NCBI RefSeq assembly: GCF_029024465.1 | Contig: NZ_CP118950.1 | Coordinates: forward strand, 1,178,001 to 1,242,000 | Length of the DNA stretch: 64,000 nucleotides | DNA from: Lactococcus garvieae subsp. garvieae | GTDB lineage: Bacteria > Bacillota > Bacilli > Lactobacillales > Streptococcaceae | Reading direction: 5' to 3' | Part shown: positions 1-64,000 of the stretch, piece after piece | Position numbering within the stretch: the stretch's first letter is position 1 | Layout: each line of letters opens with the position of its first letter | Notes under the pieces: generated by a model | Told to the model about the DNA's origin: nothing | What the model saw: only the letters and a program-made list of their open reading frames with translations | Database searches by the model: none | Made by a program: the position numbers and the translations under genes

Positions 1-591
1 AGCCATTTTCCCAATAGATAAGGGACGGAAGCCATTAGGATCAAGAGCTGCAATCATAGAATCTTCTGTCATCAAGAGATAAGCAAAGCCTCCTTTGACA
101 GTGTTCAAAGCCTCCTTTACTTTTCCCATAAATTCAGGATGGTGGCTACGTCGAATCAGATGCGCCAAAATTTCCGTGTCTGAACTTGAAGAAAAGATGG
201 CCCCTTGTGCTTCTAATTCACGCCGTAACGATATGGCATTGGTCAAGTTGCCGTTATGGGCAAGGCCAAGCTGCGTGTCTTGAAATTTAAAGTGAAAAGG
301 CTGAATGTTGTTTAATTCTGCTGAGCCTGCTGTGGCGTAACGCACATGCCCCATAGCTGCTTTCCCTGACAATTTTTGTAAATCTTTTTCGTGACGAAAA
401 ACCTCTGTTACTAAGCCTAAATCACGATGGCGCTGAAGTTCTCCCTCATTATTTGACAAAATGCCAGCACCTTCTTGCCCTCTGTGTTGCAAAGCGTGAA
501 GTCCAAAATAAGTCAGTTGTGCTGCTTCGGGATGCCCCCAAATGCCAAAAATGCCACATTCTTCGTTTAAGGACTTTACTTCATAAGACAT
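1..591 (-). CDS. purF: Amidophosphoribosyltransferase, 3' end cut by window edge
   Basis: PurF makes 5-phosphoribosylamine from PRPP and glutamine, the first committed step of purine synthesis. About 197 N-terminal residues are visible, all in the Ntn-type glutaminase domain. The expected catalytic Cys is residue 12 ([11 protein letters not shown]) after a short propeptide, followed by the typical HRGQEGAG and GHVRYATAG motifs. The ATG at 589-591 has the strong ribosome site AAGGAG seven bases upstream and overlaps the end of purL by 16 bases, so translation is probably coupled. The phosphoribosyltransferase domain lies outside the window. Confidence 0.95.
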
Positions 592-2792
592 GGAATTGCT
601 CCTTCATAAATCGCTTTCGCTTCTGCAGTAGATAGGGAAATTTCACCATCTTTTGCTGAAATTTTAATTTCTGACTTATCTGTAACTTGTCCTAACTTGC
701 TTGCTTTCCCTGCCATCAGTGCTTCAAAATTCTTTTCATCTTTTGGATGAACCGAGAGGATAAAGCGGCCTTGACTTTCAGAGAAAAGTTGTGATACCTT
801 GCCCTCAAAATGAACCGAAATTCCTTTATTGTTCGCAAAAGCTGACTCAACAAGAGCCACAGCCAATCCCCCTTCAGATAAATCATGGGCTGATTTAACG
901 AGACCGGCTTGGATGGCTTTCAGTACATGTTTTTGATTTTCTTTTTCTGCTTGCAAATCAAAGTTTAGCGTACCTGAAATCTTTCCTGTCATCATTTTTT
1001 GAATCTCCGAACCGGAGAAATCATCGGCAGTCTCCCCAATAATATAAATTAAGTCACCTGCATCTTTAAAATCCTGTGTTGTAATGTGTGTCACATCTTC
1101 AATCAAGCCCGCCATCCCAATCATTGGTGTTGGTAAAATTGCTTGACCATTCGTCTCGTTATAAAGGGAAACATTACCTGAAATAACTGGAGTAGAGAGC
1201 ACACGGCAAGATTCCGAAACACCGTCACACGCCTTACTTAACTCATAAAATTGCTCTGGCTTTTCTGGATTACCAAAGTTAAGACAATCCGTAATTGCTA
1301 AAGGTTTCCCTCCTGAAGCAATGATATTTCGTGCTGCTTCTGCGACAGCTATTTGTCCACCAATCTCGGGATTCAGGTAAAGGTAGCGTGCATTACAGTC
1401 TGTCGTCATTGCTAAAGCTTTATTGGAATGACGGAGGCGAATAACTGCTGCATCAGACCCTGGTGCAACGACTGTATTTGTCATTACTCGACTATCGTAG
1501 GTTTCATAAATACTGCGCTTGCTCGCAATCGTTGGTTGACTAAGAAGATCTTTGAGAACCTCTGTCGCGTTTGCGATTTCAGGTATGAATTTTTCAGCTT
1601 TTACAAATTCAGCAATGCGTGCGGGTTCTTTCATTTCACGAGAATAAACTGGTGCATCCTCCGCTAAAGAATCTACTGGAATTTCTGCAACCTTTTCTCC
1701 CTGATGGAACAATGTATACATCCCATCGTCAGTAACTTCACCAATATTTACCGCATCAAGTTCATACTTTTTGAAAAGCTCAACGATTTCATCTTCATGA
1801 CCTTTTTTAATGCAAAGGACCATCCGCTCTTGCGACTCTGAAAGCATCATTTCGTAAGGTGTCATATTCGTTTCGCGTTGTGGTACTAAATCCAAATTAA
1901 GTTTCAAACCCGAGCCAGCCTTTGAAGCCATTTCTGAAGTTGAAGAAACGAGTCCGGCAGCACCCATATCTTGAATACCAACAAGAATATCGGAATGATT
2001 GTGAATCACTTCGAGACAAGCTTCTAGCAAGAGTTTTTCCATAAAAGGATCACCTACTTGCACGGCAGAGCGTTGCGTTTCAGAGCCTGAACCAAACTCT
2101 TGAGAGGCAAAGGAAGCACCATGAATGCCGTCACGTCCTGTTTTCGCTCCAACATACATGATTGTATTACCCACACCTTTAGCTTGCCCTTTTTGAATGT
2201 GTTTATGCTCAATCAAGCCAACACACATCACGTTAACTAAAGGATTTCCTGCATAAGATTCGTCAAAAGCTACTTCTCCGCCTACTGTAGGAATACCGAT
2301 ACAGTTACCATATCCTGCTATTCCTGCCGTGACACGCTCAACAATATGACGTGTTTTAGCATTATCAATCTGGCCAAAGCGAAGGCTGTCCAAAAGAGCA
2401 ACTGGTCGCGCACCCATCGAAAATATATCACGAATAATCCCGCCAGATCCTGTTGCTGCACCTTCATAGGGCTCGACATAGCTCGGGTGATTGTGTGATT
2501 CTGCCTTGAAAACAACTGCCCAACCCTCACCAATATCAACTACTCCTGCACCTTCACCTGGTCCCATAAGTACTTGTGGGCCTTCTGTTGGAAACTTTTT
2601 CAAGACAGGTTTTGAATTTTTATAACAACAATGCTCTGACCACATCACGGCATACATGCCCGTTTCTGTAAAGTTAGGCAAACGACCGCCAAGAATTTCA
2701 TTTTTAATTTTAGAGTATTCTTCATCAGTCAAGCCCCATTCACGATAAATTTTTGACGCTTGGATTTGTTCTGGACTCATTTCACCGCTCAT
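576..2792 (-). CDS. purL: Phosphoribosylformylglycinamidine synthase, large subunit
   Basis: This ATP-dependent enzyme converts FGAR to FGAM, using ammonia delivered by PurQ. At 738 residues it is the small Gram-positive type that needs separate PurQ and PurS. The conserved SEHC (His54) and ESHNHPS (98-104) motifs are present, with Gly-rich nucleotide-binding stretches. Its ATG overlaps the purQ stop as ATGA, a usual coupling arrangement, and its 3' end overlaps purF. The gene is complete and shows no frameshift. Confidence 0.97.
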
Positions 2793-3469
2793 TGTGGCGC
2801 TCCTTCTTCTACAAAATTTTTCAAGATACTGGCAAACATTTTTTTACCATCATTTCCACCCAGTAAGGACTCTACAGCGCGTTCTGGATGGGGCATCATC
2901 CCCAAAACATTCCCTTCTTGATTACAAATCCCAGCAATATCTAAAGCTGAGCCGTTAGGGTTCCCATTTGCATAAGTGAACACGATTTGTCCATTTTCTT
3001 TTAAATCTGCTAAGGTTTGTGCATCCGCAATATACTTACCTTCTCCATGTGCGATGGGCAAGCTAATCACTTCCTCTTTAGAAAAGGCAGTTGTAAATTT
3101 TGAATCATTATTGACTTTTAAATTTTGCCATTTTGAAACAAATTTTAAACTGTCATTTTGAATCAAAGCACCTGGTAGAAGTCCTGCTTCGATAAGAATT
3201 TGAAACCCATTGCAGGTACCAAAGACAGGTTTCCCCTCTGCTGCCAAACGTTTAATTTCAGGCATAACATTAGAAAAGGAAGCAATAGCCCCACAACGGA
3301 GATAATCACCATAGCTGAAGCCTCCAGGGATGAGTACCGCATCAAATCCAGCAAGCGAACTCTCTTCGTGCCAAACAAACTCTGCTTCAGCTTGCATAAC
3401 ATCACGAATAGCCCAGAGGAGATCGAAATCACAATTTGACCCAGGAAATTGAATAACTGCAAATCTCAT
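2789..3469 (-). CDS. purQ: Phosphoribosylformylglycinamidine synthase, glutaminase subunit
   Basis: PurQ is a class I glutamine amidotransferase that releases ammonia for PurL. The nucleophile is Cys86 in FGTCNGFQ, and the C-terminal MPHPERAVE supplies the His and Glu. I chose the ATG at 3467-3469, which shares one base with the purS stop (TGATG) and has GAGGTGG about seven bases upstream. A TTG one codon earlier is possible but less likely. The protein of 226 residues has the family's usual length. Confidence 0.96.
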
Positions 3470-3711
3470 CAATCTACCACCTCAACCTTATAAGTTTCCA
3501 TGTTTGGATTGGCCAACAATTTTTCAGCAATCTCTTCCACTTTCTTTACAGCCATTTGAGGCTCTCCCTCAACTTCGATTTCAAAGTATTTCCCAACGCG
3601 AATATCTTGAATTTCAGAGTAGCCCAACTTTTGAGTTGCTGCTTTGATTGCTTGTCCTTGAGGATCCAAAATTGATTTTTTATAGGTTACGTAAACTTCT
3701 ACTTTGCTCAT
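3469..3711 (-). CDS. purS: Phosphoribosylformylglycinamidine synthase subunit PurS
   Basis: PurS is the small dimeric protein that joins PurQ to PurL. The start [11 protein letters not shown] and the later [17 protein letters not shown] are typical, and 80 residues is the normal length. A GTG six codons upstream is in frame, but the ATG at 3709-3711 fits the family start. The ribosome site is weak (GAGAAAGAG). It lies 55 bases after purC and touches purQ through TGATG. Confidence 0.93.
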
Positions 3712-3766
3712 TTTCTCTTTCTCATTCACTTTCTTTTATTTTTCTCTACCCTTGCAGCATTAAAAC

Positions 3767-4483
3767 TTAAAGCTTTTTTTCTTCTTGAAGGGCCGTAAGT
3801 ACACGACTGTATACTTCAATCAAATCCCCAATATTACGACGGAAAACATCTTTATCTAAATGGTTCCCCTCGGCATCCCAAAGGCGGCAGGTATCTGGTG
3901 AAATTTCGTCCGCCAAGATAATTTCGCCATCTGCTGTACGACCAAATTCGAGCTTGAAATCAACCAAACTCAAGCCAATTTCTGCCCATATTTTTTGGAG
4001 AAGTGCATTGATTTTCAGTGTTTCTGACTTGATGAATTCCAATTCTTCTGGTTGAGCAAGTTCAAGAAAATAAACATGTGCATCATTGATAAAAGGATCA
4101 TCCAGTGCGTCAGATTTGTAATAGAATTCAATAATAGGCTGAGGAAGTACGTCACCTTCTTTCAAACCAAATCGCTTTGCAAAAGAGCCAGCCACACGAT
4201 TTCTCAAGACCACTTCCAGAGGTATAATCTCAACTTTTCGATTCAATTGTTCGGTTTTAGACAACTCTTCAATAAAACTCGTCCGGATTTGTTCGGCGTT
4301 TAATTTTTGAAAAATCAAGGATGTGATTTGATTGTTCAATGCCCCTTTGCCTTTAATTTCTTCTTTTCTTTTACCATTCAGAGCTGTTGCGTTATCACAA
4401 TACTCTACCCAAACCAGCTGTCTGTCCTCTGTTTCATAAAGTTTCTTTGCTTTACCTTCATAAAGTAAGCGTCCCTTTCTCAC
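3767..4483 (-). CDS. purC: SAICAR synthase (phosphoribosylaminoimidazole-succinocarboxamide synthase)
   Basis: PurC joins aspartate to CAIR in an ATP-dependent step. The start [13 protein letters not shown], the central [11 protein letters not shown] and the VDFKLEFGR and [10 protein letters not shown] motifs are diagnostic. Its 238 residues match the bacterial single-domain form. It starts with GTG, supported by AGAGGAGG seven bases upstream. It is the first gene of the visible operon. A hairpin terminator from the gene upstream and a PurBox-like repeat lie within 115 bases of its start. Confidence 0.96.
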
Positions 4484-4534
4484 GATATGCCTCCTCTTTA
4501 TTTTATAATCTAATTCTATCCTTATTTAGAGTAC
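4484..4534 (-). promoter_or_regulatory. Probable purC operon promoter
   Basis: On the minus strand, TTGTAC is followed after 17 bases by TTAGAT, with TATAAA just beyond, between the upstream terminator and the purC ribosome site. The elements are imperfect. The location, after a terminator and before the first gene, is the main support. Confidence 0.45.
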
Positions 4535-4571
4535 AAAAAAAGATATTACTTGTGAAAGTAATATCTTTTTT
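4535..4571 (-). terminator. Hairpin terminator after the ASCH gene
   Basis: A perfect stem AAGATATTACTT/AAGTAATATCTT has A-runs on one side and T-runs on the other, so it can work in either direction. It separates the ASCH gene from the purine operon. Confidence 0.85.
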
Positions 4572-4575
4572 GAAT

Positions 4576-4598
4576 ATCGTTCGTTTTTTACGAACTTT
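4576..4598. promoter_or_regulatory. PurBox-like inverted repeat
   Basis: GTTCG (4579-4583) and CGAAC (4591-4595) form an inverted repeat. Each arm with its AT-rich flanks matches about 11 of 13 positions of the lactococcal PurBox AWWWCCGAACWWT. It lies about 80 bases upstream of the inferred purC transcript start, near the position reported for PurR activation in L. lactis, and overlaps the 3' end of the ASCH gene. Confidence 0.5.
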
Positions 4599-5013
4599 TA
4601 TATAAAACTTCAAATTCTTCACAGACAATATCCATATCTGGTGTGTAGCAATCCAAGTCACGGAAAAAAGCTTCATGGACTTGACGCCAATAAGCCAAAC
4701 TCCTGTCTCCTTCACCTTCGTAAAAGGCATGATCCTCTGTTACCTTATTAAACTTAGTAATATAGACCTTGCTTGTCTGAATGGCGGCACGTGGCGTTCC
4801 TTTACCATCGAGTAATATCTCATATCTTCCATCCACAGCAGGTAAAAAATCATCTGGCCCATACAGGGACAATGCGCTTGCTGTTGCTCTTTTTTTACCC
4901 TCAAGTACAAGTTCTAACAACTCATCAGCCATTTGAGGATTGTTGCCAAAGGCCCAAGCATCACTGAAGTTATCTGGATTTAGATTAGCCTCTGCGATAA
5001 ATTTTTCGTACAT
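4588..5013 (-). CDS. ASCH domain protein
   Basis: This 141-residue protein belongs to the ASCH superfamily, a PUA-like fold expected to bind RNA or nucleotides. The typical start is an acidic N-terminus with SDAWAFGNNPQMADELLELVLEGKKRATAS, where the GKK(R)AT segment is the family hallmark, followed by a beta-rich middle and a C-terminal FE-VLY strand. The ribosome site GGAAGGA precedes the ATG. It lies downstream of thyA and the GNAT gene. The molecular role is not known. Confidence 0.8.
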   Translation of the reverse strand: MYEKFIAEANLNPDNFSDAWAFGNNPQMADELLELVLEGKKRATASALSLYGPDDFLPAVDGRYEILLDGKGTPRAAIQTSKVYITKFNKVTEDHAFYEGEGDRSLAYWRQVHEAFFRDLDCYTPDMDIVCEEFEVLYKSS

Positions 5014-5029
5014 CTTTCCTTCCTATCTT

Positions 5030-5491
5030 TTATAACTTTAATTGCATTTTATAATTTTTTAAATATTGGCTGTGTCGTAGGACGATTTGTTGCTCTAAAA
5101 TCTCATAGCCGCGTTTCTCAAAGAAAGGCCGAGCGGTTAAGGAAACATCAACACTGATTATTTCTGCCCCCTCTTCCTTGCAATATTGTTCAATCTGATT
5201 GGCAAGGAGATGTCCTACACCACGTTTCTGATAGTCCTTATCAACATATAGGCAATCGAATTTGTCTTTGCTTGTTGCATTGGCAAAGCCTAAAATTTTT
5301 CCACTTTCTTCAACAACGAGACAATAACTCTCCGCCAGCTTTTTTTCTGGAAAAAAATCAGACTTATCAGAAGGCGCCCACGCTTCTAACTCTTCTGCTG
5401 AATAATCAGCAGCATTGATGGTGTGTACCGTTGTATAAAACAAATCAATGATCTCAGCATAATCTTTTGAACGATAATGTCGACAATCCAT
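5030..5491 (-). CDS. GNAT family N-acetyltransferase
   Basis: The 153-residue protein has the GNAT fold: a VDKDYQKRGVGHLLANQI segment carries the acetyl-CoA binding Q/R-x-x-G-x-G/A loop, and ARPFFEKRGYE is the usual C-terminal motif. The N-terminus MDCRHYRSKDYAEIIDLFY is typical of the YafP-like branch. I placed the start at the ATG one base after the thyA stop, implying coupling to thyA. A TTG six codons earlier lacks a ribosome site. The substrate is unknown. Confidence 0.85.
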   Translation of the reverse strand: MDCRHYRSKDYAEIIDLFYTTVHTINAADYSAEELEAWAPSDKSDFFPEKKLAESYCLVVEESGKILGFANATSKDKFDCLYVDKDYQKRGVGHLLANQIEQYCKEEGAEIISVDVSLTARPFFEKRGYEILEQQIVLRHSQYLKNYKMQLKL

Positions 5492-5492
5492 C

Positions 5493-6332
5493 TTAAATTG
5501 CCAAGTCAAATTTGAGTTGTGGTGTCACAGGTTCATAATCCACCAGTTCAAAATCTTCCGGTTTAATATCAAAGAAATTCGTTCCATCTGCTACATTTAA
5601 AATCAAGCGTGGTTCTTTTTCTGAACCCGTGCGTGAAAGCAATTCATTCGCTTGCTCAAATTGATTATCGTAAATATGTAAGTTGTTGACGAAGTAGAAA
5701 AACTTGCCGACTTTCCAACTGAAGTGTTTAGCCAACATCATTTGCAAAGCCACATATTGCATCGCATTAATATGATGTGCCACAAGCATATCGTTTGAAC
5801 GTTGAATCAGAGTCGCATCCAGATAAATTTGTCCATCTGCTTCACGTCTTACGTCAAACATCGTTTGAAAAGCACAAGGTAAAAGTCCTTCTGTTTCTTC
5901 AAAATCTTCATATTGCCAAAGATTAATGATATTGCGACGGTTCCATGGGTTTTTTTCTAAGCCCTCGAGAAGCTTGCCGATAATGTTATATTTTTTGACT
6001 GTTGCACCGTAACGTTGCCCAATGGTACCGTCGCCGATTTCCCATTCAGCCCAATATTTCACGCCGTATTTTTCTTCTAGAACATCAAGTGCACTTGTCT
6101 GATCTTGGTAAATCCACATGAGTTCTTTAATTGCCGTCTTGATAGGAATACGACGAAGAGTTGTGATAGGAAATTGGCCTTTTTCAAGATCATAAGTGAC
6201 GAAAGATCCTGTAATATATTTACTGTTGGCTGTTTGGCCATTTTTATATTTTGGACGCGCATTTTCTGAAAACACGCCATTTTCAAGGATATTACTGATA
6301 TTTTCTTTGAAGATTCGGTCTGCGTAGGTCAT
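5493..6332 (-). CDS. thyA: Thymidylate synthase
   Basis: ThyA methylates dUMP to dTMP using methylene-tetrahydrofolate. The nucleophile is Cys153 in [12 protein letters not shown], and QRSND, HINAMQY and LHIYDNQ are conserved substrate contacts. Its 279 residues agree with the lactococcal enzyme. It has its own extended -10 promoter and ribosome site GAGAGGG, and it appears to head a short operon with the GNAT and ASCH genes. Confidence 0.97.
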
Positions 6333-6364
6333 ATTTCCCTCTCTTAATTTCGCTTTATTATGAC

Positions 6365-6400
6365 TAACATTATACCATATAAATAAACAAACTTTTAGAG
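6365..6400 (-). promoter_or_regulatory. thyA promoter with extended -10
   Basis: On the minus strand TGGTATAAT forms an extended -10 element (TATAAT complement at 6369-6374). No good -35 is visible. Confidence 0.6.
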
Positions 6401-6453
6401 GTTAGTTCCAGCTTCTTAAGGTAATTTTATTTACTAATAGAGAAAAAGAAACA

Positions 6454-6479
6454 AAAAAGCAAGAGCTCACTTGCTTTTT
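6454..6479 (-). terminator. Terminator after the ABC-F gene
   Basis: The inverted repeat AAAAAGCAAG/CTTGCTTTTT with a six-base loop overlaps the stop codon of the ABC-F gene and ends in a T-run on the minus strand. Confidence 0.85.
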
Positions 6480-8328
6480 ATATTTTTTCACTGAGCATTT
6501 CCCAGCGCTCATATTTTGTCTCAAGTTCTGTCGTTACTTGATCTAATTCTTTTTGAAGAGTAGAAAGCATACCGGCATCTGAACCATTTTCGTTCATCTC
6601 AGTGTCGATTTCTTCTATTCGTGCTTCTAAATTGGCAATATCGTCTTCAATCGTTGCCCATTCTTGTTTTTCAGCCCAAGTCATGCGGGGTTTTGTCTCT
6701 TCACGTACCCGAGTATCAGCTTTCGGCGTTGCGACCTCTGCAGGAGCTGCTACTCTTGTCGCCAAGTAGTCACTGTAAGCACCAAAAAGATGATTAATTT
6801 TCCCATCTTCAAAAGCTAAAAGCTCATTGGAAACCTTGTCTTGGAAATAACGGTCGTGACTTACGGTAATTACAGCCCCTGGGAATTTTGCAAGAAAATC
6901 TTCTAAAACGGTTAAAGTTGCAATATCCAAATCATTAGTTGGTTCGTCCAAGAGCAGAACATTAGGTTGTGTTAATAATATTTTTAAGAGATAAAGCCGC
7001 TTCTTCTCTCCACCAGAAAGTTTACGAATCAAAGTCCCATGTGTGCTTCTTGGAAAGAGGAATTGTTCCAAAAGATTTACAATTGAAATGGTCTCACCAC
7101 TTGTATTTTGGCTCGCAGAAGCTACTTCTTCCAGAAAATTGATGATGCGCTTATCCTCTTCAAGTCCACGTATTTCTTGACTGAAGTAACCAATCTTAAC
7201 AGTCTCACCAATATCCATCGTTCCTGATGTCAACTCAAGTTCCCCGGCGATAATATTGAGCAAGGTTGATTTACCTACACCGTTATCACCCACGATCCCA
7301 ACACGACTTTTATTCTGTACAATCCAGTTTAAATCAGAAAAAATGGGACGATCAGGGAAGGCAAAAGCTGCATCTTCAAAGTTTATAACCTTTTTCCCTA
7401 AACGTGTCGTCGCTAAGCTGATGTCTACATCACCCAAGTCTTTATCTGTACGGACATCCTCTTTCAAGCTTTCAAAGCGGTCAATACGTGCCTGTTGTTT
7501 GGTTGCTCGTGCTTGCGGAGACTTACGTATCCAAGCTAATTCAGATTTGTAAAGCTGTTGGTTTTTGTGCAAGCTTGCAGCTTCACGCTCCTCTGCTTCC
7601 GCACGCTGTGCCAAATAATCTTGATAATTTCCTTGGTATTCTTTGAGTTTTGACTTGTCCAGCTCAAATATACGTGTCGCTACATTGTCTAAAAAATAAC
7701 GATCATGTGTCACAAAAAGCACGGTTCTCTTGCTATTTTTGAGATAGTTTTGCAGCCATGCGATAGTATCCACATCAAGGTGGTTGGTGGGCTCATCCAA
7801 CAAAAGTAAATCAGACGGATTCACAAGCGCTTGAGCCAATTGCACACGGCGTTTTTGTCCACCCGAAAGTGAGCCTATCTTTGAAGAAAAATCAGGCAGT
7901 TTAAGCTTTGTTAATACTGTTTTCACATCTGCTTCTACTTGCCAAGCATTTAAAGCATCCATATCGGATTGGGCACGTTCAAATTTGCTTAAGTCTTCAA
8001 TATTTAACAGCGCAGCTTCATATCTTTTTATGGCTTTCATTTGGGGAAGTGAATCATCCAAAATAGTATCCATAATACTTGCCGTATCATCAAAATCTGG
8101 TTCTTGCGTCAAATAGGTAATTTTATAATCTTGGGGGTGGGTAAATGGGGAAACATCTCCGTCAAACCCCTGAATGCCCGCAATGGTATTAAGCAAGGTG
8201 GTTTTACCTGTACCATTTGTACCCAATAACCCTATACGATCGAGGTCGTGTATAATAAATGAAATTTTATCAAAAAGTGTTTTATCACCTACGCTTTTTG
8301 TTAATTCTGATACTAAAAAATCTGCCAT
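6478..8328 (-). CDS. ABC-F family ATPase (Uup-like)
   Basis: The protein has two ABC ATPase domains in one chain and no membrane segments, the mark of the ABC-F group that acts on ribosomes. Walker A motifs are GTNGTGKTT (36-44) and GDNGVGKST. The signatures are LSGGQKRR and LSGGEKKR, and both Walker B motifs read LLLDEPTN. A charged linker of about 80 residues joins the domains, and a C-terminal coiled coil (WAEKQEWATIEDDI onward) resembles the Uup C-terminal domain. At 616 residues it is a housekeeping Uup-type protein rather than a known resistance factor. Function is inferred from the family. Confidence 0.88.
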   Translation of the reverse strand: MADFLVSELTKSVGDKTLFDKISFIIHDLDRIGLLGTNGTGKTTLLNTIAGIQGFDGDVSPFTHPQDYKITYLTQEPDFDDTASIMDTILDDSLPQMKAIKRYEAALLNIEDLSKFERAQSDMDALNAWQVEADVKTVLTKLKLPDFSSKIGSLSGGQKRRVQLAQALVNPSDLLLLDEPTNHLDVDTIAWLQNYLKNSKRTVLFVTHDRYFLDNVATRIFELDKSKLKEYQGNYQDYLAQRAEAEEREAASLHKNQQLYKSELAWIRKSPQARATKQQARIDRFESLKEDVRTDKDLGDVDISLATTRLGKKVINFEDAAFAFPDRPIFSDLNWIVQNKSRVGIVGDNGVGKSTLLNIIAGELELTSGTMDIGETVKIGYFSQEIRGLEEDKRIINFLEEVASASQNTSGETISIVNLLEQFLFPRSTHGTLIRKLSGGEKKRLYLLKILLTQPNVLLLDEPTNDLDIATLTVLEDFLAKFPGAVITVSHDRYFQDKVSNELLAFEDGKINHLFGAYSDYLATRVAAPAEVATPKADTRVREETKPRMTWAEKQEWATIEDDIANLEARIEEIDTEMNENGSDAGMLSTLQKELDQVTTELETKYERWEMLSEKI

Positions 8329-8388
8329 GTTCTATCTAAATCCTAACTTTTTCTCTGAATACTCTTATTTATTATAGCACAACTTAAG

Positions 8389-8418
8389 AAAGGCAAAGAG
8401 CCTAGACCCTTTGCCTTT
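8389..8418 (-). terminator. Terminator after the glycerophosphodiesterase gene
   Basis: The repeat AAAGGCAAAG/CTTTGCCTTT with an 11-base loop is followed by CTT on the minus strand. It separates the phosphodiesterase gene from the ABC-F gene. Confidence 0.8.
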
Positions 8419-8423
8419 CACCA

Positions 8424-10268
8424 TTAAACATTAAAACTAGAAAAACTATCTGAGCTCAAATCTGTTAAGTCTGCATTTCCTAGATCCAATAAGTAGATTC
8501 GGATTTTCTGCGCAAAACTCATGCCACTTTGCGTTTTTTCGATGGTTTTCTTGACTACTGGTATGTCATCTGTGATTAAGCCGTCCACATCATACAGACG
8601 CATGCGTTGTACTGTATTGGCATCATTGACATCCCAAGCATAAACTTTTTTACCATAATCGTGTGCTTTTTCCACAAATTCCGAATCCAATGTCGATATC
8701 TCAACAGAAAAAGCGTCGACATTACTTTTCGGTACTCCAATAAGATTGTAGGTCATAATGTAGGATACAAAAGTAGACGAATCCTGTTTTTTTAGGCTTC
8801 GTGACAAATCAAAGCTTAAAGATTGTACTTGATGATTTTTTGCTTCAATATCTTTTTTATAACGTTGCAAGAAATTTTTACTTACAGCATTAACATCTTC
8901 CTTAAGTGGGATTTTAATCTCAATCAGTAATTTTTGATTAAGTCTATCTGCTTCTTTCAAGTATTCATCAAAGCTTGGTAAGGGGGCAGATTTACCATTT
9001 TCTCGAACAGTCAGTTTTGTGAGTTCAGCTAAAGTCAACTCATTTACTTTCTTGTTCACTCCAGCTAAAAGACGTAAATTTTCATCATGCATGACAACAA
9101 ACTGTTTGTCCTTTGTTTCACGTACATCCATCTCAACATAATCTGGATGATAGGTTTGGCTCGTTTCAATCAAGGCGGGAATTGTATTTTGAACCCCATT
9201 TTTTTCTGACACACCACGGTGTGAAATAATAAGCGGGTTTGATAAAGTATCCTGGCTGAGGTAATAAACGTTAAAAACACCGATAAGCGCAATAAACAGG
9301 ATTGTAAAAAGCCCCAATAAACTCCGGCCCGCCCGGCGCCAACCTTTAGGCAACAGTCGGAAAGCTCTTAGTTCTACATAGATTTCTTCAGGTGTTAATT
9401 CCTCTAACAGATTAATGACCACATAGAAAATCAAAATCAGTGACAAAAGCATGTGTAGTAAAGCCGAAACTTGGATAATAAACATAATTATCGTCGCTGA
9501 TGCTAACGCTATTTGCGGCATATGATGATCAATTGCGGATTGCAACAGGATCAAAAGTTGACTAATTATCCAGAAAGAAGCCAGTAAACTAATAAAAATT
9601 GTGATAAAGCGGAAAAAGAAAACTTTAAATTTTCCTTTGCTCATCTGCCAGCTGACTCTCAACGAAGTCCGGAGTTTTTTCTGCTGCAAGATCATGAGGG
9701 GCAGAACAAAAATTAGACGGTATCCAATAAAAATGGATAATAAAGTCAGTAAAATGTAGGCTGCCAAAAGCCACCAATTATTAGTTGCAATAAACTCCAG
9801 AATGAAGTTGGGCACTTGGATAGCGGAAATAATGTCTATCCCACTGGCAAAACCACTCAAAGGCAGGACTAACATAAAATAAAACAAGAAAAATAAGATA
9901 AAAGAGGGTCTGAGATGTCGCAATCGTGAAAATGTTGCATAAAGCAACTCAGGAATTGTGACTTTTTCTTTTTGTTTCACAAAGTGCACCAGTATCGTTA
10001 GAAAAGTAAATTCTAAGAAGACCGAAACTAAAATCAAGACCAAAACTCCCAGCAGAGCAAACGCTGTGAGTGGATGTTGACTAAAAATCGAGAGTACATT
10101 ATCATAAGCCAGATAATCAATCTCCTTACGGTGAAGTAAAAAATTAGTGGTCGCTGTTAACGTCGGAACTACAACGAGTAAAAGTAAGAGATGAAAAAAT
10201 ATGACGGGAGCAAAATAATGAAACGTATTTTTAAAAAAGTCATTTGTTGATTGGAATGTTTTACGCAT
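8424..10268 (-). CDS. Membrane-anchored glycerophosphodiester phosphodiesterase
   Basis: The first ~340 residues hold about eight membrane segments, matching the GDPD membrane domain family. The remainder is a GDPD catalytic domain, starting at ISHRGVSEKNGVQNT, with EMDVRETKD and VMHDENL giving the metal ligands and general acid/base His. It probably hydrolyses glycerophosphodiesters or releases glycerol phosphate from lipoteichoic-acid-type polymers at the membrane. At 614 residues it has the usual length of this two-part architecture. It is transcribed alone, with terminators on both sides. Confidence 0.88.
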   Translation of the reverse strand: MRKTFQSTNDFFKNTFHYFAPVIFFHLLLLLVVVPTLTATTNFLLHRKEIDYLAYDNVLSIFSQHPLTAFALLGVLVLILVSVFLEFTFLTILVHFVKQKEKVTIPELLYATFSRLRHLRPSFILFFLFYFMLVLPLSGFASGIDIISAIQVPNFILEFIATNNWWLLAAYILLTLLSIFIGYRLIFVLPLMILQQKKLRTSLRVSWQMSKGKFKVFFFRFITIFISLLASFWIISQLLILLQSAIDHHMPQIALASATIIMFIIQVSALLHMLLSLILIFYVVINLLEELTPEEIYVELRAFRLLPKGWRRAGRSLLGLFTILFIALIGVFNVYYLSQDTLSNPLIISHRGVSEKNGVQNTIPALIETSQTYHPDYVEMDVRETKDKQFVVMHDENLRLLAGVNKKVNELTLAELTKLTVRENGKSAPLPSFDEYLKEADRLNQKLLIEIKIPLKEDVNAVSKNFLQRYKKDIEAKNHQVQSLSFDLSRSLKKQDSSTFVSYIMTYNLIGVPKSNVDAFSVEISTLDSEFVEKAHDYGKKVYAWDVNDANTVQRMRLYDVDGLITDDIPVVKKTIEKTQSGMSFAQKIRIYLLDLGNADLTDLSSDSFSSFNV

Positions 10269-10408
10269 TTTCCTTGCTTTCTTTTTAGTAAATTAAACTA
10301 TAAGACAAAGTTCTTCTTTTTATTTTAGCACAATATATTTTGAAAACTAAGAACCTGCTTTACACTCGTTTATGGGATAGACAGTTTTCGGTATATTGTA
10401 TAAGGCAT

Positions 10409-10437
10409 AAAAAAAAGCACCCCCCCAGTGCTTTTTT
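10409..10437 (-). terminator. Terminator after pepDA
   Basis: AAAAAAGCAC and GTGCTTTTTT flank a loop of C residues just downstream of the pepDA stop on the minus strand. Confidence 0.85.
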
Positions 10438-10444
10438 AGCGAAA

Positions 10445-11839
10445 TTAATCGTTAAAATCATAACGAAGCTTCATACGATTTGAACCTGAAATTACCATAC
10501 GTCCAAGCATTTCAGTCATTGCTTTTAATGCAAACGCTGCTAATTCTTCATTTGCTGCTTGAAGGTCTGCTGCAGCTCCCGCTTTATCTGTTTTATTTTG
10601 GATTTCACGGAATTTACCTACAGTTGCCAACTCATAAGTATCACGTAAATCAACGTATTTACTGTAATCTGTATCGCCAAGAAGCGCTGCTGTACAGCTG
10701 AGCCAGTACATATTATTCAAGTCAAATGTCGCTGTTGCATCACGGTAGCAAGCTGGTGTATCCTCTACATTTGTGTAGAAAGGTACGACATGATTGAAGG
10801 TATTTGCCCCAAATGCCAACCATTGAATACCCGCAAGTTTTTCATCAACATGATTACGGATTTGCAAAATGTGTACACTATGGTTACGGTTAATCCCAAT
10901 TGGACGGAAAAGTTGTGCTTGTTCCGGTGTATTTGTTGTACCATAAGTGTCAAATTCAGTATTTTCAAAGTGGCTTGAAAGCACAAATTTCATATCTTCT
11001 ACTGAAATTTTACGTGTGGCTTTACAAATGAATGGCAATTCGGGATTTTGAGGATCATCACTCGGAGTTCCCAAAGCGTTTTGACCATACCAAGTCCGTG
11101 GATTGTTATATACACTATCTTTAACTGAGCTAGAACCAAAGATATGACGTAAATTATAACCTTCAAAATCTGGGTTAAGATGGTTTTCATCAATCAATGC
11201 TTTCAAATCTTTTGAACAAAGTGTATCTTCACTTTCAAAATCAAAATGATCAATATTCATGCGGTTAGGTGCAACCACGTAAGAATCATCTGGAATACGT
11301 ACTGCTGCCCAATGATGGCCACCAATCGTTTCCAACCACCAAACTTCTTCTTTATCAGCAAAAGCAATACCGTTAGGTTCATATGTTCCATATTGATCAA
11401 GAAGAGCACCTAAGCGTTCAACACCCTCACGCGCGCTGTGGATGTACGGCAAGACAAGAGTCACGTAGTCTTCTTCTCCCATGCCGCTTTCTTCATTGTA
11501 AGGATCAAGTCCCAAGATACGTGGGTTTGTTGTAATTGTTTCTGTAGCTGACATTGCAACATTTGCCGCATTAATCCCTGCAGCAGCCCAAGTTCCGCTT
11601 GTTAAAACAGCGTTGGGTGTTGCTGTATAACGCATTGGGTTTTCTGGAAGGTCTAGTTCCAAAGCACTCAATACAGCTTTATAATGACGCGGTTGTTCAT
11701 CTGGTTGAACAACAACAAAGCGTTGTGGATCCAGTGCTTCATGTCCATCGTCATTACGAGCGATAAGTGTTGAACCATCAATTGAGGCTTTTTTCCCCAC
11801 CAAAATAGTAGTACATGAACCTTGTTTACGAGTAATCAT
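10445..11839 (-). CDS. pepDA: Dipeptidase A, peptidase family C69
   Basis: PepDA cleaves dipeptides in the cytoplasm. The N-terminal nucleophile is probably Cys9 ([13 protein letters not shown]), followed by the [15 protein letters not shown] motif of family C69. Its 464 residues match lactic acid bacterial PepD enzymes. A few residues precede the cysteine and would need removal for an Ntn mechanism. The start overlaps the cca stop by four bases, so it is co-translated with cca. Confidence 0.9.
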
Positions 11840-13032
11840 AGAATCTCCTTAATATATATTAAAATTTTGTTTCTATCATTTTTTAATTGGTTGTTGACGA
11901 CTTGTTCTTCAACCTGATGAAGCAGCTTTCCTAAAATCGGTCCCGGCTTGATATTGAATGTTTGGATAATGTCATTTCCAGTTACTGCGAGGTCCGAATT
12001 GCTATGGATCTGGAGTTTTTCATTATAACTATAAGCCTGATCACAATCAACATCTTGGCCTGCAGCAATTTTTAGCTGATCAACAAGCAGAGCTTTTTCT
12101 AATCCATAGCGATAAATACTTTCTAAACTCCAATTTTCAAGCTTGTAAGCTTCTGTCAACTCATACACATATTTGATAAAGTCATTAGACACTTTCCATT
12201 TTTTCAAGAAAGCTTTAATATTTACCTGATCACTATGTACTAAGAGTGCAGCCCAAGCTTGCTCTGAGTTAACAAAGGTAAAGGGTGTCTCTAGAGTTTG
12301 AAGTAAAGCTTGTATAGCTTTTTCTTGCAAGTCAGGCAAGAAAGTATAAGCTTGAGAAGTCAACAATATTTCTAAGCCTTTTTTCCAATTTTTAGCCAAA
12401 AGCAACTTGTCGAGTTCAATGAAAATACGTTCAATCGAAATTTTGCTTAAAAGATGAGCACGCGCCTGCATAGCTTTAAATGTTTCTTCTTCAACATCGA
12501 AATTTAAAGTTGCAGCAAAACGCATTGCTCGCATAATCCGAAGCGCATCTTCATTGAAACGCTCCGTTGCAATACCCACTGCACGTAAGCGTGACCCAGC
12601 CAAATCAGAAAGACCATTGAACAAATCAATAATCTGTCCCTCAGTATCCATAGCAAAGGCATTAATCGTGAAATCACGGCGTTTTAAATCTTCCGAAAGT
12701 TCTCGGACAAAATCTACAGAATCTGGGCGGCGATAATCTGTATAAGTGCTTTCTGTACGAAAAGTAGTAATTTCATAATGTTCAGCTTCAGATTGACCGG
12801 CTAAGACTAACACGGTACCGTGATCAATTCCCACATCGATAGTATGCGGAAATATGGCTTTGGTTTCAGCTGGATATGCACTGGTTGCAATATCCACATC
12901 ATGGATTGGCCTTTGCAAAAGCGCATCTCGTACGCTTCCTCCTACAAAATAAGCCTCAAAACCATGTGCCTGTATTTTTTCCAAAACCGGCAAAGCTTGT
13001 ACAAATTCTGACGGCAAATTCTCTAGTTTCAT
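11836..13032 (-). CDS. cca: CCA tRNA nucleotidyltransferase
   Basis: This enzyme adds or repairs the CCA end of tRNA. It is a class II nucleotidyltransferase: GGSVRDAL binds the triphosphate, DVDIAT carries the metal ligands, and [12 protein letters not shown] and [12 protein letters not shown] are the following motifs. The 398-residue length fits the Gram-positive form. Its stop overlaps the pepDA start. Confidence 0.95.
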
Positions 13033-13180
13033 ATTACTATTTTAGCACTTTTCATCTGAAAAAGAGTTACTGAGCGGATCTTTTTTAAAGATAAAAAGAT
13101 TTACTTCTAAAGAGTTATGAAAACACGGCTATTTGAGAAGGAAAAGTCATTGAGTATTCAACCTTCTTCTTACTTAAAAT

Positions 13181-13210
13181 AAAAAATGATTCCAAGAAGA
13201 ATCATTTTTT
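13181..13210 (-). terminator. Terminator after pepV
   Basis: The 12-base stem AAAAAATGATTC/GAATCATTTTTT has a six-base loop and a T-run on the minus strand. Confidence 0.88.
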
Positions 13211-13221
13211 ATGGAACGCGA

Positions 13222-14565
13222 TTACTTCACTGCACATAAGCGATAGATGGCTTCAGCATATATTTCCATTGTTTTACGCAAGTCCGCAATTGCCCATTGT
13301 TCATTAGCCTGGTGCATATAGTCCGGCGTTTCAGGGAACATGGCTCCAAAGGCTACGCAATTTTGCATCGTCCGAGCAAAGGTAGCTCCTCCAGAAACCA
13401 TTGGCTCCGTCATATCTCCTGTAATTTCACGATAAGTAGCAAGGAGCGTTTGGATAAGTTCACTTTCTACCGGCACATAGAGAGGATTTAACCAATCATA
13501 TTGCTTGTACTCGAGTTGATAAGTTGCGGCTTGAGTGGCGAGCTTTTCAGCCAGTTCATCTTTATCAATAGTCACAGGGAGTCGCATATCCACCCCAATT
13601 TTTGTATGCTCAGGAGTGATTTCAACATCCGTGAAATTCATGGTTAATTCACCGGATTGTTCATCCATGACTTTTCCCACAACATTTTCACCTGTGGCAT
13701 TTTCTTGAACAAGTTTACCTAAGAAATCAAGGGGTTTGAAGTCAAATACTTCTGCCAAGGCAATAGCCAAACGTAGCGTAGCATTTGTCCCTTCTGGTGC
13801 AGCCATAGCATGCACGCTTTTACCCTGTACGGAAATTCCTTTTTCTGTTTCCTCATAGGCAAAGCCATGCGCTGTCAAGGCAGCTTTTACTTCTGCTAAT
13901 TTTTCTGAAGTGTAAGCCGCACGATCGGGTACAACATTTAATGCGCCAGATGCGTGTAATGTAAATTCGTTTGTGCCAGGTCCAGTAAGATAGGCTTGAA
14001 GTAAACCTTTTTCAGCATAGTTAAGTGGAAAATGAGAATCAGGTGCAAAGCCCATTGTGATTGCTTCTTCTTTTTCATTATATTTATCCAAACAACGCCA
14101 AAGTGTCTCTTCATCTGTACCAAAAATAAAACGAATCCGTCCGTCAAATGTCACACCAGCATCCATTAAGGCTTTCACTGCATATAACGCAGCCATACTT
14201 GGTCCTTTATCGTCTTGTGTTCCCCGACCAATTAAAAGTCCATCACGCTCAACCATTTCAAAAGGATCAGTTTCCCAGCCTGCTTGGTCTGCTGCAGGCA
14301 CAACATCCATGTGACAAAGTAAGCCAAAAAGTTTTTCGCCTTCGCCAGTCTCAGCGTAACCATAATAGCCTTCAGGATCTTGGAAAGTCTTAAAGCCTAA
14401 TTCTTGGCAAAGTTCTAAGACTTCTTCTAAAGCACCTAAAACTTTTTTCCCAAAAGGATGCCCTGCACCGGAATCGCTCTCGTCTAATACAGAGGCATGT
14501 TTGACTAAACATCCTAGTGATTGCACAGCTGCTGTTTGATATTCATCTGTAATAAAAGTTTTCAT
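13222..14565 (-). CDS. pepV: Dipeptidase PepV, metallopeptidase family M20
   Basis: PepV is a zinc dipeptidase with broad specificity. LLCHMDVVPA (metal His), GRGTQDDKGP (bridging Asp) and FGTDEETLWRC (catalytic Glu) are clear, with the lid domain inserted after about residue 180. I chose the ATG at 14563-14565, preceded by TTGGAGGT. An upstream in-frame ATG, 15 codons earlier, lacks a ribosome site. The resulting 447 residues fit the family. It follows the YfcC transporter gene, so peptide uptake products or amino acids may be handled together. Confidence 0.92.
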   Translation of the reverse strand: MKTFITDEYQTAAVQSLGCLVKHASVLDESDSGAGHPFGKKVLGALEEVLELCQELGFKTFQDPEGYYGYAETGEGEKLFGLLCHMDVVPAADQAGWETDPFEMVERDGLLIGRGTQDDKGPSMAALYAVKALMDAGVTFDGRIRFIFGTDEETLWRCLDKYNEKEEAITMGFAPDSHFPLNYAEKGLLQAYLTGPGTNEFTLHASGALNVVPDRAAYTSEKLAEVKAALTAHGFAYEETEKGISVQGKSVHAMAAPEGTNATLRLAIALAEVFDFKPLDFLGKLVQENATGENVVGKVMDEQSGELTMNFTDVEITPEHTKIGVDMRLPVTIDKDELAEKLATQAATYQLEYKQYDWLNPLYVPVESELIQTLLATYREITGDMTEPMVSGGATFARTMQNCVAFGAMFPETPDYMHQANEQWAIADLRKTMEIYAEAIYRLCAVK

Positions 14566-14575
14566 GTGACCTCCA

Positions 14576-14602
14576 ACAAAAGCTCCCCCTATGGAAAGCT
14601 TT
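14576..14602 (-). other. Intercistronic hairpin between yfcC and pepV
   Basis: AAAAGCT and AGCTTTT, extended by CC/GG pairs, form a hairpin in the 48-base gap. It has no T-run. It may stabilise one of the two messages or adjust their ratio. Confidence 0.4.
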
Positions 14603-14613
14603 TTATTCATTTT

Positions 14614-16140
14614 TTATAATACTGCGGCAACTCCGAGAATGATCATGATTACAACCAACTGAATCACAATCAACTTCGCCATAAATTTCCACCATGTTCC
14701 GATATTAAAGCGTGCAATAGCAAGTGCACCCATAACAACAGCGGATGTTGGTGTGATAAGGTTCAAAATTCCTGATGCAGATTGATAAGCTGTAATGACC
14801 AAATCTTTTGAAACATTGGCAAATTCGCCCATTGGGCCCATGATCCCCATCGTAGCGGCAGCTAGACCTGATGTTGATGGAATCAAGAAACTCATTGGCA
14901 GATAGAAGATAAATGTTAAGATAATAAATAGACTTGATGAAAGACCTTGAAGTCCTTGTTCACCCCAATGCAAGATTGTATCTGTAATCATCCCGTTGTT
15001 CATCACAACCTGAATCCCACGTGCCACAGCTACGACGATAGCGACCCCAATCATATCTGAAGCCCCTTCGAGGAAGGCAGAGATAAATTCTGATTCTTTC
15101 ATACGGTAAACGAAGGCAACGACAACAGCCATGACGATGAAGAGCATTGTAATTTCTGGGAAGTACCACGCTCCAAATGGCACCATGCTCTTCCCAAGAA
15201 CAACACCTAAACCTGGAATTGATGTTAACCAAGCCGTAAAGTCGTTAAAGAAAGTAAAATGTTCATTCAACATATCCCACGGTACAAGTGACATAATCAT
15301 AATGACAAAACTTCCGAAGAAGACAACATTTACCCATTTTTGACGTTGCGTAATATTTTCCTGTTTTTCAATAGAAGCAATGTCGAAATGTTGGATATCT
15401 GCTTCACGATTTTTGTAAACTAGAGACTTTGTTGGATCCTTTTCAATTTTTGAAGCATAACGATAAACATAGAGAATTGAAATAGCTGTAAGTACGACCA
15501 GCATGAAGAAACGAAGTCCCATACCTTGTCCCATGGAAATACCAACTGCTTGAGATGCAACACCTGTAGCAAATGGATTCACTGTAGAAGCTAAACATCC
15601 AACTTGTGAGCCGACTAAAACGATAGCAACAGCCACGACCGTGTCGAAACCAACCGCAATCATCACAGGGATAATCAAAGCATAGAAAGCCAATGTTTCT
15701 TCTGCCATCCCATACGTTGATCCCCCAAGTGCAAAGAGAATCATTAAGACCGGAATCAACATCTTCTCTTTGCCTTTGAAACGCTTAACGATCGAAGCAA
15801 TACCTGCTTCAAGTGCACCAGTTTTATTCACTACACCTAAAAAGCCACCTACCATTAAAATAAAGAATGAGATAGGAATCGCTGCTGGTGTAGCGGGTAC
15901 ATTTCCATTCGCTTCAATACCTAACATCCCATTAACGGGAGCCATAAGCATATCCCAAATCCCTTGAGGATTTGAGGCGACTTGTGTAAATGATCCAGCA
16001 ATAATATTACCGGCATCATCTACTTTGTAATGTCCTGCTGGGATAAACCAGGTCAGAATTGCAATAAGGACAATGATGATGAAAAGAATCGTGTATGCCG
16101 ATGGCATTTGGAATTTTTTCTTTTCAGTTTTTGCTTCCAT
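14614..16140 (-). CDS. YfcC family integral membrane transporter
   Basis: About 12 membrane segments over 508 residues place it in the YfcC family, relatives of the DcuC and arginine/ornithine carriers. Recognisable pieces are LTWFIPAGHYKVD near the start, GGSTYGMAEETLAFY in the middle and IPSTSGLAAATMGIMGPMGEFA late, which resembles the substrate loops of this group. The substrate cannot be read from sequence. Its position before pepV suggests a peptide, amino acid or carboxylate. It starts at an ATG with a ribosome site GGAGG in the leader. Confidence 0.85.
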   Translation of the reverse strand: MEAKTEKKKFQMPSAYTILFIIIVLIAILTWFIPAGHYKVDDAGNIIAGSFTQVASNPQGIWDMLMAPVNGMLGIEANGNVPATPAAIPISFFILMVGGFLGVVNKTGALEAGIASIVKRFKGKEKMLIPVLMILFALGGSTYGMAEETLAFYALIIPVMIAVGFDTVVAVAIVLVGSQVGCLASTVNPFATGVASQAVGISMGQGMGLRFFMLVVLTAISILYVYRYASKIEKDPTKSLVYKNREADIQHFDIASIEKQENITQRQKWVNVVFFGSFVIMIMSLVPWDMLNEHFTFFNDFTAWLTSIPGLGVVLGKSMVPFGAWYFPEITMLFIVMAVVVAFVYRMKESEFISAFLEGASDMIGVAIVVAVARGIQVVMNNGMITDTILHWGEQGLQGLSSSLFIILTFIFYLPMSFLIPSTSGLAAATMGIMGPMGEFANVSKDLVITAYQSASGILNLITPTSAVVMGALAIARFNIGTWWKFMAKLIVIQLVVIMIILGVAAVL

Positions 16141-16303
16141 TATATACCTCCTAATGTATATTTATGCGTATAATAACAACTTCAGTTTAATATTTTTTTA
16201 AGGTAAAGTCAAACAAAACCCGAAAAAATTAGACAATTATTTCCTAAAGATTATATGATTGCGTTTACACTTCTTTAGAATTCACCTTTGGATAAAATAC
16301 TCA

Positions 16304-16343
16304 AAAAAAGAGAAGGAACGACTCAAATGTTTCCTTCTCTTTT
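16304..16343 (-). terminator. Terminator after degV
   Basis: AAAAGAGAAGGAA and TTCCTTCTCTTTT form a 13-base stem with an A/T-rich tail, ending the rimM to degV gene run. Confidence 0.88.
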
Positions 16344-16367
16344 CACAATTAATTTTTATACAATATT

Positions 16368-17210
16368 TTATTTCTTAGGTGAGAACCCATAAGCAATCGC
16401 GCCCAAGCCGAGATGAGTTGCAATAACAGGTCCAAATGTTACAATTTCAACATCCTCATAGCCATGAGCTTTGGCGAAATCGTAAAGGTCTTGTGCGCGA
16501 TCTTCCGCATCAGCATGGAGAACATATACCTTGTGCGCCTTTGGATCACTATTGGCAAGCATCAATTTCTTCAGCTCTGACACAGCTTTCTTGCTTGTAC
16601 GCACCTTATCGTATACAACAACTTTACCATCTTCTGAAAACTGTAAAATAGGTTTGATATTGAGGAGTGTTCCTAAAAGTTCTCCACCTCTCGACAAGCG
16701 ACCACCTTTAGCTAGCCAATGAAGGTCATCTACAAGCATGAAGGCATTGTCATTTTCTCTTTGATATTCAAACTGAGCAACGATTTCGTCAAATGACTTT
16801 CCGGCATCCGCCGCATCAAGTGCTGTCTCAATCATATAGCCAAGTGGACTAGAGGTAATAAAAGTTTCAGGAAACTTAACCACCATATCTTCAAATTCAC
16901 TTTGAAGATAAAAGGCATTTTGGTAAAAACCCGAAATTCCTGAACTCAAAAAAGCACCTAAAACATGAGTAAATCCCTCTTTTCTGAGTGTTCGCAATAG
17001 TTCTTCTAATTCAAGAATGCTTGGTTGTGATGTTTTAGGTGCCTCTGAAGTTGCACCCATCAACTTATACCACTCTTGGTGTGTCATTTCACTTGGTTTA
17101 TACTCTTTTCCCTCAATAGATATGGGAATTTCCAAGACAAATAAATCGTCACGATTTTTATATTGTTCGGCAAAATCTGCCGAAGTATCTGTAATAATAG
17201 CTAATTTCAT
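16368..17210 (-). CDS. DegV family fatty-acid-binding protein
   Basis: DegV (FakB) proteins bind a fatty acid and present it to the kinase FakA for phosphorylation. The start KLAIITDTSADF, the TSQPS motif and the FITSSPLGYMIETALDAA and LAKGGRLS segments are typical. It has 280 residues. It lies 23 bases after the DUF1149 gene and is probably the last gene of that operon. Confidence 0.9.
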   Translation of the reverse strand: MKLAIITDTSADFAEQYKNRDDLFVLEIPISIEGKEYKPSEMTHQEWYKLMGATSEAPKTSQPSILELEELLRTLRKEGFTHVLGAFLSSGISGFYQNAFYLQSEFEDMVVKFPETFITSSPLGYMIETALDAADAGKSFDEIVAQFEYQRENDNAFMLVDDLHWLAKGGRLSRGGELLGTLLNIKPILQFSEDGKVVVYDKVRTSKKAVSELKKLMLANSDPKAHKVYVLHADAEDRAQDLYDFAKAHGYEDVEIVTFGPVIATHLGLGAIAYGFSPKK

Positions 17211-17233
17211 AATAAATAATCTTGAAAAAATCC

Positions 17234-17638
17234 TTAAAATTGGAGATTGATGCCCGGTTGGTCAAGGGCAACCTCTGTTGTTTCGTACACCAAGCGTTTC
17301 AAAAGATCAAAAAGTGGAGAAGCAATTTGTGCCATTTCTTCTTGTTCTAATTCAGACTGCTCTTTCACTTGACGTCCACGAATGTAGTTAAGTTGGCTGA
17401 GCATACCTGATAAGACAATGTTTTCCAAAGGAATCATGTATGTCAAGATAGCATAAATTGCTGTATCTTCTGCCGCAGCTTTGCCGTCAGGTACTTGATC
17501 ATGAGGAACTAACTGAAATTGTACATTGATATTTGTTTCAGGCGTTCCGTTTTCTTTTTCCCATTCGTAATTACGTGCATCATAGTGAAATTGATTTACA
17601 AATTCTTTATCACGTTCTAATGTTAATGTCATTTCCAT
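17234..17638 (-). CDS. DUF1149 family protein
   Basis: The 134-residue protein has the conserved FVNQFHYDARNYEWEKENG block seen in streptococcal and lactococcal DUF1149 proteins. It is acidic and soluble, with no membrane segment. It overlaps the HAD gene by ten bases, which suggests coupled translation. Some relatives resemble SecB-like folds, but that is only a structural hint and the role is unknown. Confidence 0.8.
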   Translation of the reverse strand: MEMTLTLERDKEFVNQFHYDARNYEWEKENGTPETNINVQFQLVPHDQVPDGKAAAEDTAIYAILTYMIPLENIVLSGMLSQLNYIRGRQVKEQSELEQEEMAQIASPLFDLLKRLVYETTEVALDQPGINLQF

Positions 17639-18213
17639 TCACTCCAATTTTTTATTTTTTTGTCGGCGATGTCTCCAAAATATGCTTTCTCATCTAAAAG
17701 CAAAGTGGCTACACCAGCGTTTATACCTGCTTCAATATCAAGAGGACGATCACCAATCATGATTGTTTCTTCTGGCACCAGCTTATATTTGTGAATCAAA
17801 TATTCCAAAGCTTCTGGACTTGGTTTCCGTGCAAAATTCTGCTGACTGGTGATGACTTCCGTAAAGTATTTTTTTAGTTCACCCAGATATTCAAAGGTGG
17901 CTTCATCACGATGACTGAGGACAAAATTCTGTCCACCATTTTCTACAATTTCTGACAAAATTTGTGGTATCTCAGGGTAAATCTGAGGATTAACTTGCAT
18001 CTCTGCTTCTATTTTGTGATACAAATCAAGAAAGTCATCATCCGCAAACTCAAAAGCGAATTTACGAATAGAGAAACGTTTGATATAAGCTTCTAAATCA
18101 CCCGGGAATTCTACTGAGGATTGCTTCATTGCTTCACGCAATGCCTCTAACATCACAGGGTAGGTATTGAAGAGTGTTCCGTCAAAATCCCAAATATAAT
18201 TTTTCCAAGCCAT
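17629..18213 (-). CDS. HAD-superfamily phosphatase
   Basis: A subfamily IA HAD hydrolase of 194 residues. Motif I is WDFDGTLFNTYP (nucleophile Asp), motif II VLSHRDE, motif III the Lys in ARKPSPEALEY and motif IV MIGDRPLDIEAG. It probably removes phosphate from a small metabolite. Its start shares one base with the trmD stop and its end overlaps the DUF1149 gene. Confidence 0.9.
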   Translation of the reverse strand: MAWKNYIWDFDGTLFNTYPVMLEALREAMKQSSVEFPGDLEAYIKRFSIRKFAFEFADDDFLDLYHKIEAEMQVNPQIYPEIPQILSEIVENGGQNFVLSHRDEATFEYLGELKKYFTEVITSQQNFARKPSPEALEYLIHKYKLVPEETIMIGDRPLDIEAGINAGVATLLLDEKAYFGDIADKKIKNWSEWK

Positions 18214-18941
18214 CAGGAATTTTCACTTTCTATCTTTAGCTGCTTCAAAATTTCTTCTTCTTCTGCATTTGTTTCGTACTGTTCCAACAAATCCGGACGT
18301 CGTGCTAAAGTTTTTTTCAAGCTTTCCGTCAATCGCCATTTACGAATGTTTTCGTGATGACCTGACATCAAAACGCTTGGGACCTTTTTCCCTCGAAAAT
18401 CTTCTGGACGTGTGTATTGCGGATACTCAAGTAATCCTGAAGAAAAAGAATCATCCTCATGACTGGCTGCTTTGCCTAAAGCGCCAGGCAGTAAGCGCAC
18501 TACGGAATCAACAATAACAGTGGCTGCTACTTCTCCGCCTGTTAAAACAAAGTCGCCAAGCGAAATCTCATCGGTCACAAGATCTTTAATTCGTTCATCA
18601 TAACCTTCATAATGTCCACAAATAAAGATGAGATGTTCTTCTTGAGCAAGTTCCTCAGCCATTTTTTGATTGTAGCGCTTGCCTGCAGGATCAAGGAGAA
18701 TCACACGCGCATTTTCATGTGGAATCTTATCCATTGTATCATAGATAGGTTGGGGCATAAGCAACATGCCTTGACCACCGCCATAAGGCATATCATCCAC
18801 ATGTCTTTGCTTATTGCTCGCATTTTCGCGAAAATCATGAGTATGCAGTTCAAGCAGTCCTTTTTCTTGTGCTTTTCCAACTATTGATTGGTTGAGCGAG
18901 TCGAACATATTTGGAAAAATTGTTAAAATATCGACTTTCAT
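18213..18941 (-). CDS. trmD: tRNA (guanine37-N1)-methyltransferase
   Basis: TrmD methylates G37 next to the anticodon to prevent frameshifting. The knotted SPOUT core is visible: [10 protein letters not shown] at the start, [23 protein letters not shown] and [14 protein letters not shown]. Its 242 residues are normal. It follows rimM by one base, a widely conserved pairing. Confidence 0.97.
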
Positions 18942-18942
18942 C

Positions 18943-19458
18943 CTAATCGTCCAAACCTTCCATAATTTCTACATCCACTCGTTTAGCTTGAAGGTCAACA
19001 TTCAATACTACAGGTGGAATATAAGGAAGAAGCAAGTCACGCTTACCTTTACGTTTGACGACCCAAACATCATTTGCACCTGGTTGAAGAATTTCGCTAA
19101 CCTGTCCAATTAACTGATCATTTTCATATACATCTAAACCAATAATTTCATGATAATAAAATTCGCCTTCGTCCAAGTCCTTCAACTTGTCTTCAGCTAT
19201 TTTTAGAGTAAATTCCTTGAAGCCTTCAACATCATTAATATGATAGAATCCTTCAAATTTGACGATATAAAAATTCTTTTGTTTTCTTGATGATTTAACT
19301 TTCAAATCTTGGACATAATTTCCTTTTTTGTCAAAAAGAGCCAAAATTGTGTTTTTTGCAAAACGTTCTTCAGCAAAATCGGTAACTGAAATCACGCGAA
19401 CTTCTCCTTGAAGTCCTTGTGTGTTCACTATTGTGCCTACATTGTAAAATTTTGTCAT
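18943..19458 (-). CDS. rimM: Ribosome maturation factor
   Basis: RimM helps mature the 30S head and binds protein S19. The N-terminal domain begins [18 protein letters not shown] and the C-terminal PRC-barrel includes [14 protein letters not shown] and GANDVWVV. It has 171 residues. The usual rpsP-khpA neighbours are not here but about 13.5 kb away at 33 kb. Confidence 0.95.
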
Positions 19459-19565
19459 ACAGATATTTTACCATAATTCACGTATTATTTCCCTATATGC
19501 TCCTGTAAGTGTGTCTTCCTTCAAAAATAAAACAGTTTTTATGGTGATTAACTTTTAATTAAAGT

Positions 19566-19596
19566 AAAAACCGATTTGATAAATCCTCAAATCGGT
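19566..19596 (-). terminator. Terminator after the amino acid permease
   Basis: ACCGATTTGA/TCAAATCGGT with a seven-base loop is followed by T-rich sequence on the minus strand. Confidence 0.85.
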
Positions 19597-19605
19597 ATAA
19601 AATCC

Positions 19606-21003
19606 TTAATTATTTTTACGTTTCGCACCATACAAGGAATAAATCACAATACCTAACAAAATCCAGATAAAACAGTATAGTTTAGCAAGTGAGTCAAGAT
19701 TTTCAAAGACAATAATTGACCCAATAGCACCTAGAGCGGGTAAAATCGGATAAAAAGGCATTTTGTAACTTGCTTCCGGTAAGTCTTTGCCCTCACGAGG
19801 ACGTAAGGCAAACATCCCGATCGAAACAAAGACAAAAGCAATCAATGTACCTGCGGAAATCAATTGTGCCAGGAAGGTAAATGGGAAGAATGCCCCAATA
19901 ATTATTGCAACCGTAGTTAAAACAATCAAGGCATTGGTTGGATTCTCGCGCTTGTCTACCTGTCCCAAAACTTTTGGAAGCATTCCGTCACGACCAAAGG
20001 CATAAATCAGCCGAGAACCCGCTAAAATCATTCCCAGTAAAGCAATAAACATCCCGGCATCAGCAACGATTGAAATCACTTGTGAAACCAGTGGAAAGCC
20101 TGCTTCTGACAAAGCCCAAGATACAGGAGCTGCATTATTTGCATACTCCGTATAGGGGTGCATGCCGACAAGAACAAGCGTAACTGCTGAGAACAGAACC
20201 ACTGCAATGATGAGTGAACCTACAATTCCTAAAGGCATTGTACGTTTCGGATTTTTAGCTTCAGCTGAATTAGCCGCAATCGAATCAAAGCCAATATAAG
20301 CCAAGAAAATCATTGAAACACCGGATAAAATTCCTGATACACCTCCAAAGCCTGTAGTAGGATTGTGCTTAGGTATAAACGGTGTATAATTTTGAGGTTT
20401 AATCACTGTTAAACCTACAACAATAAATGTGATAATAGCAATAATTTTTAACACAACTAAGATTTGTGCAATTATTCCAGCATCATTCGAACCTCGCCAT
20501 ACAAGAAGAGCGGCAATTAAAATAACAATTAAAGAAATAATATCAACGATACCACCATTAGTTCCCAGTGGATGAGCTAAAGCCGCAGGTAAATGTATAT
20601 TAGAGGTTGCTAGAATATGCTGAAAGGTAGCCGAGAATCCTGAACCTACAAAGGCTACGGCAATAAAGTATTCTGCAAGTAAGGCCCAACCCGCAATCCA
20701 GCCAAACCCCTCACCAAAAAGGACTGAAATCCATGAGTAGGCTGAGCCGGCAAAAGGCATAACACTGGCCATTTCAGCATAGGCTAATGCGACCATTCCA
20801 GCAACTACTGCAGCAATCAAAAAAGAAAAGACGACAGCTGGTCCAGCAAATTGTGCAGCAACGATCCCAGGTAAAGTAAAGATTGAAGTAGAAATAATCG
20901 TTCCCACTCCTAATGCCAAGAAATCTTTAACCCCCAATGTTTTCTCTAGCCTACTGTCCTTCTTACTATAGGTTTCAAATTTTGCTTTTGTCGAAAAACC
21001 CAA
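19606..21003 (-). CDS. APC superfamily amino acid permease
   Basis: A 465-residue protein with about 12 membrane helices. TLGVKDFLALGVGTIISTSIFTLPG is the unwound first-helix region typical of cationic amino acid transporters of the CAT/YfnA type, and PFAGSAYSWISVLFGEG and FLAYIGFDSIAANSAE are further family motifs. It probably imports or exchanges an amino acid, but the substrate is not readable. It is monocistronic. Confidence 0.88.
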   Translation of the reverse strand: MGFSTKAKFETYSKKDSRLEKTLGVKDFLALGVGTIISTSIFTLPGIVAAQFAGPAVVFSFLIAAVVAGMVALAYAEMASVMPFAGSAYSWISVLFGEGFGWIAGWALLAEYFIAVAFVGSGFSATFQHILATSNIHLPAALAHPLGTNGGIVDIISLIVILIAALLVWRGSNDAGIIAQILVVLKIIAIITFIVVGLTVIKPQNYTPFIPKHNPTTGFGGVSGILSGVSMIFLAYIGFDSIAANSAEAKNPKRTMPLGIVGSLIIAVVLFSAVTLVLVGMHPYTEYANNAAPVSWALSEAGFPLVSQVISIVADAGMFIALLGMILAGSRLIYAFGRDGMLPKVLGQVDKRENPTNALIVLTTVAIIIGAFFPFTFLAQLISAGTLIAFVFVSIGMFALRPREGKDLPEASYKMPFYPILPALGAIGSIIVFENLDSLAKLYCFIWILLGIVIYSLYGAKRKNN

Positions 21004-21188
21004 ATTTATTTTTCTCCCTTCTTTCTACTTCTCGCTTATTTTCACTTGAACATAAGCTCTACTTTAAAATATTAAAAATTTTAAGTAGGTAAAATTGTAC
21101 CATTTTATTTAAAATTATACAAACAATTATTGTGTTTTTTATTTATCTTGATGAACGAAAAAAATAATAAGTGAAGGAGGTTTCCACA
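21004..21188. other. Divergent intergenic region, upstream part
   Basis: This AT-rich stretch separates the permease from the right-going genes. It contains an imperfect palindrome around 21059-21086 (ACTTTAAAAT paired with ATTTTAAGT). I see no confident promoter or RNA element. Confidence 0.4.
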
Positions 21189-21302
21189 GTGACTACTTTC
21201 CAAATAAAAATATTCTTTATATATATTAGTTTGTTTATGATAGTATATAATTGTAGGAATTTTTTAATAGTCTATGGATTATTATTAGAGAATTGCCGTT
21301 AG
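21189..21302 (+). CDS. Possible small membrane peptide
   Basis: A GTG codon is preceded by a near-perfect ribosome site (AAGGAGGT) at good spacing and opens 37 codons. The peptide is hydrophobic in its centre (KIFFIYISLFMIVY) and ends 15 bases before the DUF3290 gene. I do not recognise it. The strong ribosome site and position at the head of an envelope-protein operon support it; the biased AT content means it could be chance. Confidence 0.4.
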   Translation: MTTFQIKIFFIYISLFMIVYNCRNFLIVYGLLLENCR

Positions 21303-21317
21303 TTTACTGGAGGTTTT

Positions 21318-21764
21318 ATGAATTTTTATGATATTGGTTTCTTGAAAACACAAGCTGGGTTAACAGACTACCTATGGTATATTTTTATTTTTGGTTCACT
21401 TATACTACTTATCGTTGTTTTTTCATTATATTTGAAACATCGAATTAAGACGAAATATCGAGATCTTAGTCTTATTTTTTTCTTGTTTCTCATCCTTTCT
21501 CTTGGGATACAGTACTCAAATTATCAGGTTAATCAGTCGCGTCATTCTCAATCCTCCCAGATGGTCAGTTTTGTTGAACAATTTGCCGATAATATGAAGG
21601 TTGATCAAAAAGACATTCTTGTGAGTTCAACTCAACTTACTGATGGGATCATTGTAAAAGTAAAAGATGATTTTTACACGGTCAATCTCAATGCTGATCA
21701 GCAATCCTATACTGTCACAGAAACTCATCTGATCAATAATAAAATCAACATTATTTCTAAATAA
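21318..21764 (+). CDS. DUF3290 family membrane protein
   Basis: The 148-residue protein has two N-terminal membrane segments (about 18-40 and 50-67) and a soluble outer or inner C-terminal part (QFADNMKVDQKDI onward). DUF3290 genes are habitually paired with DUF421 genes in Firmicutes, as here. The ribosome site GGAGG is clear. The function is unknown; an envelope or stress role is likely from context. Confidence 0.82.
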   Translation: MNFYDIGFLKTQAGLTDYLWYIFIFGSLILLIVVFSLYLKHRIKTKYRDLSLIFFLFLILSLGIQYSNYQVNQSRHSQSSQMVSFVEQFADNMKVDQKDILVSSTQLTDGIIVKVKDDFYTVNLNADQQSYTVTETHLINNKINIISK

Positions 21765-21779
21765 TAAGAAAGGTTAGCT

Positions 21780-22415
21780 ATGCAATTATACAGCCCAATA
21801 ATAATCAAATTTGCCCTCGGAATTGTTTGTTTAATTATCCAAATTAACATCATGGGAAAAGGTAATCTTGCTCCTTCATCAGCAATGGATCAAGTCCAAA
21901 ATTATGTACTCGGTGGAATAATTGGAGGTGTCATTTATAATGATTCAATAACTGTCTTGCAATTTGTCCTTGTCTTAATCATCTGGACGCTTCTTGTGCT
22001 CCTCCTAAAATTTGCTAAAGAGCATAATCGTTATATTAAAGTCATCGTAGATGGAAAACCACTTACTTTAATTCAAGATGGAAAAATAAAAGTTACGGAG
22101 TGCTTGAAGAATGGGATTTCTGCAAATGAACTTATGTTTAAGCTACGCTCCAACGGAATTTATGAAGTTCAAAATGTAAAGCGCGCAATTTTAGAGCAAA
22201 ATGGTCAATTAACCATTATCGAATTTGGTGGAGAAAACATCAAATACCCGATTATTGTGGACGGACAAGCCAACTATGATGTTTTAGACATCATAAATAA
22301 AAACGAAGAATGGCTCGAAACTAAAATCCTTGAAAATGGCTTTAATAAAATCACCGAGGTCTATTTAGGAGAATATATTTCGGGCGAATTAAAACTCTAT
22401 GGCTATCAGGAGTAA
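21780..22415 (+). CDS. DUF421 (YetF-like) membrane protein
   Basis: Three N-terminal membrane segments over ~75 residues lead into a cytoplasmic domain with VIVDGKPLTLIQDGKI and NELMFKLRSNGIYEVQNV, both typical for DUF421/YetF proteins. It has 211 residues. It follows the DUF3290 gene by 15 bases. The pair is often stress-induced in Bacilli; no biochemical function is established. Confidence 0.85.
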   Translation: MQLYSPIIIKFALGIVCLIIQINIMGKGNLAPSSAMDQVQNYVLGGIIGGVIYNDSITVLQFVLVLIIWTLLVLLLKFAKEHNRYIKVIVDGKPLTLIQDGKIKVTECLKNGISANELMFKLRSNGIYEVQNVKRAILEQNGQLTIIEFGGENIKYPIIVDGQANYDVLDIINKNEEWLETKILENGFNKITEVYLGEYISGELKLYGYQE

Positions 22416-22502
22416 CACCCCCTCGTATTAAAAAGGCTCTTGAATCAATTTTATTTTTCTTTTCTACTTGCTCTTCTCAGCTTACCTTATAGACTGAAAA
22501 AC

Positions 22503-22538
22503 AAAAGCCCCAGAAAACGCTCATTTTCTGGGGCTTTT
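22503..22538. terminator. Bidirectional terminator
   Basis: AAAAGCCCCAGAAAA and TTTTCTGGGGCTTTT form a 15-base stem. It can end both the DUF3290/DUF421 operon and the convergent methyltransferase gene. Confidence 0.92.
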
Positions 22539-22626
22539 ACTTATACTTTTTTGAATCTCGCTTACTTTTTCTTTCAACTCTGGCATAAATCACAACTAGA
22601 GTGGAAAGCATTATACTTCCTCGTCA

Positions 22627-23421
22627 CTATTTGTCACATGGAATGGAAATCAGTTCGTAAACAACTTTGTGGTAATTTTTGCAGACTTCTTGCCCCTCAA
22701 AATGCACGTTTATGCGGTGTTCCAAGTCCCGCTTACTGCATTCTTCCTCAAAATAAGCGCGGTAAAAGTCTTTTGAAATCATTTCTGTTTTTTCAAAAGT
22801 AAATTGTTGGACAAAGAATTCTTGCTTTTCTTTTTGAAGAAAGTTTTTGTAGTCTGCCATCCATTTTAACTCTGGGTTCACTTCCTGGTCATAAGGAGAA
22901 AATAAGCTGTCCTCATCCTTGACCAATCGCAGGATAAGGCACCACTTTTGACTGAGTTGACATAAATCTTTTATCTTTTCAGGACGGTCCAAAGCAGGAT
23001 TCATTGCGGAAAAAACAACTTGAAATTTTTGCTTTGATTTAAGCAGCGCCTCTTGGCTTATCCTGAGGAAATCCACATGCTCTGATTTTTGTTTTTTTCT
23101 CGCCAGTTCCAACATCTTTGGTGAGATATCCGCTAAGGTATATTTCTTCACTTGTTCCTGAAATACAGCCAAATAGCGCCCGCTTCCTCCGGCAATATCT
23201 AAAAGTGTTTGGCAAGGTAAAATTTTCTCTTGTACAAGGAACTTCCCTAACTCTTGCGCAATCGGGAAAGGCGATTCCTGTTGTATTTCTTCATACTCTT
23301 CAGCAAAATCATCCCAAAAATAGACGAGCTCTTGTTCTTCTTCAGTCAACTTCCTTTTTTCCTCCTGATATGCCTTTTTGCCACTACATGTTTTATTGAT
23401 TTTCTTTGTAAATTCTAACAC
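22627..23421 (-). CDS. Class I SAM-dependent methyltransferase
   Basis: The 264-residue protein has the SAM-binding motif TLLDIAGGSGRYLAVF and a following acidic residue region (YTLADISPKMLELARKKQ). The N-terminal WDDFAEEYEEIQQESPFP is common to small-molecule methyltransferases. It starts at GTG with a weak ribosome site, so the first residues are uncertain. The substrate is not known. It ends before the shared terminator. Confidence 0.78.
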   Translation of the reverse strand: MLEFTKKINKTCSGKKAYQEEKRKLTEEEQELVYFWDDFAEEYEEIQQESPFPIAQELGKFLVQEKILPCQTLLDIAGGSGRYLAVFQEQVKKYTLADISPKMLELARKKQKSEHVDFLRISQEALLKSKQKFQVVFSAMNPALDRPEKIKDLCQLSQKWCLILRLVKDEDSLFSPYDQEVNPELKWMADYKNFLQKEKQEFFVQQFTFEKTEMISKDFYRAYFEEECSKRDLEHRINVHFEGQEVCKNYHKVVYELISIPCDK

Positions 23422-23462
23422 CTTGTAGACTTATTGTACTCTATCTGCTTGTTTAAAGACAT

Positions 23463-23493
23463 AAAAAAACCACCCAAAGAGTGATTTTTTTTT
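23463..23493 (-). terminator. Terminator after first glsB-like gene
   Basis: A short hairpin with CAC/GTG core and A/T arms, followed by a T-run on the minus strand. Confidence 0.6.
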
Positions 23494-23505
23494 ATAAGAA
23501 TTGTA

Positions 23506-23748
23506 TTAATCTTTTGTTTTACCCAAGAAGAACGATACAACGGCTACCACAATAACGGCACCAATGATTGAAGGAATCAAAGCCATACCGGCCAATGAAG
23601 GGCCCCAGCTTCCGAGAAGGGCTTGACCCACAGCAGAACCGACTAAACCGGCTAAGATGTTGGCAATCCATCCCATAGATTTACCTTTACTTGTAATAGC
23701 TCCTGCTATCACACCAATAATTGCACCAACAATAAGTGACCAAATCAT
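23506..23748 (-). CDS. GlsB/YeaQ/YmgE family stress membrane protein, copy 1
   Basis: An 80-residue protein with three hydrophobic helices rich in Gly and Ala (MIWSLIVGAIIGVIAG, GWIANILAGLVGSAVGQ, ALIPSIIGAVIVVAVV). The family accompanies general-stress operons of Gram-positive bacteria. Its centre is almost identical at DNA level to the copy at 25108-25347 on the other strand. The leader AAAGAGGTATTTT is shared as well. It is probably monocistronic. Confidence 0.88.
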   Translation of the reverse strand: MIWSLIVGAIIGVIAGAITSKGKSMGWIANILAGLVGSAVGQALLGSWGPSLAGMALIPSIIGAVIVVAVVSFFLGKTKD

Positions 23749-23891
23749 AAAAATACCTCTTTCCTTTAAAATAATATTATAATTTCATAACAGTTTCATT
23801 CTAACAAAATCATAATATTCAAGCAAACAACTTGTTTGTTATTTTCAGGTAAGCTTAAGCTAGAGGTTACATTGTCACATCCTGTCACTCA

Positions 23892-24830
23892 TTATTTACT
23901 CTGTTTCAGTGCTTCTTTAAAGACTTCAACATTTTCTTTAAAAATGTATTTACTCAATTGTTTACTAAGCATAGGACTGACATTGCGGTAAGCCATAGAG
24001 GGTGTATTAGGGACACAATAGTAATAAATGCCTTTTTCTTTATAGATGGAATCCTTCATCGTTGTAAAATGGTTACCTTCAATAGTATTCCCGGCATCAG
24101 CTGCCGTATCTATGATGAAACTTCCTTTCTTCAGTTGTTTTTGATCCTCTAAGGATAAAATGGGAGCATTACCCGCTCCAACTTCGATACCATTGACGAT
24201 GATATCGTAAGTGCTAAACGTCTCCTTAAAAACCGGAAGGGTCCGTCGGTAGAACATTTTTACATTTGAAGAAAATTTCGAAATCGCATGAAATGCACCT
24301 TGCGAGACATTACCTGAGCCAAGAACGGCGATTTTAGTGCTTTCATCTGGTAAAATTCCGAACTTCAGCAGAGCATCTAATGTACCAGCATAACCAGCAA
24401 AAAAGCTATTACGTTCCATAATGCCGGCTGGTATCTTTGTTTCGATGACTTTATCCATATAATAAATAGCAGGGAAATTATTATCTAAATCAACAACAAT
24501 GAGTTCTTTCGGTACAGCTTGTTCTTTCATGAAAGACTTACCAGAGCCATAGGGGTGAGTCCAACCGATAATGATTTGTCCCTTTTTAATATAGTCATAG
24601 TCACTTGGCTGGATAAGCTTCAATGAAAAGATCGCTTCAGACTGTTTGAATACTTCTTCTCTTGAAAGGACTTTACACCCTACTTTTTCATATTCAACAT
24701 CTTCAATATCTAAAAACTCTCCAAAGCCAGATTCAATCAGCAATTGATTATCAAAGTCTTTGATGTCTTGTGGTAATAGCGGAACACGACGCTCTCCTGG
24801 GAAATTTGCCTTAATAAAACCTAAAATCAT
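23892..24830 (-). CDS. ceo: N5-(carboxyethyl)ornithine synthase
   Basis: CEO synthase joins pyruvate to the side-chain amine of ornithine (or lysine) using NADPH, a reaction first described in L. lactis. The N-terminus GFIKANFPGERRVPLLPQDIKDF and the length of 312 residues agree with the known enzyme. GWTHPYGSG and the dinucleotide-binding VLGSGNVSQGA resemble alanine dehydrogenase relatives. It is flanked by inverted GlsB genes. Its physiological purpose remains unclear. Confidence 0.9.
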   Translation of the reverse strand: MILGFIKANFPGERRVPLLPQDIKDFDNQLLIESGFGEFLDIEDVEYEKVGCKVLSREEVFKQSEAIFSLKLIQPSDYDYIKKGQIIIGWTHPYGSGKSFMKEQAVPKELIVVDLDNNFPAIYYMDKVIETKIPAGIMERNSFFAGYAGTLDALLKFGILPDESTKIAVLGSGNVSQGAFHAISKFSSNVKMFYRRTLPVFKETFSTYDIIVNGIEVGAGNAPILSLEDQKQLKKGSFIIDTAADAGNTIEGNHFTTMKDSIYKEKGIYYYCVPNTPSMAYRNVSPMLSKQLSKYIFKENVEVFKEALKQSK

Positions 24831-25074
24831 AATTTTCTCCTTCTTTCTATTTTTTGAGATACACTTTTAATTATTTTCAAATTTTGTATCCCCTTTCATT
24901 ATTCTATCACTTTTATTTTTCAAATCCTATCAATATCTTTCTGAATTTTCGGAATATTACTCCAAAAGACAGATATAGGTGCAATCTAAGCTATTATTTT
25001 TTTAGAATAATGAAAAAATAATAAACCGATTATTTGAATCCGCTTTCCAGATGTGTTAGTTTAAGAATAGAAAT

Positions 25075-25090
25075 GTATGTTGTCACATAC
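25075..25090. promoter_or_regulatory. Palindrome before second glsB-like gene
   Basis: GTATGT and ACATAC flank a four-base loop about 18 bases upstream of the ATG. It could be an operator or a short 5' hairpin. Confidence 0.35.
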
Positions 25091-25107
25091 TAGAAAAGAG
25101 GTATTTT

Positions 25108-25347
25108 ATGATTTGGTCACTTATTGTCGGAGCCATTATTGGTTTAATTGCAGGAGTCATCACTAAAGGGGGCTCCATGGGATGGATTGCCAACATCTTA
25201 GCCGGTTTAGTCGGTTCTGCTGTGGGTCAAGCCCTTCTTGGAAGCTGGGGCCCTTCATTGGCCGGTATGGCTTTGATCCCCTCAATCATTGGTGCCGTTA
25301 TTGTGGTAGCCGTTGTATCCTTTGTTTTATCAAAAATGAGCCATTAA
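25108..25347 (+). CDS. GlsB/YeaQ/YmgE family stress membrane protein, copy 2
   Basis: A 79-residue paralogue of the protein at 23506-23748, with the same three helices and a different C-terminus (LSKMSH). It leads a four-gene stress operon with amaP, a DUF2273 gene and gls24. The ribosome site AGAGG precedes the ATG. Its middle is nearly identical in DNA to copy 1, whereas the ends differ, suggesting gene conversion. Confidence 0.9.
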   Translation: MIWSLIVGAIIGLIAGVITKGGSMGWIANILAGLVGSAVGQALLGSWGPSLAGMALIPSIIGAVIVVAVVSFVLSKMSH

Positions 25348-25380
25348 TTTTTTCGTTAAAGCATCTAGAAAGGAGGCCTT

Positions 25381-25941
25381 GTGTCATCTGGAAAGAAATT
25401 TATTCTCATCGTATTTGATCTCCTCCTACTTTCACTTGTAGTTCCTTCAGCTTGGGATTACTACAATTTGGTGGAGTATGGCGATATGACAAGTGCTTCA
25501 AGTCAGCTCGTCTATATCGGTGAATACGTCCCTGTCTATCTGTTCTGGGGAAATGCTCTCTTGGCTGTTGTCTTAATAATTGCCTTGCTCATCATCGCAT
25601 TTTATCCTCGGACATACATTGATATTGAGCTCCCTACTCAGGGAGGAAAACTCACTTTAAAACGTTCCGCTATCGAGGGACTTGTCCGTGAGAAAGTCCT
25701 CGAAAACGACTTTCTCAAATCCCCGCGCATTAATGTTACGCTCTATAAAAAGAAAATTAGCATTGATGTGAAGGGGGAAATCATTCCTCGGGTCGAAATT
25801 GCTGAAAAATCACGCTTGCTCGAACAAGAGATTATTGATAGCTTAAAACTTTTCTTTGGTGTAGATCAACCTGTAAAAATAAAAGTTGAAGTAAATGCAT
25901 TAAATAAAGAAACAAACAATAAACGCTCACGCGTTGTATAG
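25381..25941 (+). CDS. amaP: Alkaline shock response membrane anchor protein
   Basis: AmaP anchors Asp23/Gls24 proteins to the membrane. The 186-residue protein has two helices (about 7-25 and 56-77) and a C-terminal domain with ALKRSAIEGLV-like (LKRSAIEGLVREKV) and RINVTLYKKKISIDVKG segments that resemble Asp23 domains. It starts at GTG after AAAGGAGG. It lies between the glsB copy and the DUF2273 gene. Confidence 0.87.
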   Translation: MSSGKKFILIVFDLLLLSLVVPSAWDYYNLVEYGDMTSASSQLVYIGEYVPVYLFWGNALLAVVLIIALLIIAFYPRTYIDIELPTQGGKLTLKRSAIEGLVREKVLENDFLKSPRINVTLYKKKISIDVKGEIIPRVEIAEKSRLLEQEIIDSLKLFFGVDQPVKIKVEVNALNKETNNKRSRVV

Positions 25942-25950
25942 GAGGTGTCA

Positions 25951-26139
25951 ATGGATTATCTGGAAAGATATCGATATCCAATTATTGGTGGCATTATCGG
26001 TGGTATAGCTGCCATTGCCATCTTCACAATTGGTTTTTGGAAGATGGTTCTACTTTTGATATTAATTGGCTTTGGTGTAATAGCAGGCCTCTTTCTACAA
26101 AAGACTGGAATCATCGAACACTTAAAAAATCGGAAATAA
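25951..26139 (+). CDS. DUF2273 small membrane protein
   Basis: A 62-residue protein with two helices (YPIIGGIIGGIAAIAIFTIGFW and a second from MVLLLILIGFGVIAG). DUF2273 genes sit between amaP and asp23/gls24 across Bacilli. I chose the ATG after GGAGGTGTCA rather than the GTG two codons upstream. Confidence 0.88.
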   Translation: MDYLERYRYPIIGGIIGGIAAIAIFTIGFWKMVLLLILIGFGVIAGLFLQKTGIIEHLKNRK

Positions 26140-26159
26140 CATAAAATAAGGAGAATTAA

Positions 26160-26717
26160 ATGGTACAAGAAAACATGAAACCCTTTGGAACAATGGCCGA
26201 AACTGAGCACACTACTTCTAAGAATCACGAGAATACTCAAGATATCAAAGGAGAATTAACTTACGAAGACAAAGTGGTCCAAAAGATTGTAGGATTAGCT
26301 TTAGAAACCGTCGATGGTTTGTTGGCTGTCGAAGGTGGCTTCTTCTCTAACTTAACTGGAAAACTAGTAAATACGGATGACGTAACTTCTGGAGTTGACG
26401 TTGAAGTGGGCAAAACACAAGTTGCAGTGGATTTGAAAGTTATCACAGAGTACCGCAAAAATGTTCCAGAAATTTATAACCGCATCAAGGATGTTATCCG
26501 TAAAGAAGTTGCAAATATGACGGACCTAGATGTTGTAGAAGTTAATGTAACAGTAACAGACATTAAAACAAAAGAACAACAAAAAGATGACGAAGTAACC
26601 GTCCAAGATCGTGTGGTTGACGCAGCACAAACCACAGGAAAATTTACCTCAAAACAAGTCGATAAAGTAAAAGATAAAGTTGACGACATGACGCCTGAAA
26701 ATGGGAGAGTAGAGTAA
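26160..26717 (+). CDS. Asp23/Gls24 family envelope stress response protein
   Basis: The 185-residue protein has a central Asp23 domain: GELTYEDKVVQKIVGLALETVDGLLAVEGG, VEVGKTQVAVDLKVITEYRKNVPEIYNRIKDV and VVEVNVTVTDIKT. The charged C-terminal tail is disordered in appearance. It is expected to be soluble and recruited to the membrane by AmaP. It ends the stress operon and is followed by a terminator. Confidence 0.9.
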   Translation: MVQENMKPFGTMAETEHTTSKNHENTQDIKGELTYEDKVVQKIVGLALETVDGLLAVEGGFFSNLTGKLVNTDDVTSGVDVEVGKTQVAVDLKVITEYRKNVPEIYNRIKDVIRKEVANMTDLDVVEVNVTVTDIKTKEQQKDDEVTVQDRVVDAAQTTGKFTSKQVDKVKDKVDDMTPENGRVE

Positions 26718-26754
26718 GCATTTCTGCTTCTTTCTTAAAATCTAAACTTCTAAA

Positions 26755-26780
26755 TTGGCCTCTATGATAGGGGCCTTTTG
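26755..26780 (+). terminator. Terminator after gls24 operon
   Basis: GGCC-x-CTAT/ATAG-x-GGCC hairpin followed by TTTT. Confidence 0.8.
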
Positions 26781-26831
26781 GCTACAGTAGCTTAATTTAT
26801 TTTTGGAAGTGTCTCTTTTGGAGGAAAGTCA

Positions 26832-27779
26832 ATGTTTAAATATAAAGTCCTTAAAGGATTCGAATTTGCTGCTTCTAAAATAATTCCCCTCGATAGTGAA
26901 GAGGAGAACACCATATTTTACTTTTATCAACCTGACCGTCAATTTTTCAAACTCCTGAACAATCACTATCAACAGAATCTTTCTTCTTTGTATTATGATA
27001 AAAAAGAAGCTAACTATTTCTTTAATAAAGGGGAGAACGAAAAGGGATATATCACTCTACTTCTCCTCTATCCAAGGGAGAGGGAGGAAGCTGAATTTGA
27101 GCATATGGTTGATTCTCTACTTATTTTACAACGTGAACATTCAGTAATAATCATTACTGAAGATAAAGAAGACTTCGTCTTAGAATTCCTTAAAGACTGC
27201 CAGAAGGAATTAAAAAACGAAGAAATATTGGTTAACTTTATTAATGCAGCTCTTGCTAAAATGACTGAAGATGCACAAAAAATTAGAGATGAGATTATAA
27301 AGCTAGAAACCTCGATTAATGAAAATGGTCCTACACGCTCACTCTTCACTCAAGTGCTGCAATTAAAAAAATACTTAATCAGTTTATCCCTAACTTATGA
27401 TAGTGACGACAAAATAATAGAATTTTTTAAGCGTGAAAAAAAAGCTTTGAATTTAGACGAAAATGGACATAGCGGTATTATAAAACTAGAAGAAAATTTA
27501 GACAGCTTGAAAAAGCTCACCCAAGCCTATAATAAATATCTTGCTAGCTTAGATACAATGGTCAACAATTTGAGCTCCTTCCGTCTCAATACCATAATGA
27601 AAACTCTCACTGAAATTTCTATTGTTTTAACGATACCAACCATGATTTATGGCTTTTGGGGCATAAATCTTAAACTTCCCTTTGAAGAATTCTCCTTTGG
27701 TTTCCTCTTGGTTTTGGCCATTTCGCTCGCCCTTAGCGGTGCTGTCTGGTATTGGATGAGAAAAATAAAACTTTTATAA
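26832..27779 (+). CDS. CorA family divalent cation transporter
   Basis: The 315-residue protein has the CorA layout: a soluble N-terminal domain, a long helical stalk, and two C-terminal membrane helices. The pore signature reads YGFWGIN instead of the usual Y/F-GMN, so the Met is replaced by Ile while Gly and Asn remain. It probably moves magnesium or another divalent ion. It has its own ribosome site (GGAGG) and a terminator on each side. Confidence 0.85.
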   Translation: MFKYKVLKGFEFAASKIIPLDSEEENTIFYFYQPDRQFFKLLNNHYQQNLSSLYYDKKEANYFFNKGENEKGYITLLLLYPREREEAEFEHMVDSLLILQREHSVIIITEDKEDFVLEFLKDCQKELKNEEILVNFINAALAKMTEDAQKIRDEIIKLETSINENGPTRSLFTQVLQLKKYLISLSLTYDSDDKIIEFFKREKKALNLDENGHSGIIKLEENLDSLKKLTQAYNKYLASLDTMVNNLSSFRLNTIMKTLTEISIVLTIPTMIYGFWGINLKLPFEEFSFGFLLVLAISLALSGAVWYWMRKIKLL

Positions 27780-27780
27780 T

Positions 27781-27807
27781 AAAAAACATCCTAAATGGAT
27801 GTTTTTT
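27781..27807. terminator. Bidirectional terminator
   Basis: AAAAAACATCC/GGATGTTTTTT with a five-base loop lies between convergent corA and the flavin reductase gene. Confidence 0.9.
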
Positions 27808-27827
27808 ATTTCAAGTGAAGATTTTTA

Positions 27828-29330
27828 TTAAGCTTTCGCATATTTTGCAGATTCTTGGCCAGCTTGACGTCCAAAGATAATGATATCAGCGACTGCATTT
27901 CCTCCGATACGATTACCTCCATGTAAACCACCAGTAACTTCACCAGCGGCGTATAAACCTTTTATTGGTTGACCATCTTCTTTCAAAACTTGTGTCTGTG
28001 TATTAATTTTTACACCAGCCATAGTGTGATGAATGCCTGGTGCAACTTTAATGGCATAAACCTTTCCAGAAATATCATTGGTCATCCCTGTTGTACGTCC
28101 AAATTCTGAATCCTTTTTATCCGCCACTGCTTTGTTCCATTTGGTCACTGTTGCATTAAGTTCCTCTGGTTTTATGTCAAGTTTTTTCGCAAGTTCTTCG
28201 ACATTATCTGCCTCAACAACCATATCTTTAGAGATATATTGATCTACAGCTTTAACTTTATCTTTTGTTCCTTCACCAAAAATAGCATAAGCATATTTGC
28301 CATCTTGTTTGAGTTCCGCTGCGGAAACCTTATCACGGGTATCCATTTCATTGAAGAAACGTTTACCTTCTTTATTTACGAGAATCGCTCCCTCACCACG
28401 AATTGACTCAGATACAAGATATCCTGTTTTTGGGAAAACAGTAGGGTGAATTTGGATTTTATCCATATCAACCAGAGCACCTCCAAGAGCGGAAATCATT
28501 TCAATCCCATCGCCAGTGGAACCTGCAGCGTTGGTTGTGACATAATCTTTCAAGTCAGGACGATATTTAGCAATCATTTTCTGATTGGCCCCAAATCCAC
28601 CTGTTGTTACAACGACAGCTTTTGAGTCAACTTGTTTGGTTTCCCCTTCAATTTTAACTTCGACACCTGAAACTTTGCCGTCTTTTTCATTTATTTTCGT
28701 TACATCACTATTGACAAAAACCGGAATATCACGTTTAGAAATATTTTCTTCTAATCCTTTAACAAGATAAGCGCCGACAGCTGAACCATCATGTGGACGG
28801 TGCGTTCTAGAAACACTCATCCCACCGGTAGTCGTTAAGTTATCAAGAACTATATCATTCTGTGCTAACCAATCTACTGCTGCTGCAGAATGGTCGACAA
28901 AGTAACGAAGGAGCTCTTTATCATTTGTTCCTCCCCCACCTTTAAGCGTTTCTTCATAAAATTTATCATTTGAGTCTGTAATACCTTGTGCTTTTTCAAC
29001 AGATGTTTCCGAAGCATTCAATCCTGCAGATGCTTTAGAAGTATTTCCTCCAGCCATCGGCATTTTCTCAAAAATGACAGGATTCATTCCCGCATCTTTA
29101 GCCTCAATAGCTGCGGTCATCCCTGCACCACCAGAACCAACGATGATCACATCATAGCTTTTTTTCAAGCTTGATGGTTCTGCATAAGTCATGGTTTTGC
29201 TGGCGCCTGCTTTAGCATCAGTCTTTTCTGAGGAACTGGAAGACGTACTTTTATTTTGAGCATTTCCCCCACATGCCGTCAATGAAAGGCCAACAATGGC
29301 AAGCAATCCTAATTTTGTCCAATTTTTCAT
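27828..29330 (-). CDS. Lipoprotein flavocytochrome c / fumarate reductase-like flavoprotein
   Basis: A lipoprotein signal ends at LTAC (Cys20), followed by a Ser/Thr-rich linker and a FAD-dependent reductase of the FrdA/flavocytochrome c family. DVIIVGSGGAGMTAA binds FAD. HRPHDGSAVG, DKIQIHPTVFP, SESIRGEGAILVN and GGNRIGGNAVAD are substrate-site and FAD motifs. At 500 residues it has neither a haem domain nor an FMN-binding domain. It probably reduces fumarate, urocanate or a similar acceptor outside the cell, taking electrons from a partner elsewhere. Confidence 0.88.
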   Translation of the reverse strand: MKNWTKLGLLAIVGLSLTACGGNAQNKSTSSSSSEKTDAKAGASKTMTYAEPSSLKKSYDVIIVGSGGAGMTAAIEAKDAGMNPVIFEKMPMAGGNTSKASAGLNASETSVEKAQGITDSNDKFYEETLKGGGGTNDKELLRYFVDHSAAAVDWLAQNDIVLDNLTTTGGMSVSRTHRPHDGSAVGAYLVKGLEENISKRDIPVFVNSDVTKINEKDGKVSGVEVKIEGETKQVDSKAVVVTTGGFGANQKMIAKYRPDLKDYVTTNAAGSTGDGIEMISALGGALVDMDKIQIHPTVFPKTGYLVSESIRGEGAILVNKEGKRFFNEMDTRDKVSAAELKQDGKYAYAIFGEGTKDKVKAVDQYISKDMVVEADNVEELAKKLDIKPEELNATVTKWNKAVADKKDSEFGRTTGMTNDISGKVYAIKVAPGIHHTMAGVKINTQTQVLKEDGQPIKGLYAAGEVTGGLHGGNRIGGNAVADIIIFGRQAGQESAKYAKA

Positions 29331-29368
29331 AATTTCTCCTTGTGTTTGTATTCACATGAACAAATAGA

Positions 29369-29397
29369 ATTTTACCATGTCCCCTCTGGTTTGTCAA
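29369..29397 (-). promoter_or_regulatory. Promoter of the flavin reductase gene
   Basis: On the minus strand TTGACA (complement of 29392-29397) is followed after exactly 17 bases by TAAAAT (complement of 29369-29374). This is close to the sigma-A consensus. Just upstream, TTCACATTAAAAAGTGTAC is a candidate operator. Confidence 0.8.
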
Positions 29398-29454
29398 GTT
29401 CACATTAAAAAGTGTACAAAATATAATAAATGTCTTTTTTTAAATATATATATC

Positions 29455-29486
29455 AAAAAAATTCACATTAAAAATGTGAATTTTTT
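29455..29486 (-). terminator. Terminator after the CNNM/CBS gene
   Basis: AATTCACATT/AATGTGAATT stem with a long T-run on the minus strand. Confidence 0.85.
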
Positions 29487-29509
29487 ATGCTCTTGCACTT
29501 CAGTAAAAT

Positions 29510-30814
29510 CTAGATGATTTTCTCTGCTTTGCTTATCTCTAACTCACTTGGAGTTACTCTATCCATTTCAAGAACCTTTATCTGTAAATTATTCAAAACT
29601 TTAGTACTTCCTACGTCAAGTTCTTCTCTGTTTTCCAAATAGTCATTAATAATATAACCACTGATAGTATTACTTGCCGAAGGATTATCGAAATCTGTGT
29701 CAAACTTATCTTCAATTTCAGATAAAGGCGTTTTCCCTTTGACATGATAAATTCCTGGCTCGACTTCGACAATATTTTCTTCTTCATGGTCTTGCTCGTC
29801 TTGAATATCGCCCACAAGTTCTTCCAGAATATCTTCAATCGTTACTAAACCGCTGGTTCCACCATATTCATCAGACAAAATTGCAAAATGTTTATGTTCA
29901 CTTTGCATTTGTGAGAGCAAGATTTTTACTGGGATAGTATCAATAAAGACGATCGGTTCCTGAGCAATCGTATGCACTTTTTGCATTGGCGACACAAGAT
30001 ATTCTTTAATAAGGGCTTGGAGCGTCACATAGCCTAAGATATTGTCCTTAGATTTTCCAATCACCGGGAAACGCGTGTGCCCTTTTTCGATTGCAAACTC
30101 TAGCGCTTCTTTAATTGTTTTGTCTGAAGCAATTGTTTCCATATCGAGACGAGGGACCATAATTTCTTTAGCTAATAAATCGTCAAATCCAAAAACTTTG
30201 TTGAGATACTCGTATTCTTTTTCGTTAATTTCACCTTTAGCAAAGCTTTGATTGGCTATCAAAAGAAGTTCTTCTTCCGAATGCGTTTCTTCTCCTTCTG
30301 ATGCTAGGCTGAGATTAAAGAGTTTGCCAATAGAGCTTGCGGAAACATTCAACAGCCAAACAAAGGGATAGGTAACCTTGTAGAAATAGTGCAAAGGTCT
30401 TACAACTGCTAAAACGACAGCTTCTGTCTTAGAAATACTGAGTGATTTCGGAATCAATTCACCAATTACAACGTGAACAAAAGTAATCAGCAAGAAAGCT
30501 AAAACAATTGAAAAGCTTTCTGCAATCGTATTAGGCAGTGGTAGATAATGAATCACAGGCGCAAGCAAGGCATGAATCGTGCTTTCTCCGACCCAACCAA
30601 TAGCCAAGGAAGTCAATGTAATCCCTAGCTGACAGGCACTCAAGTAAGAATCCAAATGCTCTACAACAACAATAGCTAACTTTGCTTGTTTGTTGCCCTC
30701 AGCTGCCAGTGTTTCTAAACGACTTTTACGAATTTTCACCAAAGAAAATTCAGATGCAACAAAGAAAGCTGTAAAAGCAATCATTAATACTATTATTATA
30801 AGATTTACCGTCAA
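29510..30814 (-). CDS. CNNM-CBS-CorC family membrane protein (hemolysin-C-like)
   Basis: The 434-residue protein has an N-terminal CNNM/DUF21 domain with about four helices, the ELIPKSLSISKTEAV and ALAVVRPLHYF segments, then two CBS domains (from about 205: EIMVPRLDMETI and a second through ISDEYGGTSGLVTIEDILEELVG), then a C-terminal CorC_HlyC domain. Members are tied to magnesium export and ion stress. It is monocistronic with its own leader. Confidence 0.9.
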   Translation of the reverse strand: MTVNLIIIVLMIAFTAFFVASEFSLVKIRKSRLETLAAEGNKQAKLAIVVVEHLDSYLSACQLGITLTSLAIGWVGESTIHALLAPVIHYLPLPNTIAESFSIVLAFLLITFVHVVIGELIPKSLSISKTEAVVLAVVRPLHYFYKVTYPFVWLLNVSASSIGKLFNLSLASEGEETHSEEELLLIANQSFAKGEINEKEYEYLNKVFGFDDLLAKEIMVPRLDMETIASDKTIKEALEFAIEKGHTRFPVIGKSKDNILGYVTLQALIKEYLVSPMQKVHTIAQEPIVFIDTIPVKILLSQMQSEHKHFAILSDEYGGTSGLVTIEDILEELVGDIQDEQDHEEENIVEVEPGIYHVKGKTPLSEIEDKFDTDFDNPSASNTISGYIINDYLENREELDVGSTKVLNNLQIKVLEMDRVTPSELEISKAEKII

Positions 30815-30944
30815 TAGATTATCCCCTTTATATTTTAATCTTTCTTAAAAATTCTCTATTCTCTATTATAGCAAAAAAACTTTACTGGACCTGCTTGTGA
30901 CACTACTTGTTTAAGCTAAGAAGCGTTAGCCTCTCTTTTTCAAG

Positions 30945-30973
30945 AAAAAAGCACTAGAAATCTAGATGCTTTT
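30945..30973 (-). terminator. Terminator after padR
   Basis: AAAAGCA with CTAGA/TCTAG and TGCTTTT forms a two-part stem with a T-rich end. Confidence 0.75.
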
Positions 30974-31009
30974 ATTTGTTGTATGCTTACCACTTCCCCA
31001 ATATTGTCC

Positions 31010-31561
31010 CTAGCTCTCGCGCTTATCTTGACTACTTTTCACCTTTTGTAGCCAATCAAGTCGAAAGTTTTCTCTTTGGATGGCAAAGTCTAAAACTAAA
31101 AAATGTCCATTTTTTTCTTCAGGATCAGCTCCTCCAAAGATAAGTGTTTGACGTTGCAGAAGATAATTCAGTTTTTTCTTATGTACTTCTATTTCTTCAT
31201 TAATTAAATCCATAATTCGGACATCATCATCATTCTTCAAAAAGTACAACCGTAACATAAATTCGTCTTTTTGAACGGCATAGAGTTCAGCAGGCGCTTG
31301 GATCCATTGATCAAACATTTCACGCCCCTTATCCGTGATATGATACTTTTTTTTCTTTAATTTGGCACCGACAATTTCGACATCAAAATCGACTGCTTCA
31401 GCATCAAAGAGCTTTCTTAAGGTCGGATAAATTTGTCCCGTATTTGCTTGCCAAAATTCGCCTACTTCGTTTTCGAAATTTTTCTTTAGATCATATCCTG
31501 TCAACGGTTCATGCTTCAACAAACCCAGAATAATATAAGACAATTTATCTTCACTGGCCAT
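31010..31561 (-). CDS. padR: PadR family transcriptional regulator
   Basis: The 183-residue protein has the PadR winged helix (YIILGLLKHEPLTGYDLKKNFENEVGEFWQANTGQIYPTLRKL) and the C-terminal Vir_act_alpha helical domain. It directly follows padC on the same strand, 136 bases downstream, with a terminator between. By analogy with phenolic acid stress in lactobacilli and bacilli, it should repress padC until a phenolic acid such as p-coumarate is present. The operator candidate lies at 32248-32285. Confidence 0.9.
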   Translation of the reverse strand: MASEDKLSYIILGLLKHEPLTGYDLKKNFENEVGEFWQANTGQIYPTLRKLFDAEAVDFDVEIVGAKLKKKKYHITDKGREMFDQWIQAPAELYAVQKDEFMLRLYFLKNDDDVRIMDLINEEIEVHKKKLNYLLQRQTLIFGGADPEEKNGHFLVLDFAIQRENFRLDWLQKVKSSQDKRES

Positions 31562-31667
31562 TTTATTTCTCCCTTATTCCATAATAACCCAATTTTTGCA
31601 AATTGTAAATGTATCCTCTATTATAACGGAATAATATCGAAATAAACACTCTTAGGCTATAAATGAA

Positions 31668-31690
31668 AAAAGATGAATATATTCATCTTT
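31668..31690 (-). terminator. Hairpin after padC
   Basis: AAAGATGAATAT/ATATTCATCTTT forms a near-perfect stem just downstream of padC. It may end most padC messages before padR. Confidence 0.65.
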
Positions 31691-31697
31691 CTCTTTC

Positions 31698-32231
31698 TTA
31701 TTTGTTTACTTTTTTGTAGTTTTCATCAAAATATTTACCCTCACGAATATCATTTGGCAACCCTTCATATGGCGCTTGGGCAATGACATCTTCGTTATCT
31801 GACCCAGCATTAGCAATATACGTGATTGTAGCAAATTCTGGAACTAAGTATTTTGGATAAGTTTCGTATTTTTCACGTGATTCATGCATCACATCGATAA
31901 AGTCGTTTTGGAAACATACTGTGATTTCTGGATGTTCGTGTACCCATTTTGGAAAGAAAATCATACCATGCATTTTTTCTTCATTTGGCATGAAGTCTAA
32001 AGAAACGTCTGTTCCTGTTGGTTCAGTCCAAGCAACTTTATAAACACCTTCTGTAAGCATCACAATGTCAACTTCTTGTTCTTTTACCCAGCGGCCAGCA
32101 ACCATTCCGCCATGGATGCGGTAATCGATTGTTTTTTCATTTTTAATATAAATTTCGTATTCCCAACCATTATCATAGGTATAAATCATATGTGAGCCGA
32201 TAAAATCTTTTAATGTAGAGTATTTTTTCAT
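31698..32231 (-). CDS. padC: Phenolic acid decarboxylase
   Basis: PadC converts p-coumaric, ferulic or caffeic acid to vinyl phenols without a cofactor. The 177-residue sequence shows [37 protein letters not shown] and [14 protein letters not shown], including the Tyr, Arg and Glu positions of the known active site. The ribosome site GAAAGGA precedes the ATG. A strong palindrome sits upstream and padR follows. Confidence 0.95.
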
Positions 32232-32247
32232 TTTTAGTCCTTCTTTC

Positions 32248-32285
32248 TATATATGTAAATTAAACATGTTTTATTTACATATATA
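32248..32285. promoter_or_regulatory. PadR operator candidate
   Basis: A near-perfect palindrome contains two overlapping ATGT-N7-ACAT boxes (32253-32267 and 32266-32280). Known PadR sites read ATGT-N8-ACAT. It lies 17 to 54 bases upstream of padC, suited to repression. Confidence 0.75.
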
Positions 32286-32317
32286 GAATACTCCTTTATT
32301 TAAAAATTGTCAAATAA

Positions 32318-32345
32318 AAAAATGCCGATCTTTAAATCAGCATTT
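32318..32345 (-). terminator. Terminator after Spx-like gene
   Basis: An imperfect AAATGC-GAT/ATC-GCATTT hairpin overlaps the gene's end and runs into T-rich sequence. Confidence 0.65.
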
Positions 32346-32350
32346 GTAAT

Positions 32351-32749
32351 TTAGAATTTTCTTTTTTTCGCGAAGTCTTCAATCATAACTTTGCGTACTT
32401 CCCGTGGCAAAAATTTTCGAATATCTTCTTCGTGGTAGCCTACTTGCAAGTGGCTACTGTCTATGATTAATGGTTGACGAAGTAAGAGTGGATTATCAAC
32501 GATTGCTTGAATCAGTTCTTGAATCGTTAAAGAATAAAAATCTTCTTTTAAATTTTGAATGGCTTTTCCTCTACGTGTAATAATATCATCCGACCCTTCC
32601 TCCGTTAAAGAAAAGATTGCAAGAACTTCTTCCTTTGTCAATGTATCTTTGGTGAGATTAATTTCTTGGAACTCTAGGTGATGATCCATAAGCCATTTTC
32701 TTACTTTTTGTGATGATGAGTTGGCCGCCGCCGTATATAGCTTAATCAT
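32351..32749 (-). CDS. Spx/ArsC-family regulator lacking redox cysteines
   Basis: The 132-residue protein aligns with Spx along its whole length: MIKLYTAAAN, KVRKWLMDHHLEFQEINLTKDTL, LLLRQPLIIDSSHLQVGYHEEDIRKFLPREVR. The CxxC motif at positions 10-13 reads Asn-Ser-Ser-Ser, so both cysteines are lost. I chose the ATG at 32747-32749 with GAGGG upstream over an ATG 17 codons earlier. It should still bind RNA polymerase alpha but cannot sense oxidants by the CxxC switch. Confidence 0.87.
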   Translation of the reverse strand: MIKLYTAAANSSSQKVRKWLMDHHLEFQEINLTKDTLTKEEVLAIFSLTEEGSDDIITRRGKAIQNLKEDFYSLTIQELIQAIVDNPLLLRQPLIIDSSHLQVGYHEEDIRKFLPREVRKVMIEDFAKKRKF

Positions 32750-32893
32750 AGTTTTATCCCTCTTATTCCCATTTTCAGCAACTTTTAGCAATTTTTTCAA
32801 AGTCGTATCTTTAATATACTATTCTTTTCTTATTTGTGAGTTAACCGTTCCTTAAACCAAATTTAAAATTGTCTACTTTTTTGCCACAAATCC

Positions 32894-32950
32894 AAGATAT
32901 TAAATAAAAGAGCACAAGTCATAAACCTGTGCTCTTTTATTTAATATCTT
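32894..32950 (-). terminator. Long perfect hairpin after khpA
   Basis: A perfect 23-base stem with an 11-base loop overlaps the khpA stop codon. Its arms centre on AGAGCACA/TGTGCTCT. It probably terminates the rpsP-khpA message. Confidence 0.85.
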
Positions 32951-33188
32951 ATTGATCCACCAAAAGGCGCACTTTTTTACCCTCAACAGGTACAAAGTAA
33001 ACGACGGTACGAATCGCTTGAATGATACGTCCCTGACGGCCAATGATACGACCAATATCAGCTTCCGCTACTTCCAAATGGTACTCCATAAATTCTTCAC
33101 CTTCGATAATTTCCAATGAAACAGCATCGGGTTCTGTTACCAAAGGTTTTACAATTGTCATTACAAGTTCTTTCACATCTTTTTGCAT
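32949..33188 (-). CDS. khpA: KH-domain RNA-binding protein
   Basis: A 79-residue protein consisting of one type II KH domain, with the GxxG loop in IGRQGRIIQAIRTVV. KhpA works with KhpB in RNA binding linked to cell division and elongation in Gram-positive cocci. It follows rpsP, the usual arrangement, with a hairpin between. Confidence 0.92.
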   Translation of the reverse strand: MQKDVKELVMTIVKPLVTEPDAVSLEIIEGEEFMEYHLEVAEADIGRIIGRQGRIIQAIRTVVYFVPVEGKKVRLLVDQ

Positions 33189-33237
33189 TTCTTACCTCTA
33201 CTCTGACTAAAATCGTCCAAATTATTGTGAAATTGAC

Positions 33238-33260
33238 AAAAAGCGGCTTAAGCCGCTTTT
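33238..33260 (-). terminator. Hairpin between rpsP and khpA
   Basis: AAAAGCGGC/GCCGCTTTT with a TTAA loop and T-run on the minus strand. It may end a share of rpsP transcripts, lowering khpA expression relative to rpsP. Confidence 0.75.
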
Positions 33261-33264
33261 AATA

Positions 33265-33537
33265 TTATTTGCTGAATTTTTGTTCGTGGAATTTTTTCAT
33301 AACGCCAGCTTTTGAAAGGATGTTACGAACTGTATCAGATGGTTGTGCACCATTGTTAAGCCATTCCATAACGCGTTCTTCTTTCAAAGTTACTTGGTTT
33401 TCAGCTACAAGTGGATTGTAAGTTCCAACTGTTTCGATGAAACGACCATCACGTGGTGAACGTGAATCAGCAACGTTGATACGGTAGTAAGGTTTTTTCT
33501 TTGAACCCATGCGAGTTAAACGAATTTTTACAGACAT
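33265..33537 (-). CDS. rpsP: 30S ribosomal protein S16
   Basis: The 90-residue protein starts [26 protein letters not shown] and contains [13 protein letters not shown], both diagnostic of bS16. It is followed by khpA. The rimM and trmD genes that often accompany it lie elsewhere in this window. Confidence 0.97.
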
Positions 33538-33622
33538 GTTATATTTCCTATTTCTATTTTTTATTACTTCACTATTATATCATAAAATATTGTCCTGTCA
33601 AGAAAAAAACTTGACAGCATTT

Positions 33623-34870
33623 TTATTTGTTATTCTGGCGGATTTCCCGCAAAAGTTTTTCAGCTCTCTCTTGATTCATTACTTTTTCTTGGCGGAGTTT
33701 TTCACTCAAAATAGTGATTTCTTCGTCTTTGGCGCCAACTGTCATTGCCAAGGCACGAACTTGCAAACTCATATGTCCTTGCTGTATTCCCTCAGAAACC
33801 AGGGCACGCAAAGCAGCCAAATTTTGTGCTAAACCAACTGCAGCCATGACTTGTGCTAAATCTTTTGCTTCTGTAATTTCTAAGAGTTCTAAAGCAGCTT
33901 GAGCTTTAGGTAAAACTTTCACTGCACCACCAACCGTTGCCACTGGCAATGGGAGCTCAAGGCTTCCAAAAAGTAAGCCATCTTTGACATACCATTCCGC
34001 AAGGCCCTGGTAGCTTCCTTCCTTGCTCGCATAAGCATGAATCCCTGAGGCCACTGCACGCGTGTCATTTCCTGTAGCAAGGACAACGGCGTTGATGCCG
34101 TTCATAATGCCTTTATTATGTGTGGCTGCACGGTAGGGATCAACTTTAGAAAAGCGTGACGCTGCTTGGATTTTTTCAGCAACTTCTTGCCCATTATTTC
34201 CTTTACTCAGCCGTTCAACAGGTATTTCACAATTGGCTTTAACCAAAGATTCAGTCGCATAATTGCTCAAGATACTGAATAAGATTTTTTGCTCTGGAAA
34301 CCATGTGCGAAAGAGGTTAGCAACACCTTCCAAAATGGCATTCACAATATTCGCTCCCATTGCATCTCTCACATCCACTTTAAAATCAACGGATACAAAA
34401 CCTTCTGCTTCGAAAGCTCTACTGCTCACTTGTCTTAAACCTCCACCCCGTTTAAAAATCGAAGGATAAGCTTCTTTTGCCGCACGAAAAATGCCGGCTT
34501 GATTTTCTTCGATAGTCTGCATGAGGTGGTCTGCCTGCTCAACATCATAAAAAACAATCTGCCCTCGCATTAATCGTTCCGAAAGCACCGTTTGAAAATT
34601 TCCAGCTATCTTTGCGCCATTACTCGCAGCTGCAATTACAGAAGGTTCTTCGGTTACCATTGGGACCAGGTATTTTTTGCCATTAATGACAAAATTTTGC
34701 GCCAAGCCCATTGGCAGCTCGAATTCACTGATCTGGTTTTCGATGAGATTGTCTGCTAAAGCTACATCAAGTACTGTTTCTTCTAAAATTTGTCGTGTTT
34801 CTGATTTTAAGTCAAGAAAATCCAGACGCTCTGCTGGACTCATTTGGTAAAATTTTTTCTTCATATTCAT
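33623..34870 (-). CDS. mvaA: Hydroxymethylglutaryl-CoA reductase, class II
   Basis: This enzyme reduces HMG-CoA to mevalonate for isoprenoid synthesis. The 415-residue protein has [22 protein letters not shown], the catalytic Glu in [12 protein letters not shown], the NKGIMNGI Lys region, NDTRAV with the catalytic Asp, and the C-terminal GHMSLQ His. The start has little ribosome site and lies three bases after the thiolase stop, implying coupling. A second ATG two codons on is possible. Confidence 0.93.
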
Positions 34871-34873
34871 TGC

Positions 34874-36016
34874 TTAAACTAAATTAGGGTTTTCCAAGAG
34901 GACAGCCAAACCAAGACCGCCACCAATACAAACGCTGGCAATACCATAACGTTTATTTTCACGTTGAAGCGCATAAGCTAAAGTAGTCAGAACACGTGCT
35001 CCTGATGAACCGATAGCATGCCCTAAAGCAATAGCGCCACCATAAATATTCACTTTTTCTTCTGGAATATTGAGTTCTTGATTTACAGCAACGCTAGATG
35101 CTGCAAAAGCTTCATTGATTTCGAATATATCGATATCTTCAATATCCAAATCTGTACGTTCAAGCAACTGACGAATGGCCTTAATCGGTGAAACACCCAT
35201 AATTTCAGGATCAATCCCAACTTCTTCACTGGCTAATAATTTTGCCAAAACTGGAAGATCTTTTGCTTCGGCATAGTCATTGCTTGCTAAAAGCAAAGCG
35301 GACGCACCGTCATTTACGGGTGATGAGTTACCTGCAGTTACACTGCCGTTCTCACTGAAAGCAGTACGCAGTGAAGAAAGTTTTTCTAATGAAGAGTTTG
35401 CACGAATTGTCTCATCTTCTGCTAAATCTGAAAATGGCACAATTTCTTTTTCAAATGCACCCGCTGTACGTGCAGCTAGGGCTTTTTCTTGCGAACGTTG
35501 AGCAAAGCGATCTTGTTCTTCACGACTAATTTCAAATTGCTCGGCGATTGTTTCACCAATCAAACCCATTGATTCACCATTAAACGCATCTACTAAGCCC
35601 TCAGACATCATTGAAAGCACTTCTTCACCGGATTTACGGTGACGGATGATTGGAGATTGAGACATGGACTCTGTTCCCCCAGCAATCACAACATCCGCTT
35701 CCTCAAGTTGTAAAAGTTGCTTAGCGAGAATCACTGCCTTCATACCTGAACCACAGACTTCATTAACCGTTGAAGCTGGAACATGGTGAGATAGACCACT
35801 ATTGATTGAGATCTGACGTGCAATATTTTGCCCTGTACCAGCCTGTAGTACATTGCCAAAAATCACTTGTTTGACGTCATCTTTAATATCTTCATGGCGA
35901 TCAAGTAGATTTTTAACTACATGAACACCCAGTTCTGCAGCTGTCTTATCTGACAGAGCACCATCATATTTTCCGACAGGCGTACGAAGCGCATCGATAA
36001 TTACTATTTCTTTCAT
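34874..36016 (-). CDS. Acetyl-CoA C-acetyltransferase (thiolase)
   Basis: The enzyme condenses two acetyl-CoA to acetoacetyl-CoA, the first step of the mevalonate route. Cys88 in NEVCGSGMKA is the acylated residue, GHAIGSSGAR holds the His and SVCIGGGLG the second Cys. I chose the start MKEIVIIDALRTP (ATG at 36014-36016). An ATG six codons earlier has GGAG only two bases away. TATACT sits six bases before the chosen ATG, so the message may be leaderless. Confidence 0.92.
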   Translation of the reverse strand: MKEIVIIDALRTPVGKYDGALSDKTAAELGVHVVKNLLDRHEDIKDDVKQVIFGNVLQAGTGQNIARQISINSGLSHHVPASTVNEVCGSGMKAVILAKQLLQLEEADVVIAGGTESMSQSPIIRHRKSGEEVLSMMSEGLVDAFNGESMGLIGETIAEQFEISREEQDRFAQRSQEKALAARTAGAFEKEIVPFSDLAEDETIRANSSLEKLSSLRTAFSENGSVTAGNSSPVNDGASALLLASNDYAEAKDLPVLAKLLASEEVGIDPEIMGVSPIKAIRQLLERTDLDIEDIDIFEINEAFAASSVAVNQELNIPEEKVNIYGGAIALGHAIGSSGARVLTTLAYALQRENKRYGIASVCIGGGLGLAVLLENPNLV

Positions 36017-36138
36017 AAGCCAAGTATAGCACATTTCTCCTTCAAATAGTCAAAAGTTTTTTCCAATTTTTAATCTTTTATGTTAAAATTGGAGCTTAAA
36101 CATACAAATTAATAAAGCATATAAACTGGAGGATATAT

Positions 36139-37290
36139 ATGAATATTGGTATTGACAAACTTGCCTTTTTTGTTCCTGAAACTTATGTAGATATGACTGA
36201 TTTAGCGCTTGCGCGTGACATTGATCCTGCTAAATTTCATATCGGTATTGGACAAGACCAAATGGCAGTCAATCCGATCAGCCAAGATCTCATCACCTTT
36301 GCGACCAACGCAGCTGCTGAAATTCTGACTGAAGAAGATAAGCAAGCAATTGACATGGTCATTGTTGGTACAGAGTCTTCTGTAGATGAATCAAAAGCCT
36401 CTGCTGTTGTTGTTCATGGTTTACTTGACATTCAACCTTTTGCACGTTCTATTGAACTTAAAGAAGCCTGTTATGCGACAACTGCGGGTTTGCAAATGGC
36501 TAAAGACCATGTTTATCACCATCCAGAGCGTAAAGTTCTCGTCATCGCCACTGATATTGCCAAATATGGCTTGAACACAGGTGGAGAACCAACACAAGGC
36601 GCTGGGGCCGTAGCCATGTTAATTGCCTCTGACCCTCATATCTTAGCACTCAACGATGACTCTGTCAGCTTGACCCAAGATATTTATGACTTCTGGCGTC
36701 CATTTGGTGACGCTTATCCAACTGTTGATGGTCAATTTTCAAATGCCACTTATATTGATTCTTTTGCTAAAGTTTGGCAAGAGTATGAACGTCGTACTGG
36801 TCTTGGTTTCTCTGATTTTGCTGCCTTAACTTTCCATACTCCTTATACGAAGATGGGGAAAAAAGCACTTCTTCCTCAACTTGAAAATGAAAGCTCTGAA
36901 GTTCAAGAACATCTTCTGGCACAGTATGAAAAAGGAATTGTCTATAATCGTCGTGTCGGAAATCTTTATACAGGTTCACTTTATCTCAGTCTGATTTCTC
37001 TCTTGGAAAATGCTGAAAACTTAAAAGCCAACGATAAGATTGGACTCTTCAGCTATGGGTCTGGAACAGTTGCCGAATTTTTCTCTGGTCAATTAGTTGA
37101 AGGCTTTGAGCAACATCTCCGTAAGTCAGAGCACCAAGCGCTCTTAGACAACCGCAAAAAACTTTCTATTCCAGAATATGAAGAAATGTTCGCAGAAAGT
37201 CTGGACGTACATGTTGATCAAACCTTCTCTGATCCTATGCCCTATAGCCTTGCTGAATTAAAAAATTCAACACGACTTTATCGTAAATAA
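36139..37290 (+). CDS. mvaS: Hydroxymethylglutaryl-CoA synthase
   Basis: MvaS joins acetyl-CoA to acetoacetyl-CoA. The 383-residue protein has Glu79 in VGTESSVDES, Cys111 in ELKEACYATT and the His in TFHTPYTKMGKKA. It starts with an ATG after GGAGGATATAT. It faces the thiolase-mvaA pair, so both sides of the divergent region feed one pathway. Confidence 0.96.
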   Translation: MNIGIDKLAFFVPETYVDMTDLALARDIDPAKFHIGIGQDQMAVNPISQDLITFATNAAAEILTEEDKQAIDMVIVGTESSVDESKASAVVVHGLLDIQPFARSIELKEACYATTAGLQMAKDHVYHHPERKVLVIATDIAKYGLNTGGEPTQGAGAVAMLIASDPHILALNDDSVSLTQDIYDFWRPFGDAYPTVDGQFSNATYIDSFAKVWQEYERRTGLGFSDFAALTFHTPYTKMGKKALLPQLENESSEVQEHLLAQYEKGIVYNRRVGNLYTGSLYLSLISLLENAENLKANDKIGLFSYGSGTVAEFFSGQLVEGFEQHLRKSEHQALLDNRKKLSIPEYEEMFAESLDVHVDQTFSDPMPYSLAELKNSTRLYRK

Positions 37291-37319
37291 AAAACATTGG
37301 CCACGGCCAATGTTTTTTT
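37289..37319. terminator. Bidirectional terminator
   Basis: AACATTGGCC/GGCCAATGTT stem between convergent mvaS and the SDR gene with A and T runs on the two sides. Confidence 0.9.
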
Positions 37320-37325
37320 GTTTGT

Positions 37326-38120
37326 TTAAAAAATTGTCGGAACAAGTCCACCATCCATCCGAAGTGCTTCCCCAGAAAAGGCCCCCGCAAGAGGACTGGC
37401 GACATAAGCGACAAAATTACCAATTTCTTCAGGATGAATCAAACGTTGAATCGTTGATGTTGGTCGATTGTTCAACATGAAGGCGCGACTTCTTTCTTCA
37501 ACAGATTCTAGCTCTGGATAAAGTGAGACCAATAAATGCTCAACACCTTCTGTTAATGTTGACCCTGGCATTACCGTATTAATCGTTACTGTAGTCCCTA
37601 CTGTTTCACGACTCAAGGATTTCGCTAAAGACAGATTCATCGTTTTGGTCATAGAATAATGCGGCATTTCGGGACTTGGCATAATCGCTGCTTCTGATGC
37701 AATAAAAATGATACGCCCGTTCGCATTTTTTGTCTTCATTTTAGGAAGATAGAATTGGGCTAAAGCAATCCCTGAGATTGAATTAACCTCAAAGTAACGG
37801 CGCCATTCCTCCAATTCGATCTCTTCAAATTTTGCATCGTTAAATATTGCCATATTATTGACTAAAATATCAACTTCTGGAAAGGCTTGAAAAAGAGCTT
37901 GTCGTTCATTTTCCCTAGATAAATCATAGGCTGCTGGATAAAACGTTCTGTTCGGATATTTTTTGTTAAATTCTTCAATCACTTTATCCACAACATCCGC
38001 AGTTCTGCCATTAATAATAACATCCGTACCCTCGGCCGCAAGGCTATCAGCAATCGCACGTCCAATGCCTTTGGTTGATCCGGTCACTAAAGCAAGTTTG
38101 TTTGTTAATTTTAAATCCAT
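37326..38120 (-). CDS. Short-chain dehydrogenase/reductase
   Basis: A 264-residue classical SDR. VTGSTKGIGRAIADSL binds the cofactor, VNNMAIF is the NNAG-like motif, and YSMTK is the catalytic Tyr-x-x-x-Lys with the Ser in FIASEA. It probably oxidises or reduces an alcohol or sugar. Nothing in the neighbourhood fixes the substrate. Confidence 0.88.
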   Translation of the reverse strand: MDLKLTNKLALVTGSTKGIGRAIADSLAAEGTDVIINGRTADVVDKVIEEFNKKYPNRTFYPAAYDLSRENERQALFQAFPEVDILVNNMAIFNDAKFEEIELEEWRRYFEVNSISGIALAQFYLPKMKTKNANGRIIFIASEAAIMPSPEMPHYSMTKTMNLSLAKSLSRETVGTTVTINTVMPGSTLTEGVEHLLVSLYPELESVEERSRAFMLNNRPTSTIQRLIHPEEIGNFVAYVASPLAGAFSGEALRMDGGLVPTIF

Positions 38121-38236
38121 TTATTTGATCCTTTCATCATTAGCTGTGCTCTCACCATTATAGAGCAGATTGTCCTACTTACACAGTTCCTATTTTTGAG
38201 TAATCGAGGAACCTAAAAGTAAGTTTTGTCCTGTAT

Positions 38237-38950
38237 TTAGTTGTTAAAGATCACTGTTTCAAAGTTAAATGAATCAGGTAAATGGCGGGCAATCGAATAT
38301 TCAAAAATACGTCCATCATCAAGGTTAGCAACTTGCTCGACTTGCATCAAAAAATCCGTATCTGTAAGATGCATGGCCTGTTTTTCTAACGCATTGGGAC
38401 GTACACCCTTGACATTAAGAAAGGAACTCTGTATAACAAGGCCAAGTTCTTCCAAAATATACTTATAAATGGAACCCGTGAGATGAGAATATTTCAATTG
38501 TGGAATAATGGAAATTGGCATATAAGTGTACTCAATAATCGTCGGCACCTTTTTAACATACCTTACCCGTTCAATACGATATATGAAATCCTCTACATCT
38601 ATGGATAATTTATGAGCGATATCCGCATTTGGATGCTCGACTTCGAAAGTTAAAACTTCAGATTCCAACTGCTCTGAATGACGTTTGGAAGAGCCATCTA
38701 CTGCATAGAGATGCGCTTTTTTCCCCTTGGTCCAATCTTTTACTATCGTGCCATAGCCTCGACGGCGGATCAAAAAACCCTCTGATACCAGAATATCCAG
38801 TGCCTTTTTCACAGTCATCAAACTTGCATCATACTCTTGCACCAAAGTATTGCCATCTGCAATTCTGGAATTGATAGGATAGTGACCAGACAAAATTTTT
38901 TCCTTAACATCTTCATAAATTACTAAATACTTTGGCTGTTTCTTTTTCAT
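38237..38950 (-). CDS. GntR family regulator with UTRA domain
   Basis: The 237-residue protein has an N-terminal winged helix (YEDVKEKILSGHYPINSRI to MTVKKALDILVSEGFLIRRRGYGTIV) and a HutC-type UTRA ligand domain. It lies 100 bases downstream of the oxidoreductase pair on the same strand and may regulate them. The direct repeats at 41008-41038 are a candidate binding site. Confidence 0.88.
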   Translation of the reverse strand: MKKKQPKYLVIYEDVKEKILSGHYPINSRIADGNTLVQEYDASLMTVKKALDILVSEGFLIRRRGYGTIVKDWTKGKKAHLYAVDGSSKRHSEQLESEVLTFEVEHPNADIAHKLSIDVEDFIYRIERVRYVKKVPTIIEYTYMPISIIPQLKYSHLTGSIYKYILEELGLVIQSSFLNVKGVRPNALEKQAMHLTDTDFLMQVEQVANLDDGRIFEYSIARHLPDSFNFETVIFNN

Positions 38951-39004
38951 ATATCGACCTCATAAACTGACATTCTCATTATTATTACACAATATCTTAG
39001 GAAA

Positions 39005-39051
39005 ATAAAGTAAAAATCACGAGTGAGGGTCACTTATGATTTTTACTTTAT
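39005..39051 (-). terminator. Terminator after the TIM-barrel-like gene
   Basis: A 15-base perfect stem with the core AAAGTAAAAATCA/TGATTTTTACTTT and an inner AGTGA/TCACT hairpin. Confidence 0.85.
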
Positions 39052-39905
39052 CAGCGATTTGCGGAGCGCGCCATCCTCACATAAGTATGACGTTTTCCTC
39101 GAATAGTCATTGAAGCATGAAAAATGTTTTCGGGAGCTGGCATTCCAGCTACACCTGCATCTCCCAGCTCAAAGACATCTGCTCCCACACGTTTTGCCGC
39201 CAAAGCTAAACTTTGAATCGTGCGTTTATCCGCACCTTCTTGAGAAGTTCCAACCACACAGTCCACCAAAGTACCTGTTTTTCTAATTGCAAAGGCTAAT
39301 CGTGCGATTTGTTCTTCTGTGGTGCCTGGCACAGCTCCCGGAGCAGGTAAGTCAATCATATCAACTCCCGCATCAATATAGGCTTTTAAATTACCCCAAA
39401 GTAACTCTGAGCCATGTGACACAACGGGATTCAACATTAAAAAACCATCATAGAAACGACGTACCTTCTTAATATCCGCTACAATACGCTCCGGACTTGC
39501 TTCAGGCGTAACATATGCAGTTAGTGATAAGAAATTTATTCTTTTACGAAGAAGTTCCTTTATTGATGCTTCTGTCACTCTTTTATATTCAGGTCCTGTA
39601 TCTTTGATAATCAAATTGACACCTACAGCGGTTCCTGTTAACTTCCGTAACTCTGAGAGGTCCTTAATTTCTCCTAAACCAGGAATGCTCATCTTTTGCA
39701 CATCAAAATCCTTCAAAAGTAATAAATCTGCACCAAAAGCTGCGGCCATTTCACCATTGGTAACCTCTGGATAGAGTGGGGCAGTTTCTGCAGCTAGATC
39801 CACGAGTATTGTACGTCCTTCTGCTTTTAAAATAGCTTCTTTGAATTCTTGTGATGTGCGCTCTTGTGTAAAATCAGACGCTTCATATCCTAAAATTCTT
39901 TTCAT
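39051..39905 (-). CDS. Conserved TIM-barrel-like protein of unknown function
   Basis: The 284-residue protein resembles DUF7916-type proteins (once labelled haloacid dehalogenase-like). FGADLLLLKDFDVQ, GVNLIIKD, INFLSLTAYVTPEASPERI, GVDMIDLPAPGAVPGTT and VGADVFELGDAGVAGMPAPENI give the alternating pattern of a beta/alpha barrel. It follows a Gfo/Idh oxidoreductase by four bases, so it is likely a lyase or aldolase in sugar catabolism. That is inference from context. Confidence 0.7.
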   Translation of the reverse strand: MKRILGYEASDFTQERTSQEFKEAILKAEGRTILVDLAAETAPLYPEVTNGEMAAAFGADLLLLKDFDVQKMSIPGLGEIKDLSELRKLTGTAVGVNLIIKDTGPEYKRVTEASIKELLRKRINFLSLTAYVTPEASPERIVADIKKVRRFYDGFLMLNPVVSHGSELLWGNLKAYIDAGVDMIDLPAPGAVPGTTEEQIARLAFAIRKTGTLVDCVVGTSQEGADKRTIQSLALAAKRVGADVFELGDAGVAGMPAPENIFHASMTIRGKRHTYVRMARSANR

Positions 39906-39909
39906 GATG

Positions 39910-40968
39910 TTATCTCTCCTCGTCCAATATGCTTAAACGGTAAACCGAAGGTGAAGGTTGGTTAAAGCCATTTTCCAAAATCTCAATATTCGTGATGACT
40001 TCTTCATCTTTCACTAGTTTTTCAGCACCATTAACAATGGTTTCATAAGCAGCATCATAATAGCGACCATAATCACCAACAGGTGTTTTTATTTGTTTTT
40101 CAATCCAGTCGCCATTTGCATTTTGGTATTTAACAAGACCATAATTCATAGGGCTATCTTCCCCAAATGCTTGTACTTCAGGCATAATTCCAGCTTTCAA
40201 ATCATTTTCTTGTTGATCCTCACCGTACTTAATAAAGGAACCTTTTGTTCCATGAAGGATAAATCTTGGATAATCTTGTGCCACCAGATGATTTGTTTTT
40301 ACTTTAACTTTTAATTGGTTTCCATAGTGCAAATCTACATCAAAATAATTATCTACTGCTTCTGCAACTTCATTATTTCTAATATCATAAGTCACTGCTT
40401 CAGGACGTCCAAAAAGTGCCACGAGTCTATCAATAGAGTGAATACCTAAACCATAAAACGCACCGGCTTCTTTTGGTCCTGCTTCTGTTATTGATCCTGG
40501 ACGATAATAATCAATATGGGCCTCCACCTCCAGAATATCGCCAAGTAAGCCATGCTCAATAACCTGTTTTACTGCCAAATAATCTCCATCAAAACGCCTA
40601 TTTTGATAAGGGGACACCATAACGCCTTTTTCTTTCCCTAAGGCAAGTAGCTCTTTGGCATGTTCCAATGTATCGACAAAAGGTTTTTCCACTATTACTG
40701 ATTTTCCAGCTTCAATTACTTTTTTAGCAAGCTCATAATGCGTGTGAGCTGGCGTACAAATCGTGATAAGGTGTATGTCGTCATCATTCAGCATTTCTTC
40801 TAAGTCAGTTGTGAAATGTACTCCCTTTTCCCTATATGGTGCTGCAAGTTCCTCATTCACATGTAAATCAAAAATTGTTTTAACCTTGATGTTTTCACGC
40901 AGAATAACATAAGGAAGGTGATAACGATTCGCTGATTTTCCAAATCCGATAAATCCCATTGTAAGCAT
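39910..40968 (-). CDS. Gfo/Idh/MocA family oxidoreductase
   Basis: The 352-residue protein has the Rossmann motif GFIGFGKSANRYHLPY, the VEKPF loop and the second-domain GIHSIDRLVALFG. Substrates of this family are usually sugars, inositols or their derivatives. The ribosome site AAGGAG precedes the ATG. It leads a small operon with the TIM-barrel-like gene. Confidence 0.9.
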   Translation of the reverse strand: MLTMGFIGFGKSANRYHLPYVILRENIKVKTIFDLHVNEELAAPYREKGVHFTTDLEEMLNDDDIHLITICTPAHTHYELAKKVIEAGKSVIVEKPFVDTLEHAKELLALGKEKGVMVSPYQNRRFDGDYLAVKQVIEHGLLGDILEVEAHIDYYRPGSITEAGPKEAGAFYGLGIHSIDRLVALFGRPEAVTYDIRNNEVAEAVDNYFDVDLHYGNQLKVKVKTNHLVAQDYPRFILHGTKGSFIKYGEDQQENDLKAGIMPEVQAFGEDSPMNYGLVKYQNANGDWIEKQIKTPVGDYGRYYDAAYETIVNGAEKLVKDEEVITNIEILENGFNQPSPSVYRLSILDEER

Positions 40969-40989
40969 AAGATTCTCCTTAAATATATA

Positions 40990-41040
40990 TGTATGATTAT
41001 AAAAGACTATACTTTTATATTAATTGAATTATACTTTTTA
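40990..41040 (-). promoter_or_regulatory. Promoter with direct-repeat operator candidate
   Basis: TATAAT (complement of about 40995-41000) has a weak -35. TATACTTTT occurs at 41008-41016 and 41030-41038, 22 bases apart, two helical turns. The repeats overlap the promoter, as expected for a repressor site, perhaps of the GntR protein. Confidence 0.5.
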
Positions 41041-41090
41041 AAAATGGAATTGTCAAGAATATAAATTTCCAACTAAAATCGAGTACAAAA

Positions 41091-41117
41091 AAAAGCATTT
41101 ATAAAAATGCTCCTTTT
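41091..41117 (-). terminator. Terminator after the activase fusion gene
   Basis: AAAAGCATTT/AAATGCT hairpin with T residues on the minus strand. Confidence 0.75.
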
Positions 41118-41126
41118 AGTTTTACT

Positions 41127-44100
41127 TTAAACTGTTACTTCTTCCTTCATTGCTTTTTTAGCTGTTGCCATCATCAAACGAATCCGATTAAGCTGGTTGA
41201 CTGCAGAGACACCAGGATCATAATCAATTGGGCTAATATTTGCTCCCGGATATTGTCGACGTAATTCTTTCATCATTCCTTTACCGACAATATGGTTGGG
41301 AAGACAGCCAAAAGGCTGGAGACAGACAATATTTTTTACACCTTTTTGCAAGAGCTCAATCATTTCTCCTGTCAAGAACCACCCTTCGCCTGTGTGATTC
41401 CCCACCGAAACAATTCCTTCTGTGTTGGCCGCTATTTCATAAATAGACTCAATACCATCAAAGCGTTCAGAAGCACGTAAAGCTTTATCCATAGGTTTTT
41501 CCAGCATATTAATAATAGAGAGGAGCGTTTTCGCCATCAATTTATTTTTCTTCGCAAAACCAATCTCATCTGTTTTCCAAATTTGGTTGTATAAAGAATA
41601 GTTCATAAAGCCAATCAAATCGAGAACTACTGCTTCAGCACCTTCTTCTTCAATAATGCTCACAACATCATTATTGGCAGTTTTGCTGTATTTAACCAGA
41701 ATTTCACCAACAACGCCCACACGGGGTTTTCGAATATCAAGAAGTTCGATATTATCAAAATCCTTAATTATCTGTTTCATGTTCTTGTTGAATTCAAAAA
41801 TCGAAGCAGATTTAACATTATGTTGCGCTTTTACTAACCATTTTGCATGAAGTGCATTGACCGAACCTTTTTCAGCTTCATAAGGTCGTGTCCGATAAAC
41901 CACGCGCTCAAACAAATCTCCATAAAGTACAGCAATCATAAAACGAGTCAAAAGTGGCACAGTAAACTTGAAACCTTTTTCTGTTCCTTGATTCCCCATA
42001 GATAAGCTCACTACTGGAACTTGGGGGAAACCAGCATCAACAAGCGCCTTGCGTAGTAAAGGAATATAGTTTGTTGCACGACATCCACCACCTGTTTGGG
42101 TCATCATGACGGATGTATTGTTCACATCGTATTCACCAGATTGCAGAGCTTCAATGAGTTGACCAATCGTTATAATTGCAGGATAACAAGAATCGTTATT
42201 CACAAATTTTAGTCCGTTGTTCACCGAGCTTTGTGTTTCCGGCAACACAACGACGTTATAACCGGAGGCTGCAAAAGCATTCTCAAGCAAACCTTCTTGG
42301 TGAATCGGCGACAACATTGGCATAAGAAGCGTGTGTTTTTTAGCCATTTCTTTTGTAAAGACCGGATGTGTTTCAACAATTTCTTTGATTTGGATATTTT
42401 CTTCAACACCATGTCGATGACGTTCTGAAACTGCTGCTTTGAGAGAACGTAAACGAATACGCACGGCTCCCATATTTGATCCTTCATCAATCTTAAGGAC
42501 CGTATAGAGTTTATTATGATTGCGCATAATTTCTTCCACTTGGTCTGTTGTCACTGCATCCAAACCACAACCAAAGGAATTCAATTGTACTAATTCCAGA
42601 TTTTTATTTTTACACACCACTTGCGCCGCAGCATAGAGACGTGAGTGGTAAACCCATTGATTGACCACACGCAACCCAGCAACTTCCTCGAGATGCGCAA
42701 TACTGTCCTCTGTAAGGACATGGAAACCTTCTTGTGTAATAATGTCGGCAATGCCATGATTAATCTCTGGATCTAAATGATAAGGACGACCTGAGAGAAC
42801 AATGGCCTTTTCCTTGTTAAGATTAATCTGCATGAGCAACTCTTCTGCCTTATCCCGGATGTCTTGCTTGAAGTTCTCCATCTCTTCAAAACCGTGGAAG
42901 ACCGCGGCTTTCACTTCAGACAAATCCACATTAAAACCTTGAGCAAGCAAAGCTTTATGGACATTTACTGCGACACCCTCCTGGTCAGCCAGATTAATAA
43001 ATGGATGAAGGTATTTAACTTTCCCCTCTCGAATTTCATCAATATTGTTACGAATCACTTCGGGATAAGATTGAACAATCGGGCAGTTATAATTATTTTC
43101 TGCTTGGGCCTGTTCTTTTTGTTCATAAAGCACTGAAGGATAAAAGATAGCAGGGATATCCTTTTGAATCAAGGACATAATGTGTCCATGCGAAAGCTTG
43201 GCAGGATAACAAACCGTATCAGAAGGAATTGTTTCAATTCCTTTTTCAAAAAGTTCCTTATCAGATTTAGGAGATAAAACTACTCGGAAACCTAGATCCG
43301 TTAACATGGTATGCCAGAGTGGATAATTTTCATACATGTTTAGGACACGCGGAATCCCTATTTCTCCACGGGTCTGTTTTTTCTTGCTTAAGCTCCGGTA
43401 TTTGAAAAGTTTCTTGTATTTATAGTCGACAAGATTAACCTTTTTCTCACGTTTATTAACTTTTACTTGCGTTGCTTTTTCTGCGCCTCGTTCACAGCGG
43501 TTTCCTGTAACAAACTTACTGCCGTCGTTAAAGACCGTCAGCGTCATTTTACACTGATTTTCGCAAAGACCACAAACCATAAATTCTTTTTGTGTACTGA
43601 AAGCTTCCAAATCGTGCAAGTTCAGAATCCCTGATTTTTGCCCAGACTCTTCATTTTCTAGCGCAATTAAAGCACAGCCATAAGCACCCATAAGACCAGC
43701 TATAGAGGGACGAACAACTTCACGTTCGGAGATTTTTTCAAAAGCGCGAAGTACAGCTTCATTATAGAAAGTCCCCCCTTGAACGACAATCTTTGTTCCT
43801 AATTCTTCAGGACGCTTGACTTTAATTACTTTATAAAGCGCGTTTTTGATGACAGAATAACTTAAACCAGCAGAGATATCGCCTACAGTTGCACCTTCTT
43901 TTTGAACTTGTTTCACTTTCGAATTCATAAAGACTGTACAACGTGAGCCAAGATTTACAGGGTGGGTTGCTAATAGTGCAATTTCGGCAAAGTCACGCAC
44001 ATCATATTTCAAAGAATGGGCGAAAGTTTCGATGAAAGAACCACATCCAGAAGAACAAGCTTCATTTAAAGATATTGAACTTAAAGCACCATCGGTGATA

Positions 44101-45386
44101 CGCATAGCTTTCATATCTTGGCCACCAATATCTAAAATAAAGTCAACACCAGGATTAAAATAATCTGCAGCCTTATAGTGCGCCATCGTCTCAACTTCTC
44201 CGTAATCGACGCGGAGTGCAGCCTTAATCAGGTGTTCCCCATAGCCGGTTACTGTAGATTTGGCAATATAGACATCTGGTGGCAATAAACGATAGACCTC
44301 CTTTAAGACGGCAATGACCGACTCCAAAGGTTCACCATTATTTGAACCATAATGATCAAAAAGTATATGTCCCTCACCATCAATGAGCACAATTTTCGTT
44401 GTGGTTGATCCTGCATCAATTCCTAAAAAAGCTGCCCCTTGATGTTCAGAGAGCTTTTTATAGCTTGCTTTTGCCTTAGCATGGCGTGCTCGAAAATCCG
44501 CTAATTCTTGTTCATTTTCAAAAAGACGTTCCAAAGTATCCTGCGGAATCAAGCTGTCGCTATTGTCATTTTCTAAATTGTCAATTAAAGTACGAATCGT
44601 ACGTGTTCTTGTTTCCTCAGCTAGAGCAGCACCCATTGCCACAAAAAGTTGAGGGTTTTCAGGAAAAATAACATCCTCTTCTGCGATATCCAACGTTTCA
44701 ATAAAACGCTTGCGCAATTCGCTCATGAAATAAAGCGGTCCTCCGAGAAAAGCAATTTTCCCCGTAATCTTACGACCTGAAGCTAACCCCGCAATCGTTT
44801 GATTCACCACGGCTTGAAAAATTGAAGCGGCTATATCTTCTTTACGCACACCTTCATTGAGAAGGGGCTGAACATCTGTTTTGGCAAACACACCACAACG
44901 GCTAGCAATAGGATATATTTTCTCATAGTCTTTCGCTAATGTATTGACACCTGCGGCATCTACTTTAAGTAAAGCCGCCATCTGATCAATAAAAGCCCCT
45001 GTCCCACCAGCACAAGTTCCATTCATACGGAGTTCTTGGGTACCTGCGTCAAAAAAAGTCATCTTGGCATCTTCACCACCAAGCTCAATCATGACATCTG
45101 TTTCCGGAATAAATTTCTCAATTGTAATCGAGCTTGCGATAACTTCTTGTATAAAAGGGACATCAATTACATCTGCAAGCCCCATTCCCCCAGATCCTGT
45201 GATTGCCAAGGTAAGTGAACACTCGCCTCTCTCTTCCAACAATTCTTTTAATACTTTTATTGTTGCAGTTTTTACATCTGAAAAATGACGCTCATACCGA
45301 CTAAAAATGAGCTGATAATCCTCATCAAAAACAACGAGTTTTACTGTAGTAGAGCCGACATCAATCCCAGCCTTATAATTTTTCAT
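41127..45386 (-). CDS. Acyl-CoA dehydratase activase/dehydratase-like fusion protein
   Basis: This 1419-residue protein fuses two activase (BadF/BcrA-type, ASKHA fold) domains to DUF2229 and HgdB-like regions. The first domain has GIDVGSTTVKLV and GTCAGGTGAFIDQMA; the second has GIDAGSTTTKIV, DIGGQDMKAM and NEACSSGCGSFIETFA. Each carries the Cys that helps hold a [4Fe-4S] cluster between activase subunits, followed by SRCxVF. A middle Cys patch reads CGLCENQCKM with NRCERG, and the C-terminal half has GCGLDAVTTDQVEE and TQTGGGCRATNY. Known relatives inject electrons into dehydratases at low potential. The substrate is unknown, and no separate dehydratase subunit is present here. A TetR gene is divergent. 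Confidence 0.88.
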   Translation of the reverse strand: MKNYKAGIDVGSTTVKLVVFDEDYQLIFSRYERHFSDVKTATIKVLKELLEERGECSLTLAITGSGGMGLADVIDVPFIQEVIASSITIEKFIPETDVMIELGGEDAKMTFFDAGTQELRMNGTCAGGTGAFIDQMAALLKVDAAGVNTLAKDYEKIYPIASRCGVFAKTDVQPLLNEGVRKEDIAASIFQAVVNQTIAGLASGRKITGKIAFLGGPLYFMSELRKRFIETLDIAEEDVIFPENPQLFVAMGAALAEETRTRTIRTLIDNLENDNSDSLIPQDTLERLFENEQELADFRARHAKAKASYKKLSEHQGAAFLGIDAGSTTTKIVLIDGEGHILFDHYGSNNGEPLESVIAVLKEVYRLLPPDVYIAKSTVTGYGEHLIKAALRVDYGEVETMAHYKAADYFNPGVDFILDIGGQDMKAMRITDGALSSISLNEACSSGCGSFIETFAHSLKYDVRDFAEIALLATHPVNLGSRCTVFMNSKVKQVQKEGATVGDISAGLSYSVIKNALYKVIKVKRPEELGTKIVVQGGTFYNEAVLRAFEKISEREVVRPSIAGLMGAYGCALIALENEESGQKSGILNLHDLEAFSTQKEFMVCGLCENQCKMTLTVFNDGSKFVTGNRCERGAEKATQVKVNKREKKVNLVDYKYKKLFKYRSLSKKKQTRGEIGIPRVLNMYENYPLWHTMLTDLGFRVVLSPKSDKELFEKGIETIPSDTVCYPAKLSHGHIMSLIQKDIPAIFYPSVLYEQKEQAQAENNYNCPIVQSYPEVIRNNIDEIREGKVKYLHPFINLADQEGVAVNVHKALLAQGFNVDLSEVKAAVFHGFEEMENFKQDIRDKAEELLMQINLNKEKAIVLSGRPYHLDPEINHGIADIITQEGFHVLTEDSIAHLEEVAGLRVVNQWVYHSRLYAAAQVVCKNKNLELVQLNSFGCGLDAVTTDQVEEIMRNHNKLYTVLKIDEGSNMGAVRIRLRSLKAAVSERHRHGVEENIQIKEIVETHPVFTKEMAKKHTLLMPMLSPIHQEGLLENAFAASGYNVVVLPETQSSVNNGLKFVNNDSCYPAIITIGQLIEALQSGEYDVNNTSVMMTQTGGGCRATNYIPLLRKALVDAGFPQVPVVSLSMGNQGTEKGFKFTVPLLTRFMIAVLYGDLFERVVYRTRPYEAEKGSVNALHAKWLVKAQHNVKSASIFEFNKNMKQIIKDFDNIELLDIRKPRVGVVGEILVKYSKTANNDVVSIIEEEGAEAVVLDLIGFMNYSLYNQIWKTDEIGFAKKNKLMAKTLLSIINMLEKPMDKALRASERFDGIESIYEIAANTEGIVSVGNHTGEGWFLTGEMIELLQKGVKNIVCLQPFGCLPNHIVGKGMMKELRRQYPGANISPIDYDPGVSAVNQLNRIRLMMATAKKAMKEEVTV

Positions 45387-45486
45387 AGTAATTTTCCTTC
45401 TCTATTTGACATGACAGGCTGTTGCTTATCTTATTCATTGTCTATTTTATCATTTATTCCTCATTTTTCAACCATCAAGTTACAAG

Positions 45487-45535
45487 TTAATGTCATTTAA
45501 ACGACATTTGAAAGTTGCGTGTCGTTTATGTCAAA
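45487..45535. promoter_or_regulatory. Candidate TetR operators
   Basis: TGTCATTTAAACGACA (45491-45506) is an inverted repeat with TGTC/GACA ends. The similar TGTCGTTTATGTCA is at 45520-45533. They lie between the activase fusion and the TetR gene, upstream of a TTGAAA-16-TAAAAT promoter for the activase. Confidence 0.6.
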
Positions 45536-45644
45536 AGTGTTTTACACAGCTTAAATCGGTAGAATTTATCATAAAGGATTATAATAAACAACAGATACTA
45601 CTATTATGTTGCTTAACCTACAAGTAAAGGAGAAATGTCTTAAT

Positions 45645-46253
45645 ATGGCAAAAATAAATGATTTACGTGTCTTAAGAACACGAAAAATGATTACACAAGC
45701 TTTCTTTTCTTTATTAAGAAATAAAAAATTTGAAAAAATTTCTATTCAAGAAATTGCGGATGCTGCAATGATTAATCGTGCAACTTTTTATGCACACTAT
45801 GCTGACAAGCAAGATCTTTATGACAGTTTGATTGATACTTTTATCATGGATTTTATTAAAATTTTAGATGAACAGAATCCGGTGGATGGCACTGATGTTT
45901 ATGTGAATGATATTGAAGAGATGTTGGCACGCTTCTACGACTTTGTCCGTCAAAATCCAGAAGTGGCACAGATTGTGATTGATAAATCACAAGACCAAAC
46001 AATTATTAATCGCTTTATCGAAATATTAACCGAACGCTATACTGAGCTTTTCGATAAGCTGGAAATTCGTGAGCACGATGTATTAGTGCCGAGTGATTTT
46101 GTCATCAGCTATATTACTTCTATCTTAGCAGGCACACTTAAATGGTGGGTTTCTTCTTCAAGTACCATGAAAGCGAGTGATTTTGCGCACCTTATCGTTA
46201 AATTAATTTCAAATGGGCACTTGACCGTTTTAGGTGTAAACATAAAATCATAA
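45645..46253 (+). CDS. TetR family transcriptional regulator
   Basis: The N-terminal helix-turn-helix is clear (RKMITQAFFSLLRNKKFEKISIQEIADAAMINRATFYAHYADKQDLYD). The C-terminal ligand domain is of the TetR_C type without a readable ligand. I chose the ATG at 45645; an in-frame ATG 13 codons earlier would add residues unlike the family. The ribosome site GGAG is about 12 bases away, a long gap. It faces the activase fusion and probably represses it. Confidence 0.85.
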   Translation: MAKINDLRVLRTRKMITQAFFSLLRNKKFEKISIQEIADAAMINRATFYAHYADKQDLYDSLIDTFIMDFIKILDEQNPVDGTDVYVNDIEEMLARFYDFVRQNPEVAQIVIDKSQDQTIINRFIEILTERYTELFDKLEIREHDVLVPSDFVISYITSILAGTLKWWVSSSSTMKASDFAHLIVKLISNGHLTVLGVNIKS

Positions 46254-46262
46254 TCTTCGTTT

Positions 46263-46274
46263 GGAAGTACTTCC
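46263..46274. promoter_or_regulatory. Palindrome upstream of glpK
   Basis: GGAAGTACTTCC is a perfect 12-base palindrome just after the TetR stop. An extended -10 (TGATATAAT, TATAAT at 46319-46324) for glpK lies further on. The binding factor is unknown. Confidence 0.4.
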
Positions 46275-46356
46275 GTTTTATAGTGCTGATATAGTTTTAT
46301 CCCTTCTCCTACTTCTGATATAATAAAGATAAAGAGAAGTATACAAGGAGCTTTAT

Positions 46357-47847
46357 ATGCAAGCAAAATACATTATGTCAATTGACCAAGGGACAACAAG
46401 TTCACGCGCAATTATTTTTAACAAGCAAGGTCAACACGTCGGAAGCTCACAAAAAGAGTTACAGCAGTACTTTCCTCAAGCTGGCTGGGTTGAACATGAT
46501 GCCAACGAGATTTGGAATTCGGTACAATCTGTTGTCTCTGAAGCCCTTATCCAATCAGGAATCAAACCTGCAGAAGTCGGCGCGATTGGTATTACCAATC
46601 AACGTGAAACCACCGTTGTCTGGGATAAAAAAACAGGCATGCCCATTTATAATGCAATCGTCTGGCAGTCCAGACAATCGGCAGCTATAGCTGATAATTT
46701 AAAAAAAGATGGCCATGCTGAACGCATTCACCAAAAAACCGGTCTCGTCATTGACTCTTACTTTTCAGCCACTAAAATACGTTGGATTTTAGATAAGGTT
46801 GACGGCGCGCAGGAACGCGCTGAACGTGGTGAGCTGCTCTTTGGTACTATTGACAGTTGGTTAGTCTGGAAGCTAACCGATGGTGAAACACATGTAACAG
46901 ACTATTCTAATGCAAGCCGGACCATGCTTTTTAACATCCATAACCTCCAATGGGATCAAGATATTCTCGAACTCTTGAATATACCTGCAGTAATGCTTCC
47001 TAAACCCGTCTCTAATTCTGAATGTTACGGTATGACAAAACCCTATCATTTCTTTGGCTCGGAAATAGCTATTGCGGGTATGGCTGGAGATCAACAGGCA
47101 GCCTTATTTGGCCAAATGGCCTTTGAACCTGGAATGATTAAAAGTACTTATGGTACCGGTGCCTTCATCGTCATGAATACAGGACAAGAGGCACAACTGT
47201 CCAATGATCTTTTAACCACGATTGGTTACAGTATTAATGGTCAAGTTACCTACGCTCTTGAAGGCTCCGTCTTTGTTGCTGGCTCTTCTGTGCAATGGCT
47301 CCGTGATAGTCTGAAGATGATTGATAACAGTAAAGAATCTGAAGCAGCGGCTTTAGCTTCTACCAATAATGACGAAGTCTATGTTGTCCCTGCTTTTGTA
47401 GGTTTAGGCGCTCCCTATTGGGATCAGGATGCTCGTGGGGCTATTTTTGGCATTACACGAGGAACCAGCAATAATGATATTATCAAAGCTACCTTGCAAG
47501 GTATTGCTTATCAAGTCAAGGATATTATTGATGCGATGCAAGAAGATTCCGGAATTGATATTCCATTGCTGAAAGTTGACGGAGGTGCAGCTAATAATAG
47601 CTATTTAATGCAGTTTCAAGCGGATATCCTCAACATTCCCGTGCAAAAAGCCAAGGATCTTGAAACTACAGCTCTTGGTGCTGCCTTCTTGGCAGGTTTA
47701 GCGGTTGGTTTTTGGAAAGACATTGAGGAAATAAAAAGTTCTTATTCAGAAGGACAAAGCTTCCAACCTCAAATGGATAGTAAACGCCGTCAATTGCTTC
47801 ATCAGGGTTGGAAAAAAGCTGTCGAAGCTACACGTGTTTTTAAATAA
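46357..47847 (+). CDS. glpK: Glycerol kinase
   Basis: GlpK phosphorylates glycerol to glycerol-3-phosphate. The 496-residue protein begins with [14 protein letters not shown] and has [21 protein letters not shown], the YGTGAF nucleotide region and VDGGAANN. His231 in PYHFFGSE matches the His phosphorylated by HPr in Gram-positive relatives, so activity is probably tuned by the PTS. glpO and glpF are not adjacent. Confidence 0.97.
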
Positions 47848-47876
47848 AAAAAGATCCAGAATTCTGGACCTTTTTT
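47845..47876. terminator. Bidirectional terminator
   Basis: TCCAGAATTCTGGA core with A and T runs between convergent glpK and nagB. Confidence 0.9.
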
Positions 47877-47883
47877 ATTTATA

Positions 47884-48591
47884 TTATTTGCTCAACAAGG
47901 CTGCGGCTGCTTCATCTGCGATAACAACAACATCAGCATGTTTTTGCAAGATAGATGCTGGCATATCTTCAGTGATTTCACCTTCAACCATTCCTTTAAT
48001 TGCTTCTGCTTTTGATTCGCCATAAGCCATCAATACGATTGATTTAGCTGCCATGATTGAAGCGATACCCATAGAGATCGCTTGACGTGGCACATCTTCT
48101 TCGTTTTCAAAGAAACGTGCATTTGCTTTAATTGTGCTTTCTTGGAGATCGACAACGTGTGTTGTTTCTTCAAATGAAGTTCCAGGTTCGTTGAAACCGA
48201 TGTGTCCGTTTTGGCCAATTCCAAGAATTTGGAAATCAATTGGATGTTCAGCGATGATTTGGTCATAAGCTTTTGTTTCTGCTTCCAAATCTGCTGCTTT
48301 ACCATTTGGCAAGAAGTTTTCTTTAAATGGTTTTTCATTGAAAAGGTGTTTGCTCATAAAGTAACGGTAAGATTGCTCATCAGAACCGTCCAGTCCAACA
48401 TACTCGTCCAAGTTTACTGAAGTCATATCTGAAAAATCAAGATCGGATTTAACGATTTGGTTGTAAAATTCTACTGGAGTTGAACCTGTAGCAAGTCCAA
48501 GTGTTTTTGCTCCATTGTCCATTGCTTCTTTGAGTAAGTCAAAGCCGATTTTTGCGCCTTCAAGTTGGTTTTTTACTGTGATAACTTTCAT
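47884..48591 (-). CDS. nagB: Glucosamine-6-phosphate deaminase
   Basis: NagB converts glucosamine-6-phosphate to fructose-6-phosphate and ammonia. The 235-residue protein has LGLATGSTP, the catalytic Asp in NLDEYVGLD and [16 protein letters not shown] chose the ATG at 48589-48591 behind AAAGGAG; a more upstream start would add about 12 unrelated residues. A NagR-like palindrome lies upstream. Confidence 0.95.
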
Positions 48592-48610
48592 GAGAGAGTC
48601 TCCTTTTTCA

Positions 48611-48624
48611 AATTGGTATATACA
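48611..48624. promoter_or_regulatory. NagR/DasR-like operator candidate
   Basis: AATTGGTATATACA resembles the dre-type sites (ATTGGTATA...) bound by NagR-like GntR repressors of amino sugar genes. It lies 20-33 bases upstream of the nagB start. Confidence 0.4.
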
Positions 48625-48701
48625 CATTATAACGCTAATTTATTTCCTTGTCAATAGGAAAGTTCAATTTTCACCCAATTTTTTATTCATGAAACTATAA
48701 A

Positions 48702-48729
48702 TAAAAAACGACGAGATGTCGTCTTTATT
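48702..48729 (-). terminator. Terminator after the LCP-like gene
   Basis: ACGAC/GTCGT hairpin with flanking A and T runs on the minus strand. Confidence 0.7.
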
Positions 48730-48736
48730 TTACTTA

Positions 48737-49645
48737 TTATTTTAAGGTATTTTCAAATTTATTTTTGACCTTATCTAGCGTTTCTTGAGTCACACGTTGG
48801 GTCTTATTTCCTGGGATTTTAGTCGCATGAACATTTATTTTACTTACCTTAAGCGCCTTATTATAGTGTGTGGCTATATTCATAAACTCTGAGAAGCTGA
48901 TGTTCGTATTGATGACCTCAGGGAAAATTTTCAAAATTGCTAAAGAGTGTCGCGCCAGAACAGAAGGCTTTTTCAAATTCTCAAATGTAGCAATAGCCAC
49001 ATCTTGTAGTCTGTCTGTATAGCCTTTCTGATCGTTGGCGTTAAGCAAGCTGAGGTAAGCTGCAACTTCATCCGCTGTTTTTAACTGGACAGAACCTTGC
49101 TCAAATTTGAGGCCCTTAGATACAAAAGCTGTTGTATTTTGCACAACGATTCCTCCACTTGCCTCGACCAGTTTCCCCATGTTGTCAAAGTTAATTTCCA
49201 CTACTTTATTAGTTTCTGTACCAAAGGTCTCATTAAACTTCTTGCTTACTGCTTCTGCTCCGCCTTGAGTATAACTTTGATAGAGCGTTGTTTGATCTGG
49301 AAAAACTAAAAGAGGTTGAACATTGATGAGACTTGTCTTTTTGAGCTTTGCATTTGTAGAAGTAAGGCTGGATGTCATAAGAACTTGCTCATTATCTACA
49401 TGAGCAGTCCCTAGAATTAAAGTCGTAAATGTTTCTCCTTTCTTTAAGTTTACCGGACGTGCTTCTGCCAGATGCAGAGTATTAGCCTTATTGATGGCTG
49501 TTTTAGAACTTTGATAGAAGAATACTCCTAAGCCAGTAAAAACAAGTATCAAGACTAGTAAAGTGATGCCAATAACTTTAGGAAACTTTCCCTTTTTTTG
49601 AGTAACTTTCTTTCCACCTGACCGTCTATACGTTTCTTTTTCCAT
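48737..49645 (-). CDS. LytR-CpsA-Psr family protein, degenerate active site
   Basis: The 302-residue protein has a basic N-terminus, one membrane helix (about 23-46) and an extracellular LCP domain. LCP enzymes move wall polymers from lipid carriers to peptidoglycan. The usual RSDT motif is replaced by DNEQV, the IPRDT motif by NVQPL, and the later Arg-rich segment keeps only TDRLQDV. Loss of the metal-holding and phosphate-binding residues suggests it no longer transfers polymers, or acts differently. It lies just left of the IS element. Confidence 0.75.
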   Translation of the reverse strand: MEKETYRRSGGKKVTQKKGKFPKVIGITLLVLILVFTGLGVFFYQSSKTAINKANTLHLAEARPVNLKKGETFTTLILGTAHVDNEQVLMTSSLTSTNAKLKKTSLINVQPLLVFPDQTTLYQSYTQGGAEAVSKKFNETFGTETNKVVEINFDNMGKLVEASGGIVVQNTTAFVSKGLKFEQGSVQLKTADEVAAYLSLLNANDQKGYTDRLQDVAIATFENLKKPSVLARHSLAILKIFPEVINTNISFSEFMNIATHYNKALKVSKINVHATKIPGNKTQRVTQETLDKVKNKFENTLK

Positions 49646-49721
49646 AACTCTCTCCTCGTATAATATATTTTATGGGTATTTTTCACCCCAATTTTCTAAC
49701 AATTGTTATCGTTTTACTTGA
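49646..49721 (-). promoter_or_regulatory. Leader and promoter region of the LCP-like gene
   Basis: On the minus strand a TATTATAC -10 and a CGAGGAGAGAG ribosome site precede the ATG. The -35 is unclear. The IS110 element begins about 75 bases from the start, so it could alter expression. Confidence 0.45.
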
Positions 49722-49739
49722 CTATTGTGACGTTTCCCA

Positions 49740-50000
49740 GAATAATTATTCTTAGGAATGGACTCAAAAGGAATATGCTAACTCTCCTTGTTGCTTCGTC
49801 TTCTTCATAAGTCTGCGACCCGAGCTGTATCAAATCTTCCAACTCACTAGCTGTTTCCACCGTGATTACTCTGCTCTTAGTAGCGAGCAGGCGGTAAGTA
49901 ATCGCTGTGATGGGTATTCTAATAAGCGAGGATGAAGGGATACAGAGTTCTGGGGAATCTCTCAGTAGTCAAGTATAGTTTCCTAATCAAATGAAAGGAG
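49740..50000 (+). ncRNA. Candidate bridge RNA region of the IS110 element
   Basis: The non-coding left end is rich in structure. A long hairpin uses GATTACT (49864-49870) with AGTAATC (49897-49903) and CTGCTC with GAGCAG inside. Two further loop-like regions follow (about 49905-49945 and 49953-49982). TAGTCAAGT (49966-49974) is the exact reverse complement of ACTTGACTA at the left junction, and GGTATT (49913-49918) is the reverse complement of AATACC right of the insertion. Exact RNA ends are not known. Confidence 0.5.
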
Positions 50001-50010
50001 GTCCTTCCAA

Positions 50011-51270
50011 ATGAAATGTTTTGTCGGTTTAGACGTCAGCTCTACCAAACTCGATGTGTGCATCATGTCAAATGACACGGAACTTGGAGTCTTGTACGCT
50101 GCTTCACTTACCAATGATATGATTGGTGCTTCTGAAATCAAAGAACAAGTACTCTCACTTAACGAAAAGTATGAATTTAATAGAGTCGTCATTGGCATGG
50201 AAGCCACATCCCTCTACAGTTTTCATCCTGCAATGTTCTTCCACGAAGACTCGGAGTTAAAGCAGCTCGGAGTCGAGGTCATGGTGGAACAACCAGCCAA
50301 AATAAAGAAATATCGTGAGGCATTCGAAGAAAACAAGAATGATACCCTTGATGCTTTCTACATCGCGGATTACTTCCGCATTGAACGCTTTACAAGATCT
50401 TATCTTAAAGAAGAAAAGTATCTGGCACTACAACATCTCACAAGAACTCGACTTCAGCTCGTGGAACAATTAGTACGTACAAAACAACACTTCATTGAAA
50501 ACATCTACTACAAGTGCAATACGCTCTCTGCGGAATTAAAGAATGAAGAATTGAGTACCTCTGTTTGGTCTGCCACAATTATGACACTCATGACCGAAGA
50601 TTACACGCTAGATGAACTCGCAAATACTCCTCTTGAAGATTTCACGGAACTCATCCAGAAACTCGGGCGAGGTCGCTTCAAAGCTCCTGAGAAACTTGCA
50701 AAAGCAATAAAAGCTGCCATAAAAGGAAGTTACCGCTTATCACTCGTCCAACAAGATTCTGTCAATATTGTACTCAGTCTCCTTGCTCGCGAAATACGGA
50801 GTTTAGAGAAGATGATTAAAGAAATTGATCGAGCCATTGAAGACATGGTAGAAATTATCCCTGAATACCAATGTTTGACCAGTGTACCTGGTATTGGAAA
50901 GGTATTCGCTGCAGGAATTATCGCTGAAATAGGACAGATTGAACGCTTTAAAGACCATCCTCAAGTCGCTAAATATGCTGGCTTGAATTGGAAAGAAACA
51001 CAATCTGGCAATACCTCATCTCAAAATACTTCTCTTGCAAAACGAGGCAATCGTTATCTTCGCTATTACTTAGTTGAAGCCGCCAACTCTGTACGAAGAC
51101 ATAACGTGGAATACGCAGAGTTTTACAAGAAAAAGAAAGATGAAGTCCCCAAACATAAACACAAAAGAGCCGTCGTTTTAACCGCAAGAAAACTTGTGCG
51201 TCTGGTGGATGTGCTACTACGCAACCACCAACTCTATACGCCACCAAGGAGGTTTATGGAAGATAATTAG
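50011..51270 (+). CDS. IS110-family transposase (recombinase)
   Basis: The 419-residue protein has an N-terminal DEDD RuvC-like domain: Asp8 in GLDVSSTKLDV, Glu64 in GMEATS, and DTLDAFYIAD with Asp111 and Asp114. The C-terminal Tnp domain contains TSVPGIGKVFAAGIIAEIG and AGLNWKETQSGNTSS, where Ser332 is the candidate nucleophile, then AKRGNRYLRYYLVEAA. The ribosome site AAAGGAGG is strong. The gene looks intact. It inserts DNA under guidance of an RNA in related elements. Confidence 0.93.
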   Translation: MKCFVGLDVSSTKLDVCIMSNDTELGVLYAASLTNDMIGASEIKEQVLSLNEKYEFNRVVIGMEATSLYSFHPAMFFHEDSELKQLGVEVMVEQPAKIKKYREAFEENKNDTLDAFYIADYFRIERFTRSYLKEEKYLALQHLTRTRLQLVEQLVRTKQHFIENIYYKCNTLSAELKNEELSTSVWSATIMTLMTEDYTLDELANTPLEDFTELIQKLGRGRFKAPEKLAKAIKAAIKGSYRLSLVQQDSVNIVLSLLAREIRSLEKMIKEIDRAIEDMVEIIPEYQCLTSVPGIGKVFAAGIIAEIGQIERFKDHPQVAKYAGLNWKETQSGNTSSQNTSLAKRGNRYLRYYLVEAANSVRRHNVEYAEFYKKKKDEVPKHKHKRAVVLTARKLVRLVDVLLRNHQLYTPPRRFMEDN

Positions 51271-51297
51271 TTTTATCTGCACAATTCCTTGTCTAGC

Positions 51298-51324
51298 CTA
51301 GTAAAATTTGCCAAATTTTACTAG
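51298..51324. terminator. Hairpin in the IS110 right end
   Basis: CTAGTAAAATTT/AAATTTTACTAG is a perfect 12-base stem with a three-base loop after the transposase stop. It may end transcription or protect the right end. Confidence 0.55.
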
Positions 51325-51400
51325 ATTCTTTCGTGCTGTCTTTTTTCAAGATTTTTACTCAGAATCTAGCAACTTATCATTTGACTTAATACCACTAGAC

Positions 51401-52291
51401 TTATTTAAGAATGATAAAATCATTAACTGAGCGTTGATCCTGACTCGGGTATATTACTTCGCCCTTGAATGCCATTTGACTTGATCCGCCGCCGTCCAGA
51501 ACCACTGCATTTTTTAAATTCAACTCCTTAAACTTATTCATAATCTGATCATATCCTGTACTTGTATCCGAAATAATAAGGTAAAGGTTATTCTGCGCGT
51601 CATTTGCTATAAAAGAGTGAATCATCCAATTCACTGAACCATCATTTTTTTGAATTTCACCATCACGGATTAGCACCGAACCAAAACTGAAACTCATTTG
51701 CCCACCATTTTCAATGATTGTTGAGGCGGGTACAGAAGAGTCATAGATTTGACTACTGCCGTCGTTATTGATAACAAAGGCATTGTTAGCTCTCTTATCT
51801 GAACCCCAATCCTTAAAAAGTTTTCCATTATTCATCTGAAAGCCTGTGATGTGCATAGTGCTCATATTAAATCCAGAAGCATTCATGATTAAGGCCTCGG
51901 GGTATTTTTGTATAATTTCTTGCAAGGTAAAAGCTGGAGCATCAATCGAAGTTGCCGTTTTTAATACTTCGACATTGTTGGCTTTATAAATTTTAAAACT
52001 GCCCGATGAAAGATCAGTAAACTTCTCGCCCCCCTCTTTCGAGTTTAGTTTTATCGTGCGGGCTTCTCCTGTATCTTTGACAATACTTTCAGAAGACTTG
52101 ACTGCTTCTTTTGAACTGTTGGAGGCAATATAACCTGACTCTTGATCTGTATGTTGTACACTTTGAGCTTGACCATGTGGTTCTTCTTGTTTTTTAGGAG
52201 TCATAATTATAAATGCAGACCAGCCTACAATTAGTAGAAGGCCAAAGCTAATAAACCAACCTAACTTCTTTCGTTTTTTTATCGTTTTCAT
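51401..52291 (-). CDS. Phosphodiester glycosidase family protein, secreted
   Basis: The 296-residue protein has one N-terminal membrane helix (11-31), a Ser-rich linker and a C-terminal NAGPA/DUF2233-type domain: MNASGFNMS, DSSVPASTIIENGG, and VLDGGGSSQMAFKGE. The family removes sugars attached by phosphodiester bonds or trims glycopolymers. It overlaps the next gene by four bases, tying it to the wall-polymer cluster. Confidence 0.85.
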   Translation of the reverse strand: MKTIKKRKKLGWFISFGLLLIVGWSAFIIMTPKKQEEPHGQAQSVQHTDQESGYIASNSSKEAVKSSESIVKDTGEARTIKLNSKEGGEKFTDLSSGSFKIYKANNVEVLKTATSIDAPAFTLQEIIQKYPEALIMNASGFNMSTMHITGFQMNNGKLFKDWGSDKRANNAFVINNDGSSQIYDSSVPASTIIENGGQMSFSFGSVLIRDGEIQKNDGSVNWMIHSFIANDAQNNLYLIISDTSTGYDQIMNKFKELNLKNAVVLDGGGSSQMAFKGEVIYPSQDQRSVNDFIILK

Positions 52292-53445
52292 ATCTCTACT
52301 TCCCTCATATTTTTCTCTACTGTTTTTTCAGTCATAAGATCTTCAATCACCTTAAGCACACGTTCTGTCGCTTTGCCATCACAATAGTTGTAGGTTTTCT
52401 TGAAAAAGAGAGTTCTTTCCTTTGGGTAGGATGTGCTATCCGTTGCCTGGAGTGCTTGGATAAGTTCACCTTCATTAAAAGTAACCGCTCCTGGAAATTC
52501 TTGCAAGTAATCGATTGTTAAACCTGGTTTTTTAGAATAGCTTTTAAAGTCGGGCACATAAGCGATGATAGGTTTATCAAAGACCATCCAATCCACTGCA
52601 ATAGCCGAATAATCAGTTATCAAAACATCCGTGATGCAGAAAATCGAGGAGATCGGTTCTTCTTCGATAAAAAGGACATGAGGATTATTCTCATAAGCCG
52701 AACCCGAAATAAGTGGATGCGCCTTGTAGATAATGACATAATCTTCACCCAAGGCTTGGTGCACGCGCGCCAAATCAATCTTGGTTTCTTTAAAATATGT
52801 ACTGATCCGTCCACGAAATGTTGGGGCATAAGTAATGACTTTTTTATTGGCCAAAACTGGATACTTTTCAAGAAGTCGTACTTTGGTGTCTTGAACAAAA
52901 TGGTCATCGAAGATTTTGTCATTGTTAGGAATACCTGTAACAAGGACATTTTCTTCAGGGAGATTGAAAGCTTGGGCATATACTCCTTTGTAAAAGTCGG
53001 AGTTGGCGATAGCATAATCGTAGTTTTTAATTTCGTAATCCCTTTGGACACAGTTGCCAAAGTTTTTTAGAGCTGCAGTGGCGTGCCAAATCTCTAGGAC
53101 TTTGACTTCTTTACGATGGGGAAACTTGGAAATGACAAAGTTGTTATAGTCAATGATCACCAGTTTTGAACTTTGAAGGACGAAAAGTTGCTGGATACAA
53201 GCCAGTCCATACTGGAGTTGACCTAGGAAAGTGGGCTGGAACTTGAAAAGCAGGGTTTTTATCTCATACTCTTGCTTTACGTTTAACTCATCATGCAGAA
53301 TTTTGAAATCCTTGGATAGGTTATCATGCTCAAGCGAAATGAAAGTGATCCGGTTCTGATGCACACGAAAAAGAAAAGTAAAAGGATAGAAGAGTGCCAA
53401 AATGATGGTCAACACGATAGATTTAAGTTTCACTAAAAACCTCAC
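52288..53445 (-). CDS. CDP-glycerol glycerophosphotransferase family protein
   Basis: The 385-residue protein has an N-terminal membrane anchor, EIWHATAALKNFG, VTGIPNNDKIF and DVLITDYSAIAVDWMVFDKPI, which are TagB/TagF motifs. It should transfer glycerol phosphate from CDP-glycerol to a growing wall polymer. It overlaps neighbouring genes on both sides, so the cluster is one operon. Confidence 0.9.
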   Translation of the reverse strand: MRFLVKLKSIVLTIILALFYPFTFLFRVHQNRITFISLEHDNLSKDFKILHDELNVKQEYEIKTLLFKFQPTFLGQLQYGLACIQQLFVLQSSKLVIIDYNNFVISKFPHRKEVKVLEIWHATAALKNFGNCVQRDYEIKNYDYAIANSDFYKGVYAQAFNLPEENVLVTGIPNNDKIFDDHFVQDTKVRLLEKYPVLANKKVITYAPTFRGRISTYFKETKIDLARVHQALGEDYVIIYKAHPLISGSAYENNPHVLFIEEEPISSIFCITDVLITDYSAIAVDWMVFDKPIIAYVPDFKSYSKKPGLTIDYLQEFPGAVTFNEGELIQALQATDSTSYPKERTLFFKKTYNYCDGKATERVLKVIEDLMTEKTVEKNMREVEI

Positions 53446-54622
53446 TTACAATTTTTTCACAAGCACTGCCATCATTCCACGGATTAAATCTCTCGTTAAA
53501 AGAGCGCAGCCTTTGGTAGTCAAAACAATCATCTTTAATCATTTTTAGGAGTTCTTCTTCTGTTTTTACGACATCATTAGGTAAATCATCAGGGACTTTG
53601 AGATAAAAACCTCGTAATTCTTCAGCATAATATTCAAGATCGTACATATAAAAATAAATCGGTCTTCCCAGTTGTGCATAATCAAAGAACACACTTGAAT
53701 AGTCTGTAATCAGGGCATCACTCACCAAGTAAGCCTCGTTAATATCCTGATTTGGATCCATGAAAAACACAAAATTCTTTAAATCACGAGGGATATGGTA
53801 AGTGCTACAAATCAAGTAATGCGGTTTAAACAAAACAATGTAGCCTTCTCCAAGCGCCCTTTTCCATTTGTAAAAATCGACCTTTAATTCAAAGGTGTAG
53901 CCCACATTACTATAAGCATTATCTCGCCATGTTGGAGCATAAAGAATTATTTTTTTATTTGTTGGCAAATGATACTTCCTCTTTAATTCTGCAATCTTTA
54001 AAGGATCTGGATGCACCATACAATTAACACGCGGGTAACCAATATGGAGCATTTTGGGCTGCGGAAAAGCGAATGCTGTTTCAAATACCTGAGCCGAGAA
54101 GGGACTAGAAGCGATAAGATAATCCCAATGCCTCCGGTCCTTATCATAGGACTTTACCATCTGTTTGTAGCTTTGTTTGCTTCGATAATAAGTTGAACCA
54201 TTATCTATGATGTCATGCCCTAATCGCTTCAAGGGAACGCCATGCCAAGTTTGTAAGTAAACTTGGTCTGACTTCTTATAATAATAAGGTGCCATTTTGG
54301 AGTTGAAAATCCAATATTTTGCTTTAGAAAGATAGTAATAATATTGAAGCGAGTTAAATTTTACCGTTTTTGCTCCTACTATGACTTGTTTTTTTTGGAA
54401 AGCCCAGATGAGTTGATAATCAGAAAACTGTTCCGAATCTCTCATATATTCAAACAGATAGCGTGGATTATCCGAGTAGGACTTCCCATTAAATGAGGTC
54501 AACAAAATAATCTTTGAATTTGTCTTAAAAACTACTCCTAAAATAAACAGAAAGGGGTACATTATTGTTCTTATAAAAAATAATCTTAGTCTCGCTAATA
54601 AAATCAATATTGTCCCTTTCAT
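53423..54622 (-). CDS. CDP-glycerol glycerophosphotransferase family protein
   Basis: The 399-residue protein has an N-terminal hydrophobic segment, YLQTWHGVPLKRLGHD, HIGYPRVN, LYAPTWRDN and DALITDYSSVFFDYAQLGRP. These are the TagB/TagF polymerase or primase motifs and all key His and Asp residues are present. It overlaps the preceding gene in the operon by 23 bases. Two such enzymes in series suggest a linkage and a chain-extending step. Confidence 0.92.
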   Translation of the reverse strand: MKGTILILLARLRLFFIRTIMYPFLFILGVVFKTNSKIILLTSFNGKSYSDNPRYLFEYMRDSEQFSDYQLIWAFQKKQVIVGAKTVKFNSLQYYYYLSKAKYWIFNSKMAPYYYKKSDQVYLQTWHGVPLKRLGHDIIDNGSTYYRSKQSYKQMVKSYDKDRRHWDYLIASSPFSAQVFETAFAFPQPKMLHIGYPRVNCMVHPDPLKIAELKRKYHLPTNKKIILYAPTWRDNAYSNVGYTFELKVDFYKWKRALGEGYIVLFKPHYLICSTYHIPRDLKNFVFFMDPNQDINEAYLVSDALITDYSSVFFDYAQLGRPIYFYMYDLEYYAEELRGFYLKVPDDLPNDVVKTEEELLKMIKDDCFDYQRLRSFNERFNPWNDGSACEKIVSEVFSET

Positions 54623-54628
54623 TACACT

Positions 54629-55270
54629 CTAAATAAATTTTTTCCCTACTATTTTAACGAACTGATTCAGTGATAAATTTGTAGAAAAATCTTCTGAAAT
54701 TTCATCAATCACTTTTTGAAAAGTATCTGTATTTTTTACTTTACTTAATCCTTCATCAATAATCATAATGTCAGGATCTTGATGTACTATGATAGAAAAA
54801 CCCAGTTTTGCCTTCATACCTGAGGAATACGTTTTAACGGGTTGGTCAATAAAAGGTCCAAGTTCAGAAAAATCAATAATATCCTGCACCTTGGCTTTTA
54901 TTTCCTTATTTTTCATACCGACCATCAAGCCCTTCAGACGTATATTTTCACGTCCAGAAAGATTGTTTTGCATGCCTGCATTAGCTGCAATAATCGAAAC
55001 GTCACCATTAATTTCAACTTGTCCTGTAGTTTGCGCAATTTGACCGCTAATGATATTAGAAAGTGTTGATTTTCCTGCACCATTCAGCCCAATGACTCCG
55101 ACACATTCTCCTTCATGTATTTCAAAGCTTACATTACGTAAAGCCCAAAAATCTTTCTGACTTTTTTCATTTGCGCCTATTAAAGATTTTGCCTTGTTCC
55201 GTGTATCTTTCACCGGCAGCATCTCAAATTTCTTCGACAAATACTCGGCTTTTATTTTGCTGTTCTTCAC
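54629..55270 (-). CDS. TagH-like wall polymer exporter ATPase, degraded C-terminus
   Basis: The 213-residue protein matches the ATPase of teichoic acid exporters at its start: GLNGAGKST (61-69), a conserved EIHEGECVGVIG, YSSGMKAKLGF and DIMIIDEGLS Walker B. After that it departs. The D-loop SVGD becomes KVKN and the H-loop region, expected as FFVSHSL, reads STNLSLNQ. The protein stops about 30-40 residues short of a normal domain. No TagG permease lies beside it. It may be decayed or may need a distant partner. Confidence 0.72.
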   Translation of the reverse strand: MKNSKIKAEYLSKKFEMLPVKDTRNKAKSLIGANEKSQKDFWALRNVSFEIHEGECVGVIGLNGAGKSTLSNIISGQIAQTTGQVEINGDVSIIAANAGMQNNLSGRENIRLKGLMVGMKNKEIKAKVQDIIDFSELGPFIDQPVKTYSSGMKAKLGFSIIVHQDPDIMIIDEGLSKVKNTDTFQKVIDEISEDFSTNLSLNQFVKIVGKKFI

Positions 55271-55375
55271 GTGTATCCATTCTCCCTTGACATTTCTACC
55301 CTATGTCCCATACTTTAAAATATTTAATTAAATCGTAATAAACTACGTTTTTAGCGTATTTTTACTGTATGATTT

Positions 55376-55582
55376 CTAATGATTTTCGGTTTTACCTAGA
55401 ATAATTTCATCATAAGTGATATTAAATAAAGCAAGGGTTCTTTCCAACGTTTCTTTAGAAATTCGAGAGGAGTCTTTTTCTAATTCTTCAACTTCAGCTA
55501 TAGTCAAATTCAATTTATCTGCTAGTAATTTCTTTGACAAACCTTCTTTTTCTCTCCAACCTTTTAAAGAATTCTGTTGCAT
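55376..55582 (-). CDS. Small XRE-type helix-turn-helix protein
   Basis: A 68-residue Cro-like protein with the helix-turn-helix LADKLNLTIAEVEELEKDSSRISKETLERTLALFNI. It has its own promoter, TTGAAT-17-TATAAT, and ribosome site AGAGG. It faces another XRE gene across 131 bases, resembling a repressor pair. Confidence 0.82.
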   Translation of the reverse strand: MQQNSLKGWREKEGLSKKLLADKLNLTIAEVEELEKDSSRISKETLERTLALFNITYDEIILGKTENH

Positions 55583-55628
55583 AAAGACCTCTTTTCTTCA
55601 TTTGAACATAAATTAACACAATACTCTT

Positions 55629-55657
55629 ATTATAATACGTTATTAGTGAATATTCAA
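55629..55657 (-). promoter_or_regulatory. Promoter of the small XRE gene
   Basis: Minus-strand TTGAAT (complement of 55652-55657), 17-base spacer, TATAAT (complement of 55629-55634). Confidence 0.8.
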
Positions 55658-55658
55658 G

Positions 55659-55673
55659 GACTATCTAGACTAT
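55659..55673. promoter_or_regulatory. Direct-repeat operator candidate
   Basis: GACTAT occurs twice with CTA between, exactly between the two divergent promoters. It is a natural site for either XRE protein. Confidence 0.4.
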
Positions 55674-55678
55674 TTTTC

Positions 55679-55707
55679 TTGATTGATACTATATTTAACG
55701 CTATAAT
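55679..55707 (+). promoter_or_regulatory. Promoter of the 117-residue XRE gene
   Basis: TTGATT (55679-55684), 17-base spacer, TATAAT (55702-55707). The ATG is only six bases beyond, so transcription probably starts at the ATG. Confidence 0.8.
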
Positions 55708-55713
55708 AAAGAA

Positions 55714-56067
55714 ATGGATACTCAAGAACATCGCGCTATTATCGCAGCTAATATTAAAAAGTATCTTCAGATGAGCGGTATAAAGCAGAAAGATTTTGCT
55801 TCTAAAATTGGGATAGTACCTTCTACTTTATCAGATTACCTTAATATGCGAATTACACCTTCACAAGGTGTAATTCAAAAGATGGCCGATATTTTGGGAG
55901 TTGAAAAATCTGATATTGATACTACCTATAAAAACAAACTTTCTCTTAACCTTGATCGCCTGATTGATGAGGCCCTTTTCTATAAAAAGGAAATAATCGA
56001 AGAGAAAGATCGTGAATTCTTTAAAAAAACACTTGATGCTTATTTCCACTCTAAAAACAAGAATTAA
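55714..56067 (+). CDS. XRE family repressor-like protein, possibly leaderless
   Basis: The 117-residue protein has a clear helix-turn-helix: QKDFASKIGIVPSTLSDYLNMRITPSQGVIQKMADILGV. The charged C-terminal half lacks a peptidase domain. The start codon sits six bases after the -10 box and there is no ribosome site, so its message looks leaderless, as in some phage repressors. No other phage genes are present. Confidence 0.82.
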   Translation: MDTQEHRAIIAANIKKYLQMSGIKQKDFASKIGIVPSTLSDYLNMRITPSQGVIQKMADILGVEKSDIDTTYKNKLSLNLDRLIDEALFYKKEIIEEKDREFFKKTLDAYFHSKNKN

Positions 56068-56079
56068 TCTGTAAAAAGT

Positions 56080-56108
56080 AAAAAGCTATCTTTACCTGAT
56101 AGCTTTTT
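56080..56108 (+). terminator. Terminator after the XRE gene
   Basis: AAAAGCTATC/GATAGCTTTT hairpin with a T-run. Confidence 0.88.
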
Positions 56109-56439
56109 GTTTATTTTTCAAATTAAATTTTTATAGTTATTTATTTTTCCCATGTTTTCTATTTTATTTCGGGATTTGATGGGAGATATTTTTTCAAAAC
56201 AAAGATCATTGTTATAAAAAGAAGCAAGATTAATCTAAGTTTTTCATTTGTGATATAATATTGTTGTTATCTGTTCTCTACTTTTCATAGGAAGAGAATG
56301 GAAATCTATATTATAAATTTTTATATTAGGGGTCATCAGTACATGATAAAGTTCTTCTTCTTTCGAAAAAGTATCTTTTTCATAGGGATCCAATAATATA
56401 GGACAATTAAAAATTTAAGAAAGCAGTAGAAAATATATT
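56109..56439. other. Region upstream of queA
   Basis: An AT-rich stretch. GTGATATAAT at about 56250 is a possible promoter for queA. A 32-codon reading frame from 56298 has a moderate ribosome site but no features I trust. No riboswitch is recognisable. Confidence 0.4.
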
Positions 56440-57468
56440 TTGAACATTAATGATTTTGATTTTAACTTACCAGAAGAACTTATCGCCCAAACACCTCTTG
56501 AAAAGCGTTCTGAGTCAAAGCTTTTAGTCTTGGATAAAGAAAGCCATTCTATGGAAGATAAACACTTCTATGATATTGTGGATGAGCTTAATCCTGGTGA
56601 TGCCCTTGTCCTCAATAATACCCGTGTCCTTCCTGCACGTCTTTATGGTGTTAAGCCAGAAACTCAAGGACATGTAGAGCTTCTCCTTCTTAAAAACACT
56701 GAAGGTGATCAATGGGAAACTTTAGCTAAGCCTGCAAAACGGATGCGCATTGGTCAAGAACTTTCTTTTGGCGATGGACGTTTAAAAGCAACAGTTGTTG
56801 AAGAATTGGAACATGGCGGACGTATCGTTGAATTTAGTTACGATGGTATCTTCCTTGAAGTTTTAGAAAGTTTAGGCGAAATGCCACTTCCGCCTTATAT
56901 TCATGAAAAACTAGAAGATCAAGAACGTTATCAAACCGTCTTTGCAAAAGAAAACGGATCTGCTGCAGCACCAACCGCCGGCTTACATTACACACCTGAG
57001 CTATTAGACAAGATTCGTGCTAAAGGCGTTCATGTTGTGGAACTTACTTTACATGTCGGTTTGGGTACTTTCCGTCCCGTGAGCGTTGATAATATTGAAG
57101 AACACCATATGCATAGTGAATTCTATCAATTGTCGGAAGAGGCTGCGGCAACACTTCGTGCTGTTAAAGCATCTGGACATCGTGTCATTGCTTGCGGTAC
57201 AACATCTATCCGTACATTGGAAACGATTGGAACAAAATTTGATGGAGATATTCAAGCAGATTCTGGCTGGACAGATATCTTTATCAAACCTGGCTATCAA
57301 TGGAAAGTCGTTGATGCTTTCAACACGAACTTCCACTTGCCAAAATCAACACTGGTTATGCTGGTTGCTGCTTTTGCTGGGCAAGAGTTTATCCTTGAAG
57401 CTTACCAACATGCAATTGATGAGCACTATCGCTTCTTTAGCTTTGGTGACGCGATGTTCGTAAAATAA
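56440..57468 (+). CDS. queA: S-adenosylmethionine:tRNA ribosyltransferase-isomerase
   Basis: QueA transfers a ribosyl group from SAM in queuosine synthesis. The 342-residue protein has [40 protein letters not shown]-like ([14 protein letters not shown]), HMHSEFYQL and [13 protein letters not shown]. The start is TTG (56440-56442) with a weak ribosome site; no ATG or GTG nearby fits the family N-terminus. Confidence 0.93.
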
Positions 57469-58041
57469 ATGAGCTTTCTTAATTTAGCACTCACTAAGAA
57501 TTTTATTTCTGTCCTTTCAGATGGGCAAATTACCGAAAATGAACAAGCTATTCGTACACATTTTAAAAAGTTTTATGTGAGTCCCAATGGCTTTTTAGTG
57601 GGGATTACAGGTTTTCACAAGATAAGTGAAGAAATTCTAGTACAACTCCATTATCAACCGCAGCTTATGCCCCTCGAAGCTCAGGAGTTCCTTCTCAGCG
57701 CATTGCTCCGTTATAAGGACAAACGCTACGGGCTAACTAAAAAGGTTGCCTACAATGCTGTTATTGCCTTCTTTAACAATGGACAGCCACAAGCAAGAAC
57801 CTATCATATGGAAGAAGGAAAGCTCTCGACGATGGACTATCTTGGTTCAAGTTTAATTTCCTTTCCTCCTGATGACATTGACTTTGATCCTAATAAGCTG
57901 ATTAGCACTTATCTAAAAGATGGGCAATCTCTGCTACCTAAGATACAGTTATTGCAGCGTAACGCCCTTTACCGGATTGCTGAAAGCTCAAAGACTGTCA
58001 ATAAAACAGTCTTCCAAGAAGTAATAAAAAAAGAGACATAG
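57469..58041 (+). CDS. Unknown protein coupled to queA
   Basis: A 190-residue soluble protein that I do not recognise. The ATG follows the queA stop with no gap. The opening MSFLNLALTKNFISVLSDGQI vaguely recalls Ntn-hydrolase proteins that start with a beta-strand and SDG turn, but no nucleophile can be assigned. It has many charged residues and no membrane segments. It ends at a strong terminator. Confidence 0.7.
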   Translation: MSFLNLALTKNFISVLSDGQITENEQAIRTHFKKFYVSPNGFLVGITGFHKISEEILVQLHYQPQLMPLEAQEFLLSALLRYKDKRYGLTKKVAYNAVIAFFNNGQPQARTYHMEEGKLSTMDYLGSSLISFPPDDIDFDPNKLISTYLKDGQSLLPKIQLLQRNALYRIAESSKTVNKTVFQEVIKKET

Positions 58042-58059
58042 CGTTGAGTCTCTTTTTTT
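58025..58059 (+). terminator. Terminator after the queA operon
   Basis: AAAAAAGAGAC/GTCTCTTTTTT overlaps the stop codon and the end of the convergent small gene. Confidence 0.9.
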
Positions 58060-58192
58060 ATTTTATCCATATCCAAGGGATAATATGCCAAATAAATCCC
58101 AATAAGATTGAGAACATAATGATAAACAAGACATAAACAAAATATTCCATACCTTCTTCTACTTTTTTCCAAAATTTTTTCATTTTGTTCAT
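58058..58192 (-). CDS. Small membrane protein
   Basis: A 44-residue peptide (or 41 from the second ATG at 58183) with a charged start (MKKFWKKVEEG) and one long hydrophobic helix (YFVYVLFIIMFSILLGFIWHII) closed by PWIWIK. It begins 20 bases after the Spx-like gene on the same strand, so it is probably co-transcribed. The ribosome site is weak. The amphipathic start and helix look like real protein rather than chance. Confidence 0.6.
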   Translation of the reverse strand: MNKMKKFWKKVEEGMEYFVYVLFIIMFSILLGFIWHIIPWIWIK

Positions 58193-58211
58193 TCCAATTC
58201 TTCTTTTAATT

Positions 58212-58607
58212 TTAGATAAAACCTTGGTCTGTTGCTAGTTCTAATCTGCGGTACTCTCTTGGGAAGAATTGACGTAAATCATCCATGTTATACCCCACTT
58301 GAACTTTATTTTCATCTAAAACTATCGGTGAACGAAGCAGATAAGCATTTCGAGATAAATATTCTAGACCTTCGTCCAGATTCATTTCTAGAAGCATGTC
58401 TAAACTGCTCTGTGTCTGGGGGTTACTCATGCTCGACCGTTTGGTAATTGTCTCAATTCCTCCATCCATATAGGACAAAATTTTTTGCAAGTCTTGCTTA
58501 GAGATTTCACCCATTCTTTTCATATCTACATTTATTTTATACTTTTCAAACCATGACTTTGCTTTTTGGCTAGAACCACAGCCTTGTCTATAGTAAAATT
58601 TAATCAT
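58212..58607 (-). CDS. Spx-family regulator with a single redox-site cysteine
   Basis: The 131-residue protein is Spx-like throughout (MIKFYYRQGCGSSQKAKSWFEKYKI, LLRSPIVLDENKVQVGYNMDDLRQFFPREYR). The CxxC switch reads Cys10-Gly-Ser-Ser13, so only the first Cys is present. It may sense stress differently, through mixed disulfides, or act constitutively on RNA polymerase. It has a ribosome site GGAGG. Confidence 0.87.
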   Translation of the reverse strand: MIKFYYRQGCGSSQKAKSWFEKYKINVDMKRMGEISKQDLQKILSYMDGGIETITKRSSMSNPQTQSSLDMLLEMNLDEGLEYLSRNAYLLRSPIVLDENKVQVGYNMDDLRQFFPREYRRLELATDQGFI

Positions 58608-58779
58608 ACTTTCCTCCCGTATTCTTTAAATAAGAAAATAGGAAGTGACCTATTCTTTTGTACAATGAGACTTTCTCTATAATATTGAATCACTTTATTT
58701 CCCATAATAAAAATTATATATCAATTCTATGAGAAAATAAGACAAAGCTTGGTAAATACAAAGCACCTTTCTTTATCTA

Positions 58780-58810
58780 AAAAGCTTTCCAATAATTTGG
58801 AAAGCTTTTT
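58780..58810 (-). terminator. Terminator after bioY
   Basis: AAAAGCTTTCC/GGAAAGCTTTT with a seven-base loop and T-run. Confidence 0.88.
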
Positions 58811-58818
58811 ATAAATTA

Positions 58819-59367
58819 TTATTTAGAAAAATAAGGATTGGTTTTAAAAAGAATATCAAGGAGTGCCACACCAACTACAGCTACAATCACTGCCTTGATA
58901 ATTGCTCCGAGAATAAAAGGAGCAAAGCCGATACCAAAGGCTGTTCCCCAAGGTGCATCGATAAAGAATTTTAGCCATACGGTACCCAGTACAAGAATCA
59001 AAAACTGAGCAAGAAGATTGGTCAGTAAAATAGAGAAAAATTTACGTTCAGTCTTCTGTAAAAAGTACGAAAGGAGGGGAGCTACGAGTACAAAGGAGAA
59101 TAAAAAGCCACCTGTTGGACCAAATAAAGCACCGATCCCTGATGCTCCTCCTGCATAAACGGGTAAACCAACTGCTCCTAAGACGAGGTAAATCAGTAAT
59201 GCAAAAAAGCTCTCACGAGGCTGCAACAAGGTTGCAATAAGGCCAATAGCCAAAGTTTGAAGCGTAATGGGAACAATCCCCACAGGAATAGCCAAGGGAG
59301 AAAGTACTGCAATAATCGCCGCCCCTAAAGCGATAAGGGTAATAGAATATGTTTTAGAAATTTTCAT
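58819..59367 (-). CDS. bioY: Biotin transporter substrate-binding subunit
   Basis: BioY is the membrane S-component that binds biotin for ECF transport. The 182-residue protein has about six helices and the family pieces ALGAAIIAVLSPLAIPVGIVPITLQTLAIGL, YAGGASGIGALFGPTGGFL. It has its own promoter (TTGTAT-17-TATAAT on the minus strand). The ECF ATPases and EcfT are not in the window. Confidence 0.93.
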   Translation of the reverse strand: MKISKTYSITLIALGAAIIAVLSPLAIPVGIVPITLQTLAIGLIATLLQPRESFFALLIYLVLGAVGLPVYAGGASGIGALFGPTGGFLFSFVLVAPLLSYFLQKTERKFFSILLTNLLAQFLILVLGTVWLKFFIDAPWGTAFGIGFAPFILGAIIKAVIVAVVGVALLDILFKTNPYFSK

Positions 59368-59448
59368 GAAAAAGTCCTTTTTGTTTTATAGATAAAATTA
59401 TATCAGCTTTTATAAAAGAATACAATCTTAAACTTTATGATTTATTAA

Positions 59449-59476
59449 AAAAAACAGCCTTTTCAGCTGTTTTTTA
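59449..59476 (-). terminator. Terminator after carA
   Basis: AAACAGC/GCTGTTT hairpin overlapping the carA stop. It ends the pyrimidine operon, so carB is not co-transcribed here. Confidence 0.88.
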
Positions 59477-60544
59477 ATTTTGATATTCATCCATCATATC
59501 CATAAAGTCATCAAATAAATAACTTGCATCATGTGGGCCGGGTGCCGCATCTGGGTGAAATTGCACCGAAAAGGCTGGGTAACGTTTGTGGCGTACCCCT
59601 TCAATGGACCCATCGTTTATTTCTACATGGGTAACCAAAAGCTCTTCTGGTAGATCCTCTGATGATACGGCATACCCATGGTTTTGGCTCGTAAAGTCAA
59701 TTCGGCCTGTTGCAATTTCTCTGACAGCATGGTTAAAGCCGCGATGGCCAAATTTCATTTTATATGTTGTTGCGCCATTTGCTAGACTAAAGAGTTGGTG
59801 TCCCAAACAAATTCCAAAAATCGGAACCTTACCTTGAATCTGTTGAATCATTGTCACAGCTTGAGGAACATCTGTCGGATCTCCAGGACCATTTGTGAGC
59901 ATGACACCATCTGGGCTCATCTCTAAAATTTCTTCTGCAGTCGTATTATGGGGCACAACAGTAATGTCGCAATGTCTTTTTGATAATTCACGTAGAATTG
60001 AATGTTTAAGACCAAAGTCAACAACAACTACTTTTCTTCCTGTATTTGGGGAAGAGTATGCTGTTAAAGTACTGCTTTTTTCCACTTGATTATTAGGTAA
60101 AACAGTGGCTTTAAGTTGGCTCATTTGGTGCTCTATTTCATCTTTAGCATTAACCAATGCTGCCTTCATAGTGCCATGTTGACGAATAATTTTCGTCAGA
60201 GCACGTGTATCAATGCCTGAAATCCCAGGGATATTTTTAGCTTCTAAGAATTCATCCAATGACATCTGCATACGCCAGTTTGACGGACGACGTGCTGCTT
60301 CACTCACCACGACTGCCTTACAGCTTGGATGAATTGATTCGTAGTCGTCTCGATTGATGCCATAATTTCCAACCAATGGATAAGTAAAGGTCAAAATTTG
60401 TCCATTATAAGATTGGTCCGTGATGGATTCTTGATAACCGGTCATTCCCGTACTAAAAACAAGTTCTCCAGTGATATCTGTATTGGCACCAATGGCTTGC
60501 CCCTCAAAAATGGTTCCATCTTCTAATATTAACAGTCGCTTCAT
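59474..60544 (-). CDS. carA: Carbamoyl-phosphate synthase, small (glutaminase) subunit
   Basis: CarA supplies ammonia to CarB for carbamoyl phosphate. The 356-residue protein starts [16 protein letters not shown] at the ATG at 60542-60544, preceded by GGAGG; an upstream in-frame ATG gives unrelated residues. The Cys is in FGICLGHQ and the His in [12 protein letters not shown], where Asp replaces the usual Glu of the triad. carB is not downstream, as in the known lactococcal operon. Confidence 0.95.
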
Positions 60545-60567
60545 AGATTCCTCCAATAATTCTTCGC

Positions 60568-61491
60568 TTAGTTGCACAATACAGCTTCTAAAATAGCCAT
60601 ACGGGTGTAAACACCGTTGGTCATTTGTTGGACAATACGGCTTTTCGCACATTCTACTAAGCTGTCCGCTATTTCAACATCACGGTTTACTGGTGCAGGA
60701 TGCATAATAATAGCGGTATCACGCAGTTTTTCGGCACGATCTACGGTTAAACCATAGCGTTCATGGTAATCTTCTTTAGAAATAATATCTCCTGCTGTAT
60801 GACGCTCATACTGCACACGCAGTAACATATGCACATCAAGTTCTGGCAAGATATCATCCAGATGCGCATAACTACCATAATCTCCGAATTCTTCTTCCTT
60901 GTACCATTTTTCAGGTCCAGTGAAATAGATTTGAGCCCCTAATTTCTGAAGCATCATCATATTTGATTTAGCGACACGAGAATGGGTTAAATCACCTGAG
61001 ATGGCAATTTTTAAACCTTCAAATTTTCCGAATTCTTCATAAATCGTCATCAAATCCAGCAAACATTGGCTTGGATGTTGTCCACTTCCATCTCCCCCAT
61101 TTACAATGGCACAATGGATATTGTCTGAATTAATCAACTGATCGTAGTAATGTTCCTCGGAAGAGCGGATCACACAAACTTCAACGCCAAGTGCGTCTAA
61201 AGTTAAAATTGTGTCGTACAATGTCTCACCTTTGCTCAGCGCACTTGTTCCAACATCAAACTCAAGTACATCTAAGCCTAATTTACGTTCAGCGATATGG
61301 AAAGAGTTATGTGTCCGGGTGCTGTTTTCAAAGAAAAGATTGGAAGTGAAAATTTGGCGATCACTTTCAAATTTTGCTGTTCCCTTTTTAAACTCTGAAG
61401 CACGTTTGATCAAAGCCATAACTTCTTCTGTTGACAAAACTTCCATGCTTGTCAAATGTGACAAGCTTACTAAACCATTTGTTACTGACAT
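60568..61491 (-). CDS. pyrB: Aspartate carbamoyltransferase, catalytic subunit
   Basis: PyrB joins carbamoyl phosphate and aspartate. The 307-residue protein has [10 protein letters not shown] binding carbamoyl phosphate, the HPSQCLLDL motif and [12 protein letters not shown] for aspartate. The ATG has AAAGGAG upstream. It is 23 bases before carA. Confidence 0.96.
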
Positions 61492-61590
61492 TATAGGTCT
61501 CCTTTACCCTAATCATGCTCTCTCTGTAGCATGATTTAAAAAATGTGAATGAACGACTGTGATTTGCTCTTTGAAGAGCAAAACTCTATA
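61492..61590 (-). other. Intercistronic region between pyrP and pyrB
   Basis: Two hairpins form on the minus strand: TTTGCTCTT/AAGAGCAAA and AATCATGCT/AGCATGATT, the latter with the loop ACAGAGAG, which is similar to part of a PyrR-binding loop. No T-run follows either. They may influence message stability. Confidence 0.45.
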
Positions 61591-62877
61591 TTAAGCTTCC
61601 TCCGGTAAAACCAGATTAAGCACAATACCAATAATTGTTGCAATAGCTACAGATGAAATTTGTAGATTTTGCGTGATGTCAAGAACCATACCTCCGATAC
61701 CGATAACCAGTACGACACTTGAAATTAACAAGTTGCGTTTGATATCAAAGTTGATTTTATTTTCAACAATAATTTTCAAACCACTTGCAGCAATAACTCC
61801 GAAGAGGGCGATGGAAGCTCCACCGATAACCGGGCTTGGGATGGAAGTCAGCAAGGCTGTCAATTTCCCGATGAAGCTAACTACTACTGCAAGAACAGCG
61901 GCACCGGCAATAACATAAATCGAATGTATCTTCGTAATGGCCATAACACCAATGTTTTCCCCGTATGAAGTTACTGGCGGCGCACCGATAAATGAAGCAA
62001 TAACTTGTGCTACCCCATCCCCTGCTAAAGTACGGTCAAGGCCTGGCTCTTTAAAATAGTCTTTGCCCGTCAAGGAATTTAAAACCATGATGTGTCCAAA
62101 GTGCTCCGTCATTGTAACAAAGGCAATAGGCGCCATCGTCAAGATTGCTGAAGGATAAAAGGCCCACTTATAACTTAAAAACGGAATTTCCATTGTAGGA
62201 AGTGAGAGCCAGCTTGCTTGGGAAACATTTGAAAAGTCAACAATGCTTTGACCAGTTACTTTACCAATGATAATGGCTGCGATATATCCGGTAACAATTC
62301 CGAGCAAAATCGGAACTACAGAAAGGAAACCCTTGCCGTAGATACTGAAAATAACGATTGCCATGACAGTAATCATGGAAATAGCTAAGAAAGGCAAACT
62401 ATATCCCGTCATCGCTCCCGGATTAGTGTACATGGAGTCATTGATAGCTACAGGTGCCAAGGAAAGACCGATAACCATAACGATTGGACCTACAACGATG
62501 GGCGGTAAAACTCGGTCAATCCAGCCTTGCCCAGCAAAGCGAACAATAATGGCAACAAGCAAGTATACTAAACCACCGGTTAAAGCACCTTGAGCAATTG
62601 CTGGCATTCCACCTTGCTTCATCAGGAGTTGCATTGCTCCGATGTAGGCAAAACTTGAACCCATATAAGCCGGGACCTTAAAACGTGTCACCGACATATG
62701 CGCTAAAGTCCCTAAACCAGAACTAAGCAACGCAATCGCAGGGTCAATACCTACAAGGATGGGAACCAAAACCGTTGAGCCAAACATGGCAAAGAGATGT
62801 TGGAATGAAAGGCCAAACCATTGACCGCCTTTCGGTTTTTCGTCAACTTTTAAAAGAATATCTGTATTACTGGACAC
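61591..62877 (-). CDS. pyrP: Uracil permease
   Basis: The 428-residue protein has about 12-14 membrane helices of the nucleobase-cation symporter type (QHLFAMFGSTVLVPILVG, MGSSFAYIGAMQ, LAGDGVAQVIASFIGAPPVTSYGENIGVMAITK). It imports uracil into the same pathway that the operon serves. It follows pyrR by two bases. Confidence 0.95.
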   Translation of the reverse strand: MSSNTDILLKVDEKPKGGQWFGLSFQHLFAMFGSTVLVPILVGIDPAIALLSSGLGTLAHMSVTRFKVPAYMGSSFAYIGAMQLLMKQGGMPAIAQGALTGGLVYLLVAIIVRFAGQGWIDRVLPPIVVGPIVMVIGLSLAPVAINDSMYTNPGAMTGYSLPFLAISMITVMAIVIFSIYGKGFLSVVPILLGIVTGYIAAIIIGKVTGQSIVDFSNVSQASWLSLPTMEIPFLSYKWAFYPSAILTMAPIAFVTMTEHFGHIMVLNSLTGKDYFKEPGLDRTLAGDGVAQVIASFIGAPPVTSYGENIGVMAITKIHSIYVIAGAAVLAVVVSFIGKLTALLTSIPSPVIGGASIALFGVIAASGLKIIVENKINFDIKRNLLISSVVLVIGIGGMVLDITQNLQISSVAIATIIGIVLNLVLPEEA

Positions 62878-62879
62878 GA

Positions 62880-63404
62880 TTAAGCCTCTTCTTTCTTAAT
62901 TAAGATGCTATCTTCACCGTCAACTTCTGACATGTTGACAATGATTTCTTCACCTTGGGATGTGGGAATATTTTTTCCAACATAATCCGCACGAATCGGC
63001 AATTCACGATGTCCACGATCCACTAAGACTGCTAACTGGACACGCGCAGGACGTCCACGGTCAACTAAACCATCAATCGCTGCACGAATCGTACGACCAG
63101 TATAGAGCACGTCGTCTACTAAGACAATGTCTTTCCCTGTAATATCAACGTTAATTTCTGTTGTATCTTCTGTCGCTTTCTTATCATCACGGAATGGACG
63201 TGTATCAAGTTCGCCTAAAGGCATATCGATATTTTCCAATTGGGCCAAACGCTCTTGGATTCGTTGAGCCAAGTACACACCGCGTGTCTTAATTCCGATA
63301 AGGACCAGTTTATCCAATTCCTTGTTTCGTTCAATAATTTCATAAGTAATACGTGTAATCGCACGTTTCATTGTGATTTCATCAATGATTTCTTTTTTTG
63401 CCAT
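62880..63404 (-). CDS. pyrR: Bifunctional pyr operon attenuator / uracil phosphoribosyltransferase
   Basis: PyrR binds UMP and the leader RNA to terminate transcription. The 174-residue protein has the PRPP site [16 protein letters not shown] and a [16 protein letters not shown] start. I chose the ATG at 63402-63404 with GGAG ten bases upstream, over a TTG four codons earlier. An attenuator leader lies directly upstream. Confidence 0.95.
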
Positions 63405-63421
63405 AAAACACTCCAATATAG

Positions 63422-63540
63422 AAAAATTCCCTAGTCCAAGGGCTAGGGAAGGTATCAGAAAATACTCTATAATATACTTTAATTAAGTTCATTCAAGATT
63501 CTGACCTTGCCTGCCTCTCTGGACACACTTAAAGGTTATA
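63422..63540 (-). promoter_or_regulatory. PyrR attenuator leader
   Basis: On the minus strand the promoter TTGCAA-17-TATAAT is followed by GTGTCCAGAGAGGCAGGCAAG, matching the PyrR-binding loop (ARUCCNGNGAGGYU). Further on, TTCCCTAG/CTAGGGAA plus a U-run (63422-63450) is the terminator. UMP-loaded PyrR would favour this terminator and lower the operon's expression. Confidence 0.9.
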
Positions 63541-63543
63541 GTG

Positions 63544-63572
63544 ATTATAGCAAATCCTTGATTTTTTTGCAA
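63544..63572 (-). promoter_or_regulatory. pyrR operon promoter
   Basis: TTGCAA (63567-63572) and TATAAT (complement of 63544-63549), 17 bases apart on the minus strand. Confidence 0.85.
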
Positions 63573-63651
63573 GAATTTACGACAGATCCCCCTTTCAAAA
63601 TTAAAATAATTATCAATATACAGAATATTTCTATTCTTTGAGTAAATATTT

Positions 63652-63680
63652 TTGACAAATTAAAAACTTTAATATATTCT
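63652..63680 (+). promoter_or_regulatory. Promoter of the T-box transcript
   Basis: TTGACA (63652-63657), 17-base spacer, TATTCT (63675-63680). The transcript would start near 63687. Confidence 0.7.
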
Positions 63681-63686
63681 TGTACA

Positions 63687-63902
63687 TAAGCTAAAAAACA
63701 TTTTAACCCAGTAGGAAATAGTTTTCTTGTTCAGAAAGTCGGTGGTTGCTGCGAACCGATCAGGACTATTTGTTGAATTACACTAAAATGAGCGTATAAA
63801 AATAATAAATGAAATGATAAAGAAAAACACTCGCTGTTTTAAAAATAAGGTGGTACCGTGGAGAAATTCGCCCTTAGCTTCTTAAGCTGAGGGTGTTTTT
63901 TT
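63687..63902 (+). promoter_or_regulatory. T-box riboswitch, probably tyrosine-specific
   Basis: The lower stem I pairs CATTTTA with TAAAATG. AGTA (63710-63713) and GAA (63775-63777) make the loop-E motif, followed by T-TAC-AC, so the specifier is probably UAC (Tyr). The T-box AAGGTGGTACCGTGG (63847-63861) contains UGGT, whose variable base T matches a tRNA with discriminator A, which fits tRNA-Tyr and not tRNA-His (C73). The terminator CCCTTAGCTT/AAGCTGAGGG with a T-run follows at 63871-63901. Uncharged tRNA-Tyr should stop termination. Confidence 0.85.
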
Positions 63903-63922
63903 ATTTCAAAAGGAGGAAAGAT

Positions 63923-64000
63923 ATGAGCTCACAGAACATAAGTTATTTATCCTGTGGAGGAATTATCCGATATTGTTTAACAAACGTTCATAAACAATTG
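63923..64000 (+). CDS. Gene under T-box control, cut by window edge
   Basis: The ATG follows AGGAGGAAAGAT. Only 26 codons are visible (MSSQNISYLSCGGIIRYCLTN...) and I do not recognise the family. The T-box suggests a tyrosine-related transporter, biosynthetic enzyme or synthetase. A reading-frame shift near the window edge cannot be excluded. Confidence 0.5.
   Translation, partial: MSSQNISYLSCGGIIRYCLTNVHKQL

What the first reader, a model, noticed from the sequence alone, without database searches (positions are those of the whole stretch)
49722..51386. IS110 element with candidate bridge RNA and guide matches
The left end is long and strongly structured, the right end is short, and both ends share TTGACT with a CT core. 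TAGTCAAGT (49966-49974) is the exact reverse complement of the left junction ACTTGACTA (49716-49724), and GGTATT (49913-49918) matches the right flank AATACC. These could be target guides of a bridge RNA. The two matches do not yet fit one clean loop model, and short matches in AT-rich DNA occur by chance. IS110-group RNAs in the left end are established knowledge.
Basis: partly seen in the sequence, partly recalled or inferred. Interest (0 to 1): 0.7.

Follow-up and report, generated by a model that had tools for sequence, protein, structure and literature searches.

The report
RNA-guided element targeting ribosome-binding sites
This is a mobile DNA element of the IS110 family whose predicted guide RNA imitates the ribosome's own Shine-Dalgarno-reading sequence, so that it and its relatives across many Bacilli insert just in front of gene start codons while leaving the gene, even an essential one, its translation signal.

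Summary
Eleven copies, relatives and empty sites in sister species place it at 49655-51401, with CT cores at 49655-49656 and 51400-51401. The ACTTGACTA/TAGTCAAGT match is a covarying closing helix of the RNA; GGTATT has no support as a guide.

The real guides are recoverable: left target guide ACTCTC[CT] (49781-49788), right target guide CATA[AG] (49806-49811), left donor guide CACTAG (49845-49850), right donor guide GCG[AG] (49926-49930). Target guides covary with targets over 54 sites and 25 guide types (0 of 20,000 shuffles). Donor guides covary with element ends (12 of 16 types against 1.6 by chance).

The target is the Shine-Dalgarno sequence A-[AG]-GAG-R: 77 of 90 distinct insertions have a start codon 8-13 nt from the core. 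One copy sits in the Shine-Dalgarno of the genome's only alaS. IS900 of Mycobacterium has the same published target, so the specificity has a precedent; its RNA basis and its spread over Bacilli appear new. Transcription and recombination are inferred by homology, not shown.

The parts
49655..51401 (+). Whole IS110 element with both CT cores (1745 bp counting one core)
   Evidence: 11 copies, end-to-end relatives, empty sites
49646..49654 (+). Left target AACTCTCTC; on the - strand GAGAGAGTT, the Shine-Dalgarno of the gene at 48737-49645 (start codon ends at 49645)
49655..49656 (+). Left core CT
51400..51401 (+). Right core CT
51402..51405 (+). Right target TATT (+1 to +4)
51381..51386 (+). 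-35 box TTGACT of the circle-junction promoter (17-nt spacer across the joined ends)
   Evidence: sequence of the joined ends; conserved in relatives
49659..49664 (+). -10 box TATAAT of the circle-junction promoter
49717..49973 (+). Predicted bridge RNA core, closed by helix 1
   Evidence: 21-sequence alignment and pair counts, z = -4.3
49717..49742 (+). Helix 1, 5' strand (CTTGACTATTG ... GTTTCCCAGAA)
   Evidence: pairs with 49948-49973; 9 of 23 pairs with changes on both sides
49948..49973 (+).
49781..49788 (+). Left target guide ACTCTC[CT], an anti-Shine-Dalgarno-like sequence
   Evidence: covariation with targets, 0/20,000 shuffles
49806..49811 (+). Right target guide CATA[AG]
   Evidence: covariation with targets, 0/20,000 shuffles
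49845..49850 (+). Left donor guide CACTAG (followed by CT 49851-49852); matches right end CACTAG-A-[CT]
   Evidence: covariation with right ends, 12/16 types against 1.6 shuffled
49858..49911 (+). Hairpin between the two donor guides (helices 4 and 5)
   Evidence: 12 of 15 pairs with changes on both sides
49926..49930 (+). Right donor guide GCG[AG]; matches left end [CT]CGT with one G-T wobble
   Evidence: sequence; nearly invariant, so covariation hardly testable
50011..51270 (+). IS110 recombinase, 419 aa; D8, E64, D111, D114 and a C-terminal serine align with IS621

Best explanation
An IS110 element that moves through an excised circle guided by a bridge RNA encoded in its left end. Excision joins right end, CT and left end, which builds a TTGACT-N17-TATAAT promoter expected to transcribe the bridge RNA and the recombinase (inferred). 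One RNA loop holds donor guides that match the element's own ends. The other holds target guides whose left half imitates the anti-Shine-Dalgarno sequence of 16S rRNA (ACTCTC[CT]). The recombinase therefore inserts the circle at A-[AG]-GAG-R Shine-Dalgarno sequences, in one orientation, with the left end facing the gene. AGGAG and the start codon stay together, so the gene keeps a ribosome-binding site; insertions at other matching places are probably thinned out by selection. Shown here: ends, core, empty sites, RNA structure, guide-target and guide-donor covariation, Shine-Dalgarno position. Inferred from IS621: circle, transcription, strand exchange.
For: IS110 protein family and IS621/ISCro4 homology. 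Copies, relatives and empty sites fix the ends and the CT core. RNA: 96.1% of cells paired against 87.1% shuffled and 37-48% slid; 21 of 45 pairs compensatory. Left target guide 5.53/7 against 4.19 and right target guide 2.55/4 against 1.80, 0/20,000 shuffles. Donor guide 12/16 against 1.6. Start codon 8-13 nt from the core in 77 of 90 distinct sites, against 15-35% of AGGAG or AAGGAGA motifs in the window (the stricter 64 of 90 with >=100 codons gives p at most 2.5e-12) and 14 of 30 unoccupied perfect guide matches in the genome. Single-copy alaS with a copy in its Shine-Dalgarno. Junction promoter conserved.
Against: No RNA, circle or recombination has been observed. The guide types are related, so the shuffles overstate significance. 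The left donor guide leaves one donor base unpaired next to the core. Two Enterococcus sites (L044, L095) fit the left guide only with an extra base. Some distant relatives (L128, L130, L134, L140) lack a clear gene start. The right target guide matches only partly at many sites.
Confidence: 0.86

Rival explanations
1. The element inserts with little sequence preference, and the Shine-Dalgarno pattern is only what selection left, because insertion there is harmless.
For: Occupied sites are at starts more often than unoccupied perfect guide matches (10/11 against 14/30, Fisher p 0.014), so selection very probably adds to the pattern.
Against: Targets change with the guides, element type by element type. 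The orientation is always the same and the core always falls on the same base of AGGAG. The intragenic exception L031 is itself a one-mismatch guide site, CTCAC[CT]TATT.
Confidence: 0.06
2. The recombinase protein, not the RNA, reads the Shine-Dalgarno motif, and the left-end structure is a leader that regulates transposase expression.
For: All members target AGGAG-like DNA whatever the RNA details, and positions -1 to -3 hardly vary, so they cannot tell guide from protein.
Against: Positions -4 to -6 and +2 to +4 follow the RNA of each element; the Enterococcus avium guide CACCTT[CT] goes with a shifted register of the target; the donor guide follows the right end. IS621 homologues are RNA-guided (PMC11208160).
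Confidence: 0.05
3. One reading: TAGTCAAGT (49966-49974) and GGTATT (49913-49918) are target guides for the flanks of 49722-51386.
For: Both matches exist in the sequence.
Against: Both 'flanks' are inside the element. TAGTCAAGT is half of a covarying helix. GGTATT is not conserved together with AATACC.
Confidence: 0.01

Closest known systems
IS900 of Mycobacterium avium subsp. paratuberculosis (IS110 family)
   Same: Published target motif CATGNNNNNNTCTCCTT (PMC8141618), the same Shine-Dalgarno motif in the same orientation; reported in 1997 as targeting translation initiation signals (title cited in PMC8141618); rarely inside genes
   Different: Actinobacterial host. The reported rationale is expression of a reverse-strand hed gene; no bridge-RNA explanation was found in the papers searched. 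Its sequence was not compared here.
IS621 / ISCro4 (bridge-RNA IS110 elements)
   Same: DEDD plus serine recombinase, bridge RNA in the left end, CT core, LTG/RTG/LDG/RDG layout, junction promoter (PMC11208160, PMC11208158)
   Different: IS621 targets REP elements and its 177-nt RNA begins with a 5' stem-loop; here the RNA is about 257 nt, closed by a long helix, and the left target guide is anti-Shine-Dalgarno-like. The transposase is longer (419 against about 328 aa).
IS1111 group (seekRNA, PMC11187229)
   Same: Same recombinase superfamily and RNA-guided target choice
   Different: RNA in the right end and subterminal inverted repeats in IS1111; here the RNA is in the left end

Membership tests
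IS110 family (IS110 group) | DEDD_Tnp_IS110 (PF01548) plus Transposase_20 (PF02371) domains | tested here: met
   E 6e-25 and 2.2e-24; NF033542 266.6 bits against cut-off 140
IS110 family (IS110 group) | DEDD residues and catalytic serine | tested here: met
   Aligned with the IS621 and ISCro4 chains at D8, E64, D111, D114 and the C-terminal serine region; activity not tested
IS110 family (IS110 group) | Insertion at a dinucleotide core without longer target duplication | tested here: met
   Empty sites with one CT
IS110 family (IS110 group) | Structured bridge RNA in the left end | tested here: met
   Covarying structure; transcription not tested
IS110 family (IS110 group) | RNA guides pair with target and donor | tested here: met
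   Covariation of guides with targets and ends; biochemistry not tested
IS110 family (IS110 group) | Promoter rebuilt at the circle junction | tested here: met
   TTGACT-N17-TATAAT by sequence; the circle itself was not observed
IS110 family (IS110 group) | Excised circle and recombination activity | not testable with these tools
   Needs an experiment
IS1111 group | Bridge/seek RNA in the right end | tested here: not met
   The RNA is in the left end; the right end has only 131 nt after the ORF
IS1111 group | Subterminal inverted repeats | not tested
   No dedicated search was run; the two TTGACT copies are direct, not inverted
TIGR-Tas | NF052498 above its cut-off | tested here: not met
   57.2 bits against cut-off 100
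IS900-like Shine-Dalgarno targeting | Target of the form CATG-N6-TCTCCTT | tested here: met
   Targets CAT-N5-YTCTC[CT]T-like in 10 of 11 copies compared with the published motif (PMC8141618)

The most novel reading that the evidence does not exclude
A whole clade of RNA-guided IS110 elements across Bacilli has fixed an anti-Shine-Dalgarno target guide, sampling different registers of the 16S rRNA 3' tail, with ends that leave the gene its ribosome-binding site, so that translation starts serve as a universal, nearly harmless address. The same RNA might also pair with Shine-Dalgarno sequences in mRNA, including that of its own transposase (AAAGGAGG just before 50011).
Probability: 0.5. Interest if true: 0.72.

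Novelty: new variant of a known kind. Interest (0 to 1): 0.6.

Why it matters
It gives an RNA-level explanation for a target preference that has been reported for IS900 since 1997, and extends it to Lactococcus, Streptococcus, Enterococcus and other Bacilli. It shows a natural bridge RNA addressed to a motif found at most genes rather than to one repeat family, and an insertion that leaves an essential gene (alaS) its start signal. The short, covarying guide-target pairs (about six plus four positions around CT) are ready to test in a recombinase from Gram-positive bacteria.

Tried and rejected
A first placement of the core one CT further left (CT|CCTCG) was rejected because the Enterococcus avium copies and the guides fit only [CT]CGTAA. 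Rfam has no family for this RNA. An outward promoter in the left end was looked for and not found above chance, so read-through from the gene's own promoter is the likelier route of expression. A T-box before the alaS copy was suspected by eye, but Rfam found none at gathering score. Similarity of the left target guides to the 16S tail is only suggestive (shared word 5.4 nt against 4.5 +/- 0.2 for shuffled letters). In the single L045 case the right donor guide seems to change with the end (GCA[AG] with CTTG), but that site has an extra CT and was not used. No structure prediction was run, because the recombinase has solved homologues.

Full report
WHAT IS THERE. The window carries an IS110-family element. 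Its 419-aa recombinase (50011-51270) matches both IS110 Pfam domains and NCBIfam NF033542 well above cut-off and aligns with the solved IS621 and ISCro4 recombinases. The genome holds 11 copies, ten identical and one with a single-base insertion in the gene.

ENDS. Relatives from other Lactococcus, Streptococcus and Enterococcus align end to end with 49654-51401. Comparison of many flanks puts the core CT at 49655-49656 and 51400-51401: the left flank reads YYYC[CT] and the element begins [CT]CGTA. Joined flanks with one CT match unoccupied loci in sister species. The window's own site in G010 reads ccataactctctcCTtatttaag exactly as in the joined flanks, 95% identical over 442 bp with no gap near the core. 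The sites in rbfA, glpD and alaS are also continuous at the core. Some other sister loci have small indels nearby, or lack the CT by one substitution, and are less clean.

TARGET. On the other strand nearly every site reads as a Shine-Dalgarno sequence: A 85%, [AG], G 90%, A 89%, G 87%, then R 90%. Of 90 distinct left flanks, 77 have a start codon 8-13 nt from the core that opens at least 30 codons, and 64 one that opens at least 100; the commonest distances are 10, 11 and 12 nt. In the window only 15% of AGGAG and 35% of AAGGAGA motifs lie 8-13 nt from a start of at least 100 codons; 64 of 90 against 35% has p = 2.5e-12. The flanks come from Lactococcus, Streptococcus, Enterococcus, other Lactobacillales and more distant Bacilli, with transposase identities down to 38%. 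In this genome 10 of 11 copies are at starts, against 14 of 30 unoccupied perfect guide matches TCTCCTTAT (Fisher p 0.014). So the guide alone explains much of the pattern and selection probably the rest. The exception, L031, lies inside a gene at a site with one mismatch to the guide, as a sequence-guided element would do. The copy L037 sits in the Shine-Dalgarno of the genome's only alaS gene (gene identity read from its translation; one PF01411 match with an open frame of 889 aa), so such insertions must be compatible with expression. AGGAG stays with the gene and the left end reads TACG just before it.

THE RNA. Twenty-one left ends were aligned. The consensus has 45 pairs, 21 with compensatory changes; 96.1% of cells pair, against 87.1% shuffled (0/500) and 37-48% when the partners are slid. 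The window's sequence folds with z = -4.3.

GUIDES. In 25 guide types the left target guide matches its own targets at 5.53 of 7 positions, against 4.19 when guides are dealt to other types; the right target guide matches 2.55 of 4 against 1.80; 0 of 20,000 shuffles reach either value. The informative positions are -4 to -6 on the left (0.91, 0.79, 0.66 against 0.33, 0.39, 0.43) and +2 to +4 on the right. Clear cases: Enterococcus avium guide CACCTT[CT] with targets CACCTT[CT]; an Enterococcus raffinosus plasmid guide ATGCCCTC with target ATGCCCTC; the Enterococcus faecium right guide that predicts AAACA, with targets AAATA and AAACA where most others have T. The left donor guide copies the right end: CACTAG, CATTAG, CATAAG, CACTAT, CGCTGG, CGCAGG and others occur at the same place in the left end, followed by CT, in 12 of 16 types against 1.6 when shuffled (maximum 7 in 5000). 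The match leaves the last donor base before the core unpaired. The shuffles treat types as independent although they are related, so they overstate significance; the effect is nevertheless plain by eye and holds across genera.

JUNCTION PROMOTER. Joining right end, CT and left end gives TTGACT-TAATACCACTAGACTCG-TATAAT, a 17-nt spacer. Relatives keep the arrangement, as TTGACA-N17-TATAGT in the more distant Bacilli. In the inserted state the promoter is split. An internal TTGACT-N17-AATAAT (49718-49746) lies inside helix 1 and would give an RNA without its closing 5' strand.

COMPARISON. It works like IS621 (PMC11208160, PMC11208158) and passes the sequence-level tests of the IS110 group. It differs in its longer, closed RNA and in its anti-Shine-Dalgarno-like target guide. 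The specificity has a precedent: IS900 inserts at CATGNNNNNNTCTCCTT (PMC8141618) and was described in 1997 as targeting translation initiation signals (title cited there). Nine text searches of the open library found no account of Shine-Dalgarno-directed guides in bridge RNAs; subscription papers and most preprints are not in that library. I therefore rate it a new variant of a known kind, not a new kind.

LIMITS. No RNA, circle or recombination was observed. How the target gene is transcribed after insertion is open; read-through from its own promoter is my guess, because no outward promoter exceeded chance. Pairing of the guide with mRNA is speculation.

Noticed in passing
window 63419-63539 (-): PyrR binding-site RNA (RF00515) above its gathering score.
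   Followed up: no
L059 3001-3339 and L060 3001-3338 (Lactococcus plasmids): A left end with an apparently complete bridge RNA but no transposase, cut off just after it next to an IS982 element in L059; a possible stand-alone bridge-RNA relic, again about 10 nt from a start codon.
   Followed up: partly
L146 (Enterococcus faecium plasmid with vanR/vanS nearby): The copy sits at AAGGAAATATG whose downstream frame is short and reads like the C-terminal end of a resolvase by eye: perhaps an intragenic Shine-Dalgarno-like target.
   Followed up: no
window 49996-50005: The transposase's own Shine-Dalgarno (AAAGGAGG) is complementary to CTCCTT of the left target guide: possible self-regulation, and a possible self-target that mismatches the guide at -4.
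   Followed up: no
window 51298-51324: Palindrome CTAGTAAAATTTGCCAAATTTTACTAG after the transposase gene.
   Followed up: no
L088 and L091, right flanks: Two copies in one genome share the same right flank (CCTGTATACTG, fitting their unusual right target guide AGG[AG]) but have different left flanks, which suggests recombination between copies.
   Followed up: no
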